A stretch of DNA of 64,000 bases from Xanthobacteraceae bacterium (GTDB taxonomy: Bacteria; Pseudomonadota; Alphaproteobacteria; Rhizobiales; Xanthobacteraceae), in the NCBI GenBank assembly GCA_019752575.1, contig JAIELW010000008.1:1-64000 (forward strand), read 5' to 3'. Below, in pieces: positions 1 through 64,000 of the stretch. The position numbers were made by a program, and so were the translations under genes. Each line of letters starts with the position of its first letter. Position 1 is the stretch's first letter. The notes under the pieces are model-generated. The model was not told the origin of the DNA, did no database searches, and was given only the letters and a program-made list of their open reading frames with translations.

Positions 1-86
1 GTCTGCGATTGTTGTGCGAGCGCCTTGCGGCGCTTCGCGGCACGCTTGCGCGCCGGTTTCGCTTTCTTCTTCCGGGCACGGGCCAT
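1..86 (-). CDS. Lys/Arg-rich basic small protein (5' part only)
   Basis: Reading leftward from an ATG at 86, the first 28 codons run off the window edge. The translation is almost entirely Lys, Arg and Ala (starts MARARKKKAKPARKRAAKRR), like the basic tails of histone H1-like or nucleoid-associated small proteins. A good Shine-Dalgarno (AAGGAG) lies about 6 bases upstream of the ATG, which supports a real start. The length and the rest of the protein are unknown, so no function is assigned. A similar basic tail occurs on the GST-fold protein at 7086. Confidence 0.6.
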   Translation of the reverse strand, partial: MARARKKKAKPARKRAAKRRKALAQQSQ

Positions 87-214
87 GACAATCTCCTTAT
101 GTGTGCCACGATAACGTTGCACCGCTAGCCTTGGTTCCTGAACGTGGAACTCTTAACCCATCGCGCGGGCCGCCCTGCTAGCGTCGGGAACCGGACTATC
201 GGGAGTAGTAACCA

Positions 215-1627
215 GTGTGGCGTAGCGTTTCATCCACACGAGCGATGCTGCTGGTGGCGGCGTGCGTGCTGTTCGCAAGCGGCTGCTCCGTTCACAACAT
301 TCCGGTGAACGAGCCGTTGAACGCGCCTGTCGCGCAGATCATCGCCGAGCAGCAGGCCCCGCCGCTCACCGAAGCCGACGAAAACCTCATCGTGCTCTCG
401 TTCTCGGGCGGCGGCACGCGCGCGGCGGCCTATTCCTTCGGCGTGCTGCGCGGACTCGACCGGCATCAGATTCCGACCGCGCAGGGAGCGCAGCCTTTTC
501 TCAATCAGGTCGATTTCGTCAGCGGTGTTTCCGGCGGCTCGATCACGGCGGCCTATTTCGGTCTGAAGAAGCGCGCGATGCTCGATGATTTCCGCGAGCG
601 CTTTCTCCTGAAGAATGTCGAAAGCGATGCGCTGTCGACGAGCTTTACGCCCGGCAACCTCGTGCGCGGACTTTCCGGCGGCGTGAACGATGCCACGCAT
701 TTCCCGCGCTGGCTCAGCCAGAATTTGTTCGACGGCGCGACATTCTCCGCCTATGCCGCGCAGACGCGGCCGCGCGTACTGATCAACGCGGCCGATATTT
801 TCAATCGAACGCCGTTCGTCTTCAGCCCGACCGCATTCAGCGTGATGTGCAGCGATCTCAACCGCTATCCGATCTCGGACGCGGTGGCGGCGTCGGCGGC
901 GGTGCCGATCGCATTCGCGCCGATCGTGATCGAGAGCTATGCGGGTAAATGTCAGGCGCCGCTGCCCGAATGGGCGATCAAGGCGCGCACGAATCCCAAC
1001 GCGCCGCCCTTGCTCAAGAGCTTCGCCAATGCGCTTGCCAGTTATCACGACGGCAGCGTGCGCTACGTAAAGCTCTTGGATGGCGGTCTGGTCGATAACT
1101 ACGGGCTTTCCGGGTTCACCATCGCGCGGCTTTCGGCGAGCACTCCTTATGAGCCGTTGACGCCGCATCAGGCGGTGAAGCTGCGCCGCGCGCTGTTTCT
1201 AGTGGTCGATGCCGGCCGCGCCGCCGTCGGCGACTGGGTCAACACGCTGGAAGGCCCGCGCGGCGTCGATCTCGTTTCGGCCGCTGCCGATACCGCGATC
1301 GATGCGAGCGTGCGCGCCAGCTACACAGCCTTCGAGCAGACGATGGAGGAGTGGCGGCAGCAACTCGTGCGCTGGCGTTGCGGGCTCTCCGCCGAGCAGC
1401 GCAAACGCTACGGCGCGCCGGCGCGCTGGAACTGCCGCGACGTGCAATTTTTCATCGGTCGGATTGGCTTCGACCAACTCGGCGGACAGCGCGAGCAATA
1501 TCTGAACAAGGTGAAAACCAGCCTGCAATCGCCGCAGGATCAGGTCGATGAAGTGATTACCGCTGGCGACGAGTCCGTTACCAATAACGACGTGCTGCGG
1601 CGGTTCCTGAACAGCACCTGGCGATAG
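215..1627 (+). CDS. Patatin-like phospholipase, predicted lipoprotein
   Basis: A 470-residue patatin-fold serine acyl hydrolase, probably releasing fatty acids from phospholipids at the periplasmic face of an envelope membrane. Visible elements are a signal peptide ending in a lipobox (LFASGC, Cys24), the oxyanion-hole loop GGGTRA at about 65-70, the nucleophile elbow GVSGG (Ser106), and the catalytic Asp in DGG (about 289). Both members of the Ser/Asp dyad are present, so it should be active. The GTG at 215 follows a GGGAG motif by 9 bases; the in-frame ATG at 245 would still leave a signal peptide and is the alternative. It is monocistronic as far as can be seen. Substrate is not deducible. 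Confidence 0.85.
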   Translation: MWRSVSSTRAMLLVAACVLFASGCSVHNIPVNEPLNAPVAQIIAEQQAPPLTEADENLIVLSFSGGGTRAAAYSFGVLRGLDRHQIPTAQGAQPFLNQVDFVSGVSGGSITAAYFGLKKRAMLDDFRERFLLKNVESDALSTSFTPGNLVRGLSGGVNDATHFPRWLSQNLFDGATFSAYAAQTRPRVLINAADIFNRTPFVFSPTAFSVMCSDLNRYPISDAVAASAAVPIAFAPIVIESYAGKCQAPLPEWAIKARTNPNAPPLLKSFANALASYHDGSVRYVKLLDGGLVDNYGLSGFTIARLSASTPYEPLTPHQAVKLRRALFLVVDAGRAAVGDWVNTLEGPRGVDLVSAAADTAIDASVRASYTAFEQTMEEWRQQLVRWRCGLSAEQRKRYGAPARWNCRDVQFFIGRIGFDQLGGQREQYLNKVKTSLQSPQDQVDEVITAGDESVTNNDVLRRFLNSTWR

Positions 1628-1635
1628 TGTGTCTT

Positions 1636-1806
1636 CTAGTTAGTTTTCGCCGGTGGAGTTTGTGATGCAGGAGTTGTGTGGTCTCCGTGCCCGGGTGTAG
1701 GCGCCGGGCCGATGTAACCCGTGAACATAGCCACGACATAAGCGATTGCGGCGAGGCTACCGATGATTGCGCCGGCTGTTATCTTGCGATCTGGTTCGTT
1801 CAGCAT
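1636..1806 (-). CDS. Small single-helix membrane protein with Pro/Thr-rich tail
   Basis: A 56-residue ORF beginning MLNEPDRK, followed by one hydrophobic helix (about residues 10-33) and a hydrophilic tail ending TPPAKTN. The ATG at 1806 is preceded by AGGA at suitable spacing. The tail resembles that of the next gene upstream (TPPANNN at 1891-2199) and the topology is the same, so the two may be paralogues. No family is recognised. It probably sits in the inner membrane with a periplasmic or cytoplasmic tail; orientation is not clear. Confidence 0.6.
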   Translation of the reverse strand: MLNEPDRKITAGAIIGSLAAIAYVVAMFTGYIGPAPTPGHGDHTTPASQTPPAKTN

Positions 1807-1819
1807 CTACGCCATCCTG

Positions 1820-1847
1820 AAAAAATTCGACCCGCAGTAATGCGGGC
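1820..1847 (-). terminator. Rho-independent terminator of the 1891-2199 gene
   Basis: Read on the minus strand, a GCCCGCA/TGCGGGT stem with a 4-base loop is followed within three bases by six consecutive T. It separates the 2199 transcript from the start of the 1806 gene. Confidence 0.75.
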
Positions 1848-1859
1848 CGAGTTCTAGAA

Positions 1860-1915
1860 GGTTAGTTGTTGTTCGCCGGCGGAGTCAAGGTTAGTTGTTG
1901 TTCGCTGGCGGAGTC
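1860..1915. repeat. 27-bp tandem direct repeat over a stop codon
   Basis: Two copies (1860-1886 and 1889-1915) with a 29-bp period differ at one base. The second copy holds the last codons and stop of the 1891-2199 gene (TPPANNN-stop); the first copy is an untranslated echo of that end. It looks like a recent tandem duplication of the 3' end. Confidence 0.85.
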
Positions 1916-2199
1916 TGTGGCGTCTGCGGCGGCGTGGGTTGCGTCGGGTTTGCCGGGTTGTTCGGAGCTGCCGACGGCGGGGCCGCAGGCGACTGTTGCG
2001 TCGCCGGAGGCTGGTTCATGCCGATCGTCGTGGTGTCCGTATCGCTACGGAACATCAGGAATGCGATCAGCGCGCCGAGTACCACAATGGCACCAATCAC
2101 GAGACCCGTGAACCCGGCCGGAGCCGGATCGATGCTCGGACGGCGGCTGAATTCGTCATACTCGAACGATTTGCGGGGGTCGTTCGGATCGTAAGCCAT
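1891..2199 (-). CDS. Small membrane protein with Pro/Asn-rich C-terminal tail
   Basis: A 102-residue protein with a charged N-terminus (YDPNDPRKSFEYDEFSRR), one strong transmembrane helix at about 31-52, and a low-complexity tail of about 45 residues rich in Pro, Gln, Thr, Asn and Ala. The ATG at 2199 has an AGGAGG-like site just upstream. No named family is recognised. The layout suggests a bitopic inner-membrane protein whose tail extends into periplasm or cytoplasm. It is followed by a terminator at 1820-1847, so it is its own transcription unit. Comparable small proteins lie at 1636-1806 and 54516-54683. Confidence 0.7.
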   Translation of the reverse strand: MAYDPNDPRKSFEYDEFSRRPSIDPAPAGFTGLVIGAIVVLGALIAFLMFRSDTDTTTIGMNQPPATQQSPAAPPSAAPNNPANPTQPTPPQTPQTPPANNN

Positions 2200-2317
2200 G
2201 ACGTGTCCTCCTCGATTGCAGAGTGGTGAAAACGCATGGAACCGCAGACTGTTCCATTATTGCGCAGTGCCGTAGGAATTGCGAAATCCGGTGGCTCACG
2301 ATTCGTTACAGAAAAAC

Positions 2318-2692
2318 ATGCTTCACGCATTCGCAATTCTGCTTTGTCTTCAACTCACTGGAGAGGCGCTCGTTCGCGCGACCGATTCGCCGCTGCCGGG
2401 ACCAGTGATCGGATTGGCACTGCTGTTCGTCTGGCTGGTTGCGCGCATACCGCTCCCGCAAGCAACGCATGAGACAGCGGACGGAATTCTGAAGCATCTT
2501 TCGCTGTTGTTTGTGCCGGCCGGGGTCGGCGTCGTGCAGCAGTTGCCGCTGCTCGGCGCGGAAGGCTGGAAGCTGGCCGCAATCATTCTCGTTTCGATTG
2601 CGCTCTCGCTCGCCGCGACCGCGATTACCTTTGCGGCGATCGCGAAATTTATGCAGATCGACAGCGAAGCGCCGGAAGGGAAACGGCGATGA
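2318..2692 (+). CDS. CidA/LrgA family membrane protein
   Basis: A 124-residue hydrophobic protein with four predicted helices, matching the CidA/LrgA (holin-like) family: LLCLQLTGEALVRA, then PLPGPVIGLALLFVWL, then FVPAGVGVVQQL are typical. Family members act with LrgB partners in murein hydrolase control or export of small carboxylates such as pyruvate. The ATG at 2318 gives the usual family length; an upstream TTG at 2279 would add an unlikely polar stretch. The stop overlaps the start of the LrgB gene by 4 bases (ATGA), so the two are co-translated. Confidence 0.85.
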   Translation: MLHAFAILLCLQLTGEALVRATDSPLPGPVIGLALLFVWLVARIPLPQATHETADGILKHLSLLFVPAGVGVVQQLPLLGAEGWKLAAIILVSIALSLAATAITFAAIAKFMQIDSEAPEGKRR

Positions 2693-3408
2693 TCGATTTC
2701 GTCGATCTCTGGGTCTATCTCTCCGGTAGTCCGCTGCTGTGGCTGACCGTGACGCTGGCCGGCTACATCGCGGCGGATGCGATCTCGGCGGCGTGCGGAC
2801 GGCATCCGCTCGCGAACCCGGTTCTGATATCGGTTGTCTTCATCTCAGTGGTGCTCGTGCTGTCGAAGACGGCGTTTCCGAATTACTTCGCCGGCGCACA
2901 GTTCATCCATTTCCTGCTCGGGCCTGCGACGGTTGCGCTCGCGGTGCCGCTCTACCGGCATCTGCCGGAAGTGAAACGGATGTTCGTGCCGATGATCGCG
3001 GCACTCATCGTCGGCTCGATCATTTCGATCACATCGGCGGTGCTGCTCGCGAAATGGCTTGGCTTGAGCAAAGTTGCGACGCTCGCGCTCGCGCCAAAGT
3101 CCGCGACCGCTGCAATCGCGATGGGTGTCGCCGAGCAGATTCAGGGTAATCCGGCATTGACCGCAGTGGTGGTGATCATGACCGGCATTTCCGGCGCGAT
3201 CATCGTGACGCCTTTGATGAACGCGCTGCGGCTCAAGAACTACGCGGCCAGGGGATTTGCGGCAGGGCTCGTTTCGCACGGAATCGGCACGGCGCGGGCC
3301 TTTCAGGTCAATCCGCTCGCAGGCACTTTTGCCGGCATCGCGCTCGGCCTGAACGGCGTGCTGACGGCGATTTTGGTGCCGCTTTTGCTGCCTTGGCTTT
3401 TGGGCTGA
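2689..3408 (+). CDS. LrgB/CidB family membrane protein
   Basis: A 239-residue polytopic protein of the LrgB/CidB (YohK) family. Family-like stretches include FPNYFAGAQFIHFLLGPATV, ALAVPLYRHLP and LAPKSATAAIAMG, and the protein ends with GLVSHGIGTARAF followed by GIALGLNGVLTAIL. It is the obligate partner of the preceding CidA/LrgA protein and overlaps it by 4 bases. In characterised systems the pair modulates autolysis or transports pyruvate-like metabolites; which role applies here cannot be told from sequence. Confidence 0.9.
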   Translation: MIDFVDLWVYLSGSPLLWLTVTLAGYIAADAISAACGRHPLANPVLISVVFISVVLVLSKTAFPNYFAGAQFIHFLLGPATVALAVPLYRHLPEVKRMFVPMIAALIVGSIISITSAVLLAKWLGLSKVATLALAPKSATAAIAMGVAEQIQGNPALTAVVVIMTGISGAIIVTPLMNALRLKNYAARGFAAGLVSHGIGTARAFQVNPLAGTFAGIALGLNGVLTAILVPLLLPWLLG

Positions 3409-3416
3409 GGTATTCT

Positions 3417-3463
3417 CCCTCCCCAGCATGGGGAGGATGGCTGCCGAAGGCAGCCGGGTGGGG
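3417..3463. repeat. Two-hairpin repeat R1 (left border of DUF559 unit 1)
   Basis: CCCTCCCC/GGGGAGG hairpin, then a second hairpin GGCTGCC/GGCAGCC, then GGGTGGGG. It ends 3 bases before the GTG start of the DUF559 gene and is the inverted counterpart of R2 at 3804. Confidence 0.85.
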
Positions 3464-3465
3464 CG

Positions 3466-3864
3466 GTGGCGAACGCGAATGCCAGGGCATTGCGGAAAAG
3501 AATGTCGCAGCAGGAAATCAAACTGTGGCTGCGGCTACGGGCGTTGCGCGAGAGAGACTTTCACTTTCGGCGTCAGGCGCCCCGCGATGGGTTCATCCTG
3601 GACTTCGTTTGTTTACGCGAGAAGCTAATTGTCGAGTTAGACGGCGATACGCACGGTCATTCGCGGCAATTGACGACAGATACCAAGCGTGACGAACATT
3701 TCTTAGAGAAAGGATTTCGAGTCCTTCGGTTCTGGAACACAGACGTGGACCAAAATCTGGACGGCGTCGTCGAAACTGTTTATCGCATTCTTACATCAGC
3801 TAACCCCACCCCGGCCCTTCGGGCCGACCCTCCCCTGACAGGGGAGGGAGGAATCGTGGAATGA
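3466..3864 (+). CDS. DUF559 domain protein (VSR-like endonuclease fold)
   Basis: A 132-residue DUF559 (PF04480) protein. Characteristic parts are [19 protein letters not shown] at the start, then [26 protein letters not shown] (acidic PD-(D/E)xK-like core), and [12 protein letters not shown] near the C-terminus. The family is related to very-short-patch-repair-type nucleases; no reaction has been shown for most members. The coding region is embedded in repeats: GTG start 3 bases after R1, and its last 20 codons are repeat R2. The stop overlaps the HigA-like start (ATGA). A paralogue with the same repeat borders is at 21915-22286, and a 3' fragment lies at 4151. Confidence 0.85.
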
Positions 3865-3865
3865 A
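3748..3865 (+). repeat. Direct repeat copy A (118 bp)
   Basis: Begins at GACCAAAATCTGG inside the DUF559 gene and runs through repeat R2 and GGAGGAATCGTGGA to ATGAA, the first bases of the HigA-like gene. A near-identical copy B lies at 4151-4267 and ends with the first bases of gatB. The copies flank the HigA-like gene. Confidence 0.9.
3804..3848. repeat. Two-hairpin repeat R2 (right border of DUF559 unit 1)
   Basis: CCCCACCC, then hairpin CGGCCC/GGGCCG, then CCCTCCCC-TGACA-GGGGAGGG. It is translated as the C-terminal tail of the DUF559 protein ([17 protein letters not shown]) and carries the GGAGG Shine-Dalgarno used by the next gene. Confidence 0.9.
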
Positions 3866-4139
3866 GCATCCGCCCCATCCCGGTTTATCGGTACGCCACG
3901 ACTGCATGGAGCCGCTTGGCCTGAGCGTGACCGAAACGGCGCGGCGGCTCGGCGTCAGCCGCAAACAGCTATCCGATGTGCTCAACGGCCATGCGGGGAT
4001 TTCGCCCGAGATGGCAATTCGCCTCGACAAGGCATTCGGCGGCGGTGCCGATACTTGGCTGCGGATGCAGGCAGCTTACGATCTCGCGCGAGCCATGAAG
4101 AAAGCGAGCAAGATCAAAGTACGGCGCATCGCGGCGTGA
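3861..4139 (+). CDS. HigA-family antitoxin, orphan (XRE helix-turn-helix)
   Basis: A 92-residue HigA-type addiction-module antitoxin: HPG motif at the N-terminus, [21 protein letters not shown] forming the helix-turn-helix, [20 protein letters not shown], and the family signature [13 protein letters not shown]. Such proteins normally repress their operon and neutralise a HigB RNase encoded just upstream. Here no HigB is present; the upstream gene is DUF559, and the ATG overlaps its stop (ATGA) behind a repeat-borne GGAGG. It sits between 118-bp direct repeats, so it was probably brought in or duplicated with the repeat unit. It could regulate a distant toxin or be a solitary regulator. Confidence 0.85.
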
Positions 4140-4150
4140 GCTTTGGTGCA

Positions 4151-4243
4151 GACCAAAATCTGGACGGCGTGGTCGAAACTGTTTATCGAACCCTGACAAT
4201 CGATAACCCCACCCCGGCCCTTCGGGCCGACCCTCCCCTATAA
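4151..4243 (+). pseudogene. 3' fragment of a DUF559 gene
   Basis: Encodes only the last part of DUF559 ([15 protein letters not shown], then the repeat-derived [12 protein letters not shown]), matching codons of the full gene at 3748-3843. No start or nuclease core is present. It is part of direct repeat B and marks a duplication or recombination between repeat units. Confidence 0.85.
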
Positions 4244-4253
4244 GGGGGGGAGG
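4207..4253. repeat. Two-hairpin repeat R3 (gatB leader)
   Basis: CCCCACCC, hairpin CGGCCC/GGGCCG, CCCTCCCC-TATAA-GGGGGGGAGG. The terminal GGAGG is 9 bases from the gatB ATG and must be its ribosome binding site; the hairpin could occlude it. Confidence 0.85.
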
Positions 4254-4262
4254 AATCGTGGA

Positions 4263-5732
4263 ATGAACGCACCCACCCGAAATCCGAAACTTCTCAAAGG
4301 CGACAAGCACGACTGGGAAGTCGTCATCGGCATGGAAATCCATGCGCAGGTGACTTCGAACGCAAAATTGTTTTCCGGCGCAAGCACCGAATTCGGCGGC
4401 GAACCGAACTCGCATGTCTCGCTGGTCGATGCGGCGATGCCGGGCATGCTGCCCGTGATCAACAAGAAATGCGTCGAGCAGGCGGTCAAAACCGGCCTCG
4501 GGCTCAAGGCGAAGATCAACAAGAAGTCGGTGTTCGACCGCAAAAACTATTTCTATCCCGATCTGCCGCAAGGCTATCAGATCAGCCAGTTCAAGCATCC
4601 GGTGGTCGGCGAGGGGCAGGTCATCGTCGATATGCAGGACGGCTCCTCGTTCGAAGTCGGCATCGAGCGGCTGCATCTCGAGCAGGACGCCGGCAAGTCG
4701 CTGCACGACCAGCATCCGTCGATGTCTTACGTCGATCTCAACCGCTCGGGCGTCGCGCTGATGGAAATCGTGTCGAAGCCGGACCTGCGCTCGTCGGACG
4801 AAGCCAAAGCCTATGTCACGAAGCTGCGCACGATCCTGCGCTACCTCGGCACCTGCGACGGCGACATGGAGAAGGGCAATCTGCGCGCTGACGTAAACGT
4901 CTCGGTGCGCAAGTCCGGCGACCCGCTCGGCACGCGCTGCGAAATCAAGAACGTGAACTCGATCCGTTTCATCGGCCAGGCGATCGAATACGAGGCACGG
5001 CGCCAGATCGATATTCTCGAAGACGGCGGCAAGATCGATCAGGAAACGCGGCTGTTCGATAACGCCAAGGGCGAGACGCGCTCGATGCGCTCCAAGGAAG
5101 AAGCGCACGACTATCGTTATTTCCCCGATCCCGATCTGCTGCCGCTCGAATTCGACGACGCCTTCATCGCGAAGCTGAAGGCAGATCTGCCCGAACTGCC
5201 AGACGAGAAGAAGGCGCGCTTCGTGAAAGAGTTCGGTCTTTCGCCCTATGACGCGGGCGTGTTGATCGCCGAGCGCGAGACCGCGGCGTTTTTCGAGGAA
5301 GTCGCGAAAGGCCGCGACCCGAAAGCGGCGGCAAACTTCATGGTCAACGAATTCTTCGGCCGGCTGAACAAGGAGGACAAGACGATCGAACAGAGCCCGA
5401 TCTCGGCCAAGCAACTCGGCGCCATCGTCGATCTGATCGCGGACGGCACCATCTCCGGCAAGATCGCGAAAGACCTCTTCGAGATCGTGTGGGAAGAGGG
5501 CGGCGACCCGCGCGATGTCGTCGAGAAGCGCGGCATGAAGCAGGTAACCGACACCGGCGCAATCGAGAAGGTGGTGGACGATATCATCGCGAAAAACCCG
5601 GACAAAGTGGAGCAGGTGAAAACCAAGCCCACCATGCTCGGCTGGTTCGTCGGTCAGACGATCAAGGCGTCCGGCGGCAAAGCGAACCCGCAGGCCGTGA
5701 ACGACATTCTGAAGAAGAAGCTCGGGGTTTAG
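4263..5732 (+). CDS. gatB: Asp/Glu-tRNA amidotransferase subunit B
   Basis: GatB of the GatCAB amidotransferase, 489 residues, full length. It transamidates Glu-tRNA(Gln) or Asp-tRNA(Asn) with ammonia from GatA, in the cytoplasm. Diagnostic stretches are [69 protein letters not shown] and the [12 protein letters not shown] block, with the C-terminal GatB/YqeY domain ending [18 protein letters not shown]. gatC and gatA are not adjacent; the 5' side is occupied by the DUF559/HigA repeat region, and the Shine-Dalgarno lies in repeat R3. It is essential, so the repeat-derived leader must be functional. Confidence 0.97.
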
Positions 5733-5830
5733 GAAAGTGGCCAATTGCGTTTCGTGACTCGACAACGATGCGTTGTCGGGTACCTTTCGCGCGCTGAACA
5801 AGAAAAGCGTTTACGGGGAATAATACGCCA

Positions 5831-6457
5831 ATGCCGAAGATCACGTTCTATGCGCATCCGCGTTCCGGTCCGTCCTATCGCGTCGGGCTTGCGCTTGCGC
5901 TCATGAAGGAGCCGTTCGCGTTCGAGATCGTCGACCTTCCGAGTGGCGGCGGTCAGAAGCCCGAATACAAGGCGAAAAGCCGCTTCGGGCAGGTGCCCTG
6001 CATCCAGGACGGCAGCGACACGATCATCCAGTCGAGCGCGATCCTCGAATATCTCGCCGAGAAGACCGGCAAGTTCGGCGGCAAGAACGCGATCGAGCGC
6101 GCGCATATCAACGAATGGATGTTCTGGGATTTCGACCGGCTGTGCCCCGGGCTGTTCCGCTCGCGCGCCTACAAGCTCGGCTTCCGCAAAGGCGAGCAGG
6201 CGGTGATCGATTCCTATAAGACCGACGCCGAGGCTGGCCTTGCCGCGCTCGAAAGCCATTTGTCGAAGAACGAATGGCTTGCGCTCGGCAAGCCGACGAT
6301 TGCGGACATCTCGGTCTACTCCGGAATCTTCTACGCCGCGGACGGCGGCTTCGATCTTTCCAAGTATCCGGGAATTTCGGCGTGGAAAGCGCGCGTAGAA
6401 GCGCTGCCGGGTTACGGCAAACCGGCCGACGTCATTCCGGCTGTACCGCGCGCCTAG
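5831..6457 (+). CDS. Glutathione S-transferase family protein
   Basis: A 208-residue GST: thioredoxin-fold N-terminus (KITFYAHPRSGPSYRVGLAL, FGQVPCIQDGSDTIIQSSAILEYL with the cis-Pro and glutathione-gamma-glutamyl Ser) and an all-helical C-terminal domain with the N-capping box (KPTIADISVY). Members conjugate glutathione to electrophiles or act as glutathione-dependent reductases; substrate is not predictable. Spaced about 100 bases after gatB, behind a GGGGAA motif, likely its own unit. Another GST-fold gene lies at 7086. Confidence 0.85.
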   Translation: MPKITFYAHPRSGPSYRVGLALALMKEPFAFEIVDLPSGGGQKPEYKAKSRFGQVPCIQDGSDTIIQSSAILEYLAEKTGKFGGKNAIERAHINEWMFWDFDRLCPGLFRSRAYKLGFRKGEQAVIDSYKTDAEAGLAALESHLSKNEWLALGKPTIADISVYSGIFYAADGGFDLSKYPGISAWKARVEALPGYGKPADVIPAVPRA

Positions 6458-6528
6458 GGTTTATCTTCGAGTTTTGACGCCGCGATTTCGGCGTTCTTCC
6501 TGCGCTCGGCCTGCATCGCGCGCATCCT

Positions 6529-6566
6529 AAAAAGAAAACATCCGGCGAGGGGAGCCTCGCCGGATG
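6529..6566 (-). terminator. Rho-independent terminator of the PsiF-like gene
   Basis: A perfect 12-bp stem (CATCCGGCGAGG and its complement) with a 4-base loop; on the minus strand it is followed by TTTTCTTTTT. Confidence 0.9.
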
Positions 6567-6588
6567 CTGTGACTGAAATCTAGTTCAG

Positions 6589-6921
6589 TTAGCCAGCCTT
6601 GAGGCACTTCGACATGTAGGCGTTGTAGGCCTTGCGGCCCTTTTCGCCGGTCTGTTTCTTGTGGTCGCCCCAGGACTTCGCGCAATTCGAAAACTTCTTG
6701 CGCGCAGCGAGCTGCTTCGCGGTCGGCGCTTTCTTCTTCGTCGCGGCCTTCGGTTTCTGATCGTCGGCCTTGGTGTCGGCTTTGTCTTCTTTCTTCTTCG
6801 TCGTCTTCTTCTTGGCCTTCGTATCTTCGGTCGTCGTCGTTTGCGCGGTCGTGTAGCTCGGCAAAGTCACGGCGCCGAGGAAGCCCACAAGGGCTACGGC
6901 GAGAATCAATCTATGCAACAT
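6589..6921 (-). CDS. Exported Lys-rich protein with PsiF-like C-terminus
   Basis: A 110-residue protein starting at ATG 6921 with GGAGG 6-10 bases upstream. It has a signal peptide (MLHRLILAVALVGFLGAVTLP), a long Lys/Thr/Ala linker (about 30-70), and a C-terminal module KFSNCAKSWGDHKKQ to AYMSKCLKAG. Two Cys frame this module and it resembles the PsiF repeat of phosphate-starvation-inducible periplasmic proteins. Role in this family is unknown. The basic linker could bind anionic polymers; this is inference. A strong terminator follows. Confidence 0.7.
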   Translation of the reverse strand: MLHRLILAVALVGFLGAVTLPSYTTAQTTTTEDTKAKKKTTKKKEDKADTKADDQKPKAATKKKAPTAKQLAARKKFSNCAKSWGDHKKQTGEKGRKAYNAYMSKCLKAG

Positions 6922-7085
6922 GGAGTTTCCTCCCAAAATTGGGTGCTGGAAGCATACACCCGATTGGACCGCCGGAACACGCAAGGCGGACCCGCCACTG
7001 CACGTGTTGCCGCTTCCAGATTGGCGGCATAACCCATACGGCCATGATCGCCCTGAACGGATGCTGAATGAAGGAGTTCCAAGAG

Positions 7086-7868
7086 ATGGCGCCTAAGGCA
7101 AAGAAGAAAACCGGCAAGAAGCCAGCCCGGAAAGTTGCAAAGCCGGTGCGGAAAGCGAGCCGTTCGAAGCAGCAACCGGTCGATCTTTATTATTGGGCGA
7201 CGCCGAACGGCTGGAAGATTTCGATCATGCTGGAAGAATGTGCGCTGCCTTACAAGGTGCACTTCGTGAACATCGGGAAGGGCGACCAGTTCAAACCGGA
7301 GTTCCTCAAGATCGCGCCGAACAACCGGATGCCCGCGATCGTCGATCCGGAGGGGCCTGGCGGGAAGCCGATCCCGGTTTTCGAGTCGGGCGCTATCCTG
7401 CAGTATCTTGGCCGCAAGACCGGCAAGTTCTACCCGAAAGAAGAACGCAAGCGCGTCGAGGCCGACGAGTGGCTGTTCTGGCAGATGGCGAACCTCGGCC
7501 CGATGGCAGGGCAGGCACATCATTTCCGGCTCTATGCGCCGGAGAAACTTCCCTATGCCATCGAGCGCTATACCAACGAATGCCGTCGGCTTTACGGCGT
7601 GCTCGAAAAGAAGCTGAAGGGCCGCAACTATATCTGCGGCGAGTACTCGATCGTGGACATGGCCTGCATCGGCTGGGCACGGCCGTGGGAGCGGCAGGGA
7701 CAGGACCCGAACGAATTTCCGAACGTGAAAGCGTGGCGCGAGCGCGTCATGGCGCGGCCCGCGGTCGTGCGCGGTATGGCGATCAAGCCCGATCCTTCGA
7801 CCGTGATCGACGCGACCAAAGACAAGGCCGCGTTCGAACTTCTCTTCAAACAGGGTGCGAAGAAGTAG
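7086..7868 (+). CDS. GST-fold protein with basic histone-like N-terminal tail
   Basis: A 260-residue GST of the Ure2p/YghU-like group: DLYYWATPNGWKISIMLEE (active-site N-terminal strand), LKIAPNNRMPAIVDPEG, and PVFESGAILQYLGRKTGKFYP, followed by the helical domain. The ATG at 7086 is chosen because AAGGAG lies 9 bases upstream; the ATG at 7068 would overlap that site. Unusually, about 30 residues of Lys/Ala/Pro-rich sequence (KAKKKTGKKPARKVAKPVRK) precede the fold, resembling histone H1-type tails. The family usually works as glutathione-disulfide-dependent oxidoreductase; the tail suggests nucleic-acid or membrane association but nothing proves it. Confidence 0.85.
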   Translation: MAPKAKKKTGKKPARKVAKPVRKASRSKQQPVDLYYWATPNGWKISIMLEECALPYKVHFVNIGKGDQFKPEFLKIAPNNRMPAIVDPEGPGGKPIPVFESGAILQYLGRKTGKFYPKEERKRVEADEWLFWQMANLGPMAGQAHHFRLYAPEKLPYAIERYTNECRRLYGVLEKKLKGRNYICGEYSIVDMACIGWARPWERQGQDPNEFPNVKAWRERVMARPAVVRGMAIKPDPSTVIDATKDKAAFELLFKQGAKK

Positions 7869-7884
7869 TGAAGAAGAAGTAGTG

Positions 7885-7935
7885 AAAAAGGACCGGCCGA
7901 GAGATCGGGGATGGGTGGGGTGACCCCGCGGCCGG
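7885..7935 (-). terminator. Probable terminator of the DUF4394 gene
   Basis: On the minus strand a CCGGCCG/CGGCCGG outer stem with an inner GGGGTCACCCC-type hairpin is followed by CCTTTTT. It lies between convergent genes. Confidence 0.5.
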
Positions 7936-7953
7936 CAAGTTTCTCTAGGAGGA

Positions 7954-8730
7954 TCAGTTCATGTAGGCGATGTCGGTCACGCCCTTGAGCAGGAGCTGGC
8001 CGGCGAGCGTGGCTTTGCCGGTCTTCAAATCGACCTTGTAGAGATTGCCGGCGTTCCAGAGCCACGCGTCGTTCTGGCCTTCGCCGCTTGCCACGATGTC
8101 GAACGCGGCGGGACCGTTCAGCTTAATGCCGAGCGCGCCGATCGTGTTCAGCACGCCGTCGTTCGGCGGCGCCTGACGCACGAGCACGCCGTTCGCAGCG
8201 TCGATGTTGTAGAGCGCGGTTTCCTTCGTGCCCTTGATCGAGTTCGAATAGGACCCGGCGATCACGCGCGGGGTCTTGCCCTTGTTCGCGTCGCCGTCGG
8301 CATATTTGTGCGAGCCGTCCACGGTTACCTTGCCGTCGTCGACATTCACGCGATGGCTGGTGCCGTCCGAACCCATGATGCGAAGGCGATCGGCTGCCGG
8401 GTTGAAGTCGACGGTAGCCGTGACACCGGCTTTGAGTTTCTCGGAGAGGTCGGCCTTCTTAGTGAACACGCCGGTCTTCGGGTCTAACGTGCCGACCTGG
8501 CCGTTGGCGGTAACGCCGTAAAGCATGCCGTCGGCCGGACGAACGTCGATGCCGATCAGTTGCACGCCCTTCACCTGCACGGTGGAAACAGCTTTGCGGG
8601 TTTTGAAATCGACGACGGTCAGCGTGTTGTTGCCGACGAGGGCGACGATCGAGTGCGCGGAAGCTGCGGACGCGAAACCGACGCTGCCTGCCACGACCGC
8701 CGCTGCGATCAGGCTTTTGCGATTGAACAT
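7954..8730 (-). CDS. DUF4394 secreted beta-propeller-like protein
   Basis: A 258-residue exported protein with a clear signal peptide (cleavage near ASAASA-HS) and the DUF4394 repeat pattern: NTLTVVDFKTRKAVSTVQV, GIDVRPADGMLYGVTANGQV, ATVDFNPAADRLRIMGSDG, HRVNVDDGKVTVDGS. The domain is WD40-like; its function is unknown. It is transcribed divergently from a SigK/RskA-type sigma/anti-sigma pair, and I infer that this ECF system controls it, as SigK controls secreted proteins in other bacteria. Full length for the family. Confidence 0.85.
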   Translation of the reverse strand: MFNRKSLIAAAVVAGSVGFASAASAHSIVALVGNNTLTVVDFKTRKAVSTVQVKGVQLIGIDVRPADGMLYGVTANGQVGTLDPKTGVFTKKADLSEKLKAGVTATVDFNPAADRLRIMGSDGTSHRVNVDDGKVTVDGSHKYADGDANKGKTPRVIAGSYSNSIKGTKETALYNIDAANGVLVRQAPPNDGVLNTIGALGIKLNGPAAFDIVASGEGQNDAWLWNAGNLYKVDLKTGKATLAGQLLLKGVTDIAYMN

Positions 8731-8812
8731 GGGGGTACTCCCTGGGGTTTATGCACGGGATCTCTGGGAGAGCGGGGCTCTCATGCAGGGAACACGGCCC
8801 CGGCTGCGTGCG

Positions 8813-8976
8813 GATGCAGCGGATCGAAAAAATCGCAATGCTGCATCGAAACGCTTTTTTCCCGTGTTTCCAGCGTGAAACGGAGCATTCGATGCGTGCT
8901 GGTGCGGCGGCCCAAGCGTGGAGTAGAAATGGGAACCGGGGACGCCCGGGTTCTGCCGCTCGTTCCGGGCTGCATC
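8813..8976. promoter_or_regulatory. Three GCTGCATC sites between DUF4394 and the sigma gene
   Basis: The 8-mer GCTGCATC occurs at 8840-8847 and 8969-8976, and inverted at 8813-8820. The last is followed by CGCAACG and the second by GAAACG. The inverted pair lies nested inside AACACGG (8791) / CCGTGTT (8862). Such clustering in a divergent intergenic region suggests an operator or ECF promoter elements; the regulator is unknown. Confidence 0.35.
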
Positions 8977-8999
8977 CGCAACGGTTTGGAATTTCGCCC

Positions 9000-9545
9000 G
9001 TGAGCGAGAAGAAAGAGGACCACTCCGATTTGATCGTCGCCTGCGGGCGCGGGGATAAGGCCGCGCTGCAGGAGATTTATCGCCGCGAAGCGGGGGCCAT
9101 GATCGGCGTCGCCGCGCGCATCGTGAAGCGGCGCGAACTGGCCGAGGAAGTGGTGCAGGAATCCTTCGTCGCGATCTGGCGCTATGCCGCGCGCTTCGAC
9201 CCAACGATCGGCTCGGGCCGGGCATGGCTGTTTCAGATCGTGCGCAATCGCGCGCTCAATATGCTGCGCGACACCAGCCGCGAACTGCCGACCGAAGAGG
9301 GCGCACTTAACGCAGCGGTGGATGCCGACGCGTACTACGAAAACGCCTACGAGCGGCTCGCCAACAACAGCGCCCTCAAGCGCTGCCTCGAAGAACTGGA
9401 GCCGCGCCGCCGGCAGGGCATTCTGCTCGCCTTCGTCGAGGGCATGTCGCACGGCGAGATCGCGGCCAAACTGAAAGTGCCGCTCGGCACGACGAAATCG
9501 TGGCTGCGCCGCAGCCTGATCGCGCTTCGGGAGTGCATGGCATGA
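9000..9545 (+). CDS. ECF RNA polymerase sigma factor, SigK-like
   Basis: A 181-residue ECF sigma factor. Region 2 is ALQEIYRREAGAMIGVAARI with VVQESFVAIWRYAARFDPT and AWLFQIVRNRALNMLRD; region 4 is LEPRRRQGILLAFVEGMSHG with an HTH ending PLGTTKSWLRRSLIALRE. The GTG at 9000 gives the standard length; the ORF is open further upstream but that part is non-conserved. The stop overlaps the anti-sigma start (ATGA), the classical arrangement of an autoregulated sigma/anti-sigma operon. The likely target is the divergent DUF4394 gene. Confidence 0.9.
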   Translation: MSEKKEDHSDLIVACGRGDKAALQEIYRREAGAMIGVAARIVKRRELAEEVVQESFVAIWRYAARFDPTIGSGRAWLFQIVRNRALNMLRDTSRELPTEEGALNAAVDADAYYENAYERLANNSALKRCLEELEPRRRQGILLAFVEGMSHGEIAAKLKVPLGTTKSWLRRSLIALRECMA

Positions 9546-10252
9546 GCCCGCATGACCCGAACGAAGATTTCCTGCTCGCCGGCGAATACGTGCTCGGCGT
9601 GCTCGATGGTGTGGAGCGCGACGCCTTCGAGCGCCGCGCTGCGCGCGAAGCAGTCCTTCGCGAACACATCGCCTATTGGCAGGAGCGTTTCGCCGATCTC
9701 GATAGCGGCGTCGCACCGAAAGACGTGCCGCCCGCGCTGTGGGCCAAAATTGAATCGCAACTCGGCGGCAAAGCGCTGGCGCAAACCGGGCCGTCATTCT
9801 CCGAGCGAATTTGGGAAAGCCTCGGCTTCTGGCGCGGCGCGAGCTTCGCGGGCGCGCTTGCGAGTCTGCTGCTCGCAATTTCGGTCGGATTGCTCGCGGG
9901 CAGGGCGACGCCACAGCCGCAAATCGTGGCCGTCATGCTGACGCCGGACGGCACCCCCGGCGCAATCGCGGAAATCCATTACGACGGCACGATCAATGTC
10001 GTTCCGCTGCACGACTTCGACGTGCCGAAAGGCAAGACGCTGCAGGTCTGGACGCTGTTCGACAAAGCCAAGGGCCCGATCTCGGTCGGCCTGATCGAGC
10101 GCACGCGGCAGGCGCTGTTCCGCCGCGCCGATCTCCCGACCGGCCCGCAACAGCTCTACGAGATTACGCTCGAGCAGGAAGGCGGCTCGCCGACCGGCAA
10201 GCCTACCGGGCCGATACTCGTGAAAGGCTTCGGCGCGCTGCCGCGGCTCTAA
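9542..10252 (+). CDS. Anti-sigma factor, RskA-like membrane protein
   Basis: A 236-residue RskA-type anti-sigma factor: cytoplasmic N-terminal zinc-less anti-sigma domain (LLAGEYVLGVLDGVERDAFE), one transmembrane helix around residues 104-121 (ALASLLLAISVGLLAG), and the periplasmic RskA C-terminal domain (VAVMLTPDGTPGAIAEIHYD, LHDFDVPKGKTLQVWTLFD, GPISVGLIER). It should sequester the preceding sigma factor at the membrane until an envelope signal triggers release. Start ATG 9542 overlaps the sigma stop by 4 bases. Its stop lies 4 bases from the convergent gene at 10257. Confidence 0.9.
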   Translation: MSPHDPNEDFLLAGEYVLGVLDGVERDAFERRAAREAVLREHIAYWQERFADLDSGVAPKDVPPALWAKIESQLGGKALAQTGPSFSERIWESLGFWRGASFAGALASLLLAISVGLLAGRATPQPQIVAVMLTPDGTPGAIAEIHYDGTINVVPLHDFDVPKGKTLQVWTLFDKAKGPISVGLIERTRQALFRRADLPTGPQQLYEITLEQEGGSPTGKPTGPILVKGFGALPRL

Positions 10253-10256
10253 CTAT

Positions 10257-10574
10257 CTATTGCGGCTTGCCGTCGCGAAAGGTCTGCAGAACGCTGCGGT
10301 CCTTCGTGAAGCTGACGGTATTGGAGCCGACCGAGCAGGCAACATCGGCGGCAAGCTCCTGCTTTTGCTTGGCGTCGGCAGCGGACCAGAATTTCTCGGT
10401 AACCTCGATCGCGAAGCCGTCCGACACGCGGGTCGGGCGCGCCACATCGCCTTTGGCGACGACCTTGGCAATGCGATCGTTCGAGATCGCCTTGTCGCAG
10501 GCGAGCGCCGGGGAGGCGAAAACGGCGAGCCCAAGCGCGATGGCTTGGGCCCGTTTCAGAATTTGCAAAGACAT
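10257..10574 (-). CDS. Small exported protein of unknown function
   Basis: A 105-residue protein with a signal peptide (MSLQILKRAQAIALGLAVFASPALA) and a mature part beginning with Cys (CDKAISNDRI) and containing a second Cys (VACSVGSN). No family recognised. The ATG overlaps the stop of the DUF2147 gene upstream by one base (TGATG), so it is translationally coupled to it and probably shares its function in the envelope. Confidence 0.7.
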   Translation of the reverse strand: MSLQILKRAQAIALGLAVFASPALACDKAISNDRIAKVVAKGDVARPTRVSDGFAIEVTEKFWSAADAKQKQELAADVACSVGSNTVSFTKDRSVLQTFRDGKPQ

Positions 10575-10981
10575 CAATTCACGCGCGTCCAGGTTTGCGA
10601 GCGGCAGAAGATGCCAGCGACGCAGCCGGAAAGCGAGAGCGAATTCGCGTCGTTCTGCGTGAGCGAGCCGGAATAGGTTCTGCCGTCCTGCGGATTATAA
10701 AGCGTGCCCGACCATTTGCGGTTTCCGTCCGGCTTCATGCTGATCATGTTGACGCCGACGAGATTGCGGCTCTTCAAGGCTGCGTTCGGATTGTTCTCGT
10801 CCTTAGCGCCGGCGTTCTTGGTCCACACGATGGTGCCGCAGACATTGGCGCCGCAGGGCGCGATGCGAACGCGCGTCTCGCCCGAAGCGGTCAGCCAGTT
10901 TCCCGACACGTCCTGCGCGGAAGCAGGAACGGCGAGCGATGCGAACATCGCGGCGGCGGCGAGCATGAGCTTGAATTTCAT
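10574..10981 (-). CDS. DUF2147 exported protein
   Basis: A 135-residue exported DUF2147 protein: signal peptide through SLAVPASAQ, then the domain pattern VSGNWLTASGETRVRIAPCG, VCGTIVWTKN, NGTLYNPQDGRTYSG-like core and SGCVAGIFCRSQTWTRVN at the end. DUF2147 is a small beta-barrel, lipocalin-like domain of unknown ligand. The four Cys (ANVC, PCG, SGC, FCR) may form disulfides. It is the first of a two-gene unit with 10257-10574, and a paralogue is 120 bases upstream at 11108. Confidence 0.85.
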   Translation of the reverse strand: MKFKLMLAAAAMFASLAVPASAQDVSGNWLTASGETRVRIAPCGANVCGTIVWTKNAGAKDENNPNAALKSRNLVGVNMISMKPDGNRKWSGTLYNPQDGRTYSGSLTQNDANSLSLSGCVAGIFCRSQTWTRVN

Positions 10982-11107
10982 TTCATTTCCTCCGGCATTT
11001 TGTTGTTGTCGCCAATCGTAAGCATGCGAGGCTTCGAAACGAAAGCGGAGCCTTACGGCCCCGCAAAACTTTTCTCGTTGACGTAGCGTTCGCTGTGGAA
11101 CTTCGCA

Positions 11108-11554
11108 TCAGTTGACCTTGGTCCAGGTTTTCGACTGGCAGATCATTCCGCCCATCACGCAGCCGCCGATCTGGATCGAGTTGCCGCCGAGAACTTTGAC
11201 CTTGCCGGAGTACGTCTGGCCGTCTTCGTAATTGTAGATCGCGCCGCTCCACTCGTTCGGGCCTGCCGGCTTCATGTTCGAAACGAGCTGAAGGCCGACA
11301 ACCGGACGCTCACGCTTGTTCGGGTCGGGATTGTGAACGTCTTTCTGCGGGGTCTTCTGCCAGACGACGTGACCGCAAAGGCCGGCGCCGCAGGGAGTGA
11401 CTTTTACCCGGGTTACGCCGCTCTGGCTTTGCCAGACCCCGGCTACCTTGGAGGCGTCCTGCCCGACGGAAGCTACCTTGGTGGCATCCTGAGCGAATGA
11501 GGGAGTAGCGAATGCGCAAAGCGCGGCCACAAGGGTCAGGCGGGCGAGTTTCAT
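11108..11554 (-). CDS. DUF2147 exported protein, paralogue
   Basis: A 148-residue paralogue of the neighbouring DUF2147 protein: signal peptide to TPSFAQ, a short internal repeat DATKVASVGQDASKVAGVWQ, then TRVKVTPCGAGLCGHVVWQK, WSGAIYNYEDGQTYSGKVKV and GGCVMGGMICQSKTWTKVN. The start at 11554 places the signal peptide correctly; upstream in-frame codons to 11791 look non-coding. The tandem pair probably arose by duplication. Ligand or role is not known. Confidence 0.85.
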   Translation of the reverse strand: MKLARLTLVAALCAFATPSFAQDATKVASVGQDASKVAGVWQSQSGVTRVKVTPCGAGLCGHVVWQKTPQKDVHNPDPNKRERPVVGLQLVSNMKPAGPNEWSGAIYNYEDGQTYSGKVKVLGGNSIQIGGCVMGGMICQSKTWTKVN

Positions 11555-11938
11555 GTCGCTGTGTGTTTCCGTTTTCTGAATGTGAAGGTTGGAAGACACA
11601 TAAAGATACGTGAGGCCAGAAAAAGGCGCTTGCCGTGAAAAGCCGGACTTCGTTCCTGTGCGCTGGATCACCTTCCGTTTCGGATGGTGACTGGACTCCC
11701 AACCGGCAGCCTTTCTCAAAGCTTTCCGCGATGAGGCCGGCGCAGATATTTCAAGAGCTTGCTTGCTTAACGAATTCCGCGATGACCGCAAGCTGCTGAT
11801 TTCGTTCAGTTTTCATTCAGCCAAATACTTAGGATGCGATTCAAATTCCCGGGGCATCTTACGCGTCACGGACAGGGGAAATGTCCGTTTGGGACAAGCG
11901 GCCAATCAAGCCGCGACGATAAGACGGGAGACGGACAC

Positions 11939-12202
11939 ATGGCGCGGCTTCTCGAACTCGAGGTGGCGGCAATCGGCCAGGCCAACTTGGCCGGGGACAT
12001 TTTTTATCAGCTGGGCTTGGCCTACGCGTATGGGCGCGATGTCGACGCGGACAAGGTCGCGGCCCACAAATGGTTCAACCTCGCCGCGGCGCGCGGTAAT
12101 CGCGACGCTGTCGCCTGCCGCCAGGAACTCTCGGCGGAAATGAACGCTGACGAGATCGCGAACGCGCAGCGCGCGGCGCGCGAATGGATGACATCGCACT
12201 AA
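11939..12202 (+). CDS. Sel1-repeat small protein
   Basis: An 87-residue protein with one clear Sel1 repeat (FYQLGLAYAYGRDVDADKVA followed by AHKWFNLAAARGN) and a helical tail (ADEIANAQRAAREWM). Start chosen at ATG 11939, 9 bases after GGGAG; codons upstream to 11834 lack character. Sel1 solenoids mediate protein contacts. No signal peptide, so cytoplasmic. Partner unknown. Confidence 0.75.
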   Translation: MARLLELEVAAIGQANLAGDIFYQLGLAYAYGRDVDADKVAAHKWFNLAAARGNRDAVACRQELSAEMNADEIANAQRAAREWMTSH

Positions 12203-12284
12203 AGGACTTCGCACTAGAAGAATTGGCACTAAGCGAAAACGAGATAGCGGCTTCCGTGGGGTTTTGGGGCGGGGGCTGTTCGGG

Positions 12285-12328
12285 GAAGGGACCGGCGACG
12301 TCAGAAGCGCCGGCCCTTTCTCTTTTTG
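12285..12328 (+). terminator. Rho-independent terminator after the Sel1 gene
   Basis: GAAGGG-a-CCGGCG pairs with CGCCGG-CCCTTTC around a 10-base loop, followed by TCTTTTTG. Confidence 0.6.
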
Positions 12329-12436
12329 TGACCCATACGCAACACGGCGCGGCTATTGCCCCGAAAAGGGCCAAATCTATTGACCGGGAACTCAGAACCC
12401 GGCCCAATAGCGGAAATTAATGGGGCGGGGCGATTC

Positions 12437-13711
12437 ATGATCGGGCCACGGCATTTTTTATTGGGTGGAATCACGCTTTTTGCGCTGACGGGTGTTGCGG
12501 CGGCGGCTGACGTGCCGGTGAAAGGTCCGGTCTATACGAAGGCTGCGCCGGCCTGGTCGTGGGAAGGCCAGTACATCGGCATTCACGGCGGTTATGCTTG
12601 GGGCGAGAACGACGCCAACTTGCTGGGCCTTGGCCTCTTGTTCGAGCCGCGTGGCGGTTACGGCGGCTTGCAGTTCGGTTATCTCCATCATCTCTCGCGC
12701 AATTGGGTCGTCGGCTACGAAGTCGATGTGTCGTTCGGCGACATCAACACAACTATCGGCGCGTTCACGAACGACATCAATGTCTTCGGAACGGCCCGTG
12801 TGCGCCTCGGATACGCGCAGGGACCGTGGCTGTTCTACGCAACCGGCGGTCTCGCTTGGGCGCAGACCGAGCTCAACATTCCGATCGGGGCCGTCTCCCT
12901 TGAGCGCGTGCAAATTGGCTACGCGATCGGCGCCGGCGTGGAATACGCATTTGCGCGGAACTGGTCAGCGCGGGTCGAGTATCTTTACGCCGACCTCGGC
13001 GATACGAACGGAATTGCTGGAATCGTGGATTCGTCGACCGATCTCACGATGCATATGGTTCGTCTGGGGTTGAACTACCGCTTCGCGAACTGGAGTGCAG
13101 CGAATGCCGTGCCGGCATTCCCGACAAAGGCGCCGGTTCGGGTCGCAGGGTGGGCCGGGCCTTACATCGGTATTCACGGCGGATATGGCTGGGGCGCATT
13201 CGAATCCACTGCAAGCGTTGCACCATTCACGCTCGCATACATCGAACCGAAGGGCGGCTTCTTCGGCATTCAGTCGGGCTATAACTGGCAATTATCCCGT
13301 AACTGGGTGTTCGGCCTCGAATCCGATACTTCTTGGGGCTCGATCAAACGGACCCTCGGCCCCCAGAATGTCGATATCGATGCGATGGGTACCGTGCGCG
13401 CGCGGTTCGGTTATGTAGCCGGCAATGCGCTTCTGTACGCAACGGGCGGCCTCGCTTGGATCCATGCAGATACGACGGTCGTGGCTGGCGCGCTTGTGCG
13501 AGACCAGTTCTATCTCGGCTGGACTGTTGGCGCCGGCGCGGAACTCGCGCTTTCCGCGAAATGGTCGGCGAAGCTCGAATATCTCTATTCAGATTTCAGT
13601 TCGACGGACATCTTGCCGCCCAACACATTCCGCGACGATTTCTCGATCCACACCATTAAGCTCGGTCTGAACTACCGTGCATCGGTATTCGAACTGATTG
13701 GTTGGCGCTGA
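12437..13711 (+). CDS. Outer-membrane protein with two tandem Omp25/31-like barrels
   Basis: A 424-residue exported protein whose mature part is two copies of the same outer-membrane beta-barrel domain (about 38-220 and 231-424). Each copy starts with a GPYIGIHGGYGWG-type strand, has a GTARVRLGY and LFYATGGLAWA strand pair, then YAIGAGVEYAFARNWS with VEYLYADLG, and ends with a GLNYR strand; the chain ends ASVFELIGWR. A single copy would be a normal Omp25/Omp31-like protein of 8 strands. The ATG at 12437 gives a clean signal peptide ending AAAAD. The next gene has the same double structure. A terminator follows. Confidence 0.85.
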   Translation: MIGPRHFLLGGITLFALTGVAAAADVPVKGPVYTKAAPAWSWEGQYIGIHGGYAWGENDANLLGLGLLFEPRGGYGGLQFGYLHHLSRNWVVGYEVDVSFGDINTTIGAFTNDINVFGTARVRLGYAQGPWLFYATGGLAWAQTELNIPIGAVSLERVQIGYAIGAGVEYAFARNWSARVEYLYADLGDTNGIAGIVDSSTDLTMHMVRLGLNYRFANWSAANAVPAFPTKAPVRVAGWAGPYIGIHGGYGWGAFESTASVAPFTLAYIEPKGGFFGIQSGYNWQLSRNWVFGLESDTSWGSIKRTLGPQNVDIDAMGTVRARFGYVAGNALLYATGGLAWIHADTTVVAGALVRDQFYLGWTVGAGAELALSAKWSAKLEYLYSDFSSTDILPPNTFRDDFSIHTIKLGLNYRASVFELIGWR

Positions 13712-13731
13712 TCGCTTCCAAACGGAATAAT

Positions 13732-13803
13732 AAAACCCCGGCCACATTTCATTATAAGTTCGGAAGTCGGATAAATCCGACTTCCGGTGCCGGGGTTTTT
13801 GTT
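13732..13803 (+). terminator. Nested terminator with a 24-bp palindrome insert
   Basis: Outer stem AAAACCCCGGC / GCCGGGGTTTT followed by T-run; inside it is a perfect hairpin GGAAGTCGGA-TAAA-TCCGACTTCC (13762-13785). The symmetric A and T tracts could end transcripts in both directions. The inner hairpin core recurs at 56283. Confidence 0.8.
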
Positions 13804-13869
13804 TGTGAAAATGAAGCCGGACTCGACGGCTAACGGCAGCCCCGATAAGAAGGGGGCGGGGCGTTTGGC

Positions 13870-15108
13870 GTGAAAAATATCCGTATCATTTTCGGGTTGC
13901 TGCTGGCCGTGTGCGCGACGAGCGCGCTGGCGCAGCCTGCGCCCGTTTACAACTGGACCGGCTTTTATATCGGCGTTCACGGCGGATATCTGAGCGGCGA
14001 AAATAAAGTCCTGAATTTTCTGGATACTTCCACCGTGAAGCCCGACGGCGCTTTCGGCGGCGTACAGATCGGCTACTGGGCGCCGCTTTCCGCGAACTGG
14101 CTCTACGGTTTCGAGGCGGATCTGAGTTTCTCCGACGCCGACGGCTTCGAGAGCGTCAACGGCATCACCACGCGCTTCGATCGCTTCGGCACCGCGCGCA
14201 CCCGTATTGGTTACGCGAACGGCCAATGGCTCTTCTTTGCGAGCGGCGGTGTCGCCTGGGCGCGGATTTCTTCGGAGAACATTCCGTCTTCGCTCGGCAC
14301 ATTGAACACGAAGCAGGGCTTCAAGGGTTGGACCGCCGGCGCCGGTGTCGAATACGCGCTTTCGCAGCGCTGGTCGGTGCGTGCCGAATATCTCTACGCT
14401 GACTTCGGCAAGAACAGCGTGAACCTGTTAGGCGATATCACTGAACTCGAGCCATCATTCAGTCTGGTCCGCGTCGGTTTGAACTACCGTCTCGGAGACG
14501 TGCCGCGCTCCGCTCCGCAGATGCAGACACGCTCGGCGTTCAACTGGACCGGCGGCTATATCGGCGTGCATGGCGGATACGCCTCCGGCGACCAGAGCAT
14601 GACCTTTCTCGCGGGCACCGTGCTGTTCGAACCCAAAGGCGGTTTCGGCGGCGTGCAGGGCGGCTTCAACTGGCAGTTCGCTTCGAACCTCGTGCTCGGC
14701 ATCGAGAGCGATATTTCGTTCGGCAAGATCGAGGGGAATTTCGACGCCGGCTGCTGCGTCGTGAAGATCGACCGTTTCGGCACCGCCCGTCTGCGCGCGG
14801 GCTACGCCATCAACAACGCGTTGTTCTACGGAACCGGCGGTATCGCCTGGGCCAAGACCGACAATCAGTACTTCTTCAGCTTGATTACTTCCGACCGGCC
14901 GTTCATCGGCTGGACCGCGGGCGCGGGCGTCGAATACGCATTCTCGCCGATGTGGAGCATCAAGGCCGAATATCTGCGGTTCGAATTCGGCGACAACAAA
15001 TCCGATTACGTCGGGCTGACGCCGTTCGACGAGCGTGCGCATTACGATCTATTCCGGATCGGCCTGAACTATCGCGCGTCGGTGTTCGAAATTCTCGCGC
15101 GCCGCTGA
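13870..15108 (+). CDS. Outer-membrane protein with two tandem Omp25/31-like barrels (second copy)
   Basis: A 412-residue paralogue of the preceding protein with the same two-domain build: signal peptide to SALAQ, barrel 1 from NWTGFYIGVHGGYLSG to VGLNYRLG (about 28-215), barrel 2 from NWTGGYIGVHGGYASG to the terminal ASVFEILARR. Strand motifs FDRFGTARTRIGY, WLFFASGGVAWA and WTAGAGVEYALS with WSVRAEYLYADFG occur in both halves. Start is GTG 13870 after an AAGGGGG site. It probably forms two linked 8-strand barrels in the outer membrane. The stop directly abuts the stop of the convergent gene. Confidence 0.85.
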   Translation: MKNIRIIFGLLLAVCATSALAQPAPVYNWTGFYIGVHGGYLSGENKVLNFLDTSTVKPDGAFGGVQIGYWAPLSANWLYGFEADLSFSDADGFESVNGITTRFDRFGTARTRIGYANGQWLFFASGGVAWARISSENIPSSLGTLNTKQGFKGWTAGAGVEYALSQRWSVRAEYLYADFGKNSVNLLGDITELEPSFSLVRVGLNYRLGDVPRSAPQMQTRSAFNWTGGYIGVHGGYASGDQSMTFLAGTVLFEPKGGFGGVQGGFNWQFASNLVLGIESDISFGKIEGNFDAGCCVVKIDRFGTARLRAGYAINNALFYGTGGIAWAKTDNQYFFSLITSDRPFIGWTAGAGVEYAFSPMWSIKAEYLRFEFGDNKSDYVGLTPFDERAHYDLFRIGLNYRASVFEILARR

Positions 15109-16890
15109 TTACGCGCCGCGCGCCTGCGCAGTCTGAACCTGCAACCAGTATTCGAGCAGTGCCGCCTGCCAGAGCTTGGAATTGCCTTTTGTTGTCAGCT
15201 CGCGCTCCGGATTCTTCAATAGCCGGTCGACATACTCGCGCTTGAAGATGCCGCGCGTCTTCGCAGCGGGCTCGCTTAAAACGCCGCGAACAAACTCAAG
15301 CATCGGCCCGCGCAGGAATTTCAGCGCGGGAACGGGGAAGTAACCCTTCTTGCGGCCGATGATCTCGTCCGGCACGAGGCCGCGCGCGGCTTCCTTCAGG
15401 ATGTGCTTGCCGCCGTTCTTGATCTTCAGTTCCGCAGGAATTTTTGCTGCCAGCTCGACCAGTTCGTGATCGAGCAGCGGCGTACGTGCCTCCAGACCGA
15501 ACGCCATGGTCATGTTATCGACGCGCTTCACCGGGTCGTCGATCATCATGATCTGCTGATCGAGTTCCAGCGTCTTGTCGATCGCGCGCTGGCTCCGGGC
15601 GCGGTCGAAATAGTTTTCGACCAGCGCGCGGCTATGATCCGCGCCAGCAAGCGATGGCTCCAGCGCGTCGGAAATCTCGTCGTGGCTGTGCTCGCAATAG
15701 ACCCGCATGTAATCGCTGACCGGATCGTTCGAGCGCAGCATGTGCGGATACCAGTGATAGCCGCCGAAGACTTCGTCCGCGCCCTGACCGCACTGCACGA
15801 CCTTTACGTGCTGCGAGACTTCTTCGGAGAGCAGATAAAAGCCGATGGCATCGTGGCTGACCTGCGGTTCCGACATCTGCGAGACCACGCCTGCCATCGC
15901 CGGGATCGCGCGCGAGGTCGCAATCGGGATGCGGTGATGCTTGGTGCCGAATTTCTTTGCGACAAGGTCGGAATAAGCGAACTCGTCGCCCTTCAGGCCG
16001 TTCACGTTTTCGAAGCCGATCGAGAAGGTTTGCAGGTCTTTCTGGCCGCTCTCCGCGAGCAGCGCGACAAGAAGAGAAGAGTCGAGGCCGCCGGAGAGAA
16101 GTACGCCGAGAGGCACATCGGCGACACGGCGGCGCTCGACCGCGGTCCGCAAATGCTCGCGGACCGACTCCGCCCACTCCGCTTCGGTCATCACCCGGTC
16201 CTGCGACTGCACCGGGCAGCGCCAGTAAACTTCCTCGCGCCTGGCGCCGCCGGGTTCGATGGTGAGCAGGGTCGCGGGCGCGAGCTTTTTCACGCCGTTG
16301 AAAATCGTGCGCGGCGCCGGCACCGCGCCGTGGAAACTGAGATAGTGATGCAGCGCGACCGGGTCGATACTCGTATCGACGCCGCCCGCCGCGAGCAGCG
16401 CGGTCAGGGTGGAGGCGAAGCGAAAGCGCCCGCCATTGTCGGTATAATAAAGCGGCTTGATGCCGAGCCGGTCGCGCGCGAACACGACGCGTCCGCTTTC
16501 GCGCTCGGCGATCGCAAAGGCGAACATGCCTTTGAAGCGCTCGACGCATCGCGCGCCCCAGGCATGATAGCTTTTCAGAATGACTTCGGTGTCGCCGCCG
16601 GTGAAGAAGCGATAGCCTTTCGCTTCGAGTTCGCCGCGCAAATCGCGGAAATTGTAAATGCAGCCGTTGAAGGCAATCGCCAAGCCGAGTTCGGCATCGA
16701 TCATCGGCTGATCGGCAGCCGGGCTAAGATCGAGAATGCTCAGGCGACGGTGGCCGAGCGCGACGTTGCGTTGCGCATACACGCCGCCAGCATCAGGCCC
16801 ACGATGTTTGAGATTGCCTGAGATTGCCTCGGTGACGGCCGCACTTGCAGCGTCACCGCGGCTTCGTATTTCGCCGCAAATTCCACACAT
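15109..16890 (-). CDS. asnO: N-acetylglutaminylglutamine amidotransferase (asparagine synthase-like)
   Basis: A 593-residue class II glutamine amidotransferase fused to an asparagine-synthase domain. Cys2 is the glutaminase nucleophile (MCGICGE), with RGPDAGG and GHRRLSILD; the synthetase P-loop is LSGGLDSSL. The C-terminal half carries LDQQIMMIDDPVKRVDNMTM with LEARTPLLDHELVELAAKIP and KGYFPVPALKFLRGP, a pattern I associate with the NAGGN amidotransferases that make the osmoprotectant N-acetylglutaminylglutamine amide rather than with plain AsnB. The NAGGN synthetase partner is not adjacent in this window, so generic AsnB remains the alternative. Confidence 0.85.
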   Translation of the reverse strand: MCGICGEIRSRGDAASAAVTEAISGNLKHRGPDAGGVYAQRNVALGHRRLSILDLSPAADQPMIDAELGLAIAFNGCIYNFRDLRGELEAKGYRFFTGGDTEVILKSYHAWGARCVERFKGMFAFAIAERESGRVVFARDRLGIKPLYYTDNGGRFRFASTLTALLAAGGVDTSIDPVALHHYLSFHGAVPAPRTIFNGVKKLAPATLLTIEPGGARREEVYWRCPVQSQDRVMTEAEWAESVREHLRTAVERRRVADVPLGVLLSGGLDSSLLVALLAESGQKDLQTFSIGFENVNGLKGDEFAYSDLVAKKFGTKHHRIPIATSRAIPAMAGVVSQMSEPQVSHDAIGFYLLSEEVSQHVKVVQCGQGADEVFGGYHWYPHMLRSNDPVSDYMRVYCEHSHDEISDALEPSLAGADHSRALVENYFDRARSQRAIDKTLELDQQIMMIDDPVKRVDNMTMAFGLEARTPLLDHELVELAAKIPAELKIKNGGKHILKEAARGLVPDEIIGRKKGYFPVPALKFLRGPMLEFVRGVLSEPAAKTRGIFKREYVDRLLKNPERELTTKGNSKLWQAALLEYWLQVQTAQARGA

Positions 16891-16942
16891 AACGCTAACG
16901 GCAGCTTTCTAGATTCGTAATGGGGCGCGAGCGTGACCCAAG

Positions 16943-16963
16943 AAAAAAAGCCCGCGACGGGCT
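16943..16963 (-). terminator. Terminator-like hairpin on the minus strand, no gene assigned
   Basis: AGCCCG-TCG-CGGGCT followed by seven T on the minus strand. No convincing minus-strand gene lies between it and the tRNA at 17114, so it may end a small RNA or an unannotated transcript. Confidence 0.5.
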
Positions 16964-17113
16964 GCCGGAATTCCTTTCTTGCAAGGACAACCTGCGAATC
17001 TCGACTTCGTTCGGAACTTTCCTGAGCGAAAGGTCGCACGGGATTCGGCGAGAACCGGGCTCGAATGCGGCCTTCTTGCAAAGCAGGAGGCGCTCCGGCA
17101 TAGCTCGCGGAAC

Positions 17114-17206
17114 GGAGACGTGGCCGAGTGGCTGAAGGCGGCGGTTTGCTAAACCGTTATACGCTCTCAAGGCGTATCGAGGGTTCGAATCCCTCCGTCT
17201 CCGCCA
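17114..17206 (+). tRNA. tRNA-Ser (GCU anticodon)
   Basis: A 93-base class II tRNA with a 7-bp acceptor stem (GGAGACG/CGTCTCC), encoded CCA, anticodon GCT at 17148-17150 in a 7-base loop, a long variable arm (TACGCTCTCAAGGCGTA) and a T-arm GGGTTCGAATCCC. Decodes AGC and AGU. Confidence 0.97.
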
Positions 17207-17423
17207 GCTTTCAAAATATGTGATGCCAGTTGTGCAGCGCCTAGGATACGCCGCTTAATTCCTTCCGCGCATCTTTCAAGATTTCCCGAGCGCATCGTTG
17301 CGGCTGAAAAGCCAAACCGCGCGCACATTCGCGTCGCCTTCACGATGAACAGCGAGAACCAGACCGTGCAGGCGAAATTCTGAGCGACTTGGTATTCATG
17401 GTTCGCTGGCTATAAAAAGCGGT

Positions 17424-18608
17424 ATGTTCCGAAGCCGATTCTATCTTCTTGTTGTGTGCGCGGCGGTTGCCGCGCAGCCGCTCTTGGCGCAAGAGACGGC
17501 GCAAACGGACTTGCGGACTTTCCTATCGGGGCTTTGGCCCGAGGCGCAAAAGCGCGGCGTATCGCGCGCGACCTTCGACAACGCGGTGCGCGGAATTGCG
17601 CCGGACGACGAAGTGCTGCGGCTCACGAAGAGCCAGCCCGAATATAACCGCCCGATCGGCGATTATCTGAAGAACCGCCTGACGGCGAATCTCCTCGCCA
17701 GTGGAAAGAAGCACGCCGAGAAGTGGGCGGAGACGCTCGATGCCGTCGAGCGCAAGTACGGCGTCGATAAGGAAATCATCGTCGCGATCTGGGGGCTGGA
17801 AACGGGCTACGGCTCGTTCTCGGGCGGAAAGGATGTGATCCGTTCGTTAGCCACGCTCGCACACGCGCGTTACCGCGGCGATTTTTTCCGCAACGAATTG
17901 CTCGCGGCTCTGGAAATTCTCGAGCAGGAGCATATCACGCGGGACAAGATGCGCGGCTCCTGGGCCGGTGCGATGGGGCAGCCGCAATTCATTCCGTCGA
18001 GCTTCCTGAAATTCGCGGTGGATTTTTCCGGCGACGGACGGCGGGATATCTGGAGCAACACGCCGGATGTGCTCGGTTCGATCGGAAACTATCTGCGCCA
18101 GCACGGCTGGAAGCCGGGTATCCCGTGGGGCTACGAGGTCACGATCCCGCGCGATTTCGATTACCGGAAAAGCCGGGCGAGCTTCGCCGAATGGTATGCG
18201 CTCGGCGTGCGCCGCGCCGACGGGGGCAAGTTTCCGGCGAGCAGCGACGGTATCCTTTTCTTCCCGAGCGGGGCGAGCGGGCCCGGCTTCGTCGTGACCG
18301 GCAATTACGAAGCGATCAAACGCTATAATCTGTCGGATGCCTATTCGCTGACGGTGGCTGGCACCGCCAACCGCCTGAAGGGCATGGACGGCTACCGCGG
18401 CAAGTGGCCCGAGGTCGTTCCGCTCAACCGCGAGCATCGCATCCGGATGCAGAAGCTCATGCAGGCGAAGGGCTACCCCGTGAACAACGTGGTCGGGCAG
18501 ATCGACTTCGATCTGCGCGACCAGATCAGAATCCTGCAGGTGAAGTTCGGCCTGCTTCCCGACGGACATCCGACCGAGACCTTCCTGCAAAGGCTTGAAA
18601 AGCTTTGA
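17424..18608 (+). CDS. Lytic murein transglycosylase, MltB type, with peptidoglycan-binding domain
   Basis: A 394-residue periplasmic lytic transglycosylase. Signal peptide to LLAQ, then the SLT_2/MltB fold with catalytic Glu126 (AIWGLETGYGSFSG), SLATLAHARYRGDFF, and GSWAGAMGQPQFIPSSF; a C-terminal PG_binding_1-like module (about 320-394) ends QVKFGLLPDGHPTETFLQRL. It cleaves the MurNAc-GlcNAc bond to give 1,6-anhydro ends during wall remodelling. No lipobox, so soluble in the periplasm. Not obviously in an operon. A second transglycosylase (Slt) lies at 23421. Confidence 0.92.
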   Translation: MFRSRFYLLVVCAAVAAQPLLAQETAQTDLRTFLSGLWPEAQKRGVSRATFDNAVRGIAPDDEVLRLTKSQPEYNRPIGDYLKNRLTANLLASGKKHAEKWAETLDAVERKYGVDKEIIVAIWGLETGYGSFSGGKDVIRSLATLAHARYRGDFFRNELLAALEILEQEHITRDKMRGSWAGAMGQPQFIPSSFLKFAVDFSGDGRRDIWSNTPDVLGSIGNYLRQHGWKPGIPWGYEVTIPRDFDYRKSRASFAEWYALGVRRADGGKFPASSDGILFFPSGASGPGFVVTGNYEAIKRYNLSDAYSLTVAGTANRLKGMDGYRGKWPEVVPLNREHRIRMQKLMQAKGYPVNNVVGQIDFDLRDQIRILQVKFGLLPDGHPTETFLQRLEKL

Positions 18609-18690
18609 GTTCCGCAGCGCGGCAGGCGCTGGTTAAGGCTTTATAAATCGGAGCGGCGCACATTCCGCTAACTGCGGATTGAGGCGCGAC

Positions 18691-20088
18691 GTGTCGGGGA
18701 TTCCTCCTGCATTTCAGGTCCGGCTCGGTCTCTACGGCTTTGCCGAGGAGAGCGAGAAGGATCGCGCGTTGCGCGCGCAGCTCTGGGACATCATGTCTCC
18801 GGTGACGGCGAAGACCATCGATCGAATGATCGACAACGCCGCGAAGGTGACGCCGCTTTACGCAAAAACCCTTGACCGCAATCGCGTGGATATCAAGCGG
18901 GTTACGTTCGATGCGCTGGAGCGCTCTTTCACGCGATCCTTCGATGAGGCCTGGGTTGAAAACGCCTATGAGCGCACACGCTTCGAAATCCGCATCGGTC
19001 TCGATATGCGCGCGCGGGCGACCATCATCAGCGTGCTGATGAGCGCCTTCCATCACGTGGTCGGCAAAAAATACTTTTATTCCGGCGCGAAGGTGGCCGC
19101 GCTCAGCGATGTGATGACGCGCGTTTGCCTGCTGGACAGCGCAAATGCAATTTTCTGCCACAACGAACTGGCGGTGAACGCAGGCAAAGAGCGCGGGGAT
19201 CGTTTGCAATCGGCAATCGATCGCTTCGGTTCGACCATGGATAACGTCCGCGCGGCAATCGCAGGTGCGGTCACCGAACTGGGCGATTCTTCCCGGCGGC
19301 TTTCGTCGCTCGCACAGACCTCGAACCAGCATGCCAATCTCGCGGCCGGCATCGCCGATAACAGCGCAAAAAGCGCAAACAGCATGGCGAACGCCGCGGA
19401 GGAATTGTCGAGTTCGATCGGCGAAATCCGCGCGCAATCGGCGAATAGCGCGAAGATGGCGTTCGAGGCGGTGGCGCTCGCGAACCGCGCGAACGGCATC
19501 GTGGGTTCGCTATCGGAATCGGTCGATAAGGTCGGCTCGGTCGTCGGCCTGATTTCCCAGATCGCTTCGCAGACGAATTTGCTTGCGCTGAACGCGACGA
19601 TCGAGGCCGCGCGCGCCGGCGAGGCGGGCAGGGGCTTCGCAGTCGTCGCGAATGAAGTGAAGTCGCTTTCGACACAGACTTCGCGCGCCACCGAGGAGAT
19701 CAGCCAGCAGATCGCGAAAATCCAGGAAGCGACGAAGCTCTCGGTCGAGCAGATCGCGGCCTGCGGCGAGAGCATCGGCCAGATCGCGACTTCGGTCGAA
19801 GCGCTGTCAGGCTCGGTCGATCAGCAGGCGGACGCGACATCGAACATCGCGCAGAACACGAGCCGCACCTCCGGACACGCAAATACGGTCGCGGAAGCGA
19901 TGCAGACTGTTGCGGGCTCGATCTCGCAGACCGAGAGCGAGGCGAAGACCGCGCTCGAACTGGCCTCCGGCCTGAATGCGCGCGCTTCCGAACTGAACGC
20001 CGCCGTCGAGGCGTTGCTAAAGGTGGCGAGGGAGGATTCCGAAGGGGTTAAGGCTTTCGCAGACGTCGGCAAGCGTGCCCCGGCCTGA
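18691..20088 (+). CDS. Soluble methyl-accepting chemoreceptor with protoglobin-like sensor
   Basis: A 465-residue receptor lacking transmembrane helices. Residues 1-170 resemble the globin-coupled sensor domain ([14 protein letters not shown], then [20 protein letters not shown]), followed by a linker and a full MCP signalling coiled coil with the hairpin tip [20 protein letters not shown] then [15 protein letters not shown]. The RIGL signature of heme-binding globin sensors is present, but the residue two before the R, which is the proximal His in HemAT, is Glu here. It therefore may not bind heme in the usual way. GTG 18691 is preferred (GAGG 6 bases upstream); TTG 18679 is possible. Confidence 0.82.
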
Positions 20089-20558
20089 GAATCGGGCGCT
20101 TTCCGGCCGTCTGAAAACGGCGGTTTACCCGAATTGCATACAATTACCGGCCGGTACTGCCCGGGTCACAAGCGGGGCGGAGAGCCAAGCTAACCCATTG
20201 AAATTACTTGGGTTCCAAAATCACGACCGTGGCGATTCTGCAACACAATTGCGGAAAGCGAGTTCCTGGTGCTCCCAAAAGCGTCATTCCAATTGATCGG
20301 CAAATGCCTTCGTCTAGGGTGAGGGAGCGACAGAGGGGGAGCTCCGAGTGGGGGGAACCTTGCGTCGCACCCGTCCGGTTTTGACGGCCGATTGCCAGTT
20401 TCTAGTACGGACTAAACAAAAAGTCCGAGGGTGGTCGCAAAGTCGGTCCGGGTGGTTTCGCGGGGAATTTGGGCACTTTTCCAAAGGGGCGTCAGCCCTC
20501 CGGAGTAAGACCCGCTCCTCAGGCAATTTTGAGAGAGAATGACTCTTTGGAGGTCACG
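20089..20558. other. Intergenic region holding the porin leader
   Basis: No convincing ORF is seen in these 470 bases. The 3' half probably contains the porin promoter and a long 5' untranslated leader, including a hairpin CGGACT/AGTCCG at 20408-20427. The part from 20089 to 20370 shows nothing I can assign. Confidence 0.5.
20381..20408 (+). promoter_or_regulatory. Candidate porin promoter
   Basis: TTGACG, a 16-base spacer and TAGTAC. The -35 match is good, the -10 is weak. It would give a leader of about 145 bases with a hairpin at its 5' end. Confidence 0.35.
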
Positions 20559-21842
20559 ATGAAAATGGTGAAAAGCCTCATCCTCGGCACCGCAGTCGCT
20601 TTCGCGGCTACGGCTGGGGCACAGGCAGCGGACCTTCCCGTAAAGGCCAAGCCGGTCTCTTACGTGAAGATCTGCCCGCAATATGGTCCGGGCTTCTACT
20701 ACATCCCGGGTACGGACGTTTGCTTGAAGGTCGGTGGCGGGATACTTGTGGAAACGGGTTACAATGCCCGTAGCAGTATCCCGTTCATGAACTATGGTCT
20801 TGGTGGCTTCGGAGCGGCCAGCAACTATACGAACTGGCGTACAATCGGACTCTTGGCGGTAGATACCCGCCAGCAGACGAGTTACGGAACCCTCCGTACC
20901 TATATCTACGGTGGATTATTCGCTGTCACGGGTCAAAACGGTCTAAACGGTACCGCGGTTAACGCAACTGCGGCCGGTGCTCTGGGTGGCGGTAACGGCT
21001 CCGCGTTTCTGTACTTCGCGTTCATCCAGTTCGCTGGTTTTACCGCAGGTCAGGCAACTTCCTTCTTCGACTTCGCTCCCAACTATATGGTCGTGGCGAA
21101 CGCTTCGACTCCTTGGAACTGGAACAACCTGATCGGCTATACCGCGAACTTCGGTAACGGTCTGTCGGCGAGCATCTCAATCGAAGATTCGACCAACACC
21201 AACGTCGGCCGCACCGTCGCCGGTGTTGCAACCGCGTTCGGCTACGAAGTGCCGGATATCGTCGCTAACATCCGCCTCAACCAGGCTTGGGGTTCTGCGC
21301 AGATCAGCGCCGCCGCCAAGCAGCTCCGTTTCGGCGGCTTTGCCGGCGACGAATGGGGCTTGGCGGTCGCAGGCGGTATCGAAATCAAGACTCCGTTCAC
21401 CGGCCCTGGCGACTCGCTCAAGTTCCAGGCTGTGTGGTCTGACGGCGCGGTCGAGTACACAGGCTTAGGCCAGCATCCGTTCTTGGTTGCCGGCATTGTT
21501 GGCTTGACCGGTGGTGCGCCTGGTACCGCTGGCGTGGTTGCGGTTTCGGATGCGAACGTGGTGGCAGGTGTCATCACCAGGACCGAAGCCTCGTCCTTCA
21601 GCCTCCAGTATCGCCACTTCTGGACCCCGAGCCTCCGCTCGTCGTTCCACGCTGGCTATACCGATGCCTACAACGTGAGCAGCTTCGGCGGCGTGCAGGT
21701 TGTGCAGTACGGCCACAGCCTCGCCTGGTCCCCGGTTAAGGACCTGACGCTGGCTCTCGACGTGCTCTACACGGAAACCGATGTGAACAACGTCACGAGC
21801 GACAAGGTGGTGAGCTGGTTCCGCGTGACCCGTACCTACTAA
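20559..21842 (+). CDS. Porin (porin_2 family)
   Basis: A 427-residue outer-membrane porin of the porin_2 family (PF02530), the major porin class of Hyphomicrobiales. Signal peptide to AGAQAAD, then KPVSYVKICPQYGPGFYYIP with the conserved two-Cys strand (ICPQYG, DVCLKVGG), GILVETGY, many alternating aromatic beta-strands, and a C-terminal aromatic-rich strand VSWFRVTRTY. It forms trimeric diffusion channels. Start ATG 20559 has GGAGG 5 bases upstream; codons before it belong to the leader. Many UAU/GGU codons suggest a highly expressed gene. A strong terminator follows. Confidence 0.95.
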   Translation: MKMVKSLILGTAVAFAATAGAQAADLPVKAKPVSYVKICPQYGPGFYYIPGTDVCLKVGGGILVETGYNARSSIPFMNYGLGGFGAASNYTNWRTIGLLAVDTRQQTSYGTLRTYIYGGLFAVTGQNGLNGTAVNATAAGALGGGNGSAFLYFAFIQFAGFTAGQATSFFDFAPNYMVVANASTPWNWNNLIGYTANFGNGLSASISIEDSTNTNVGRTVAGVATAFGYEVPDIVANIRLNQAWGSAQISAAAKQLRFGGFAGDEWGLAVAGGIEIKTPFTGPGDSLKFQAVWSDGAVEYTGLGQHPFLVAGIVGLTGGAPGTAGVVAVSDANVVAGVITRTEASSFSLQYRHFWTPSLRSSFHAGYTDAYNVSSFGGVQVVQYGHSLAWSPVKDLTLALDVLYTETDVNNVTSDKVVSWFRVTRTY

Positions 21843-21865
21843 TCTGACGCAAGTCTGATTGGCGA

Positions 21866-21894
21866 AGCCCCGGCAGGAAACTGCCGGGGCTTTT
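21866..21894 (+). terminator. Rho-independent terminator of the porin gene
   Basis: Perfect 11-bp stem AGCCCCGGCAG with GAAA tetraloop and TTT. Confidence 0.9.
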
Positions 21895-21906
21895 GCTTAC
21901 GTTATT

Positions 21907-21954
21907 CCCTCCCCTTAAAGGGGAGGGTCGCCGCGCTTGCGCGGCGGGGTGGGG
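21907..21954. repeat. Two-hairpin repeat R4 (border of DUF559 unit 2)
   Basis: CCCTCCCC-TTAAA-GGGGAGGG, hairpin CGCCGCGC/GCGCGGCG, GGGTGGGG. It encodes the C-terminal tail and stop codon of the DUF559 gene read on the minus strand. Confidence 0.9.
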
Positions 21955-22286
21955 TGGCAAGCCGACAAGATCGTCTCCACAACACCGTCAATGTTCTCGT
22001 CAACATCGGAATTCCAAAACCGAAGAACGCGGAAGCCTTTTTCGACAAGCGTTTTGTCCCTTAGACGATCTGCTGAATGGCCAGTGTCTGTTGCATGCTG
22101 GCCCCCATCTACCTCGATGACGATAAGCTTACGCAGGCAAGCGAAATCAACAATGAAGTTTCCGATCGGAACTTGACGACGAAAATGCAGGTTCATCTGC
22201 GAACGAAGCTTGCGCAAACGAACCCATAATTTGACCTCCTGTGAAGTCATCCGTTTTCGCAACTCTCTCGCTACAGAGTTAGCCAT
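21915..22286 (-). CDS. DUF559 domain protein, second copy
   Basis: A 123-residue DUF559 protein related to the one at 3466: MANSVARELRKRMTSQEVKL, NLHFRRQVPIGNFIVDFACL, VIEVDGGQH and [20 protein letters not shown]. The acidic residues of a PD-(D/E)xK-like site (D of IVDFAC, E and D of IEVDG) are kept. Start ATG 22286 aligns with the other copy; an in-frame GTG at 22301 lies in the repeat. The last codons (HPTPPRKRGDPPL) and the TAA are inside repeat R4, and R5 abuts the 5' end, so gene and repeats form one unit. Nuclease activity is inferred only. Confidence 0.87.
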   Translation of the reverse strand: MANSVARELRKRMTSQEVKLWVRLRKLRSQMNLHFRRQVPIGNFIVDFACLRKLIVIEVDGGQHATDTGHSADRLRDKTLVEKGFRVLRFWNSDVDENIDGVVETILSACHPTPPRKRGDPPL

Positions 22287-22295
22287 TTTCATCAA

Positions 22296-22347
22296 CCCCA
22301 CCCGCTTCGCGCTATCGCGCGAAGCTTCCCTCCCCTAAAGGGGAGGG
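22296..22347. repeat. Two-hairpin repeat R5 (border of DUF559 unit 2)
   Basis: CCCCACCC, hairpin GCTTCGCG/CGCGAAGC, CCCTCCCC-TAAA-GGGGAGGG. Inverted relative to R4. Confidence 0.9.
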
Positions 22348-22362
22348 AGCGTTCGTTTATTC

Positions 22363-23247
22363 CTAGCTGCCGCGCCCGTCGCACCGTGCCGCGAAGTCCC
22401 TGATGGGCGCGATCGTCGTCTCGTCCCAGAACACCGGCGGGTGGCCGACGCCTGCGATCTCGAGCGCGGTCATATCCGGATGACGCGACTTCATCGCGGC
22501 GACCGTCTCGCGCGACAGCAGATCGGTATGCTCGCCGCGGAAGACGAGAAGCGGTGCATTCTTCAAGCCGTCGAACAGCGGCCAGACCGGCGGCGCGGGT
22601 TTTGAGGCATCGAGCTCGCGAAGGTTCACGGAGATCGCCGGATCGGTGCGCCCGACGATGCCATTGTCGCTGTCCCGCCAGGTCAGCCGCGCATAACGCA
22701 GCCAGTCGGCTTCCGAGAACGCCGGGAATTCCTGCTCCATGACCGACTTCTGAATCAGCACCGCATCGTCCCAGTCCTCCGGCTTCGGCAATTTGCCGAC
22801 GTAAGACTGGATGCGGATGAGACCCGGCATTTCGAGCACGGGGCCGATGTCGTTCAATACCGCGCCGGCGATCGCCTGCGGCTTCGCGGCGGCGAGCGCC
22901 ATGGTAAGGATTCCGCCGCGCGAGGTGCCGACGAAAATCGCGCGTTCGATCTGCAACTGCGTCAGCGCGGCGAGCAGATCGTTCAGCTCGACGGGCACCG
23001 AATAGTTCTCCGGGTTCGGATCGCGGTCCGATAATCCGCGGCCGCGCGAGGAAAGCGCGATCACGCGGCGCGGGTGATGCGCGTCGAACGCGAGCGCTTC
23101 GAGCAATTCGCGGAAATCTTCGTTGGTGCGCGCAAGGCCCGGAAGGCAGACGGCCGGCAGACGAGATGCATCGCGCGGCCCGGCCTCAAGCGCGTGAAGC
23201 TTCAAGCCGTCCGGCGCAATCACATATAAGTCGTTGATTTTATTCAC
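22363..23247 (-). CDS. Alpha/beta hydrolase
   Basis: A 294-residue alpha/beta-hydrolase fold enzyme. Nucleophile elbow GTSRGG (Ser), oxyanion strand VCLPGLARTNEDF, acid in RGEHTDLLS and catalytic His in VGHPPVFWD are all visible. The ESWF/haloperoxidase-like layout fits esterases or C-C hydrolases; substrate unknown. GTG 23247 is preferred as start (GGAG 6 bases upstream); the ATG at 23280 lies inside a palindromic repeat. The downstream side runs into repeat R5. Confidence 0.85.
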   Translation of the reverse strand: MNKINDLYVIAPDGLKLHALEAGPRDASRLPAVCLPGLARTNEDFRELLEALAFDAHHPRRVIALSSRGRGLSDRDPNPENYSVPVELNDLLAALTQLQIERAIFVGTSRGGILTMALAAAKPQAIAGAVLNDIGPVLEMPGLIRIQSYVGKLPKPEDWDDAVLIQKSVMEQEFPAFSEADWLRYARLTWRDSDNGIVGRTDPAISVNLRELDASKPAPPVWPLFDGLKNAPLLVFRGEHTDLLSRETVAAMKSRHPDMTALEIAGVGHPPVFWDETTIAPIRDFAARCDGRGS

Positions 23248-23273
23248 TATTATCTCCGCGGGCTCTAATTGTC

Positions 23274-23306
23274 TCGTCATTGCCGGGCTTGACCCGGCAA
23301 TGACGA
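23274..23306. repeat. Palindromic repeat, TCGTCAT class
   Basis: Perfect 14-bp inverted repeat TCGTCATTGCCGGG / CCCGGCAATGACGA with a 5-base loop. Related palindromes are at 56334 and form the outer stem of the element at 57516. Confidence 0.85.
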
Positions 23307-23361
23307 AAAAGCATTCGACGACGACAATAGGGGAACTGAACTCCCAATATAAAAAATGTCA

Positions 23362-23412
23362 CCCCACCCGGCTTCGCACTCGTGCGAAGCCACCCTCCCC
23401 TAAAGGGGAGGG
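23362..23412. repeat. Two-hairpin repeat R6 (solitary)
   Basis: CCCCACCC, hairpin GGCTTCGCAC/GTGCGAAGCC, CCCTCCCC-TAAA-GGGGAGGG. No partner or DUF559 gene next to it. Confidence 0.9.
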
Positions 23413-23420
23413 ACGACAAA

Positions 23421-25412
23421 TCAGCCCGCGCCGTTGCCGCGCGCGAGGTCGCTTTCGATTTCAATGACGCGCTTGTTCTGAATGAGCGCGCGATAGACCT
23501 GCAGGTTTTCGAGCACACGGAGAATGTAGAGCCGCGTCTCGGTGATCGGGATGCGCTCGATCCAGTCGACGATCGCTTCGGTCTCGCCGCCGCGCGGATC
23601 GCCGCGCGCATCCATCCACTGCCGCGCCCGGCCGGGGCCGGCGTTGTAGCCGATGAAGGTCAGCACATAAGAGCCGTTGAAGCTCTGAATGAGATGACCG
23701 AGCTCGGCCGCGCCCAATGTCACGTTATAGACCGGGTCGCGTTGCAGGCGATTGAAGTCGAAGCCGATGCCGATGCGCTTGGCGATCGCGGCACCCGTCG
23801 GACGGATCACCTGCATCAGCCCGTAAGCCTTGGCCGGCGAAACGACGTAAGGCTGGAATTCGCTTTCCTGCCGCGAGATCGAATAGACGAGTGCCTTCTC
23901 GATCGGCGGGCCCATGTGGTTGTAATTCGGAATGCCCGTGGTCGGGAAAGCGATGGCATCGACCGGGAGCCCGCGATCCAAACCCTGCTTGCCGATGATC
24001 ACGAGCGCGCGGGCGTCTTTATGGGCGCTCGCAATTTCCGCGAGCAACACCGCGGTTGCGGCCGCCGGCGTGCGGTCGATCATATCGATATGAACGGGGA
24101 CCACGAGATCGTCGGCGTCGGCTTCGTAAAGAAGTTTCAACGCGCGTGAGACGGGGTTGGCGGCGAAGGCCTGCCGTTCGGCGTCGGACACCTGTGGCAT
24201 CGGACGGATCGGAAGATCGCGCATGTTCAGCTTGGCGCGTGCAAGTTGCCCGTAGAACGACAGATAGTGACGCGCGGCGAGCGAATAGGCCGACTTCGCG
24301 CCGATCGGATCGTTCATCGCCTCCGATGCGCGGCCCTGCCAGTACAGCGCGCGGGCGATATAGAAAGGCTGCGGCGTGCCGACGTCCTGCACGAAGTGTT
24401 TTTTCGCCGCCGCTGGATCTTTCAGATAGCGCAGCGCGACCCAGCCCGCGGTGAAGTGAATATCGGCCTTCAGGATGTCGTTCTCGGGCAGTACAGCCGC
24501 AGCCGCCACGCGATAGGCGAGTTGATACTGCTTCTCGTCCAAGAGCGTGCGGATCACGAAGCGCCGCTCGCGCCACCAGTCATCGGCATCAGGCGTGTTC
24601 GGCGCGATGCGTGGCGCCTGCAGCATCAGTTCGGCCGCACCTTTCGCGTCATCGCCGCGCCGCTTCAGATAAGCCCGTGCATAAAGATAGCTCGCATCCT
24701 TATGGAGCGCAGCGGGTACCGCGTTCAGGAGCGCATTGGCGTTGCCTGCGCGCTGCAGAGCGGCGTTCCGGGCGCGGCTGAGTGCGGCGATGTCCTTGCC
24801 CGCGCGCTCGGCGCTGCGTTGCGCGACCTCGAACTTCTCGAGATAGAACAGCCGGTCAGCGCGCGCCTTGTGATCCGCGCTGGTCAGGAGATTGCCGTGC
24901 TGGCCGAGGATCTCCTGCTCGAGCGGCAGTGTCATTTCTTCTTCGCGCCAGGCGCGGCGGATCCACGGCACGGCATGCGCCTGATTGCCGGAGGCGAGCA
25001 GGGCACGGGCCAAGGCGACCATGCCTTCGCCGGAAACAGGCTGCGCGTTGCCGAAATAGGCCATCACGTCTTTTGCGTCGCGCTTCTCGGAGAGCAGCAA
25101 GTTTTCCGCGCGGCGCTTGACCAGGGTCATGCTCGGCCAGTTCGGATTTTTCCGGATGAAGTCGCGGGTGCGGTCGAAGCCGACGTCTTTCGGCGTGAGG
25201 CGGATGGCGAGCCAGGTAATCAGATCGCGCGCGGCGGGATCGCTGACGTTACCCGCGAGCGCCATCGCCTGATTGAAATTGCCGTCTTTCAGGAAAGCGA
25301 TGGCCTTCTTGACCGCGGCGGCATCGCCGGCCGGTTGCGCATGCGCGAGGGGCGCGAGCAGGGCCGCGGCAATGAATATGGCTGCAATGACGCGGCCGAG
25401 TAGCGGTCGCAT
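23421..25412 (-). CDS. slt: Soluble lytic murein transglycosylase (Slt family)
   Basis: A 663-residue periplasmic lytic transglycosylase: signal peptide to LAHAQ, a long alpha-superhelical U-domain of TPR-like repeats (about 30-490), and the C-terminal SLT domain with catalytic Glu516 (YSISRQESEF), KAYGLMQVIRPTG and TFIGYNAGPGRARQW. It makes 1,6-anhydromuropeptides in wall turnover. It is divergent from dapA, a wall-precursor gene, an arrangement common in this group. The 3' end lies against repeat R6. Confidence 0.95.
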   Translation of the reverse strand: MRPLLGRVIAAIFIAAALLAPLAHAQPAGDAAAVKKAIAFLKDGNFNQAMALAGNVSDPAARDLITWLAIRLTPKDVGFDRTRDFIRKNPNWPSMTLVKRRAENLLLSEKRDAKDVMAYFGNAQPVSGEGMVALARALLASGNQAHAVPWIRRAWREEEMTLPLEQEILGQHGNLLTSADHKARADRLFYLEKFEVAQRSAERAGKDIAALSRARNAALQRAGNANALLNAVPAALHKDASYLYARAYLKRRGDDAKGAAELMLQAPRIAPNTPDADDWWRERRFVIRTLLDEKQYQLAYRVAAAAVLPENDILKADIHFTAGWVALRYLKDPAAAKKHFVQDVGTPQPFYIARALYWQGRASEAMNDPIGAKSAYSLAARHYLSFYGQLARAKLNMRDLPIRPMPQVSDAERQAFAANPVSRALKLLYEADADDLVVPVHIDMIDRTPAAATAVLLAEIASAHKDARALVIIGKQGLDRGLPVDAIAFPTTGIPNYNHMGPPIEKALVYSISRQESEFQPYVVSPAKAYGLMQVIRPTGAAIAKRIGIGFDFNRLQRDPVYNVTLGAAELGHLIQSFNGSYVLTFIGYNAGPGRARQWMDARGDPRGGETEAIVDWIERIPITETRLYILRVLENLQVYRALIQNKRVIEIESDLARGNGAG

Positions 25413-25585
25413 CCGGTCTCCTCTGGTCCCGAACCCCCGAAATGGACTGGTTTGTATGAGTCGCTGGTTACTGTAGCGATATGGCCCCGAAAGGGCAGCC
25501 GAAAAAGCCCTGTTTGCCTTCCGCTGGAGCGTTTTCCGCGCTATTTCAGGCGCTTCGCCCGCAAGGGTCCACAGGAGTATCTGCC

Positions 25586-26464
25586 GTGAAGTTCCGGGGA
25601 TCGTTCACCGCTCTCGTCACGCCATTCAAGAATGGCGGGCTCGACGAGAAAGCGTTCCGCGATCTCGTGGAATGGCAGATCGCAGAAGGCACGCAAGGGC
25701 TGGTCCCGGTCGGCACCACGGGCGAGAGCCCGACGCTTTCGCATGACGAGCATCACAAGGTGGTCGAGTGGTGCGTCGATCAGGCCATGGGCCGCGTGCC
25801 GGTGATCGCGGGTGCCGGTTCGAACAACACGACCGAAGCGGTGTCGCTCGCGAAGCACGCCGAAAAGGCGGGCGCGGATGCCGTGCTCGTCGTGACGCCC
25901 TACTACAACAAGCCCACGCAGGAGGGCATGTACGTCCACTTCAAGGCGGTAAACGACGCGATCGGTATTCCGATCATCATCTACAACATCCCGCCACGCT
26001 CGGTAGTCGATATGTCGGTCGACACCATGAAGCGGCTTTATGAGCTCAAGAACATCACCGGCGTGAAGGACGCGACCGCGAACATCGGGCGCGTCTCGCA
26101 GCAACGTCACGCACTGGGCCCCGATTTCATCCAGCTCTCGGGCGAAGACATGACGGCGCTTGCCTATAACGCCGCCGGCGGCCACGGCTGCATCTCGGTG
26201 ACCTCGAATGTCGCGCCGAAGCTCTGCGCGGAATTGCAGAACGTTTCGCTCTCCGGCGATTACGCAAAGGCGCTCAAGATCCAGGACCGCCTGATCCCGC
26301 TGCATGACGCGATCTTCTTCGAACCCGGTGTCGCCGGCGCCAAAGCCGGGCTTTCGCTGCTCGGCCGCTGCAACGAAATCGTGCGCTCGCCGCTCGTTCC
26401 GGCTTCCGCCAAAACCAAGGAAGCGATCAAGGGCGCGATGGTTCACGCCGGATTGCTGAACTAG
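25586..26464 (+). CDS. dapA: 4-hydroxy-tetrahydrodipicolinate synthase
   Basis: DapA, 292 residues. It condenses pyruvate and aspartate semialdehyde in lysine and diaminopimelate synthesis. Schiff-base Lys161 ([13 protein letters not shown]), Tyr133 (IIYNIPPRS), and [14 protein letters not shown] are all present. GTG 25586 is the start: AGGAG lies 8 bases upstream and the resulting length is canonical; the ORF is open to 25481 but that part is not conserved. Likely co-transcribed with smpB 9 bases downstream. Confidence 0.97.
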
Positions 26465-26473
26465 GTTTCGTAA

Positions 26474-26947
26474 ATGGCCAAGAAGGCCGAGCCGAAACGC
26501 AAAGTCGCCGCCGACAACCGCAAAGCCCGCTTCCACTACGCCATCGGCGAGACGTTCGAGGCGGGAATTGCGCTGACCGGGACGGAGGTGAAATCGCTCC
26601 GCAACGGCAAGGCGACGATTGCCGAATCCTACGCCGACGCAAAGAACGGCGAGATCTGGCTCGTGAACTCCAACATCCCGGAATATTTGCAGGCGAACCG
26701 CAACAACCATGCACCGAAGCGGCCGCGAAAACTCCTCCTGCACAAGCGTCAGATCAACAAGCTCGTCGGCGCGGTCGAGAAGGAGGGCATGACCATTGTG
26801 CCTTTGAAGATCTATTTCAATCCGCGCGGGCGGGCGAAGGTCGAGATCGCGCTCGCCAAGGGCAAGAAGCTGCACGACAAGCGCGACACCGAAAAGAAGC
26901 GCGACTGGCAGCGCGAGCGTGGACGCGTCATGCGGGATAAAGGCTAG
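26474..26947 (+). CDS. smpB: SsrA-binding protein
   Basis: SmpB, 157 residues. Partner of tmRNA in rescue of stalled ribosomes. Visible: [74 protein letters not shown] and the basic C-terminal tail ([20 protein letters not shown]) that reads the empty mRNA channel. Between dapA and a VOC gene with 2-9 base gaps, so in one operon. Confidence 0.97.
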
Positions 26948-26949
26948 CC

Positions 26950-27336
26950 ATGGCGCTGCCGGTGAAACTCGATCACTGCGTCATCCACGTTTTGGACTGG
27001 GAACGCTCGAACGCTTTCTATCGCGACGTCATGGGTGCGGAGCTTGTGAAGCGCGAGGCCGGCTGGGCCTATCGCTTCGGCGAGGAGCAGTTGAACTTGC
27101 ATGGGCCGGGCTTGACGCCTGCCGAAGTCGCGACGTTGCCGGTGCAACCGGGCAACAGCGATCTTTGCTTCGAGTGGAAAGGGCCGATCGCCGACGCGAT
27201 CGAGCATCTCAAAAAGCATCAGGTAGAAATTATCAAAGGGCCGCTGCAGCGCTTTGGCGCGAAAGGCCACGGCACCAGTGTCTATTTCCGCGATCCCGAC
27301 GGCTCGCTGCTCGAATTCATTTCCTATCGCGCTTAA
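26950..27336 (+). CDS. VOC family protein
   Basis: A 128-residue vicinal-oxygen-chelate (glyoxalase/bleomycin-resistance) fold: LDHCVIHVLDWERSNAFYRD at the start, NLHGPG, and DLCFEW with GTSVYFRDPDGSLLEFISYR at the end. His9 and Glu (LLEF) are candidate metal ligands. Start ATG lies 2 bases after the smpB stop. Substrate unknown; may be a dioxygenase-like or lyase-like enzyme. The stop overlaps the convergent UDG stop by 4 bases. Confidence 0.85.
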   Translation: MALPVKLDHCVIHVLDWERSNAFYRDVMGAELVKREAGWAYRFGEEQLNLHGPGLTPAEVATLPVQPGNSDLCFEWKGPIADAIEHLKKHQVEIIKGPLQRFGAKGHGTSVYFRDPDGSLLEFISYRA

Positions 27337-27989
27337 GCGATCGCGCCGAAGCTCGCGCGCACGTTCGAAAACACTTCGCGGAACATATCGGGCGTCAGTA
27401 CGCCGGTATTCGTATTGTAGCGCGAGCAGTGATAGCTATCGAACAGCCGGACGTTTTCGAAGTCGTGGATCATGCCGTGGCCGAATTTGTGCCGCGACAT
27501 CCTCGATCCAAGCGCAACGACAACCGAGTCATGCGCGATCTTGCCGAGCGCTACGATGCGCTTCAGGTTCGGCATTTCGTTGAAGGCGCTCGTGAGAAAC
27601 ACGCGGCAGGTCTTGATCTCGTCGCCGGTCGGCTTGTTTTCCGGCGGCACGCAGCGCACCGCGTTCGTGATGCGGGTATCTACGAGTTCGAGCGTGTCGT
27701 CGGGACGCTGTTCGTAATTGCCCTTGGCGAAGCCGAATTCTTTCAGCGTCGCGTACAACAAATCACCGGCGTAATCGCCGGTGAAGGGCCGACCGGTCTG
27801 GTTCGCGCCGTGCAATCCCGGCGCTAAACCGACAATCAGGAGCCGCGCGCTCGCAGGCCCGAACGAAGGGACCGGCGCATTGAAATAAGAAGGGTATTGC
27901 TTGCGGTTCGCTTTGCGAAAGGCGGCCAGCCGCGGGCAGAGCGGACAGTCCCGGCCCGGCTCGGCCAGTTCGGCAGTCGCTTCGCTCAA
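27333..27989 (-). CDS. Uracil-DNA glycosylase, family 5 (UDGb-like)
   Basis: A 218-residue iron-sulfur uracil-DNA glycosylase. Motif A is GLAPGLHGANQTGRPFTGD, typical of UDGb, and motif B region is DSYHCSRYNTNTG. Cys residues in CPLCPRL, NAVRCVPP, TCRV and YHCSR can provide the [4Fe-4S] ligands. UDGb removes uracil, hypoxanthine and related deaminated bases. The start is TTG 27989, overlapping the stop of the NYN gene (TTGA), which points to co-translation. Confidence 0.9.
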   Translation of the reverse strand: MSEATAELAEPGRDCPLCPRLAAFRKANRKQYPSYFNAPVPSFGPASARLLIVGLAPGLHGANQTGRPFTGDYAGDLLYATLKEFGFAKGNYEQRPDDTLELVDTRITNAVRCVPPENKPTGDEIKTCRVFLTSAFNEMPNLKRIVALGKIAHDSVVVALGSRMSRHKFGHGMIHDFENVRLFDSYHCSRYNTNTGVLTPDMFREVFSNVRASFGAIA

Positions 27990-28594
27990 GCGTCCTCAGT
28001 CTCGCCCGGTGTCGCGGTCTGGCGCTGCAGGAAATTGGGTGCGTTCTGCATGCGCGCGGAACGGTCGCTGGGATCGCGGCCGATCTTCGTAGACAGCTCC
28101 TGCAGATCGATGAAGATATCGGCCTGACGGCGCAACTCGTCCGCGATCATCGGCGGCTGGGTCGAAATCGTGGAGATCACGGTCACGCGCACACCCTTGC
28201 GCTGGACGGATTCCACGACCGGGCGGAAGTCGCCGTCGCCGGAAAAGAGCACGACGTGGTCGAGATGGTCGGCGAGTTCCATGACATCGACGGCAAGTTC
28301 AAGGTCCATATTGCCCTTGATCTTGCGGCGGCCCATCGCGTCGGTGAATTCCTTGGCGGGCTTTGTCACGACCGTGTAGCCGTTGTAGTCGAGCCAATCG
28401 AGGAGCGGGCGGATCGAGGAGTATTCCTGATCCTCGATCAGAGCGGTGTAATAGAAGGCGCGCAATAGATTGCCGCGGCTCTGAAATTCCTTGAGCAGTC
28501 GTTTGTAGTCGATATCGAAGCCGAGGCTCTTGGTGGTTGCATAAAGATTGGCGCCGTCGATAAAAAGAGCTGTCTTTTCGGCTGAATGCTGCAT
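27986..28594 (-). CDS. NYN (PIN-like) domain protein, LabA/DUF88 type
   Basis: A 202-residue NYN-domain protein: ALFIDGANLYATTKSLGFDI, then YYTALIEDQEYSSIRPLLD, KGNMDLELAVDVMELADHLD and VLFSGDGDFRPVVESVQRKG. Acidic residues DGAN, D of NMD and DGD form the PIN-like metal site, so RNase activity is likely. ATG 28594 is preferred; upstream codons to 28753 are not conserved-looking. It is upstream of UDG in the same unit and divergent from rpoZ. Confidence 0.9.
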   Translation of the reverse strand: MQHSAEKTALFIDGANLYATTKSLGFDIDYKRLLKEFQSRGNLLRAFYYTALIEDQEYSSIRPLLDWLDYNGYTVVTKPAKEFTDAMGRRKIKGNMDLELAVDVMELADHLDHVVLFSGDGDFRPVVESVQRKGVRVTVISTISTQPPMIADELRRQADIFIDLQELSTKIGRDPSDRSARMQNAPNFLQRQTATPGETEDA

Positions 28595-28763
28595 TTTTCT
28601 CTCAATTCCCGAAATTTTACCCATTGGGCGGGGCAGTCTGGCTCCCTCAGGAAGCAAAATGGTGGCGGTTTTCGATGTAACCGGCCGGTTACTCGCTAGC
28701 AGCCCTACAACGCAATAGGAAAGCAATACCGCCGGGCCATATCGCCGCGCCACCTACTATAGC

Positions 28764-28792
28764 TTGCATCGCACGCATGAGCCGGGCTATAG
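28764..28792 (+). promoter_or_regulatory. Candidate rpoZ promoter
   Basis: TTGCAT, exactly 17 bases, CTATAG, ending 38 bases before the rpoZ ATG. Fits alphaproteobacterial housekeeping promoters. Confidence 0.5.
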
Positions 28793-28830
28793 GGACCCGA
28801 TTCCGACATACCTCGATTGGAGCCCCGCCG

Positions 28831-29211
28831 ATGGCGCGCGTCACGGTTGAAGATTGCATCGACAAGGTTGAGAACCGCTTCGATCTGGTGCTGCTCGCGA
28901 GCCATCGCGCCCGCATGATCTCGTCGGGCTCGGCGATCACGGTCAACCGCGATAACGACAAGAACCCGGTCGTGGCGCTGCGCGAAGTGGCCGAAGAGAC
29001 GGTATCGCCGGGCGATCTCAAGGAAGACCTGATCCACTCGCTCCAGAAGTACACCGAAGTGGACGAGCCGGAACCCGAGGCCGTGCCGATGATCCCGGGC
29101 ACCGGCGGTTCCGACGACAACGTCGTCATGGACCGTATGAGCGAGGAAGAACTGCTCGCCGGCCTCCAGGGCCTTGTCCCGCCGGAGCAGACCGAAGAAG
29201 AGGAAGGCTAA
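28831..29211 (+). CDS. rpoZ: RNA polymerase omega subunit
   Basis: Omega, 126 residues: [20 protein letters not shown] with [33 protein letters not shown], and a long acidic C-terminal extension ending EEEEG typical of alphaproteobacteria. Assists assembly of the beta' subunit and, in many bacteria, forms a ppGpp site. It precedes rsh, the ppGpp synthetase, about 100 bases on. Confidence 0.97.
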
Positions 29212-29283
29212 GCGCTTAGCCGCGTTAGCTATTTCGCCCGGTCTATTCGCCGGGCGGCCCCCGCAATGCTACTTTGCCGGCCG

Positions 29284-29302
29284 GTCCCCAGATTCTGGGG
29301 AC
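29284..29302 (+). promoter_or_regulatory. Hairpin just upstream of the rsh ribosome binding site
   Basis: GTCCCCAG-ATT-CTGGGGAC, perfect 8-bp stem, ending at the AGGAG used by rsh. It could affect translation start or be a protein-binding site. A second stem CGCCCGG/CCGGGCG lies at 29236-29257. Confidence 0.4.
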
Positions 29303-29315
29303 AGGAGCCGATGGC

Positions 29316-31523
29316 ATGATGCGCCAATACGAACTCGTGGACCGGGTTCGTCGCTATAACCCTGCGACCGACGAGGCGCTGCTCGACAGCGCCTATGTCT
29401 ATGCCATGAAGGCACATGGCTCGCAGACGCGTGCCTCGGGCGACCCTTATTTCTCCCACCCGCTGGAAGTCGCCGCGATCCTGACCGACCTCAAGCTCGA
29501 CGACGCGACCATCGTGGCGGCGCTCCTGCACGACACGATCGAGGACACCAAGGCGACGCGGGCCGAGATCGGCAAGAAGTTCGGCAAGGACATCGCGACG
29601 CTGGTCGAGGGCCTGACCAAGATCAGGAAACTCGATCTTGTGTCGAAGCGGGCGGCGCAGGCCGAAAATCTACGCAAGCTCCTGCTCGCCATCGCCGATG
29701 ATGTGCGCGTGCTTCTCGTGAAGCTCGCGGACCGGCTTCACAACATGCGGACGCTGCACTTCGTGCTGGAAGAAAAGCGCAGCCGCATCGCCGAGGAGAC
29801 GCTCGACATCTATGCGCCGCTCGCCGGCCGCATGGGCATGCACGACATGCGGGAGGAACTGGAGGATCTTTCCTTCCGCCAGTTGCAGCCCGACGTCTAT
29901 CGCTCGATCGAGAGCAGGCTCTCATCGATCCGCGAAAAGAACGCGGGTCTCATCAAAGGCATTGAACAAGAACTAACCTCCGAGCTTGCGCGCGAAGGGA
30001 TCAAGGCAAAAGTACGCGGGCGCGAGAAGCGGCCGTACTCGATCTGGAAAAAGATGGAGCGCAAGGCGGTCGGCTTTGAGCAGCTCTCCGATCTCTACGG
30101 GTTTCGCGTCGTCGTCGGTAGCATTGCCGATTGTTATGCCGCGGTCGGAATCGTGCATACGAAGTGGCCGTTCGTGCCGGGCCGCTTCAAGGACTATATC
30201 TCGACGCCGAAGCAGAACGATTATCGTTCGCTGCACACAACCGTGGTTGGGCCGGGCCGCCAGCGCGTCGAACTGCAAATCCGCACACAGGATATGGATC
30301 GCGTCGCCGAATACGGCATCGCCGCGCACGCTCTCTATAAAGACAGCGACAAGTCGAACGGCGAAATTCTGCCGCACGATTCCAACGCCTACGCATGGCT
30401 GCGCCGCACGATCGAAATGCTTGCCGAAGGCTCGAGCCCGGAAGAATTCCTGGAACATACCAAGCTCGAACTCTTTCACGACCAGGTGTTCTGTTTCACG
30501 CCGAATGGCCGCTTGATCGCGCTGCCGCGCAAGGCCACGCCCATCGACTTCGCCTATGCGGTTCATACCGATGTGGGAAACAGCGCGATCGGCTGCAAGA
30601 TCAACGGGCAGGTAGCGCCGCTCGTCTCCGAACTGCAGACCGGCGACGAAGTCGAAATCATCCGTGGCGACGCGAAGACGCCACCGGCTGCCTGGGACGC
30701 CATCGTCATTACCGGCAAGGCACGCGCCGCGATCCGGCGCGCAACACGTTCTGCGGTTCGCGCGCAATACACCGGTCTCGGCCGCAGGATGGTGGAGCGC
30801 GCTTTCGCCAAAGCCTCGCTGCCGTTCTCCGAAGAGAAATTGCAGGCAGCGCTGCCGCGGCTTGCGCGGCACACCACCGAAGATTTGTTCTCGTCGGTAG
30901 GGCGCGCGGAAATCAAACCCGACGACGTGTTGCGTGCGGTCGATCCGGAATGGCGCGGCGAGCGCGTCACCGGCGCGAAGACTCCGAAAAGCGAGGGCGG
31001 CTGGTTCGGCCTGCGGCGCGCGAGCTCGCTCAAATTCCGGATTCCCGAAAAGAGCAAAGAGGAAAAAACGGCGGCGATCCCGATCCGCGGCATCAACGGC
31101 GAGTTGCCGGTGCGCTTCGCGCCGAACGGCGGCGCGGTGCCGGGCGACCGCATCGTCGGTATTCTTACGCCGGGCGAGGGGATTACGATCTATCCGATCC
31201 ATTCGCCGGCGCTGAAAGAGTACGACGATCAACCGGAGCGCTGGCTCGACGTTCGCTGGGACATGGAAGAAGCCGTGCCGCAGCGTTTCCCGGCGCAGGT
31301 CGGGGTCACGGTGAAGAACGTGCCGGGCTCGCTCGCGCAGGTCGCAACCGTCATCGGCGAGCACGGCGGAAATATCGATAACATCCGCATGAGCGGCAAA
31401 TCGCCGGACTTCACGCGCATGGTGATCGATGTCGAGGTGTTCGATCTCAAGCACTTGAATGCGATCATCACGCAGCTTCGCGCGAAGAAAGTTGTGTCGG
31501 CGGCGGAGCGCGTCAATGGGTGA
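29316..31523 (+). CDS. rsh: Bifunctional (p)ppGpp synthetase/hydrolase
   Basis: RelA/SpoT homologue of the single alphaproteobacterial Rsh type, 735 residues. HD hydrolase domain with HDTIED (about 72-77) and [10 protein letters not shown], synthetase domain with [20 protein letters not shown] and [23 protein letters not shown] domain ([20 protein letters not shown]), and a C-terminal ACT domain ([20 protein letters not shown]). Both catalytic halves look intact. AGGAG lies 8 bases before ATG 29316; the ATG at 29319 is an equal alternative. First of a compact operon; it overlaps pdxJ by 8 bases. Confidence 0.97.
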
Positions 31524-32280
31524 GAAAAATCCGATCCGTCTCGGCGTTAATGTCGATCATGTCGCGACGCTTCGGAATGCACGCGGCGGCTTTCAGCCCG
31601 ATCCGATCCGCGCGGCACGCGTGGCGATTGCGGCGGGCGCGCATGGCATCACCATGCATCTGCGCGAAGACCGGCGTCATATCATCGATCTCGACGTCGA
31701 GCGGCTGGTGAAAGAAATCGCCGCACCGCTCAATCTTGAAATGGCGGCGACGGACGAAATGCTCGGCATCGCAAAGAGACTGAAACCGCACGCGGTATGT
31801 CTTGTACCGGAAAAACGCACGGAACGGACGACCGAAGGCGGGCTCGACGTTATTGCTGGCGGAACAGCGCTGCGTGATGCGGTCAAAGTACTCGCGCCGC
31901 TCAGCCGGGTGTCGCTGTTCATCGCACCGGACCCGGCGCAGATCGAAGCCTCCGCAAAAATGGGCGCCGCGGTGGTCGAACTGCACACCGGCACCTGGTG
32001 CGAAGCCGTGATGCACAAGGACGAAAAGGCTTCGCTCGGCGAGTTCAGAAAACTTGTCGATGGCGCGCGGCTTGCGTCCTCGCTCGGTCTGGAGGTTCAC
32101 GCCGGTCACGGCCTCGACTTCGGCACGGCGGAATTGATCTCGACACTTCCCGAGGTCGCCGAACTCAATATCGGCCATTACATGATGGGCGAGGCAGTCT
32201 TCGTGGGTCTCGACGCCGTTATCAAGAATATGCTCGCAGCGATGGCGCGCGGCCGGGCGCGGATCGGGGCTCTAGCATGA
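31516..32280 (+). CDS. pdxJ: Pyridoxine 5'-phosphate synthase
   Basis: PdxJ, 254 residues, TIM barrel. Ring closure of 3-amino-2-oxopropyl phosphate with deoxyxylulose phosphate gives PNP. Motifs: [66 protein letters not shown] and [16 protein letters not shown]. Overlaps rsh upstream and acpS downstream. Confidence 0.97.
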
Positions 32281-32684
32281 TTATCGGCATGGGCTCCGAC
32301 CTTTGCGACGTGCGCCGGATTCAGAAATCCATCGATCGCTTCGGCGAGCGCTTTCTCGACAGGATTTTTACGGCGAAGGAACGCGAACGCTCCGAGCGCA
32401 AAAAGCTCCGCGCGGAATCTTATGCCAAGCGCTTCGCCGCCAAGGAGGCCTGCGCCAAGGCGCTCGGCACCGGCTTTCGTGCCGGCGTCTTCTTTCGCGA
32501 TCTCGGCGTCGTGAATCTGCCTTCCGGCAAGCCGACCATGAAGCTGACCGGCGGCGCCCTGAAGCGGCTGAACGCCCTGATTCCGTCGGGTTTCGAGCCG
32601 CAGATCGATCTCACCATCAGCGACGAGGGGCCTATGGCGCAGGCCATCGTCATCATTTCCGCGGTCCCCAAAGCGCCCCGTTAG
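32277..32684 (+). CDS. acpS: Holo-[acyl-carrier-protein] synthase
   Basis: AcpS, 135 residues. Transfers phosphopantetheine from CoA to [23 protein letters not shown] with the Mg-binding Asp, [10 protein letters not shown], and [19 protein letters not shown] with the catalytic Glu. Start overlaps pdxJ stop (ATGA). Confidence 0.96.
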
Positions 32685-32755
32685 CCGCATTGCCTCGCTC
32701 AGGTCGCCCGTCTATACGGGCGGCGCTGCGAACCCCCGGAGAAATTTGGAAGAAC

Positions 32756-33502
32756 ATGAGCGTGACCACCGAGAAAAAGGAAGGCGGGTTAGGCGAACTG
32801 ATCAGCATCGGCTTTCAGGCGCTGGTGATCGCGCTCGTTATCCGCACGCTTCTGTTTCAGCCGTTCAATATTCCGTCGGGTTCGATGAAAGCGACGCTGC
32901 TGGTCGGCGACTACATTTTCGTCTCGAAGTTTTCATACGGCTACACGAAGTATTCGGTGCCGTTCGCGCTGATCCCGTTCGAGGGCCGCATCTGGAGCGG
33001 CCTGCCTGCGCGCGGCGACGTCGCGGTGTTCCGCAATCCGAAGGACGAAGGGACCGATTACATCAAGCGCGTGATCGGTTTGCCCGGCGACCGCATTCAG
33101 ATGAACAACGGTCAGCTCTTTATCAACGGGCAAGCGGTGAAACGCGAGCCGGTCGCGGACTGGGCGAACGACGATCCGCGCGAGAGAGGCAGGCCGATCA
33201 AGCGGTGGCGCGAAACGCTGCCGAACGGCGTGACTTACGAAACGCTCGACCTCGGCGAGAGCTATTACGACAACACGCCGGAATATAACGTGCCCGCCGG
33301 TCACTACTTCATGATGGGCGACAATCGCGACAACTCGACCGATAGCCGCGTGCAGTCGGCGGTCGGTTACGTGCCGCTCGAAAATTTCATCGGCCGCGCG
33401 GAGATCATGTTCTTCTCGCTCGCGGAAGGCACGGCGATCTACGAGTTATGGCGCTGGCCGTTCGACGTGCGCTGGGGCCGCATTTTTTCCTGGGTCAGAT
33501 AG
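32756..33502 (+). CDS. lepB: Signal peptidase I
   Basis: LepB, 248 residues. One N-terminal transmembrane segment (about 14-34), catalytic Ser43 (NIPSGSMKATLL) and Lys104 (DYIKRVIGLPGD), and the box GHYFMMGDNRDNSTDSR. Cleaves Sec and Tat signal peptides at the periplasmic face of the inner membrane. Sits between acpS and rnc as in most Hyphomicrobiales. Confidence 0.97.
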   Translation: MSVTTEKKEGGLGELISIGFQALVIALVIRTLLFQPFNIPSGSMKATLLVGDYIFVSKFSYGYTKYSVPFALIPFEGRIWSGLPARGDVAVFRNPKDEGTDYIKRVIGLPGDRIQMNNGQLFINGQAVKREPVADWANDDPRERGRPIKRWRETLPNGVTYETLDLGESYYDNTPEYNVPAGHYFMMGDNRDNSTDSRVQSAVGYVPLENFIGRAEIMFFSLAEGTAIYELWRWPFDVRWGRIFSWVR

Positions 33503-33514
33503 AATTTGGGCTTG

Positions 33515-34222
33515 ATGACGCGGAAGCAGAACGATCTCTCCGTGCTGGAAGAGCGGCTCGGCTACCGCTTTAGGAAGATCGCGCTGCTTGAAGAAGCGCT
33601 GACGCATAACTCGGCGGTCGTCGGCAGATCGCGCAAATCGGATTATCAAAGGCTGGAATTTCTCGGCGACCGGGTGCTCGCGCTCGCGATCGCCGAAATG
33701 CTTTTCCAGACGTTTCCGAACGACTCCGAAGGCGATCTCGCCCGCAAGCACGCGGCGCTCGTTCGCAATGAAGCCTGGGTGGAAATCGCAATCCTGCTCG
33801 GGGTTGGAAATCATCTGTTCCTGGGCTTAAGCGAAGAGAACTCCGAAGGCAGGCATAAGCAGACAATTCTGGGCGATGCGTGCGAAGCGATTTTCGGAGC
33901 GATCTACCTGGACTCCGATTACGCAACGGTATTTGCGATTATCGACCATATGTGGCGCCCGATGATGATGAAGGCCCCGGCGAAGGGCGCGCGCGATGCA
34001 AAGACTATCCTGCAGGAGTGGGCGCAAGCGCGCGGCATGCCGGCTCCCGTCTATCGCGAAGTCGATCGCAGCGGCCCGGCGCACAAGCCGCAGTTCAGGA
34101 TCGTGCTCGAACTTCCGGGAATGATTCCAGTCGAGGGAGTGGGCCCTTCCAAGCGCGATGCCGAGCGCGCGGCGGCATCCGTGATGCTCGCTCGCGAAGG
34201 TTTAGAGGCGGGTAATGACTGA
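33515..34222 (+). CDS. rnc: Ribonuclease III
   Basis: RNase III, 235 residues: signature YQRLEFLGDRVLALAIAE, second metal site GDACEAIFGAIYLD, and C-terminal double-stranded RNA-binding domain (DAKTILQEWAQARG, FRIVLELPG, SKRDAERAAASVML). Processes rRNA precursors and structured mRNAs. ATG 33515 preferred over TTG 33506. Overlaps era by 8 bases. Confidence 0.96.
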   Translation: MTRKQNDLSVLEERLGYRFRKIALLEEALTHNSAVVGRSRKSDYQRLEFLGDRVLALAIAEMLFQTFPNDSEGDLARKHAALVRNEAWVEIAILLGVGNHLFLGLSEENSEGRHKQTILGDACEAIFGAIYLDSDYATVFAIIDHMWRPMMMKAPAKGARDAKTILQEWAQARGMPAPVYREVDRSGPAHKPQFRIVLELPGMIPVEGVGPSKRDAERAAASVMLAREGLEAGND

Positions 34223-35117
34223 GGAAACCCGCGCCGGTTTCGTCGCACTGATCGGCGCGCCGAACGCCGGAAAATCGACGCTGCTGAATTCGCTGGTCGG
34301 CGCGAAAGTTTCGATCGTGACACATAAGGTGCAGACCACGCGCGTGCCTGTGCGCGGCATCGCCATGGCAGGCATGACCCAGATCGTGTTCGTCGATACG
34401 CCCGGTATTTTCGCGCCGAAGCGCAGGCTCGATCGCGCGATGGTCGGCTCGGCTTGGCAGGGCGCGACCGACGCCGATCTCGTGGCGCTTTTGATCGACG
34501 CGCAGCGCGGGCTCGACGGGGAGAACCGCGAGATCATCGGCAAGCTCAAGGAAGTACCGCAGCCGAAAATCCTGATCCTCAACAAGATCGACCTGATCGA
34601 GCGCGAGAAACTGCTCGGCCTGACCGCGGAAGCGAACGAACTCGTGCGCTTCGAGCGCACTTTCATGATCTCCGCCACCAAAGGGGACGGCATCCCGGAT
34701 GTTCGTGATTACTTCGCGAGCACGCTGCCCAAAGGTCCCTGGCTTTACCCGGAAGACGAGATTTCGGATGTGCCGATGCGCCTGATGGCGGCCGAGATCA
34801 CCCGCGAAAAGCTCTACCTTCGGCTGCACGAAGAGCTACCCTATCAATCGACGGTCGAAACCGATTCGTGGCAGGAGCTGAAGGACGGCTCGGTGCGGAT
34901 CGAGCAGACGATTTATGTCGAGCGCGACGGGCAGAAGAAGATGGTGCTCGGGCAGGGCGGGAAGATGGTGAAGTCGATCTCGATGGACGCGCGGAAGGAA
35001 ATCTCCGCCGAGATCGAGAAGAAGGTACACCTCTTTTTACACGTAAAGGTGCGCGAAGGCTGGGGCGACGATCCGGAGCGCTATCGCGGGATCGGACTGG
35101 AGTTCCCGAAGGGATAG
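34215..35117 (+). CDS. era: GTPase Era
   Basis: Era, 300 residues. P-loop GAPNAGKST (14-22), VDTPGIF, and NKIDL; C-terminal KH domain (about 205-285) with GQGGKMVKSISMDARKEISA. Binds 16S rRNA 3' end and monitors 30S maturation, fitting its coupling to rnc. Confidence 0.97.
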   Translation: MTEETRAGFVALIGAPNAGKSTLLNSLVGAKVSIVTHKVQTTRVPVRGIAMAGMTQIVFVDTPGIFAPKRRLDRAMVGSAWQGATDADLVALLIDAQRGLDGENREIIGKLKEVPQPKILILNKIDLIEREKLLGLTAEANELVRFERTFMISATKGDGIPDVRDYFASTLPKGPWLYPEDEISDVPMRLMAAEITREKLYLRLHEELPYQSTVETDSWQELKDGSVRIEQTIYVERDGQKKMVLGQGGKMVKSISMDARKEISAEIEKKVHLFLHVKVREGWGDDPERYRGIGLEFPKG

Positions 35118-35120
35118 GCG

Positions 35121-35846
35121 ATGGAGTGGACCGACGACGGCATTATTCTCGGGCTTCGCCGCCATGGCGAAGGCCACGCCGTCGCGGAACTGATGACCGC
35201 CGCGCATGGCCGCCATCTCGGTCTCGTTTACGGCGGCGGTTCGCGCAAGAAGACGCCTTCGCTTCAGCCCGGCAACAGCGTGCGCGCAGTATGGCGCGCG
35301 CGCCTCGACGAGCAGCTCGGCAATTACACGCTGGAAATTACGCAATCGCGCGCCGACCGCATGATGATGGCGGCACGCGCGAGCTTCGGGTTGCAGACGG
35401 TCGCTGCGCTCTTGCGGCTGCTTCCGGAGCGCGATCCGCATGCCGATCTTTTCGTCATGTGCGAATACATCCTCGACCGCATCGACGAGCCGGAATCGGC
35501 GTCACTGATCGCACGCTTCGAACTGCAATTGCTTGCCGAACTCGGCTTCGGCCTCGACCTGTCATCTTGTGCCGCTACCGGTGCGACCGGCGACCTCATC
35601 TACGTCTCGCCGAAATCCGGACGGGCAGTCAGCCGCGCCGGCGGCGAGGAGTGGCGCGAGCGTCTTTTGCCGCTGCCGTCTTTTCTCCGCGAAGCCGCGG
35701 TAAGCGTCAGCCCCGCCGATATCGCCGCAGCCTTCACGCTGACGGGCCACTTTCTGACCGTCCATGTGCTGGAGCCGCGCCGTCTGGAGCTTCCCGAGGC
35801 AAGAAGCTCGCTGATCGCGGCGGCGAGGCGTATGCGGGCGGCCTGA
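35121..35846 (+). CDS. recO: DNA repair protein RecO
   Basis: RecO, 241 residues: OB-fold N-terminus (DDGIILGLRRHGEGHAVAEL, GRHLGLVYGGGSRK), helical middle and the Cys/Ala region DLSSCAATGATGDLIYVSPKS. Loads RecA with RecR in gap repair. 3 bases after era. Confidence 0.95.
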   Translation: MEWTDDGIILGLRRHGEGHAVAELMTAAHGRHLGLVYGGGSRKKTPSLQPGNSVRAVWRARLDEQLGNYTLEITQSRADRMMMAARASFGLQTVAALLRLLPERDPHADLFVMCEYILDRIDEPESASLIARFELQLLAELGFGLDLSSCAATGATGDLIYVSPKSGRAVSRAGGEEWRERLLPLPSFLREAAVSVSPADIAAAFTLTGHFLTVHVLEPRRLELPEARSSLIAAARRMRAA

Positions 35847-35885
35847 ACAGTTGAACAGCCCGCCGTGACTGAGTACCGCTAGATC

Positions 35886-38140
<2,255 letters not shown>

Positions 38141-38144
<4 letters not shown>

Positions 38145-39340
38145 TTCTTCTTGAGCAATTGCTTGTAAAGCTCGGCCGCGTGACCCAGAGCCTGCGGGAA
38201 GACCGACTCGTTTTCTTCGAGGATCACGACATCGGCATTCGCGATCGGAGCGATGTCGGCGGCGGTCATCCTGCCTTTTAGCGGCCTGTAGTCCGGCCCG
38301 CCGCGCAGGCCGCGGTAGAGGTAATTGTATCCCTTCATGCCATGCAGGCACGCGGATTTCGCGAGCGTTTCCGAAAGCGCGTGGATGAAGCTGCCGCCGA
38401 CTACGGCGACGTCTAGTTTCGCTTCCGGTCCGCACTGGCGCGGCTCGTAGCGCACGACCGGCACTTTATATCTGGGTTGCGGAAGCAGGATATTCAGAAG
38501 ATCGAGCAGGTCGCGATCTTCGCCAGTTGCGTTATCGGAAACGGTATAGCTCCATTTTAGCGCCGCGATCGGAGGCGCTTTGCGCTGGCGGTTGATTTCC
38601 GCGATCACTGCATTTGCCGCGTATGCCACGGCGAGCCGGTTCCAGTGCACGCCGCCCTGGGGGAACATGCCGAATTCGTATTTGCCTTTCATCGAATGCG
38701 TCAGCGTTGCGGTGTCGACGAAATTGACACCGGCCTGCTTCAGCATCGCGGCGAAGGCCGGCACCTTGCCGTCACGGTCGCGCTTCGCGCTCGCGCAGGA
38801 GAAACGATTGACGAAGGCTTCCGGGAAATGCGCGGCTTTCGATGGTGTGATCAGATAAATAAAAGCGTGGCCGCGCGACTGGATGAAATCCTGCAGCTCC
38901 TTGAGCTGCGAGGCCCAGAGGCGGGCGGGCGCCTCCATTTTCGCCAGATCGCGCGCGCAATATTCGTCTAGATAAGCCTTCTCGATCAGGTGTCCGTCCT
39001 CGCCGCGTAGAACTCCCGGCGCACCGAATTGCCCAAACAGCTTGTAGCGGATCTGGTTGTTCACGCGAACGAATATGCGGCGCAGTGGAATCGATTGCGT
39101 CACCTCGTAGGCAATGGCGTGCTGGTTGTCACCGCTCGCAAAAGCCTGCCACGACCATTGAAATGGCTTCGGCGGATCGATCACGCCGCGCAGCGTGCGC
39201 CCGATGCGGATTTCCAGTTTCGGCGCATAGCTGCGTGCGAACAGATTCCACGCGGTTGCGGCCGGCAACGCGAGAAGAGCAGCCATCGCGAGCGCGAAGA
39301 GCTGCGAGCGGGTCAGCGATGGTAGGCGGAACATCGTCAT
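38141..39340 (-). CDS. AlgX/AlgJ-like SGNH acetyltransferase, membrane-anchored
   Basis: A 399-residue protein with an N-terminal signal or anchor helix ([20 protein letters not shown]) and an SGNH-hydrolase-like domain of the AlgX/AlgJ O-acetyltransferase group. The catalytic elements are DxVH-like [12 protein letters not shown] and the GxSF nucleophile [10 protein letters not shown]. It probably accepts acetyl groups delivered by the MBOAT protein at 39343 and puts them on a periplasmic polysaccharide. The two genes are 2 bases apart. No alginate or other polymer genes are nearby, so the polymer is unknown. Confidence 0.8.
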
Positions 39341-39342
39341 CG

Positions 39343-40761
39343 CTAGAACCGGAAATAAATGAACGGAGTGAAGGGAACGGCAAAGGCGCGTGCGACCGCG
39401 ATCACATAGAGTACCATCAACGCTGCAACCGCGACGCGATGGAGATGCACATTTCGCTCATATACGCGGGTAAGCGGCGCATAGAGCGGCGTTGCCGGTA
39501 GCAGCGAGAGGAAAGTGCCAACCAGCACTGCAAGCGGCAGCTCAGGCGGAATGTCGAGTGAGGACGCGGCGCGGGCAAAATCGAACATCGCCGTCAAATA
39601 TTGTGCGATATGTTCCGCCGAGGTCGCGCGGAAGATCACCCAGCCGATCATCACGATGAACAACGTGACGGCAGTCGAAATGATCGCGCCCGAGCGCTCG
39701 AGCCAGCGGATCAGGAACATGCGGTCGAGCGTCAGGAACAAGCCGTTGTAAGCGCCCCACAACACGAAATTCCAACTCGCGCCGTGCCAGATGCCGGAGA
39801 GCAAAAAGCAGATCCAGAGATTGAGATAAGTCTGTGCCGCCGAGCCGCGATTGCCGCCCAAGGGTTTGTAGAGATAGTCGCGGATCCAGGTCGTTAGCGA
39901 GATGTGCCAGCGCCGCCAGAAATCGGTGAGCGAGCGGGCGGTATAGGGCATGTTGAAGTTTTCGCGTAAGCGAAAGCCGAGCATGCGTGCGAGGCCGATT
40001 GCCATGTCGGAATAGGCGGAGAAGTCGAAGTAAATCTGGAGCGTGAAGCAGATGACGCCGAGCCAGGCTTGCCCCGCGCCGAGTGTTACGGCGTTTGCGC
40101 CGAAAGCCGTATCCGCGAACGCGCCGCAGGTGTCGGCGATCAGGAGCTTCTTTGCGATACCGCGGGTGAAGCGAAGAAAACCTTCCCACGCGTCGTTCCA
40201 CGTGACGGTGTCCGGTTTCGCGATTTGATCCTGCATCTCGTGATATTTGAGGATGGGACCCGCGAGCAGTTTCGGAAACATGAAGACGAAGAGGCAGTAA
40301 TCCGAAAAGCTCCGCGCCGGCTTCGACGTGCCGCGATAAGTGTCGACGAGATAGCTGATCTTCTCGAACACGACGAAGGAAACACCGATCGGCAGCGCGA
40401 TTTTCAAGAGCGGCAGTTGCGAACCTGCAAACGGTGCAAGCAGGGTGTTGAAGTTCGCGATCAGAAAATCGGTGTATTTGTAGAAGACGAGGATGCCGAG
40501 GTTGCTCGCGATTCCGAGCGCGAGCCAGAACCCGCGGGCTTCGTCGCGTTTGCTCTGCGCGATGCGCTTCGAAAGTACGTGGTCGAGCAGGGAGGAAGCG
40601 AGGACGACCGGAACGAAAAGCGGTTCGCCCCAGGTGTAGAAGGCGACACTGCCGAGGATCAGCGCCCATTTCTTCGTGGCCGCGCGATCGTTGAACCAGA
40701 GATAAAGGGCGTAGAACGCGGGAAACGCGAACAGCGCGAAAAACGGCTCGTAAAAAAGCAT
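39343..40761 (-). CDS. MBOAT family O-acyltransferase (AlgI-like)
   Basis: A 472-residue polytopic membrane-bound O-acyltransferase. Family motifs: YTWGEPLFVPVVLASSLLDH, FPKLLAGPILKYHEM, DFSAYSDMAIGLARMLGF, NFNMPYTARSLTDFWRRWHI with WIRDYLYKPLGGN, and the catalytic His in GIWHGASWNFVLWGAYNGLF. It moves acyl groups from cytoplasmic donors across the membrane to the SGNH partner at 38141. This AlgI/AlgX-type pair is the core of exopolysaccharide or wall-polymer O-acetylation. Confidence 0.93.
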   Translation of the reverse strand: MLFYEPFFALFAFPAFYALYLWFNDRAATKKWALILGSVAFYTWGEPLFVPVVLASSLLDHVLSKRIAQSKRDEARGFWLALGIASNLGILVFYKYTDFLIANFNTLLAPFAGSQLPLLKIALPIGVSFVVFEKISYLVDTYRGTSKPARSFSDYCLFVFMFPKLLAGPILKYHEMQDQIAKPDTVTWNDAWEGFLRFTRGIAKKLLIADTCGAFADTAFGANAVTLGAGQAWLGVICFTLQIYFDFSAYSDMAIGLARMLGFRLRENFNMPYTARSLTDFWRRWHISLTTWIRDYLYKPLGGNRGSAAQTYLNLWICFLLSGIWHGASWNFVLWGAYNGLFLTLDRMFLIRWLERSGAIISTAVTLFIVMIGWVIFRATSAEHIAQYLTAMFDFARAASSLDIPPELPLAVLVGTFLSLLPATPLYAPLTRVYERNVHLHRVAVAALMVLYVIAVARAFAVPFTPFIYFRF

Positions 40762-40833
40762 GGATCTTGCGCCGCGCCCCTCGATTTCTTGCGGGGATGC
40801 TTAGCGGAAGGGGCCGCGCGCGTCCACGCCCTG

Positions 40834-41748
40834 CTAGGCCGTTCTCGGCTGCCCGCGTTTTGCGCCAAACAGCATTGCACCTAGCTGCAACAGGCCGGCC
40901 ACCACGGCGATCGTGCCCGCGGCCCCGAAGGATATCTCGTAGCCGAACGCGAGCGGCAGCAGCACCGCGATCGCATAGCCGAAGATGCCGCTTGCAAGCG
41001 CAAACAAGAGCGACAACCACACCTGCGTCTTCAGATCGTCCGTTAGCATGCGCGCGGTAGCGGGAGGGCATACCATCATAGCAACCAGTAAGATCACGCC
41101 AACCGCGGAGAGCGAGACGACGGCGGCAAGCGCCGCGAGCGAGACGACGATACCGCCGATCAGTTGCGGCGGGATACCGACGGTGCGGGCGAAATCCGGA
41201 TCGAAACTGACGACGCGAAGTTCCTTGAACAGAACCACGACAAAGAGCGCGACGACCGCTAGCCCGAAAGCGAGGCGGCCCAGTTGCGGCGGCAGGCTTG
41301 CGAGCGCGTTCAGATCGAACAGACTCGCGAGCGACGTTGCCGCCGGCCAGATCGCGGTTTCGATATTGCCAAAGAGAATGTGATGCACGTCGAAACTCGT
41401 GCGCGCGACGCCGCTCTGTTCGAGCAACAGCACGCCGAGCGCGAACATTACGGTAAAAACCGAACCGAGCGCGGCGGAGGGCTCGACGCGCGCGACGCGC
41501 CGGAGGAACTCGACCAGCATTGCGGAGAACAGCGCGGCTGCGAATGCACCGGCGAGCATGACCCAGGTCGCGGTAGTCCCGGCGAGCACGAACGCGATCA
41601 CGATGCCGGGCAGCACGACATGGCCCATCGCGTCGCCGAGCATGCTCTGGCGCGTGAGCACGAGAAAGTTGCCGATCAGCGTGCAGACGAGGGCTGCCAG
41701 CGTGCCGACGAGAAGTGCGGGAAGATCGATCTGCAGAAAGGAAATCAT
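40834..41748 (-). CDS. Mn/Zn ABC transporter permease 2
   Basis: A 304-residue ABC-3 family permease with about eight helices: LVGTLAALVCTLIGNFLVLT, SMLGDAMGHVVLPGIVIAFV, SFDVHHILFGNIETA and GVILLVAMMVCPPATARMLT. It overlaps the preceding permease by 4 bases and probably pairs with it as a heterodimer. Start ATG 41748. Confidence 0.92.
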   Translation of the reverse strand: MISFLQIDLPALLVGTLAALVCTLIGNFLVLTRQSMLGDAMGHVVLPGIVIAFVLAGTTATWVMLAGAFAAALFSAMLVEFLRRVARVEPSAALGSVFTVMFALGVLLLEQSGVARTSFDVHHILFGNIETAIWPAATSLASLFDLNALASLPPQLGRLAFGLAVVALFVVVLFKELRVVSFDPDFARTVGIPPQLIGGIVVSLAALAAVVSLSAVGVILLVAMMVCPPATARMLTDDLKTQVWLSLLFALASGIFGYAIAVLLPLAFGYEISFGAAGTIAVVAGLLQLGAMLFGAKRGQPRTA

Positions 41749-42665
41749 GGTGTTGCCCGCACACGGCGCGCGCCGATGCCGCGAACGACGATACCCCGCG
41801 CCGCGCCGAAGAACACGCTGAGCAAAAGGATCGAGAATGCCACCAGCACAATTACGGCTCCCGTCGGCGTGTCGGGACTGATCGCGGAGATCGCGGCGCC
41901 GAAATAAGCCGAGAAAGCGCCGATCGCAGCGGAAATCATCGTCATACGGCCGGTGTGGTCGGTCCAGAAACGCGCGGCGGCTGGCGGCGTGATCAGGAGC
42001 GCTACGATCAATATGAGGCCTACGACACGCAGCCCGATCACGACTACAGCAAGCACCAGCGCGAGTATTGCGAAATCGAGGAGCCGTACCGGGAAGCCGT
42101 GCGCACGGGCGTAATCGGCGTCGAAGGAAATCAGCGTCAATTCCTTGAACAGTGCCGCGACGATGGCGGCGACAATAAGCGAGAAAACCGCGAGCGTGAT
42201 CGCTTCCTCGCGAAGCATTCCCGCGGTTGCACCGAGCAGATAAATGTCGAGCCCCGCCTGACCTCCGGTTTTCAAGGTCTGGATGACAGTCAGCAGAACG
42301 ATCCCGAGCGCGAAGAAGGTCGCGAGTACCGAAGCGATGGCGGTGTCCTCGGTAAGCCGGGTGCGGTTGGCGACCCACTGAATGGAAAGTGCCGCGAGGA
42401 TCGCGGTGATCGCAGCTCCCGTGAGCAGGAAAGGTAAACTACGCCCGGAAAATCCGAGCGCAACCGCTGTGATGAACCCAAGCGCAACGCCCGGCAGTGT
42501 CGCGTGCGCGACCGCGTCGGCAATCAGCGCACGGCGGCGGAGCATGGCGAAAACGCCGACAATGCCGGTCGCAGCGCCCAGCGCCGCCGCGCCTAGCATG
42601 ACGACAATCGTATTGTAGCCAGCCTGCAGCAGGAGAACGGCGGCAAGCGGGTACACATCCTTCAT
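41745..42665 (-). CDS. Mn/Zn ABC transporter permease 1
   Basis: A 306-residue ABC-3 permease: ATGIVGVFAMLRRRALIADA, VAHATLPGVALGFI, GLDIYLLGATAGML and VGLILIVALLITPPAAARFW. Overlaps the ATPase stop and the next permease start. Two different permease genes in one operon are typical of MntBD/SitCD-type importers. Confidence 0.92.
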   Translation of the reverse strand: MKDVYPLAAVLLLQAGYNTIVVMLGAAALGAATGIVGVFAMLRRRALIADAVAHATLPGVALGFITAVALGFSGRSLPFLLTGAAITAILAALSIQWVANRTRLTEDTAIASVLATFFALGIVLLTVIQTLKTGGQAGLDIYLLGATAGMLREEAITLAVFSLIVAAIVAALFKELTLISFDADYARAHGFPVRLLDFAILALVLAVVVIGLRVVGLILIVALLITPPAAARFWTDHTGRMTMISAAIGAFSAYFGAAISAISPDTPTGAVIVLVAFSILLLSVFFGAARGIVVRGIGARRVRATP

Positions 42666-43396
42666 TGTCCCGGATTCAACGAAAGCGGCACGCCGTAGGT
42701 GCGGGCGATGTTATCGGGCGTGAAGGTGGTTGCGACCGGCCCGCTCGCGATCAACTCGCGATTGAGCAGCACGACATGATCGAAGATTTCCTTAACGCTC
42801 GAAAGATCGTGATGCACGCAGACCACGAGTGCGCCGGCGTCGCGCAGACTGCGGAACACCTCGGTCATAACGCCTTCGGTTACGGCATCGACGCCCGCGA
42901 AAGGCTCATCGAGCAGGAAAAGTTTTGCTTGCTGCGCAAGCGCTCGGGCAAGAAATACGCGCTGCTGCTGACCGCCCGAAAGCGCGCCGATCTGCCGGTC
43001 CGCGAATTCGCTCAAGCGGACCATGTCGAGATAGTTATGCGCGCTTACGCGGTCGGCAGAACGCACAGGCTTCAGCCAGCCGATGCGTCGATAGAGCCCC
43101 ATCGCGACCACATCCGCGGCGGTTGCCGGAAAATCCCAATCGACGCTCGCGCGCTGCGGCACATAAGCGAGCAGGTCGCGCTGATCCGAAACAGACCTGC
43201 CGAAAATTTCCGCCGTGCCGCGCGCTTTCGGCACGAGGCCCAGCACCGCTTTCAGGAGCGTGGATTTGCCGGCGCCATTCGGGCCGACGATTGCGACGAG
43301 ACCGCGTTCCGGCGCGTCCCAGCTAAAGCCCGAAAGCGCCGTGCGCCCGCCATACTGGACGGAGAGGTCGCGTACCGAGAGCGGCGGAATCGACAT
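42662..43396 (-). CDS. Mn/Zn ABC transporter ATPase
   Basis: A 244-residue ATP-binding subunit: Walker A GPNGAGKST, Q-loop VPQRASVDWDFPATAADVVA, signature LSGGQQQRVFLARAL, Walker B LFLLDEPFAGVD, H-loop VHHDLSSV. The CVPQR-like Q-loop with DWDFP is typical of manganese and zinc importers. ATG 43396 chosen; codons to 43501 are not conserved. Confidence 0.93.
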   Translation of the reverse strand: MSIPPLSVRDLSVQYGGRTALSGFSWDAPERGLVAIVGPNGAGKSTLLKAVLGLVPKARGTAEIFGRSVSDQRDLLAYVPQRASVDWDFPATAADVVAMGLYRRIGWLKPVRSADRVSAHNYLDMVRLSEFADRQIGALSGGQQQRVFLARALAQQAKLFLLDEPFAGVDAVTEGVMTEVFRSLRDAGALVVCVHHDLSSVKEIFDHVVLLNRELIASGPVATTFTPDNIARTYGVPLSLNPGQ

Positions 43397-43439
43397 GCTG
43401 TCCGACGATACGCGGTCGGATGGGAAGGGTGCCAGCACT

Positions 43440-44402
43440 TCAGCTTCCGGCTTTAAGTTTGCCGTTGAGCCCGCGTGGCGGCGTCTGTCCGCCAAGCGCA
43501 CGCGAAATCGTCGTCACATTGTGGTCGAGCATGCCGACCAGTGTGCCTTCGTAAGTGCCGGGCGCGCCGAGCGCATCGGAGAACAACTCGCCGCCGACCT
43601 CGATCTTGTGGCCGCGGGCGCGGGCGCCCTCGACCAGTGCACGGACGTTGCGCTCCGGCACCGAGCTTTCGACGAAAACGGCGCGGATTTTCTTGGTGAC
43701 GATAAGCGTGACCAATTCCTCGATGCGCTTCAGGCCGGCTTCGCTCTCGGTCGACATGCCCTGGATGCCTTCGACCTCGAAGCCGTAGGCGCGGCCGAAA
43801 TAACTGAAGGCGTCATGCGCGGTGATGAGCACGCGCGAGGATTCCGGAACGGTTTTCAGAATCTTCTGCGCATATTCGTCGAGCCTCATTATTTCCGAGA
43901 CATAGGCTTTCGCACCGGTTTCGTAGGTTGCCTTGCCCGCGGGATCGCGCGCAATCAGAACATCGCGCACCGTTTCGACCACGATGGCCCAAAGCTTCGG
44001 ATCCATCCAGACGTGCGGGTCTTTGCGGTCCTTGTATTCGTCGTCCGCAAGCAACTGCGCGGCGGGAATTTTTTCGGCGGCGAACAGCACCGGCTTGGAA
44101 CGGGCGAGGCTTTTCAGCGTCTCGTCGAGCTGTGCCTCGAGATGCAGGCCGTTTGCGACGACGAGATCGGCGGCCGAGAGCCGCGCAATGTCGGCGCGCG
44201 TGGGACGATAGGTGTGCGGATCGACGCCTTCGCCGAGCAGGCTCGTCACCTCGACCCGGATGCCGCCGACGGCGCGCACGGTATCCGCGAGCATCGAGAC
44301 GGTGGCGACGATCTTGAGAGGTTTCTGCTGGGCCTGCGCGATCTCTGTGGGCGAGGCCAGCAGGAAGGCGGCAGCGACGATTGTTGAAAGGGCTCGGAAC
44401 AC
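43440..44402 (-). CDS. Mn/Zn ABC transporter solute-binding protein
   Basis: A 320-residue cluster A-I metal-binding protein: signal peptide to AQAQ, metal ligands His63 (GVDPHTYRP), His130 (DPHVWMDP), Glu in GMSTESEAG and Asp in GELFSDALG. The absence of a His-rich loop and the H-H-E-D set fit manganese better than zinc, but zinc cannot be excluded. Start is GTG 44402 behind AAGGAAG. First gene of a four-gene operon with the ATPase and two permeases. Confidence 0.9.
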   Translation of the reverse strand: MFRALSTIVAAAFLLASPTEIAQAQQKPLKIVATVSMLADTVRAVGGIRVEVTSLLGEGVDPHTYRPTRADIARLSAADLVVANGLHLEAQLDETLKSLARSKPVLFAAEKIPAAQLLADDEYKDRKDPHVWMDPKLWAIVVETVRDVLIARDPAGKATYETGAKAYVSEIMRLDEYAQKILKTVPESSRVLITAHDAFSYFGRAYGFEVEGIQGMSTESEAGLKRIEELVTLIVTKKIRAVFVESSVPERNVRALVEGARARGHKIEVGGELFSDALGAPGTYEGTLVGMLDHNVTTISRALGGQTPPRGLNGKLKAGS

Positions 44403-44417
44403 TGCGGCTTCCTTTGC

Positions 44418-44438
44418 TGCAAATGCGAATGACTTGCA
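44418..44438 (-). promoter_or_regulatory. Candidate Fur-family (Mur/Zur-like) operator
   Basis: Imperfect 21-bp palindrome with arms TGCAA...TTGCA, 16 to 36 bases upstream of the metal-binding-protein start. Size, arms and position fit a Fur-family metal repressor site. A match to a Mur or Zur matrix would confirm it. Confidence 0.45.
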
Positions 44439-44569
44439 ACAAAGTGCCCGCTCAGGCTATGAAAGTCAAGCTTCCTGCGAGTCGTTCGCAAGAGTGACCG
44501 TTCCCAAAACTAAAGCCGGCGCTCGCTAAGCGTCGGCTCCTTTTCTATTTTGATTGCCGCGTACTGCGC

Positions 44570-45178
44570 TTACGAGCCGTAGTGGATCGTGCAGCCGTAG
44601 GCTCTTGTCGAAGGGTTCGGCACCGCCTTGTTCGCGGCGAGTGCGGCAAGCGTCTCGCGCACATAGTTCACGGCTTTTGGCAGCGTATCCGCGCGATAGG
44701 ACGGAATGCTGTCAATACCGCCCTTGTAGACGAGCGTTCCCTTCGCATCGATCACGTACATATGCGGCGTGGTCTGCGCGCCATAGAGCGTGCCGATCTT
44801 GCCGTCCGGATCGAGAACGACATTGGTCGGCACGGCGTTGCGGTCGGCGTTCACTTTGATCGCTGCCGCGCCATCAAGATGGCCCTGCCGGCCGGGCGGC
44901 GAGGAGATGATCTGCAGCCATACGATGCCCTGCGCGGTCGCATCCTTCTGCGTCCCCTGCATGTTGTTCGCGCCATAATGCATCTTCACGTAGGGGCAGT
45001 CGTGATTGGTCCATTCGAGCACCACGATCTTGCCGCGCAGCGATTTCAGATCGAGCGTCTTGCCGTCGGCGGTGCGGGCGGTGAAGTTCGGCGCTTACTT
45101 GCCGATGTCGGGTGAAGCGGCGACGGGAAGTGCGAGCGTGGTAGCGAGCGCTGCGGTGGCGATCAGTTTCTTGATCAT
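44570..45178 (-). pseudogene. Redoxin/thioredoxin-family exported protein, broken by in-frame TAA
   Basis: Reading from ATG 45178 gives a signal peptide (MIKKLIATAALATTLALPVA) and DIGK, then TAA at 45095-45097, then without any frameshift APNFTARTADGKTLDLKSLR, WTNHDCPYVKMHYGA and a complete redoxin domain ending PSTRAYGCTIHYGS. Without the stop it would be a normal AhpC/TSA-like protein of about 200 residues. The TAA may have been a Ser (TCA) or Lys codon. It is 18 bases downstream of the DsbD-like gene in the same operon. The rest from 45025 is open, so loss is recent or a sequence error. Confidence 0.85.
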
Positions 45179-45196
45179 TTGCATTCTCCCTATCTT

Positions 45197-47311
45197 TTAA
45201 TTTTCCAGGAGGGCAGTTTTCAGCTGTCCGATTTCACGCAAGACGATTTCGGGTGTCAGGATTTGCGGTAGCACGACGGGCTGTGACGAGGCGCCCGCCG
45301 GATAGAAGACATAAAGCGGTACGCCGTTGCGGCCGAATTTCGCGAGCATCTGCGTGATCGCAGGATCGCGGTGCGTCCAGTCGCCTTTGAGGTAGGCGAT
45401 GTTCGCGGCTTCGAACGCAGAGATCACGTTCGTGCGCTCAAGCGCCACGCGCTCGTTCACAAGACACGTGATGCACCAGGCGGCGGTAAGATTTACGAAG
45501 ACCGGCCGGTTCTGTGCGCGCAATTCATCGAGCCGTGTTGGGGTGAAGATCTCGTAGCGCGCATTCGTGCTGACGGTCTGATCCGGCGCCGCAGCGTCTT
45601 TCACAAAGTAAATGCCGATTGCGAGCGCAGCCACGACTGAAACCGCCGATAACGAATAGTTTGCGACGCGCCAGCTCTTTCCGCTGGAGGCAAAGAGCCA
45701 TGCGGCGAAAGCGATCAAAAGCATGCCGCCGAGTGCCGCCGCAACGGCATTCACGCCGGCCTGCTGCGCAAGCACCCAGACAAGCCAGATCGCGGTCGCA
45801 TACATCGGGAAGGCGAGCGCCTGCTTCAGCCGTTCCATCCACGGCCCTGGCCGAGGCAGATAGCGCAACAGCGACGGCCAGTAGGTAAGCAAGAGATATG
45901 GCAATGCGAGGCCAAAGCCGAGCGCAAAGAAGATCGCAAGCAGGATGGGCGCAGGTTGCGCGACCGCGAAGCCAAGCGCCGCACCCATGAACGGCGCGGT
46001 GCAGGGCGTCGCAACGATGGCAGCGAGCGCGCCCATCAGGAAGCTCATGCCGTACCCGTCATTGCCGCCGAAAGCGCCGAGGCGAGATATGGAAGCGCCG
46101 AAACTGACAACTCCGGACTGGCTCAGGCCGACGGCGAACATCAGATAAGCGAGAAAGAGCACGAACAACGGCGACTGAAACTGGAAGCCCCAGCCGAGTT
46201 CGGCGCCGCCGGCCTTGAACGCAAGCACGATCGCAGCAAAGACACCGAAGCAAGCGAGCACGCCGAGCGTGTAGGCCATGCCATGATAGTGCCGGCGCCG
46301 GCGGCTCATGCGCGAATGATTGACGAGCGCGAGCACCTTGATCGATAGCACCGGAAAGACGCAGGGCATCAGATTGAGAATGATGCCGCCAAGGAGCGCG
46401 AAGATCAGCGCGGTGGCGAAGCCGATTTCGGGCATGGCGAAATTGCTCTGCGCAGCGAGCGTTCCTGTGAGCGGCGCTTCGACCGTATAGGCCTGCTGCG
46501 TCGTTTTATTTCCGCTGGTTTCGTCGATCACGAGTACGCCCCGCAAAGTTTGCGGCACTTTCGATTCATAAGGATCGAGCGTCAGGGCTATCGTCCCATC
46601 CCTGATTTGTACGGACTGGTCCGCCGCGTGCTTGATGACACCCCAATCGGACGCAAAGAAATGCACGCTCGCGATCTTTGACGACGAAATATCGGACGAG
46701 GCTGCGGTGAGTTCGATCTTTCCGTTCTTCACGCTCGCCGTGAACGGCCAGGCGTTTTCGACGGGAAGTTTCGTGCGGGCGGATTCGATCTCGCGTAGGC
46801 TGATGCCAGTCGTAAAAGCCTTCGCGACGACCGGCAGAGAAAGTTCGAGCGTCACCTGCTCGGGAATACAGATCTCCTCGCAGACCAGCCAATCGACGAC
46901 CGCGCGGATTGGGAAATTTTCACCGGCCCGTAAATTCTCCGGCAGCGTGATCTTGGCGAGCAGCGTGACTTCGCCCTCGTAGCCGTAGTTGGCGACCGGG
47001 CCGATCAAGATGCGCTTCGGCGCGGGCCATAAGATTTCGCCGGCACTCGCGCCCGCGGGAAGCGTCCAAGCGATCGAGGTTGCGGTGCCTGCGTCGCCGG
47101 AATTCTGCCAGTAGGTGTGCCAGCGCGGCTTGATGATCTTGTGTACGCCGACAGTGATCGTGCTGCCCGCCTCGACGGAGCGGGCATCCGATAGCAGGCG
47201 CGCGCTGACGTGCTCAGTTTTTGCGCTCTCCGCCGCGTGCAGCGAAGAGGGGCTCGTGGCGAGCAAAATTGCCGTGAGCAGTGGTGCGAGAATCTGGCGT
47301 TGCCGGTTCAT
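45197..47311 (-). CDS. DsbD/ScsB-like thiol:disulfide reductase
   Basis: A 704-residue protein with a signal peptide, an N-terminal DsbD-alpha-like domain with a Cys pair (WLVCEEICIPEQVTLEL), an eight-helix DsbD-beta transporter domain (LMPCVFPVLSIKVLALVNHS, ATPCTAPFMGAALGFAVA) and a C-terminal thioredoxin domain with active site TAAWCITCLVNERVAL. The two membrane cysteines (MPCVFPV, TPCTAPF) are present. It passes electrons from cytoplasmic thioredoxin to periplasmic partners, one of which was probably the redoxin encoded next. ScsB-type length and domains suggest copper or oxidative stress defence. Confidence 0.9.
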   Translation of the reverse strand: MNRQRQILAPLLTAILLATSPSSLHAAESAKTEHVSARLLSDARSVEAGSTITVGVHKIIKPRWHTYWQNSGDAGTATSIAWTLPAGASAGEILWPAPKRILIGPVANYGYEGEVTLLAKITLPENLRAGENFPIRAVVDWLVCEEICIPEQVTLELSLPVVAKAFTTGISLREIESARTKLPVENAWPFTASVKNGKIELTAASSDISSSKIASVHFFASDWGVIKHAADQSVQIRDGTIALTLDPYESKVPQTLRGVLVIDETSGNKTTQQAYTVEAPLTGTLAAQSNFAMPEIGFATALIFALLGGIILNLMPCVFPVLSIKVLALVNHSRMSRRRRHYHGMAYTLGVLACFGVFAAIVLAFKAGGAELGWGFQFQSPLFVLFLAYLMFAVGLSQSGVVSFGASISRLGAFGGNDGYGMSFLMGALAAIVATPCTAPFMGAALGFAVAQPAPILLAIFFALGFGLALPYLLLTYWPSLLRYLPRPGPWMERLKQALAFPMYATAIWLVWVLAQQAGVNAVAAALGGMLLIAFAAWLFASSGKSWRVANYSLSAVSVVAALAIGIYFVKDAAAPDQTVSTNARYEIFTPTRLDELRAQNRPVFVNLTAAWCITCLVNERVALERTNVISAFEAANIAYLKGDWTHRDPAITQMLAKFGRNGVPLYVFYPAGASSQPVVLPQILTPEIVLREIGQLKTALLEN

Positions 47312-47664
47312 GCCGAGGGCATCTGGCCTTCTTCTGTTGGAGCGGGTCTACGCCAGTAGCGTCTCAATTTGGCGAAAGAACAGCTCTGCGACTCTGCAAG
47401 GTAACGGAGTGGGCAATTGCCCCAAAAAGACGACGATTTCTCAATGCAAAAGGAGTGGGCACACTATTCTGTTGGGATGGCAACCGTATTATATTGTTTT
47501 ATCTATATTATTTAAGTGGGCATCCTGCCCATCAACTTTGCCCAACTTTCTGATGGGATGCATTGAGGTTGACGGCTATCAAAACCGGGGGTCTCATTCC
47601 ACCAGCGCGAAAGGGCAGAAAACAGCCCTGCGCACATGGAAACGACCAAGGCGGAAGCAGACCG
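47312..47664. other. AT-rich intergenic region with AGTGGGCA repeats
   Basis: No gene seen. AGTGGGCA occurs at 47408-47415, 47454-47461 and 47515-47522, the first two as GGAGTGGGCA, with TGCCCA inverted nearby (47526 and 47539). An AT-rich stretch at 47487-47514 looks promoter-like. It probably carries the promoter and operators of the two-gene unit that begins at 47665, and the divergent promoter of the DsbD-like gene. Confidence 0.45.
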
Positions 47665-49074
47665 ATGCAGGCCGAAGAAATACTCCAGGAAATCTCCGAC
47701 TATTGCCGCCGCGCGGGACTCGCCGAATCGACCTTCGGCCGCCGCGCGGTGAATGACGGCAAGCTCGTCACCAGACTGCGCGATGGCGGCCGCATAACCA
47801 CTGTAACGCTCGATCGCATCCGCTCGTTCATGCACGACAGCGTACCGGTGCAGCGTGGCGCCGTGATCGAACGGCCGATGCCGCCGCGTCCGATTTCATC
47901 GATGCCGCCCGCGCCGCCGCCGGGCGACGAAGGCGACGACCCGCAACGCAACTTCCGCTTCTTCGACAACCGTCAGAAATACCTTCTGTTCGTGAACACC
48001 TGCGGCGAGAAGTCGGTGATTGCGAACCGCGTCGGCATGGAACTCGGCAATATTCATCCGCGCCCGCCGGCGCTGCGCATATTCGACGCCGGCGTCGGCG
48101 ACGCAACCGTGCTTTCGCGCGTGATGCGAGCGATGCACGAACGCTACTCGACGCTGCCGTTTTACATCGTCGGCAAGGAAATCAGCCTCGAGGACGTGCG
48201 GCTCGCGCTCGACAAGATGGCGGACCGCTTCTTCGAGCATCCTTCGACCGTGCTCGTGCTGACGAATATGTATTACTCGGAGGCGCCTTGGCTCACCACG
48301 CACTCGCGCGAAGCGGCGTCGAGCATGGTCTGGCACGAGCTCGCGCTCACCGGAAATTCGGCGTTCTCGTTCGAATCACAAATCTCGGCGCTGCAGCCTT
48401 TCCTCGCGGAAAACTGGAAGGCACGCGTGAGCCCGAAAAGCGGCAATCCGGTCTACGAGCGCCCGGTCGTGCTTGTGATCTACCGGCAGGACCACAAGTT
48501 CCTGCTCGACAACATCATTCCGAAGCGCGGGGCGACCGACGCGAATTACGATCTCGTGATGGCCTCGCAGCCTTACCGGCTGCGGTCGAGCGTCGAATTC
48601 AAGGCGAAGAAAGTAATCGCTCCGCTCGCCCGCGCGCTCGGTCCGGGCGGCCGCATGATCGGCATTCATTCGCGCGGCGGCGATCCGGGGCAGGAAATCA
48701 TCCAGAAGGTCTGGCCGGGCGACAATCCTTATACGCAGGATCGTCACGCGATCCTGAAAACCGTGAAGAACGAACTCGGCACCGCCGGGCGCGACCTCAA
48801 CTTCAACGCCTACGCCGATAACCGCTCGATTTTCCGCTATGACATGCACACGCTGCCGACCGAAATCTCGGCGGAGAGCGGTTCGTCGATCGGCACTTCG
48901 ACGCTGTTCGCCGCGTGGAACGCTGCAATCTATGTCGCACAAGTCGAAGACGACCGGCTATCCATGGTCGTGACGGACGGCCGTTACCTGCAGGCCACGC
49001 GCGAAGTGCTGCAGAAGCACGGCGGTCTCTGGTTCAACGACGAATCCTACGTCATTTCGAGAAAGCGGGATTAA
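47665..49074 (+). CDS. SAM-dependent methyltransferase-like protein with N-terminal helical domain
   Basis: A 469-residue protein. Residues 1-55 form a helix-turn-helix-like module (EEILQEISDYCRRAGLAEST then RRAVNDGKLVTRLRDGG). After a Pro-rich linker (about 75-95), a class I methyltransferase fold appears: SAM loop RIFDAGVGDATVLSRVM and FYIVGKEISLEDVRLAL for the ribose acidic residue. The C-terminal half (LRSSVEFKAKKVIAPLARAL, MIGIHSRGGDPGQE) is conserved-looking but unassigned. It is followed 3 bases later by an MTHFR-like gene, hinting at a shared one-carbon role. Substrate not known. Confidence 0.7.
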   Translation: MQAEEILQEISDYCRRAGLAESTFGRRAVNDGKLVTRLRDGGRITTVTLDRIRSFMHDSVPVQRGAVIERPMPPRPISSMPPAPPPGDEGDDPQRNFRFFDNRQKYLLFVNTCGEKSVIANRVGMELGNIHPRPPALRIFDAGVGDATVLSRVMRAMHERYSTLPFYIVGKEISLEDVRLALDKMADRFFEHPSTVLVLTNMYYSEAPWLTTHSREAASSMVWHELALTGNSAFSFESQISALQPFLAENWKARVSPKSGNPVYERPVVLVIYRQDHKFLLDNIIPKRGATDANYDLVMASQPYRLRSSVEFKAKKVIAPLARALGPGGRMIGIHSRGGDPGQEIIQKVWPGDNPYTQDRHAILKTVKNELGTAGRDLNFNAYADNRSIFRYDMHTLPTEISAESGSSIGTSTLFAAWNAAIYVAQVEDDRLSMVVTDGRYLQATREVLQKHGGLWFNDESYVISRKRD

Positions 49075-49077
49075 GCC

Positions 49078-49962
49078 ATGCTCAGCCCTCACCGGCTTGA
49101 AAGTGTCGCCGACGCACCGGATTTTCACGCGGTCCTGAATGACGTTTCGATGGAAGCGGTGATGCCGGGAGCCGCCGAAATTCACGAAGCGGCGTCGGCG
49201 TTACCGACCGGCACGTCCGTTTATCTCACGGATTTGCCCAACCGGCCCGAGGATAAACTCTTTCAGATTGCCACCGGCATATTCATGCGCGGTTTGAAGC
49301 CGGTGCCGCATGTCGCCGCGCGCAATGTGTCGTCGGAAAATAAACTCGCCGATCTGCTCTTGCGCCTGTCGTCGTCGGCAGGAGTGAAGAAGATTATGCT
49401 GATCGGCGGCGATCGCGATCGCGCCGCAGGGCCGTTCGAACATGCGATCGAAGTGCTCGAAAGCGGGATACTTGAGCGCACAGGGATTACCGAAATCGGT
49501 ATCGCCGCCTACCCGGAAGGTCATCCGAACATTTCCGAAGACGTGTTACGCGCATCGTTGCGCGACAAGCTGGAAGCCGCGGAGCGGATAGGGCTGAAAG
49601 CGCACATCGTCACGCAATTCTGCTTCGATGCCTGGCCGGTGGTGACGTGGTTGCGGGCATTGCGCGCGAGCGGCATATCAAATCAGGTGCGTATCGGCAT
49701 GGCGGGGCCTGCAAGCATTCCGTCGCTCATGAAGTTCGCGCAGCGCTGCGGCGTTCGTGCTTCGGCGAAGGGATTTGCGCGTCACGCTTCATCGATCGGA
49801 AAATTGCTTACCGGCGCAACGCCAGCCGAGATGGTCAACGATCTCGCGGAAGCCGCGGCTTCAGAGAATCTTGGCGAGATTGCCGCGCATTTCTATTCGT
49901 TCGGCGGATTGCCGCAGGCTGCGAAGTGGGTGCGGGACGCGAAGGACGGCAAGATCGAGTAA
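49078..49962 (+). CDS. Methylenetetrahydrofolate reductase-like protein
   Basis: A 294-residue TIM-barrel protein of the MetF/MTHFR superfamily. Similar parts are SVYLTDLPN, GLKPVPHVAARNVSSENKLA, IMLIGGDRDR, IGIAAYPEGHPN with the Glu of the folate site, and HIVTQFCFDA with RIGMAGPASIPSLMKFA. It is shorter and more divergent than canonical MetF, so it may act on another C1 carrier or feed the methyltransferase-like protein encoded just upstream. It forms an operon with that gene. Confidence 0.8.
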   Translation: MLSPHRLESVADAPDFHAVLNDVSMEAVMPGAAEIHEAASALPTGTSVYLTDLPNRPEDKLFQIATGIFMRGLKPVPHVAARNVSSENKLADLLLRLSSSAGVKKIMLIGGDRDRAAGPFEHAIEVLESGILERTGITEIGIAAYPEGHPNISEDVLRASLRDKLEAAERIGLKAHIVTQFCFDAWPVVTWLRALRASGISNQVRIGMAGPASIPSLMKFAQRCGVRASAKGFARHASSIGKLLTGATPAEMVNDLAEAAASENLGEIAAHFYSFGGLPQAAKWVRDAKDGKIE

Positions 49963-49971
49963 TTTTTACTT

Positions 49972-50020
49972 GGACGTGATCTTATCCAAAAACCGGCTCC
50001 CACTTTTCGGGATCACGTCC
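49972..50020. repeat. Palindromic repeat between convergent genes
   Basis: GGACGTGATC at 49972-49981 and GATCACGTCC at 50011-50020 with AAAACCGGCTCCCACTTTT between. It resembles the widespread intergenic palindromes of this bacterial group. Its edge provides the last base of the bpt stop codon, and it may serve as a shared terminator. Confidence 0.75.
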
Positions 50021-50772
50021 TACTCGTCGAAACGCTTCCAGCCGTCCTGGGTCAGGCGCTCCTGCGGCAGGAAGCGCCTCTTGTAATCCATCTTTTTTGC
50101 GCCATCGACCCAGTAGCCGAGATAGACATAAGGCAGGCCCATGCGGCGCGCGCGTTCGATATGGTCGAGGATCAGGAACGTGCCGAGCGAGCGCTCGCGC
50201 GCGGTCTGCGGATCGTAAAACGAATAGACCATCGAGAGGCCATCCGTCAGCACGTCGGTCAGCGCGACCGCGAGCAACGGCCCTTCGCCGCGGCCGGTGA
50301 GGAATGTGTCCGGGCCGCGCGGCCGATATTCGATCAGCCGCGAGCGGACGTGGCTGTCTTCCACCATCATCGAGTAATCGAGCACGGTCATGTCGACCAT
50401 GCCGCCGTCAGCGTGACGCGAGTCGAGGTAATGGCGGAACAACGAATACTGTTCGGCGGTCGGGATCGGCTGCCGCGCATGGCCGACGATGTCCGCGTTC
50501 GCCTTTACCGCTCGCTTGAAAGTGCGAGTCGGCTCGAAGTCGTTCACGATCACGCGCACGGAAATACAGGCGCGGCAGGATTCGCAGGCCGGGCGGTAGG
50601 CGATCGATTGCGAGCGGCGGAAGCCGCCATGCGTGAGAATGTCGTTGATCTCGGGCGCGCGGTCGCCGACCAGATGCGTGAAAACCTTGCGCTCTTTCCT
50701 GCCAGGCAGATAGGGGCAAGCCGAAGGGCTCGTCAGAAAGAACTGAGGAGTATCGCGCGAATGCTTGGTCAC
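50020..50772 (-). CDS. bpt: Aspartate/glutamate leucyltransferase (bacterial Bpt)
   Basis: Bpt, 250 residues, full length; adds leucine to N-terminal Asp or Glu for N-degron degradation by ClpAP. Motifs: [40 protein letters not shown] with ACISVRV (Cys cluster), [40 protein letters not shown]. Start is GTG 50772. It is followed in the alphaproteobacterial order by the RDD gene. Confidence 0.93.
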
Positions 50773-50869
50773 CGGCCTGGAATCGCCCCTTGCGCGCTAG
50801 TCGGACTGAATCATCGCGCTTTCATCTTGCCCCGTCAAAGGGCGTTTTCATGACATTTTATTACTGTCA

Positions 50870-51391
50870 TCACTTACGGCGTAGCGAAGTGGCGCGTGCC
50901 TCATCGTTGATCAGCACAGTGCCCATCAAATAGTCGTGCAGCGTGCGGCGGCGCGAATTGAAAAGCGTGAGCAGCAGGATCAGCGGCGTCAGCACAGACG
51001 AAAGCACCCAGAAGAAAATGGCGTGAACGGCGCCAAGAAGAAAATACATCGGCGCGCCGTACCAGGTACGCATCTGCAAACCCATCGCGCGCATACCGTA
51101 AGTCGCCGAGTCGGGCGAGCCGAGCGTGACGCCGACATAAAGCACCGCCCAGATCGCGGCGATGGGGCCGAGCAGGCCGAATATGACGACGCCAAGACCC
51201 AGCGTCACGACCGTGAAGACGAGCATGAACAGCGACAGGATCGCGAGCGGCGTCAGAACGATGATCGCATCGATCAGGAACGCAAAAATGCGCCGCGCAA
51301 GCACGCCTTCGAACAGCTCCGGCTGGGTCGCCGGATCGTAGGCGTGCGGGCGGGGCTCGTTCGAGGTGCCGATCTGGGCTTGTGCGGGCAT
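50870..51391 (-). CDS. RDD family membrane protein
   Basis: A 173-residue RDD protein: LARRIFAFLIDAIIVLTPLA (first helix with Arg-Asp pattern), a second helix and third (GAVHAIFFWVLSSVLTPLIL) and the C-terminal RRRTLHDYLMGTVLI. Function in the family is uncertain, with ion transport proposed for some. Often found next to bpt and hemB in this group, as here. Confidence 0.88.
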   Translation of the reverse strand: MPAQAQIGTSNEPRPHAYDPATQPELFEGVLARRIFAFLIDAIIVLTPLAILSLFMLVFTVVTLGLGVVIFGLLGPIAAIWAVLYVGVTLGSPDSATYGMRAMGLQMRTWYGAPMYFLLGAVHAIFFWVLSSVLTPLILLLTLFNSRRRTLHDYLMGTVLINDEARATSLRRK

Positions 51392-51458
51392 TCATTTCTC
51401 CGTTCCAGCGAAACGTGGGGAGGGCGAATTGGTTGCACAAGGCCGTCTTTAGCTGGCG

Positions 51459-51977
51459 TTACTCTTTTTTGATCTGCGGCGTGCGCTCCGGCGCGACATA
51501 GACGCAGCCGGAAGGCTCCCGGCATGCCGCCGCCTTGGTGCATAGCGTTCTGCCGTTGCCGCAATCCTGAATGAGGTCGGGATTGATGCAGGTGTTCTTG
51601 GTGGAGCAGATGCGGCCGGTAATGCAGCGATTGCCGCCGCATACAGGCCCATTCGCTTCAAGCCCCTCGCATTGGCCGTCGCTCGTGCAGGTGCTGCCCG
51701 GAGGGCAGGCGAAGCCGTTCTGACATTGCTGATAGCTCGTCGGCACGCACGCGCCGGGGCGGTGTTGGTGCTCGACGTAACCCGGCTCGCAGAAACCGCC
51801 GGTCGATGTTTTGGTCGAGCCGCGAGGCACGTCGATCAGATAGCCGCAGGTCCCGCCGATGAGACAAGCATGGCCCGCCGCGCAGTAATTACCGTTGCCG
51901 CAATCGACAGTCTGGGCGTGCGCCGGAAGTGCGAGTAATGTAGCCGCAACGAGAGCGCAATAAACAAGAAAGCGCAT
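51459..51977 (-). CDS. Exported Cys-rich protein, EGF-like repeats
   Basis: A 172-residue secreted protein: signal peptide (MRFLVYCALVAATLLALPAHA), then 18 Cys in repeating spacing such as CGNGNYCAAGHACLIGGTC, CQNGFACPPGSTCTSDGQC and CGGNRCITGRICSTKNTC. These resemble small disulfide-knot or EGF-like modules, rare in proteobacterial exports. Even Cys count suggests nine disulfides. No family recognised. ATG 51977 is chosen over TTG 51980. Confidence 0.75.
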   Translation of the reverse strand: MRFLVYCALVAATLLALPAHAQTVDCGNGNYCAAGHACLIGGTCGYLIDVPRGSTKTSTGGFCEPGYVEHQHRPGACVPTSYQQCQNGFACPPGSTCTSDGQCEGLEANGPVCGGNRCITGRICSTKNTCINPDLIQDCGNGRTLCTKAAACREPSGCVYVAPERTPQIKKE

Positions 51978-52039
51978 CAAGCCTCGTTCCCGGGGTTCGG
52001 TTCGCGCGATGCTATGCCGCCGCGACGGAAAAGCAATCG

Positions 52040-52975
52040 CTAGAGCCGCAGCTTAACACGGCAGGAAATTCCGTCATCGCCGAATTCGCGCCTAACCTCT
52101 CCGTTCAAACCCTTCGCCGTCGTATCGATCAGCTTGGTGCCGAAACCGGTGCGGGTCGGCACTTCGCGTTTTGCCGCGCCGCTTTCCTTCCAGTCGATCT
52201 CGATGGTGTCGCCGCGCTGCGACCAGACAATATCGATGCGGCCGTCGGGAACCGAAAACGCACCATGCTTGACGGCATTGGTCGTCAATTCGTGCACGAT
52301 CAGTCCGGCTGCACGAGCGATATCCGAGCGCAGAGCCAGCCTGCCGCCACGCAGCGAGCAGCGGCTAATATCGTAGGGCGCGAGCTCCTGCCGCACGATG
52401 CTTTCGATATCCGGCTCCATCTTGGGTGCGCGCGTAATCAGGTTGTTGGGTGCCTACAGCGCGCGCATTCGGGTGTTGATGAGGCTGGCGGCCTCTCGAT
52501 TATCCTTGAGCGAGAACTCAACGATGGCCGCTCCCAGCGCACCCATGTTGCGTCCGCGGTGTTCGACCTCTGTCAGAATCAATTCGCGCTGCAACTGTTC
52601 GGCCTGCAATTCGCGCACGGCGCTCCGGAAGAGGTGACCGAGCCATACCGTGCAGAAGCCAGCAAAGATGTAAATGATCAGGTTGGCGATAAACGGCACC
52701 GGCAGTCCCGCCATAAGGTTGGACGGGACAAACAGCGCGATACCGAACCCGACGCTCAGCGAAAGTGCGAGCATCCCCGGCCAGAATCCAGCGAATAGCG
52801 CAGCGAGAATGACAGCAGGAAAGAAGGCAACGAAATAAAGCGTGGCTCCGAACCACATGCCTAAAAGCCAGCGCACCAGAGCCGCCGCGGCGATACAGGC
52901 GGCGGCGAACAGAAATCCTGCCGCCGAGTTCGGCTCAAAACCTTTGCGGGCGAGCGCGCCTATTCTTGTCTTCAA
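52040..52975 (-). pseudogene. HWE-type histidine kinase, broken by in-frame TAG
   Basis: From a candidate TTG start at 52975: four hydrophobic helices of a DUF4118-like sensor (AGFLFAAACIAAAALVRWLL and on), then the HWE phosphoacceptor LTEVEHRGRNMGALGAAIVE, SLINTRMRAL, then TAG, then in the same frame APNNLITR, IESIVRQELAPYD, LIVHELTTNAVKHGAFSVPD (N box) and TRTGFGTKLIDTT. One base change (such as TCG to TAG) separates it from a complete kinase. An upstream ATG at 53092 would overlap the divergent gene at 53091. Response regulator is not nearby. Confidence 0.85.
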
Positions 52976-53090
52976 GAAACACCCCCGAGAATCCGAAGTA
53001 TAGAATGTATCCAAGCCGCGCCGAGCCCGTGATGCGACATGGTTAGAACATCGTTGCGGAACGAAAACGGGGCGGGCGCTTTTCGTTCTC

Positions 53091-53294
53091 ATGCGCCGAA
53101 AAGTACCAGACCCCAGAACTACGGATACGGAGCGCGATTGGGCGGATGACGGTCAGCCCATCGGCAGTCCCAACGATCCTGACATCGGCAGGGCTCGCGA
53201 TCAAACCACGGGGCAAGGTGGCCGTGGCCTGCGGGCACCGGCACCCACGATATCGGATCCCGAAGAGATCGCCCAGCGAAAGCGCTCCGTATAA
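53091..53294 (+). CDS. Small hydrophilic protein, unknown
   Basis: A 67-residue polar, Pro/Asp-rich protein (DWADDGQPIGSPNDPDIGRA, then QTTGQGGRGLRAP). No helix, signal or family recognised. It reads as coding, since the composition resembles short disordered proteins common in this group, but the ribosome binding site is weak. Divergent from the broken kinase. Confidence 0.5.
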   Translation: MRRKVPDPRTTDTERDWADDGQPIGSPNDPDIGRARDQTTGQGGRGLRAPAPTISDPEEIAQRKRSV

Positions 53295-53333
53295 CGCGCC
53301 GTCAAGCTATAGTTGCCCGCGCAGGGGAGCGGG

Positions 53334-53828
53334 ATGACGGCGGCGAATTCAGCAAAAGGGCTTACGAGGCTCGTCGGTCCTCTAAGCCTCCTCAACATAG
53401 CGCTGTTCGGCTATGTGCTGTTTCAGCCACTGCTGACAACGCGCATTTCTTTTTTTCTGCGCAACGATATCAGCCTCTGGCAGGCGGCAATCGATCTCTA
53501 CCGTATCGACAAGTTCTTGTTCGCGGTAGTCGTGGTGATGGGTATCGTTGCGCCAGCGGTCAAGATGCTGGCGATGACTTTCGCCTGGTATTTCGTCGAG
53601 GCATCGCGCGCACCGCACTATCTGAAATGGCTCGTGCTGCTCGCGCGGCTTTCGATGCTCGACGTGATGTTGCTCGCGATTCTGACCGTCGCGTTCAAGG
53701 GTATCGGTATCGGCACGGTCGAGATCAAGCCGGGATTTTACTTCTACGTAGCGCTGGTCGCCGGCTTTCTTTTTCTGTCACTTATTATGGAGAGAATGCT
53801 CGACCGCATGAGCCGTAAGGAGCGCTGA
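53334..53828 (+). CDS. Paraquat-inducible protein A-like membrane protein
   Basis: A 164-residue PqiA-family protein with four helices: LVGPLSLLNIALFGYVLFQP, WQAAIDLYRIDKFLFAVVVV, VAPAVKMLAMTFAWYF and LKWLVLLARLSMLDVMLLAI. PqiA-like proteins work in lipid transport or stress responses with MCE partners; none is adjacent here. ATG 53334 follows GGGGAGCGGG. Confidence 0.8.
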   Translation: MTAANSAKGLTRLVGPLSLLNIALFGYVLFQPLLTTRISFFLRNDISLWQAAIDLYRIDKFLFAVVVVMGIVAPAVKMLAMTFAWYFVEASRAPHYLKWLVLLARLSMLDVMLLAILTVAFKGIGIGTVEIKPGFYFYVALVAGFLFLSLIMERMLDRMSRKER

Positions 53829-53915
53829 TCCGAATTGCCGCATCCCTGATAACTGCGGATGCCCCTACCGCTCTCCTGCCTGCATCTGCGCCGTCAAAAA
53901 CGAATGATCAGGATC

Positions 53916-54137
53916 ATGAATAAGCGCAAACGCGACACCGAGAAAGACTATCCGCTGGATCAATTCGTGGAGAAGCTGCGGCGGCTTGCCGATGCGATCG
54001 AAAACGGCGAGCGCTTCGAAATCCAGATCGCGGGCGAGCGCGTTTACGTGCCGGCGCGCGCGACGTTCAACATCGAACATGAGCGTGGCGATGGCGAGGA
54101 AGAGATCGAATTCCAGATCAAATGGGAAGCGAAATAA
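53916..54137 (+). CDS. Amphi-Trp domain protein
   Basis: A 73-residue amphi-Trp domain protein (family of short proteins ending in an amphipathic Trp strand): YPLDQFVEKLRRLADAIENG, FEIQIAGERVYVPARATFNI, EEIEFQIKWEAK. Function unknown. ATG 53916 follows AGGA. Small stand-alone gene. Confidence 0.8.
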   Translation: MNKRKRDTEKDYPLDQFVEKLRRLADAIENGERFEIQIAGERVYVPARATFNIEHERGDGEEEIEFQIKWEAK

Positions 54138-54234
54138 CGAATCGCATTTCATCCGCAATTTGCGGCAACCGGAACAATATCTCGCGCCCTGCGTTTACAT
54201 CTGTCGAGGCAACCCAGAGAGAAGGAGAGACACC

Positions 54235-54471
54235 ATGAAGAATATCATCATGGCTGCCGCGATTTCCCTCGCGGCCATTGCGACCACTGTTCCGGCTAAC
54301 GCTGAACCGGGCGGCGCCTTTACGGGTGCTGTGACGGGCGGCGTGATCGGCGGTGTCGTTGGCGGTCCTGTTGGCGTCGCTGTCGGCGCTGTTTCGGGTG
54401 CGTTCGTGGGTGACCGCGTGACGGGTCCGAACTGCTACGTCGACAATTTCGGTCGTACACTCTGCCGCTAA
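54235..54471 (+). CDS. Small exported glycine-zipper protein
   Basis: A 78-residue protein with a signal peptide (AAISLAAIATTVPANA) and a glycine-zipper helix GAVTGGVIGGVVGGPVGVAV followed by GAVSGAFVG, then two Cys near the end (NCYVDNFGRTLCR). Glycine zippers insert into membranes as helix bundles. AAGGAGA lies 7 bases upstream and a strong terminator follows. Confidence 0.8.
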   Translation: MKNIIMAAAISLAAIATTVPANAEPGGAFTGAVTGGVIGGVVGGPVGVAVGAVSGAFVGDRVTGPNCYVDNFGRTLCR

Positions 54472-54474
54472 CAG

Positions 54475-54504
54475 AAAAAGCCCCGCTCCGGCGGGGCTTT
54501 TTTT
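54475..54504 (+). terminator. Rho-independent terminator of the glycine-zipper gene
   Basis: AAGCCCCGC-TCCG-GCGGGGCTT followed by TTTTT; the A-tract on the other side makes it usable by the minus-strand gene as well. Confidence 0.9.
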
Positions 54505-54515
54505 GTTTGCATTAT

Positions 54516-54683
54516 TTACTTCGTCGCGGGCGTGTTGATCTTTGGTAGCTCGATCGAAACGCGCGACGTGTTCTGATTTCCGATAACGCCGGTCATCAAG
54601 AGGATCGCGCCACCGACTACGATGATCAGCAAGGCGCCGATCAAGACGCCGGCCAGCCCCATTCCTCCGCTGTTGTCAGCCAT
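54516..54683 (-). CDS. Small single-helix membrane protein
   Basis: A 55-residue protein MADNSGGMGLAGVLIGALLI with helix IIVVGGAILLMTG and a short tail ending KINTPATK. GGAG lies 7 bases before the ATG. Similar in build to the small proteins at 1636 and 1891. Function unknown. Confidence 0.65.
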   Translation of the reverse strand: MADNSGGMGLAGVLIGALLIIVVGGAILLMTGVIGNQNTSRVSIELPKINTPATK

Positions 54684-54835
54684 CGTATTTCTCCATCTGA
54701 GCGCCTCCCGTCAAATGAAACGGTGTTTGCCGTCTATGGTTCCGTTGTGAACTTCGCATGCATGGCGCTGGTTCCGGTTCTGCGAATCTCATAGCAATTG
54801 GCAAGTAAGAAACTGCGTTCAAGGCGAATATAAGA

Positions 54836-55027
54836 ATGTCCAAGCAAAAGCGCGTTATTGAAGTAGGCCGTTACTGGCTCCAGATCGACCGGCAGACCAA
54901 GGGCTCCTACGACGAACTCGAGGCCGCGCAGGCAGCCGGCGAACAGCTCAAGAAAAAGTTTCCGAACGTTCACGTCGCGCTTTACGACAAGCAGTCGGGC
55001 CTGCATTCGGTGCTGCGCGTGCTTTGA
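54836..55027 (+). CDS. Small cytoplasmic protein, unknown
   Basis: A 63-residue protein (MSKQKRVIEVGRYWLQIDRQ, then AAQAAGEQLKKKFPNVHVAL) with alternating beta and alpha pattern. No family recognised. Reads as a coding ORF by codon bias and a consistent amphipathic helix. Confidence 0.65.
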   Translation: MSKQKRVIEVGRYWLQIDRQTKGSYDELEAAQAAGEQLKKKFPNVHVALYDKQSGLHSVLRVL

Positions 55028-55100
55028 ACCGCCTGTCTCATAAATTTACTCGCAGCGGCGACCGTGCCATGATCTACGCCGATACGGCGGGGCGTAGCGT

Positions 55101-56093
55101 ATGTTTGTTTTTCCGGGCATTGGGCGCAGTGGCGCAAGCCGCACGATATTGGCGGGGGCTGTGCTCGCCGGTTTGACCGCGCTTGCCTTCGCGCAGGCCG
55201 ATGGCCCCGATTATTTCCGCATCACCGGCCTCAAGAAAGAAGACCGCGTGAACGTGCGCCGCGCGCCGAACACCGATGCAAAAGTCGTCGGCCGCATTCC
55301 GAAAGATACCGACGGCGTCAAAAATCACGGCTGCAAAGGCGGACTCACGCCGAAGCAATATGCCAAGGCGAGCGAAGCGAAGAAAAAAGCCGCGGAGCGC
55401 GAGCGCTGGTGCCAGGTCGAATACAACGACGTGAAAGGCTGGGTGCTCGGGCGCTTTCTCGCCGAAGGTTCGGCTCCGGAAAGCGAGAGCAAGTCACAGC
55501 AGCAGGCAACGCAACCGCAAATGCCATCCGCGCTGCCGCCGATGCAGAGCGCAGCGCCGAGCATCGATTGTTCGAAAGCGGAAAAAACCTGGGAGAAGCT
55601 CACCTGTGCGGATCAGGAGCTTGCCGCGATCGACCGGGAGGCGGCGCGGCTTTATGCGGCTGCAAGCGACGCCTTGAACGCGATGCCGGGCTTCGAACAG
55701 CTCCTCGACTCGCAGCGCAAGTGGCAGGAGCAGCGCGCCACCTGCTTCGACCGCGATTGCGTTGCCGAGATGCTGGTGCGCCGGGTGCATCAGTTGCGCC
55801 GCGACTTCAAGGAAACTCGCGCGCAGGACGTGAAAGGGATCAGTATGGGTCCGCTGGTCGCGCGCTGCGAGATGTTTCCGTTGCCGATCGCCGTCACTTA
55901 CGTCAATTCCGACCCCGGCTACGTCTATCTAGAATGGCTGGGCGCTTTCGTGGTGATCCCGCACGTGCCGTCAGGCTCCGATGCGCTGTATGAAGGCAAC
56001 TTTGCCCGTTTTCATACGAAAGGAAACGAGGCACTGTTACTCGTGCCCGGCGGCAAGATGGAAATGAACTGCAAGTTCGAGAAGAACGGCTAG
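55101..56093 (+). CDS. Exported SH3/LprI-like/MliC-like protein, putative lysozyme inhibitor
   Basis: A 330-residue periplasmic protein. Signal peptide to LAFAQ, bacterial SH3 domain (about 36-118: DYFRITGLKKEDRVNVRRAP to GWVLGRFL), linker, DUF1311/LprI-like helical domain with Cys pairs (DCSKAEKTWEKLTCADQELA, DSQRKWQEQRATCFDRDCV), and a C-terminal MliC-like fold (about 240-330, ending in a TKGNEALLLVPGGKMEMNC type strand). LprI and MliC domains inhibit lysozymes. Having both, plus an SH3 that can bind peptidoglycan, suggests defence against host or competitor lysozyme. Confidence 0.75.
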   Translation: MFVFPGIGRSGASRTILAGAVLAGLTALAFAQADGPDYFRITGLKKEDRVNVRRAPNTDAKVVGRIPKDTDGVKNHGCKGGLTPKQYAKASEAKKKAAERERWCQVEYNDVKGWVLGRFLAEGSAPESESKSQQQATQPQMPSALPPMQSAAPSIDCSKAEKTWEKLTCADQELAAIDREAARLYAAASDALNAMPGFEQLLDSQRKWQEQRATCFDRDCVAEMLVRRVHQLRRDFKETRAQDVKGISMGPLVARCEMFPLPIAVTYVNSDPGYVYLEWLGAFVVIPHVPSGSDALYEGNFARFHTKGNEALLLVPGGKMEMNCKFEKNG

Positions 56094-56117
56094 TCCGTTA
56101 CTTTTGAGAGGTTAAAT

Positions 56118-56166
56118 CCTCATCCTTCGAGACGCGCTCACTTCGTTCGCGCTCCTCAGGATGAGG
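56118..56166. repeat. Palindromic repeat, CCTCATCCT class
   Basis: CCTCATCCT at 56118 pairs with AGGATGAGG at 56158, with a central variable hairpin (GCGCTCACTTCGTTCGCGC). This class is widespread between genes in the Bradyrhizobiaceae group. Confidence 0.8.
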
Positions 56167-56177
56167 GGTGCATTGTC

Positions 56178-56213
56178 ATTCCGGGGCGCGAGTGAAACTC
56201 GCGAACCCGGAAT
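56178..56213. repeat. Palindromic repeat, ATTCCGGG class
   Basis: ATTCCGGG/CCCGGAAT outer stem with inner CGCGAGT/ACTCGCG stem. Confidence 0.8.
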
Positions 56214-56252
56214 CCAGAGCGACACAGTAAAGCTGGTGTATGTAGCCCCTGG

Positions 56253-56322
56253 ATTCCGGATCGCGCGCAGTAAGATATGACCAAGTCGGGTAAACCCGAC
56301 TTGGTTAGCGCGCGTCCGGAAT
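56253..56322. repeat. Composite palindrome with AAGTCGG hairpin
   Basis: ATTCCGGA-tc-GCGCGC pairs with GCGCGC-g-TCCGGAAT. Inside is a perfect hairpin CCAAGTCGGG-TAAA-CCCGACTTGG (56281-56304). Its core matches the hairpin at 13764-13783. Confidence 0.85.
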
Positions 56323-56333
56323 GACAGCTTTAC

Positions 56334-56364
56334 TCGTCATCACCGGGCCGAGCCCGGCCATGAC
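56334..56364. repeat. Palindromic repeat, TCGTCAT class
   Basis: TCGTCATCACCGGG with a partial complement CCCGGCCATGAC; same class as 23274 and the outer stem of 57516. Confidence 0.75.
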
Positions 56365-56384
56365 AACTGCGCGCTAAATCGCGC

Positions 56385-57476
<1,092 letters not shown>

Positions 57477-57515
57477 TTACCGCTTTGGCATCATGCGGCC
57501 AAACATAACCTCACA

Positions 57516-57686
57516 TCGTCATTACCGGGCCGCACCGGCCCGCGCGTCAGCGCGGTTTGCCGGTGCGAGACCCGGTAATCCATGCGGAGTTGCAACGCCT
57601 CATGGATTACCGGATCAGGCAGCGTCTAGCCGCTCCCCGCGGATCAAGTCCGCGGGTCGCGGGACGCTGCCGTCCGGTAATGACGA
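57516..57686. repeat. 171-bp compound palindromic element, multi-stem
   Basis: Outer 13-bp stem TCGTCATTACCGG/CCGGTAATGACGA (57516-57528, 57674-57686). Inside: CGCACCGG/CCGGTGCG (57531, 57560), CCGGTAATCCATG/CATGGATTACCGG (57572, 57601), GGCAGCGTC/GACGCTGCC (57618, 57663) which encloses CCCGCGGA/TCCGCGGG (57636, 57649). The single-stranded form would be a multi-arm junction. No gene is inside. 57438-57515 and 57687-57765 show nothing assignable. Confidence 0.85.
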
Positions 57687-57765
57687 GGGAGTAGGTGTCG
57701 CGGGCCGCGTTGACCTTCCGCCAAAGCCCCGCATATTCGCAGTCATGAATGCAGTCGGTTCGTCT

Positions 57766-58053
57766 TTACAGCCCCTCGACGCTAACCAGCCGCGCCGAAC
57801 TCACTTCGTCGCGGATGTTTTTCAGGCCCCGATAGACCGGGCCGTTGTAGAACTCCTCCCACGCCGCGACGGACGGAAATTCGATGAGTACGATGCGGCG
57901 CGGCTCCCAGTCGCCTTTGTAGACCTTGTGCGCCCCGCCGCGCGCGAGGTACTTCGCGCCTGCCGCATCGAGCACGGGCTTCACGCCTTTCATAAAGTCC
58001 TGATAGCGGGCCATATCGCGGATTTCGACGTCGAAAATAACGTAGGCTGCCAT
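57766..58053 (-). CDS. DUF1330 domain protein
   Basis: A 95-residue DUF1330 protein, ferredoxin-like fold: [60 protein letters not shown]. Function unknown; some members may be small oxidoreductases or stress proteins. ATG 58053 has GGGGAAG nearby. Divergent from the valine catabolism operon. Confidence 0.85.
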
Positions 58054-58118
58054 CTTTACTTCCCCGTTGGTGCGCGCAATCGCACGGGTATTATTGGCAT
58101 GGCGTAAGCGGGCAGGCG

Positions 58119-59258
58119 ATGGATTTCGAATTGTCCGAGGAACAAGAGGCATTTCGCGACGCGGCGAGGGCGTTTGCGCACGACGAGATGATGCCGCGGG
58201 CGCGTGAGTGGGACGAGCGCTCGATCTTCCCGGTCGACGAGCTGCGCAAGGCGGCCGCGCTCGGCTTCGGCGGGATTTACGTCAAAGAAGATGTCGGCGG
58301 CTCGGCGCTCTCGCGTCTCGACGCCGCGATCATCTTCGAGGAACTGGCGCAGGGCTGCACTTCCACCGCCGCCTATATCTCGATCCACAACATGGCGGCC
58401 TGGATGATCGACAGCTTCGGCAGCGAGAGCGTGCGCAAGCGCTTTTTGCCGAAGCTCTGCACCATGGAGCATTTTGCGAGCTATTGCCTGACCGAGCCGG
58501 GCGCCGGCTCGGACGCGGCGTCGCTGCGCACGACTGCGAAACGCGACGGCGATCATTACGTCCTGAACGGCGAGAAGGCCTTCATCTCCGGCGGCGGCGT
58601 CTCCGATATATATGTGTGCATGGTGCGGACCGGCGAGCCGGGCCCGCGCGGCATTTCCTGCATCGTGGTCGAGAAGGGCACCAAGGGGCTTTCTTTCGGT
58701 GCGCAGGAGCAGAAGTTAGGGTGGAAGTCGCAGCCGACCTCGGCCGTGATTTTCGAGAATTGCCGCGTGCCGGTCTCGAATTTGGTCGGCGCCGAAGGGC
58801 AAGGCTTCCGGATCGCGATGGCGGGGCTCGACGGCGGGCGGCTCAATATCGGCGCGTGCTCGCTCGGGGGCGCGCAGTTCTGCCTGGACCGCACGATCGA
58901 ATACATGCGCGAGCGCAAACAATTCGGCACACGGCTTGCCGATTTTCAGGCGCTGCAGTTCCGGATCGCGGATTTTGCAACCGAGCTTGAGAGCGCGCGG
59001 TTGCTGTTGTGGGCGGCGGCGCAGAAGGTCGGCGACAAGGCGCCCGGCGCGACCAAGATGGCCGCGATGGCGAAGCGCTCGGCAACCGATACCGGATTCG
59101 ACGTGGTCAACGGCTGCCTGCAGCTGCACGGCGGATACGGGTACCTGCGCGATCACCCCATCGAGCGCGTGCTGCGCGACGTGCGCGTGCATCAGATCCT
59201 GGAAGGCACCAACGAAATCATGCGCGTCATCATCGCGCGCGAGATGTTAGGCAATTGA
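58119..59258 (+). CDS. Acyl-CoA dehydrogenase, isobutyryl-CoA dehydrogenase-like
   Basis: A 379-residue acyl-CoA dehydrogenase: [80 protein letters not shown] and [20 protein letters not shown]-dependent alpha,beta-dehydrogenation of short branched acyl-CoA. Catalytic base Glu in LEGTNE. Neighbours for HIBYL-CoA hydrolase and HIBADH indicate isobutyryl-CoA and thus valine catabolism. Its stop overlaps the next start by one base (TGATG). Confidence 0.9.
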
Positions 59259-60313
59259 TGTCGCAAGGAAGCTCACAAGAGCCCGAAATCCTGTTCGAGC
59301 GGCGCGGCTGCGCGGGCTTTGTCACGCTCAATCGTCCGCAGGCGCTGAATGCCGCGACCGACAACATGGTGCGGCAACTCGCGCGTCAGCTCGATCTCTG
59401 GGAAAACGACAGCGCGATTGATCGCGTGATCGTTCGCGCGGAAGGCGACCGCGCCTTTTGCGCCGGCGGCGACATTCGCGCGCTCTACGAACAATTCAAG
59501 GCGGGCGGCGTGCGAGAGTCGATCGACTTCTGGCGCGTCGAATATACGCTGAACCACAAGATCAAGCATTATCCGAAGCCGTATATCGCGCTGATCGACG
59601 GCATCGTGATGGGCGGCGGCGTCGGCCTCTCCGTGCACGGCACGCATCGCGTGGCCGGCGACAAATATTCCTTCGCCTATCCCGAAGTCGGCATCGGCTT
59701 CTTTCCGGATGTCGGTGCCACGCACGTGCTGCCGCGGCTGCCCGGCAAAATCGGCATGTGGATCGGGCTCACCGGCTGGCGCGTGAACGCGGACGACGGC
59801 GTTTATTGCGGGCTGGCGACGCATCGCGTCGAAAGCGCGCAATTCGCGGAGCTGGAGCGGGCGCTCACCACCGACGAGAGCGTCGGCGAAATTCTCAAGA
59901 CATTCTCATCGCAGCAGATGCGTGGGAAGCTCGAAGACGAGCACCCGCTGATCGACCGCATCTTCGCGCTGTCCTCGGTCGAAGAAATTCTTGCGGCGCT
60001 GGACGCCGAGATGAATGAATTCGCCTCGCAGCTCGCCCGCGCGATCCGCCAGAAGTCGCCGACGAGCCTCAAGATTGCCTTCGAGCAGGTGCAGCGTGGC
60101 GCCAAGCTCGATTTCGCGGAGGCGATGCAGACCGAATTTCGCATCGTCAATCGGGTCGCGCGCGAACCGGAATTCTACGAGGGCATCCGCGCCGTGGTGA
60201 TCGACAAGGACAACGCGCCGAAATGGAATCCCGCTTCGCTCGAAGCGGTGACGGAAGCGAAGGTGGCGTCGTACTTTGCGCCGCTGCCGGGGCCTGAGGA
60301 ACTGAAGCTGTGA
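59258..60313 (+). CDS. 3-hydroxyisobutyryl-CoA hydrolase (enoyl-CoA hydratase family)
   Basis: A 351-residue crotonase-fold enzyme, longer than true enoyl-CoA hydratases. Oxyanion and catalytic features: GFVTLNRPQALNAATDNMVR, AFCAGGDIRALYEQFK, GGVGLSVHGTHRVAGDKYSF, PEVGIGFFPDVGATHVLPRL, and the C-terminal VVIDKDNAPKWNPASLEAVT typical of HIBYL-CoA hydrolase. It releases 3-hydroxyisobutyrate for HIBADH at 60754. Confidence 0.9.
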   Translation: MSQGSSQEPEILFERRGCAGFVTLNRPQALNAATDNMVRQLARQLDLWENDSAIDRVIVRAEGDRAFCAGGDIRALYEQFKAGGVRESIDFWRVEYTLNHKIKHYPKPYIALIDGIVMGGGVGLSVHGTHRVAGDKYSFAYPEVGIGFFPDVGATHVLPRLPGKIGMWIGLTGWRVNADDGVYCGLATHRVESAQFAELERALTTDESVGEILKTFSSQQMRGKLEDEHPLIDRIFALSSVEEILAALDAEMNEFASQLARAIRQKSPTSLKIAFEQVQRGAKLDFAEAMQTEFRIVNRVAREPEFYEGIRAVVIDKDNAPKWNPASLEAVTEAKVASYFAPLPGPEELKL

Positions 60314-60735
60314 GCCTTTACGAAGATCCGCTCGAAGAAGCGATCGGCCGCGACTCCATCAAACCGAAGCCGTGGCGGCAGCGCATGATCTATTTTCAGC
60401 GCGTCGCCGGCGGCTTCATGATGGTGAAGGGGCTGATCGGCTGGGCGATCATCTGCGGTTTGCCGCTCGGCACGCCCTTTGCCGCGATGCGCATGCACGC
60501 GCAGGCGTGGACGATTTTCTTTGCGGTGATCGACGTGGTCGCGGGCGTCGCGCTGTGGCTCGGCTCGGCGTGGGGCGCCACGCTCTGGCTGATCGTAGTC
60601 GCGACGCAAATCTCGGCGGACATCGTATTCGCGGAAGTCGCGGGCCTGCTCGTGCTTTTGACGATCTTCGAGGTGTTGCTCGTCGCGGGCTATGTGCTGG
60701 TGCGGTTCAAGGTTTACGAAGAAGACAATAAATAA
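60310..60735 (+). CDS. Four-helix membrane protein in the valine operon (DUF6163-like)
   Basis: A 141-residue integral membrane protein with about four helices: MIYFQRVAGGFMMVKGLIGW, AWTIFFAVIDVVAGVALWLG, ATLWLIVVATQISADIVF and VAGLLVLLTIFEVLLVAGYV. GTG start overlaps the hydrolase stop (GTGA), so it is co-translated. No known transporter motif. Its place between the hydrolase and HIBADH suggests a role linked to branched-acid metabolism or merely a conserved neighbour; I assign DUF6163 tentatively. Confidence 0.65.
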   Translation: MSLYEDPLEEAIGRDSIKPKPWRQRMIYFQRVAGGFMMVKGLIGWAIICGLPLGTPFAAMRMHAQAWTIFFAVIDVVAGVALWLGSAWGATLWLIVVATQISADIVFAEVAGLLVLLTIFEVLLVAGYVLVRFKVYEEDNK

Positions 60736-60753
60736 AAATTTCGGGAGGCGGGA

Positions 60754-61641
60754 ATGGCAAAAATCGGATTCATCGGGCTCGGCAACATGGGATTGCCGAT
60801 GGCGCAGAACCTCATCAAGGCGGGACACGAAGTTACCGGCTTCGATGTGACGCCGGCGGGCCCCGCGAAACTCGGCGAGAGCGGCGGCAAGGCTGCCAAG
60901 GAAATCGGCGACGTGGCGGCGGATATGGATTTCGTCGTCACCATGCTGCCCGCGGGCCAGCATGTGCGCGATGTCTATCTCGGCAATGGCGGCGTGTTTG
61001 CGCGCGCGAAGAATGGAGCGGCCTTCATCGACTGCTCCACGATCGATGTGGAGACCGCGCGGGCGGTGATTGGCGAGGCGGAGAAGAAAGGTTTTCTGAT
61101 GCTGGACGCCCCGGTTTCCGGCGGCGTCGGCGGCGCGCAAGGTGGAACGCTTACCTTCATGGTTGGCGGCTCGGACACGGCATTTGCGAAAGCGAAGCCG
61201 GTACTGGAGCAGATGGGCAAGACCATCGTGCATGCGGGCGCGGCCGGCGCCGGGCAGGCGGCGAAGATCTGCAACAACATGATCCTCGGCATTTCGATGA
61301 TCGCGGTATCCGAAGCTTTCGTGCTCGCGGAGAAGCTGGGCCTGGACAAGCAGAAGCTGTTCGATATTTCCTCGAAGTCTTCTGGCCAGTGCTGGTCGAT
61401 GACGGCCTACTGCCCGGTGCCGGGCCCGGTGCCGACTTCGCCCGCGAACCGCGATTACGCGGCGGGCTTCACGGCGGCGATGATGCTGAAAGACCTGAAG
61501 CTCTCGCAGGAAGCGGCGAAGGCAGCCGGCGCTGTGACGCCGCTCGGCGCGAATGCTTCGGCGCTCTATCAGAAATACGCGGACAGCGGCGAAGCGGGAA
61601 AAGATTTCTCCGGCATCATCAACTACATCCGCAAAAGTTGA
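60754..61641 (+). CDS. mmsB: 3-hydroxyisobutyrate dehydrogenase
   Basis: A 295-residue beta-hydroxyacid dehydrogenase. N-terminal NAD site GFIGLGNMGLPMAQNLIKAG, substrate loop DAPVSGGVGGAQGGTLTFMV, catalytic Lys about 171 (GAGQAAKICNNMILG), and CPVPGPVPTSPANRDYAAGF. Oxidises 3-hydroxyisobutyrate to methylmalonate semialdehyde. Last gene of the operon. Confidence 0.93.
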   Translation: MAKIGFIGLGNMGLPMAQNLIKAGHEVTGFDVTPAGPAKLGESGGKAAKEIGDVAADMDFVVTMLPAGQHVRDVYLGNGGVFARAKNGAAFIDCSTIDVETARAVIGEAEKKGFLMLDAPVSGGVGGAQGGTLTFMVGGSDTAFAKAKPVLEQMGKTIVHAGAAGAGQAAKICNNMILGISMIAVSEAFVLAEKLGLDKQKLFDISSKSSGQCWSMTAYCPVPGPVPTSPANRDYAAGFTAAMMLKDLKLSQEAAKAAGAVTPLGANASALYQKYADSGEAGKDFSGIINYIRKS

Positions 61642-61845
61642 GCTGGCGCAGGCGGCGCAGCTTCGAACATCGTTTCGGAATCGTGCACGCGACGTTCCAG
61701 ATTGAGGCAGGCAGCGGCGCCGGACCGTGCTGAAACGCTACATGACCCCAATTTTACAAGGGTTTTCGGCGCTTCATAAAGGAATTGGCAAGGCTGATTC
61801 CTGACCTTCCATTTATCATTCAATTTAAGGCTTCCTTTTCGCGTC

Positions 61846-61865
61846 TTGTGTACAAAGATGCACAA
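61846..61865 (+). promoter_or_regulatory. Candidate operator upstream of ldtR
   Basis: TTGTG at 61846 and CACAA at 61861 form a 20-bp inverted repeat 51 bases before the MarR-family start. Suitable for autoregulation by a MarR dimer. Confidence 0.35.
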
Positions 61866-61915
61866 CGAGCGGAAGAAAACTCCGCCGCCAAGAACGAACA
61901 CACGGGGCGTAGAAC

Positions 61916-62428
61916 ATGAAAAACGTAGCGCGCGCGGCGCAAGCCGCCGAACCGCTTGAATCATTCGAGGAGCTGAAGACGCCGTATCTCGAGGCGTTGA
62001 CGCTCGTGGAACGGCTGCATCGCCGTCTGCTCGATGTGATCAAGGACGAATTCGATCGTCGCGGCCGTTCGGACATCAACAGCGTGCAGGCGCTCTTGCT
62101 GTTCAATATCGGCGGCAGCGAACTGACGGCCGGAGAGCTGCGCACGCGCGGCTATTATCTCGGCTCGAACGTTTCCTATAACTTGAAGAAGCTCGTCGAG
62201 ATGGGCTATCTGCATCACCAGCGCTCGCGGATCGACCGCCGCTCGGTGCGCATCAGCCTCACCGACAAGGGCAAGGAAGTCCACGAGATCGTCGAAGAGC
62301 TTTACCAGAAGCACATTCGCACGCTCGAGAAGGTCGGCGGCATTGGCACAAACGACCTTCAGGTGCTGAACAAAGCCCTGCAGCGCCTCGAGCGCTTCTG
62401 GACCGACCAAATCCTCTATCGCCTCTAA
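61916..62428 (+). CDS. ldtR: LdtR-type MarR family regulator
   Basis: A 170-residue winged-helix regulator matching the LdtR subgroup of MarR: ESFEELKTPYLEALTLVERL, FDRRGRSDINSVQALLLFNI, LTAGELRTRGYYLGSNVSYN (recognition helix) and GYLHHQRSRIDRRSVRISLT (wing). LdtR regulates an L,D-transpeptidase and stress tolerance genes in other Hyphomicrobiales. Monocistronic with its own terminator. Confidence 0.88.
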   Translation: MKNVARAAQAAEPLESFEELKTPYLEALTLVERLHRRLLDVIKDEFDRRGRSDINSVQALLLFNIGGSELTAGELRTRGYYLGSNVSYNLKKLVEMGYLHHQRSRIDRRSVRISLTDKGKEVHEIVEELYQKHIRTLEKVGGIGTNDLQVLNKALQRLERFWTDQILYRL

Positions 62429-62454
62429 GAAATCGGCGACGCATTCAAACATTC

Positions 62455-62483
62455 AGCCCCGGCGGAAACGCCGGGGCTTTTTT
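62455..62483 (+). terminator. Rho-independent terminator of ldtR
   Basis: AGCCCCGGCG-GAAA-CGCCGGGGCT then five T. Same stem type as the porin terminator at 21866. Confidence 0.92.
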
Positions 62484-62556
62484 GCGCGCGCGTGAAATCG
62501 GGTGTCGTCGGGAAAACGGACTGTCTAGAAGTCGGGCTTCGTTACAGGAGACCGAA

Positions 62557-63015
62557 ATGGCAAGAGCTTATTATAGCACGGTGCTCAATCATCCTCTCGA
62601 TAAGGTTTGGGCAATGATCCGCGATTTCAATAATTACCCGGTCTATATCGATGGCGTCACCGAAAGCGAAATCGAAGACGGCAGAAGCGGAGACGAAATT
62701 GGCGCCGTGCGCCGGTTCAACTATGGCGGCAACTGGATTCGTCAGCGGCTCGGCGATCATTCGGACAAGGAGCATTTGCTAACTTATATCGGCATCGATC
62801 CCTTCGCGTTAACCGATAGAAAACTTGCACCGGTGCGTTATCGCGGCACCATGCATCTGCTGCCGGTGGTGGATGGCGCTCGCACCTTCTTCGAATGGTC
62901 GGTCGAACTTGATGGAGTTGAGAAAGAGGAACTGGAATGGCGCGACATTTTCATGTCGATGATTCCGGATTGGACCGACTCGCTGAAGCGGACGCTGGAC
63001 CGCAATGTTTTCTAA
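62557..63015 (+). CDS. SRPBCC family protein
   Basis: A 152-residue START/Bet v1-like (SRPBCC) fold: YYSTVLNHPLDKVWAMIRDF, YPVYIDGVTESEIEDGRSGD, and FFEWSVELDGVEKEE near the C-terminus. Hydrophobic ligand-binding cavity; ligand unknown. AGGAG lies 6-8 bases before ATG 62557. Confidence 0.85.
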   Translation: MARAYYSTVLNHPLDKVWAMIRDFNNYPVYIDGVTESEIEDGRSGDEIGAVRRFNYGGNWIRQRLGDHSDKEHLLTYIGIDPFALTDRKLAPVRYRGTMHLLPVVDGARTFFEWSVELDGVEKEELEWRDIFMSMIPDWTDSLKRTLDRNVF

Positions 63016-63019
63016 ATTT

Positions 63020-63068
63020 CCCTCCCCCTTGCGGGGAGGGTCGCCGAGCGAAGCAAGGCGGGGTGGGG
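63020..63068. repeat. Two-hairpin repeat R7 (left arm of an empty pair)
   Basis: CCCTCCCC-CTTGC-GGGGAGGG, short second stem CGCC/GGCG, GGGTGGGG. Faces R8 in the same orientation as the pairs that enclose DUF559 genes. Confidence 0.9.
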
Positions 63069-63100
63069 GCGAATCCCTACGCTCAATTTTAGCGCTGCCA

Positions 63101-63154
63101 CCCCACCCGGCTCGCGCCTGGCGGCGCTCGCCACCCTCCCCGTCAAGGGGAGGG
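63101..63154. repeat. Two-hairpin repeat R8 (right arm of an empty pair)
   Basis: CCCCACCC, imperfect second hairpin (GGCTCGCGCC/GGCGCTCGCC), CCCTCCCC-GTCAA-GGGGAGGG. Only 32 bases separate it from R7 and no gene lies between. Confidence 0.9.
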
Positions 63155-63191
63155 ATGAAGTGTGCCGATTTTCCGCGAAGACGAAATAGAA

Positions 63192-64000
63192 CTATGCCGC
63201 GTCTTTGCCGCCGGCTTGTGCGCGCAGCCACGGGCTCCACGGCTCCGGCGGCAGCACGTCGCCGGAAATCCAGACCGGCTGAATGGTGCCGTGTCTGTCG
63301 ATGCGGCCGATAGCGGCGGGCTTGTGCAGATGATGGTTCTTTTCATCCATGCGCACGCGGAAGCCGCTTGGCGCATCTAATGTGAGACCGGAAAGCGCCT
63401 CGCGTACTTTGTTCGGATCGAAAGTACCAGATTTTTCGACCGCGGCGGCCCAAAGATTGAAGCCAATCCAGGTCGCTTCCATCGGGTCGTTCGCAATCGC
63501 CTTCGGATCGCCGGAGAAGTCGCGCCAGGCGGAAATGAAATCGCGGTTCTCGCGCGAATCCATCTCGTGGAGATAATTCCAGGCGACGTAGTGGCCGGTC
63601 ATGCTCGCGCGCGGGAGCGCGGGCAGCTCCGCTTCGCCGATGGAGAGCGACATGACGGGAAGCACTTCGGCGGTGAGCCCGGCGCGGGCGAATTCGCGAT
63701 AGAAATGCACGTTGGAGTCGCCGCTGATCGTCGAGATCACCGCCGACTGGCCGCCGGCCGCGAACTTCCGAAGATCGGCAATCGTGCCGCGCCAGTCGGA
63801 ATGGCCGAGCGGCGCGAAGAACTCTTCGACGTCCGCCCCCATGATCCCGGCCTTTGCGAGATAGCTGCGGACGATCGCGTTGGTGGTGCGCGGGTAGATG
63901 TAGTCGCTGCCGATCAGGAAAAATTTCTGCCGGTGCATGCGGCGCAGATAATCGATCGCGGGCAGGGCCTGCTGGCGCGGCGTGCCGCCTAGATAGAAAA
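63192..64000 (-). CDS. urtA: Urea ABC transporter substrate-binding protein (3' part)
   Basis: The C-terminal 269 codons of a periplasmic branched-chain-type binding protein, running in from the right edge. The UrtA pattern is clear: GGTPRQQALPAIDYLRRM, FFLIGSDYIYPRTTNAIVRS, FFAPLGHSDWRGTIADLRKF, AVISTISGDSNVHFYREFA, NDPMEATWIGFNLWAAAVEK and NHHLHKPAAIGRID. Binds urea (or short amides) for the UrtBCDE importer, whose genes should lie outside on the left of the operon or beyond. The stop at 63192 is followed by repeats R8 and R7. Confidence 0.9.
   Translation of the reverse strand, partial: FYLGGTPRQQALPAIDYLRRMHRQKFFLIGSDYIYPRTTNAIVRSYLAKAGIMGADVEEFFAPLGHSDWRGTIADLRKFAAGGQSAVISTISGDSNVHFYREFARAGLTAEVLPVMSLSIGEAELPALPRASMTGHYVAWNYLHEMDSRENRDFISAWRDFSGDPKAIANDPMEATWIGFNLWAAAVEKSGTFDPNKVREALSGLTLDAPSGFRVRMDEKNHHLHKPAAIGRIDRHGTIQPVWISGDVLPPEPWSPWLRAQAGGKDAA

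Follow-up and report, generated by a model that had tools for sequence, protein, structure and literature searches.

The window, by which we mean the whole 64-kb stretch of DNA that was analysed, holds two DUF559 genes, each bounded by two inverted, inward-facing copies of a repeat that we call TM, after the class to which we assign it below. In unit 1, repeat R1 (3417-3463, plus strand; identified by sequence and fold) marks the 5′ end, faces the gene and is laid out as a hairpin (CCCTCCCC/GGGGAGG), a second hairpin and a mirror-image third strand (GGGTGGGG). DUF559 nuclease gene 1 (3466-3864, plus strand; 132 amino acids, identified with Pfam) starts with GTG at 3466, two bases after R1, and repeat R2 (3804-3848, minus strand), inverted and likewise facing the gene, marks the 3′ end. 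The two flanking repeats and the position of the start codon are as the preliminary description had reported them. It had also stated that the last 20 codons are translated from R2. The tail of the reading frame does run over R2, but these 20 codons comprise R2 plus 13 bases past it, and only 14 of them lie wholly inside the repeat, with two more at its edges. A second unit, described earlier as having the opposite orientation, is indeed found with its gene on the minus strand: gene 2 (21915-22301 with the ORF caller's longest start, a little inside of which are ATG starts) is bounded by a TM repeat at the 3′ end of the unit (21907-21954, plus strand) and another at the 5′ end (22296-22347, minus strand), both identified by sequence and fold. 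A pattern scan revealed a lone, partnerless TM repeat (23362-23412, minus strand), and near the end of the window lies a pair of inverted repeats with no gene between them (63020-63069, plus strand, and 63101-63154, minus strand). R1 and R2 each fold as two hairpins on one strand (z -3.05 and -4.09), and all six tested copies, of the eight in the window, do so as single-stranded DNA (z -1.6 to -6.7, weakest for 63020-63069).

The products of genes 1 and 2 match DUF559 (PF04480) with E values of 4.9e-33 and 1.5e-34 (113.7 and 118.6 bits versus a cut-off of 20.6); this was the sole Pfam match of either protein, apart from MTES_1575 below its cut-off. An HTH_3 protein gene (3861-4139, plus strand; 92 amino acids, identified as an ORF and with Pfam) follows gene 1, its start codon overlapping the DUF559 stop (ATGA). 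At 4151-4250 (plus strand) lies a 100-bp stretch that copies the DUF559 3′ end and R2 at 87%, its own copy of R2, the second, being at 4207-4250. The HTH_3 gene, in the region 3861-4250 between unit 1 and gatB, therefore has a copy of the unit's 3′ end on either side, like cargo, and we saw no partner toxin next to it. Two other identities for the features of the window were considered and rejected. At gathering thresholds, the one Rfam match in the window was a tRNA, so the repeats were not assigned to an RNA family, and PADLOC gave only weak partial matches to anti-phage defence genes (DpdF and Hhe, E 1e-5 to 3e-4).

A profile search of the 3.0-Mb assembly gave eight DUF559 matches, of which seven are stand-alone genes; the eighth (L008) lies at the C terminus of a SpoU methylase fusion and has no repeats. 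By eye, all seven stand-alone genes lie between inverted, inward-facing repeats. An automated detector found the motif on both sides of six of the seven; at L004 it scored one side, the other copy being degenerate. Two of these loci, L001 and L002, carry another repeat subfamily, CCTCTCCCC..GGGGAGAGG..GGGTGAGGGG. The assembly contains 71 exact CCCTCCCC-type hairpins (perfect CCCTCCCCN2-12GGGGAGGG sites) and 49 of the CCTCTCCCC..GGGGAGAGG type, compared to 0 and 0 for the reversed control patterns, which bears out the earlier view that the layout is not due to chance. The other six DUF559 proteins of the genome are 42-56% identical to the window protein, a divergence indicating that the gene-bearing unit is not bursting. 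Near-identical multiple copies of the gene-bearing unit are absent from this genome, unlike the situation for a classical insertion sequence, with which the unit nonetheless shares terminal inverted repeats.

Three parts make up the window-type repeat: a C-rich/G-rich hairpin (CCCTCCCC-loop-GGGGAGGG), a variable second hairpin and, closest to the gene, GGGTGGGG. Among 260 flanks, 176 were informative about the orientation of the third block: it mirrors the purine arm of its own hairpin in 108 and repeats it directly in 9, with 59 ties. On sequence grounds, the repeats correspond to the intrastrand-triplex motif (TM/PIT), a hairpin with a mirror-image third strand, as set out in the text of Holder 2015 (PMC4666352), and hence are not new. 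According to the text of that paper, more than 260 prokaryotes have G/C-rich triplex-forming repeats, which are associated with genome instability and whose origin is left open; the E. coli TM forms a stable triplex in vitro, while DMS footprinting gave no support for it in vivo; and E. coli TM pairs always combine one type A with one type B. The likeness extends to the mirror third strand, intergenic position, inverted pairs of two unlike types and variability among strains (PMC4666352). CTC-type repeats have the published layout: flanks such as those downstream of L001 and at L146 and L148 follow the TMECO consensus CCCTCNCCCN3-6GGGNGAGGGN3GGGNGAGGG in their arrangement. In the window type, the N3 of TMECO is replaced by a second hairpin. 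A further difference lies in the context. The text of PMC4666352 states that TM gene contexts never showed transposase or integrase remnants and reports no mobility function there, whereas here a DUF559 gene lies between the repeats; the words "DUF559", "nuclease" and "ycjD" are absent from its main text.

The E. coli DUF559 gene, ycjD (1351407-1351760), lies about 170 bp from TM no. 9 of 23 (1351204-1351239). By eye, ycjD has a second, degenerate TM copy running over its 3′ end and shows none at the 5′ end, and the E. coli unit therefore looks decayed or domesticated. The fabI-ycjD-sapF stretch is at least 80% present in 3333 of 5426 E. coli genomes, and ycjD accordingly looks fixed rather than mobile.

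Other repeat families were encountered alongside TM. At L024, L029 and L033, a different palindromic family (AAGTCGGCTATAGCCGACTT and CATCTCGGATTTATCCGAGATG types) is inserted in the loop of the repeat's second hairpin, and at L285 (G005) the same family is inserted in a terminator-like hairpin; this element seems to target hairpin loops. The sequence L219:11355-11469, at first considered a TM pair, was dropped as belonging to another family. It is a third repeat, GTCGTCCCCGCGAAGGCGGGGACC..GGATCCCCCGC, of about 115 bases, that is present in G002 and absent from G001, G004 and G007, which have a gap of 9-11 bases instead.

We then examined DUF559 genes across bacteria. A scan of species genomes identified 545 DUF559 relatives, of which the best 80, ranked by likeness to the proteins of this genome, were kept; they span Alpha-, Beta- and Gammaproteobacteria, Gastranaerophilales, Desulfobacterales, Syntrophales, Nitrospirae, Bacteroidia and others. 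The detector required a stem of at least 7 and a mirror-image third block within 200 bases of the gene, and 78 of these best 80 loci were scored, two with short flanks being left out. The motif was found on at least one side of 69 of the 78 and on both sides of 46. Neither side scored at nine, some of which (for example L059 and L062) show repeats by eye. By contrast, none of 62 control windows at a distance of 1.1-1.3 kb had the motif (0 of 62), and neither did any of the 78 loci after shuffling of the flanks (0 of 78). Among viral loci (the best 7 of 24), all seven had the motif on at least one side and six on both. In this genome and 40 relatives, 58 stand-alone loci, a set that includes broken pieces and fragments, had the motif on both sides in 36 cases, on at least one side in 54 and on neither in 4. 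Fifty of them entered the tree described below; of the remaining eight (L170 and L293-L299), seven had the motif on at least one side and L170 had none. Six loci encoding long DUF559 fusions (L008, L169 and L171-L174) lacked the motif on either side and provide a natural negative control. DUF559 genes without repeats, which the preliminary description had named as evidence against its reading, thus exist among the fusions, the 78 loci and the 58 loci of this genome and its relatives; most stand-alone genes are flanked. Long proteins with a C-terminal DUF559 domain, of which the SpoU fusion is shown for L008, are present as one copy in many relatives and have no repeats; a possible explanation is an RNA-related use of the same fold.

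The two repeats of a unit are related to each other and oppositely oriented. In 39 of 76 loci, the best inverted match of the upstream flank among the 76 downstream flanks was its own partner (76 of the 80 loci; L057, L068, L089 and L117 were left out because of a short flank or N). The mean score was 53.5 for the inverted and 48.4 for the direct orientation, the latter being high because each hairpin is its own inverted repeat, and so the score by itself does not prove inversion. The proof comes from the third strand. Among the 78 loci, GGGTG(A)GGG was found upstream in the forward orientation at 37 and as its complement at 5, and downstream as the complement at 33 and forward at 6, with both sides correctly oriented at 27. 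A control requiring outward orientation on both sides scored 29 of 78 compared to 46 of 78 inward, and 10 compared to 34 among 50 loci of this genome and its relatives; self-inversion of the hairpins makes this control weak. Flanks of related loci are not independent, and these tests therefore overstate significance, not direction.

Repeats were also observed at more distant loci. In Neisseria gonorrhoeae (L267), the two TM-like sequences bordering the DUF559 gene are direct and not inverted, and each forms part of a longer repeat. On Picosynechococcus plasmids (L244 and L245), CCCC..GGGG..GGGG repeats lie at the borders of cyanobacterial DUF559 genes, and two related plasmids have the DUF559 gene in the same neighbourhood with differing numbers of repeats.

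To compare nuclease lineage with repeat subfamily, 50 stand-alone loci were labelled by eye with one of six subfamily labels before tree building, and the tree was built from the DUF559 domain alone, excluding the repeat-encoded tail. The subfamily label changes 7 times on this tree, the minimum being 5; the mean for shuffled labels was 26.6 and none of 200 shuffles was as low. The host genome label on the same tree changes 41 times. Repeat type therefore tracks nuclease lineage and not host; a pattern of this kind marks out a dedicated pairing of enzyme and repeat. The type with CCCTCCCC plus a second hairpin comprises 16 genes from 10 genomes, all on one side of a branch with support 96/90, while the CTC type alone needs five changes and two CTTCTC genes are ungrouped. 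As judged from these sequences, the matching of nuclease and subfamily is strong but not perfect. The pairing of DUF559 with the repeats is well supported.

Many repeats form inverted pairs without a gene. We fetched 14 such pairs from this genome, and in 12 one end has a CTTGC loop and the other a TTGAC, TTGAT, TCGAC or TTCGAC loop. Eleven of the 14 are fully inward in orientation and three are readable only in part. The same two unlike ends are found in DUF559 units L006, L164, L252, L254 and L260, which have TCGAC, TGGAC, TTGAC or TTGAT loops at the 5′ end and CATGC, CTTGC or CTTGT loops at the 3′ end; units L161 and L262 have like ends. A search with L006 matched its 5′ and 3′ ends separately at gene-less pairs, for example at the pair in the window, where its 5′ end matched 63099-63154 (loop TTGAC) and its 3′ end 63020-63069 (loop CTTGC). 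The sequences flanking the 14 pairs are unrelated. By eye, neither GTAG nor CGTC lies directly beside the outer hairpins in any of the 14.

Comparison with congeneric genomes indicated that units are insertions that vary in presence. Unit 1 lies between lrgB and gatB and is absent from all five congeners having both neighbours, in which the gap between these genes is 28-60 bases compared to about 850 in this genome (G005 and G007 were left out at this site). Unit 2 is absent from G002, G004, G006 and G007 and present in G003 (G001 and G005 left out). The L001 unit is absent from the five congeners read (G004 and G005 left out), the L006 unit from all seven, and the one stand-alone unit of G001 from the three genomes showing both flanks. 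All five units compared are thus missing from some congeners, and unit borders, whose constancy the preliminary description would have counted against mobility, do vary between species. A single repeat, L219:1709, has a diverged copy in G003 and is absent from G007, and by eye the corresponding spot in G002 holds an inverted pair of the other subfamily instead. On Azospirillum megaplasmids, the four strains read all have the unit at a single common site, and these plasmids therefore gave no empty site.

The insertion sites themselves were inspected for recurring features. By eye, a terminator-like hairpin precedes each of unit 2, L001 and L006, with 12-16 bases between its T-run and the unit. 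Inspection of the 14 gene-less pairs by eye, and of the sites compared with congeners, where divergence limits the reading, showed no target-site duplication; in this respect the units differ from classical insertion sequences. The sequences outside the two ends are inversely alike (mean 5.09 versus 3.91 mismatched pairs, 0 of 5000 permutations, n = 93), which fits either insertion into palindromes or terminal repeats longer than drawn; at L104, a top case, the likeness is simply due to a further repeat outside. Some neighbours recur. In distant bacteria, DUF559 units lie directly upstream of the same housekeeping genes: pheT at seven loci (L003, L054, L088, L153, L163, L253 and L259), carB at three (L001, L045 and L057) and gatB at three (L007, L044 and L052). 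The same pheT junction in seven loci looks like long vertical persistence. Simple random insertion does not explain the recurrence at pheT, gatB and carB, which keeps a homing-like route open.

We next asked how repeats and DUF559 genes are distributed among genomes. Among 41 genomes (this one and 40 relatives), repeat number correlated with stand-alone DUF559 genes (Spearman 0.71); the copy-number correlation was not significant within the genus (0.51, p 0.20) or the family (0.37, p 0.14). A survey of the class covered 190 Alphaproteobacteria from 168 genera, scoring as with DUF559 any genome with a match of at least 85 bits, matches in long frames included, and as repeat-rich any with an excess of at least 10 repeats over the reversed control. 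Repeat-rich genomes made up 35 of the 47 with DUF559 compared to 6 of the 143 without (odds ratio 67, p 7e-22), and the correlation was 0.70 for the real pattern and 0.23 for the reversed control. G052 was scored with nine DUF559 matches where its list shows eight, which affects neither presence/absence nor rank. The exceptions are six genomes with many repeats and no 85-bit DUF559, and eight with DUF559 and an excess of fewer than five repeats. Among the former orphans, G082 and G197 share a genus, and G218 a family, with a DUF559-bearing genome, suggesting recent loss of the gene. These statistics ignore kinship, and part of the genome-level correlation may reflect shared ancestry.

The preliminary description had related DUF559 to VSR-type nucleases, and structure prediction agrees. 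The predicted structure of the window protein (mean pLDDT 81.8) matched 3HRL, the uncharacterised DUF559 protein NGO0050, at rank 1 (E 5e-7), 3R3P, the catalytic domain of the homing endonuclease I-Bth0305I, at ranks 2-3, and 1VSR, E. coli Vsr, at rank 4 (E 0.0026). DUF559 also matched I-Bth0305I in sequence (E 2e-4). D46, E57, D59 and H63, the catalytic positions, are invariant in 50 sequences and all present in gene 1. The match to a Vsr fold and the conserved acidic and histidine residues thus argue that these proteins are Vsr-like nucleases. The repeat-encoded tail of the gene 1 product has a pLDDT of 46-59 and is probably disordered. The window proteins have the same domain and fold as the DUF559/COG2852/YcjD family, which includes VsrA and NGO0050. 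In the accessible text of the literature on this family, YcjD is placed in a Vsr-related PD-(D/E)XK family (PMC1189080), the Caulobacter protein VsrA is required for the DNA-damage response in cells without cytosine methylase (PMC12907096), a Deinococcus DUF559 gene is among those with changed expression without cytosine methylase (PMC6712171), and a segment with a transposase and DUF559 is a recombination hotspot (PMC12308824); that text describes no flanking repeats of the TM kind, which are present here. The fold and catalytic core are also like those of Vsr-like EDxHD homing endonucleases (I-Bth0305I, 3R3P). Known members reside in introns or inteins, according to the entry title ("mobile intron protein") and the text of PMC9403480, whereas the gene described here stands free, bounded by repeats of its own, and the units have gene-less derivatives.

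On balance, we favor the idea that stand-alone DUF559 proteins are the dedicated enzymes of TM/PIT repeats, in a relationship like that of RAYTs to REPINs, with the gene-less pairs as non-autonomous derivatives; we consider this probable, with appreciable room for doubt. In this model, the autonomous unit would be TM(5′)-DUF559-TM(3′) with its repeats facing inward, and gene-less TM/TM pairs would stand to it as REPINs do to RAYTs. When the strand carrying the unit becomes single, on the lagging-strand template or in DNA under repair, each end would fold into a hairpin with a mirror third strand and, optionally, a second hairpin. The Vsr-fold PD-(D/E)XK nuclease would recognise the ends of its own subfamily and nick or cut beside them, and host replication and repair would then remove or re-insert the folded segment. 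Re-insertion would be preferably intergenic, near terminators or other palindromes, and without target-site duplication. The formation of the triplex, its binding and cleavage, and the spread of repeats by cleavage are steps that we infer. Mobilisation by DUF559 would best explain the gene-less pairs with shared ends, the insertion polymorphism and the copy number. Against mobility, a lone PD-(D/E)XK nuclease offers no obvious strand-joining chemistry. The more specific reading, in which DUF559/YcjD is a transposase-like partner of TM that recognises two unlike folded triplex ends and spreads TM pairs, we advance tentatively, at a little under even confidence. The same tentative standing applies to its extension to E. 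coli, neisseriae and cyanobacteria, in which DUF559 would hold the place that HUH enzymes hold for REPs.

The preliminary description had compared the unit to RAYT and REP logic, and the repeats on both sides, subfamily matching, gene-less pairs, presence and absence among congeners and co-occurrence across the class all support this comparison, movement being the part that would follow from it. As set out in the text of PMC3116915, REPIN/RAYT systems likewise have a diverged enzyme gene that is present as a single copy between inverted palindromic repeats, inverted pairs without the gene that are dispersed between genes, and matched families of enzyme and repeat; the gene-bearing unit of a RAYT is likewise not bursting. 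However, RAYT is an HUH/Y1 enzyme whereas the enzyme here is a PD-(D/E)XK nuclease with a Vsr fold, and REPs have a GTAG foot whereas the repeats here lack it and have a hairpin and mirror third strand. We tested for an HUH domain and found none, so the unit is not a member of the REP/RAYT class, though it appears to work alike. The earlier remark that no mobility system of this kind had been described holds for the link between DUF559 and the repeats, which we found unreported, no paper joining the two having been found in the accessible text of the open-licence literature searched; it does not hold for the repeat class, known as TM/PIT (PMC4666352).

Among the alternatives, the one that survives best is free-standing homing, which we regard as unlikely: the Vsr-like DUF559 protein would cut a conserved site and be copied together with its repeats by donor repair, the repeats helping repair or expression and not moving by themselves. 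The rank of the I-Bth0305I catalytic domain as second-best structural match and the sequence match to this enzyme favor such a route, as do the assignment of an intein-linked DUF559 gene to the EDxHD homing family in the text of PMC9403480 and the units upstream of the same genes in distant bacteria. However, the carB and gatB units carry different repeat subfamilies by eye, as expected of independent insertion and not of one homing lineage. Homing also leaves unexplained why gene-less inverted pairs with matching unlike ends lie at unrelated intergenic sites and why repeat number follows the presence of DUF559.

A less likely possibility is that DUF559 is a non-mobile nuclease of repair or control that acts on TM structures or regulates itself, its substrate being carried alongside. 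The Vsr-like fold, the role of VsrA in the DNA-damage response and the changed expression of the Deinococcus gene are in keeping with this idea. In addition, the start codon of L004-L007 comes directly after the third strand GGGTGGGG, which could have a role in translation. Self-regulation, however, needs one copy of the repeat and neither two unlike inward ends nor gene-less pairs, and a non-mobile nuclease does not account for units and pairs that are insertions relative to congeners.

We consider it very improbable that an unrelated transposase, a RAYT or IS200-like Y1 enzyme, moves the repeats in trans with DUF559 as a passenger. The arrangement is REP-like, and Y1 proteins are encoded in 10 of the 41 genomes, some of which have TM. 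However, a search for Y1_Tnp (PF01797) gave no match in this genome or its seven congeners, though this genome has more than 100 repeats, making it unlikely that a RAYT or IS200 Y1 enzyme spread the repeats here recently; for Y1, the family covered, action in trans was rejected on this ground. Moreover, a passenger would not match the repeat subfamily across genomes. Finally, the notion that the repeats are bystanders, intergenic hairpins being abundant in GC-rich genomes and DUF559 often adjacent to them, is scarcely credible given the lack of the motif in the distant windows and at the SpoU-DUF559 fusions and given the subfamily matching.

These findings provide TM repeats with a candidate enzyme that shares their loci and whose lineages correspond to their subfamilies, and give a large uncharacterised nuclease family that includes E. 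coli ycjD a testable job. We know of no described case of a repeat-spreading system built on a PD-(D/E)XK nuclease alone; if DUF559 does move TM repeats, it would be such a system.
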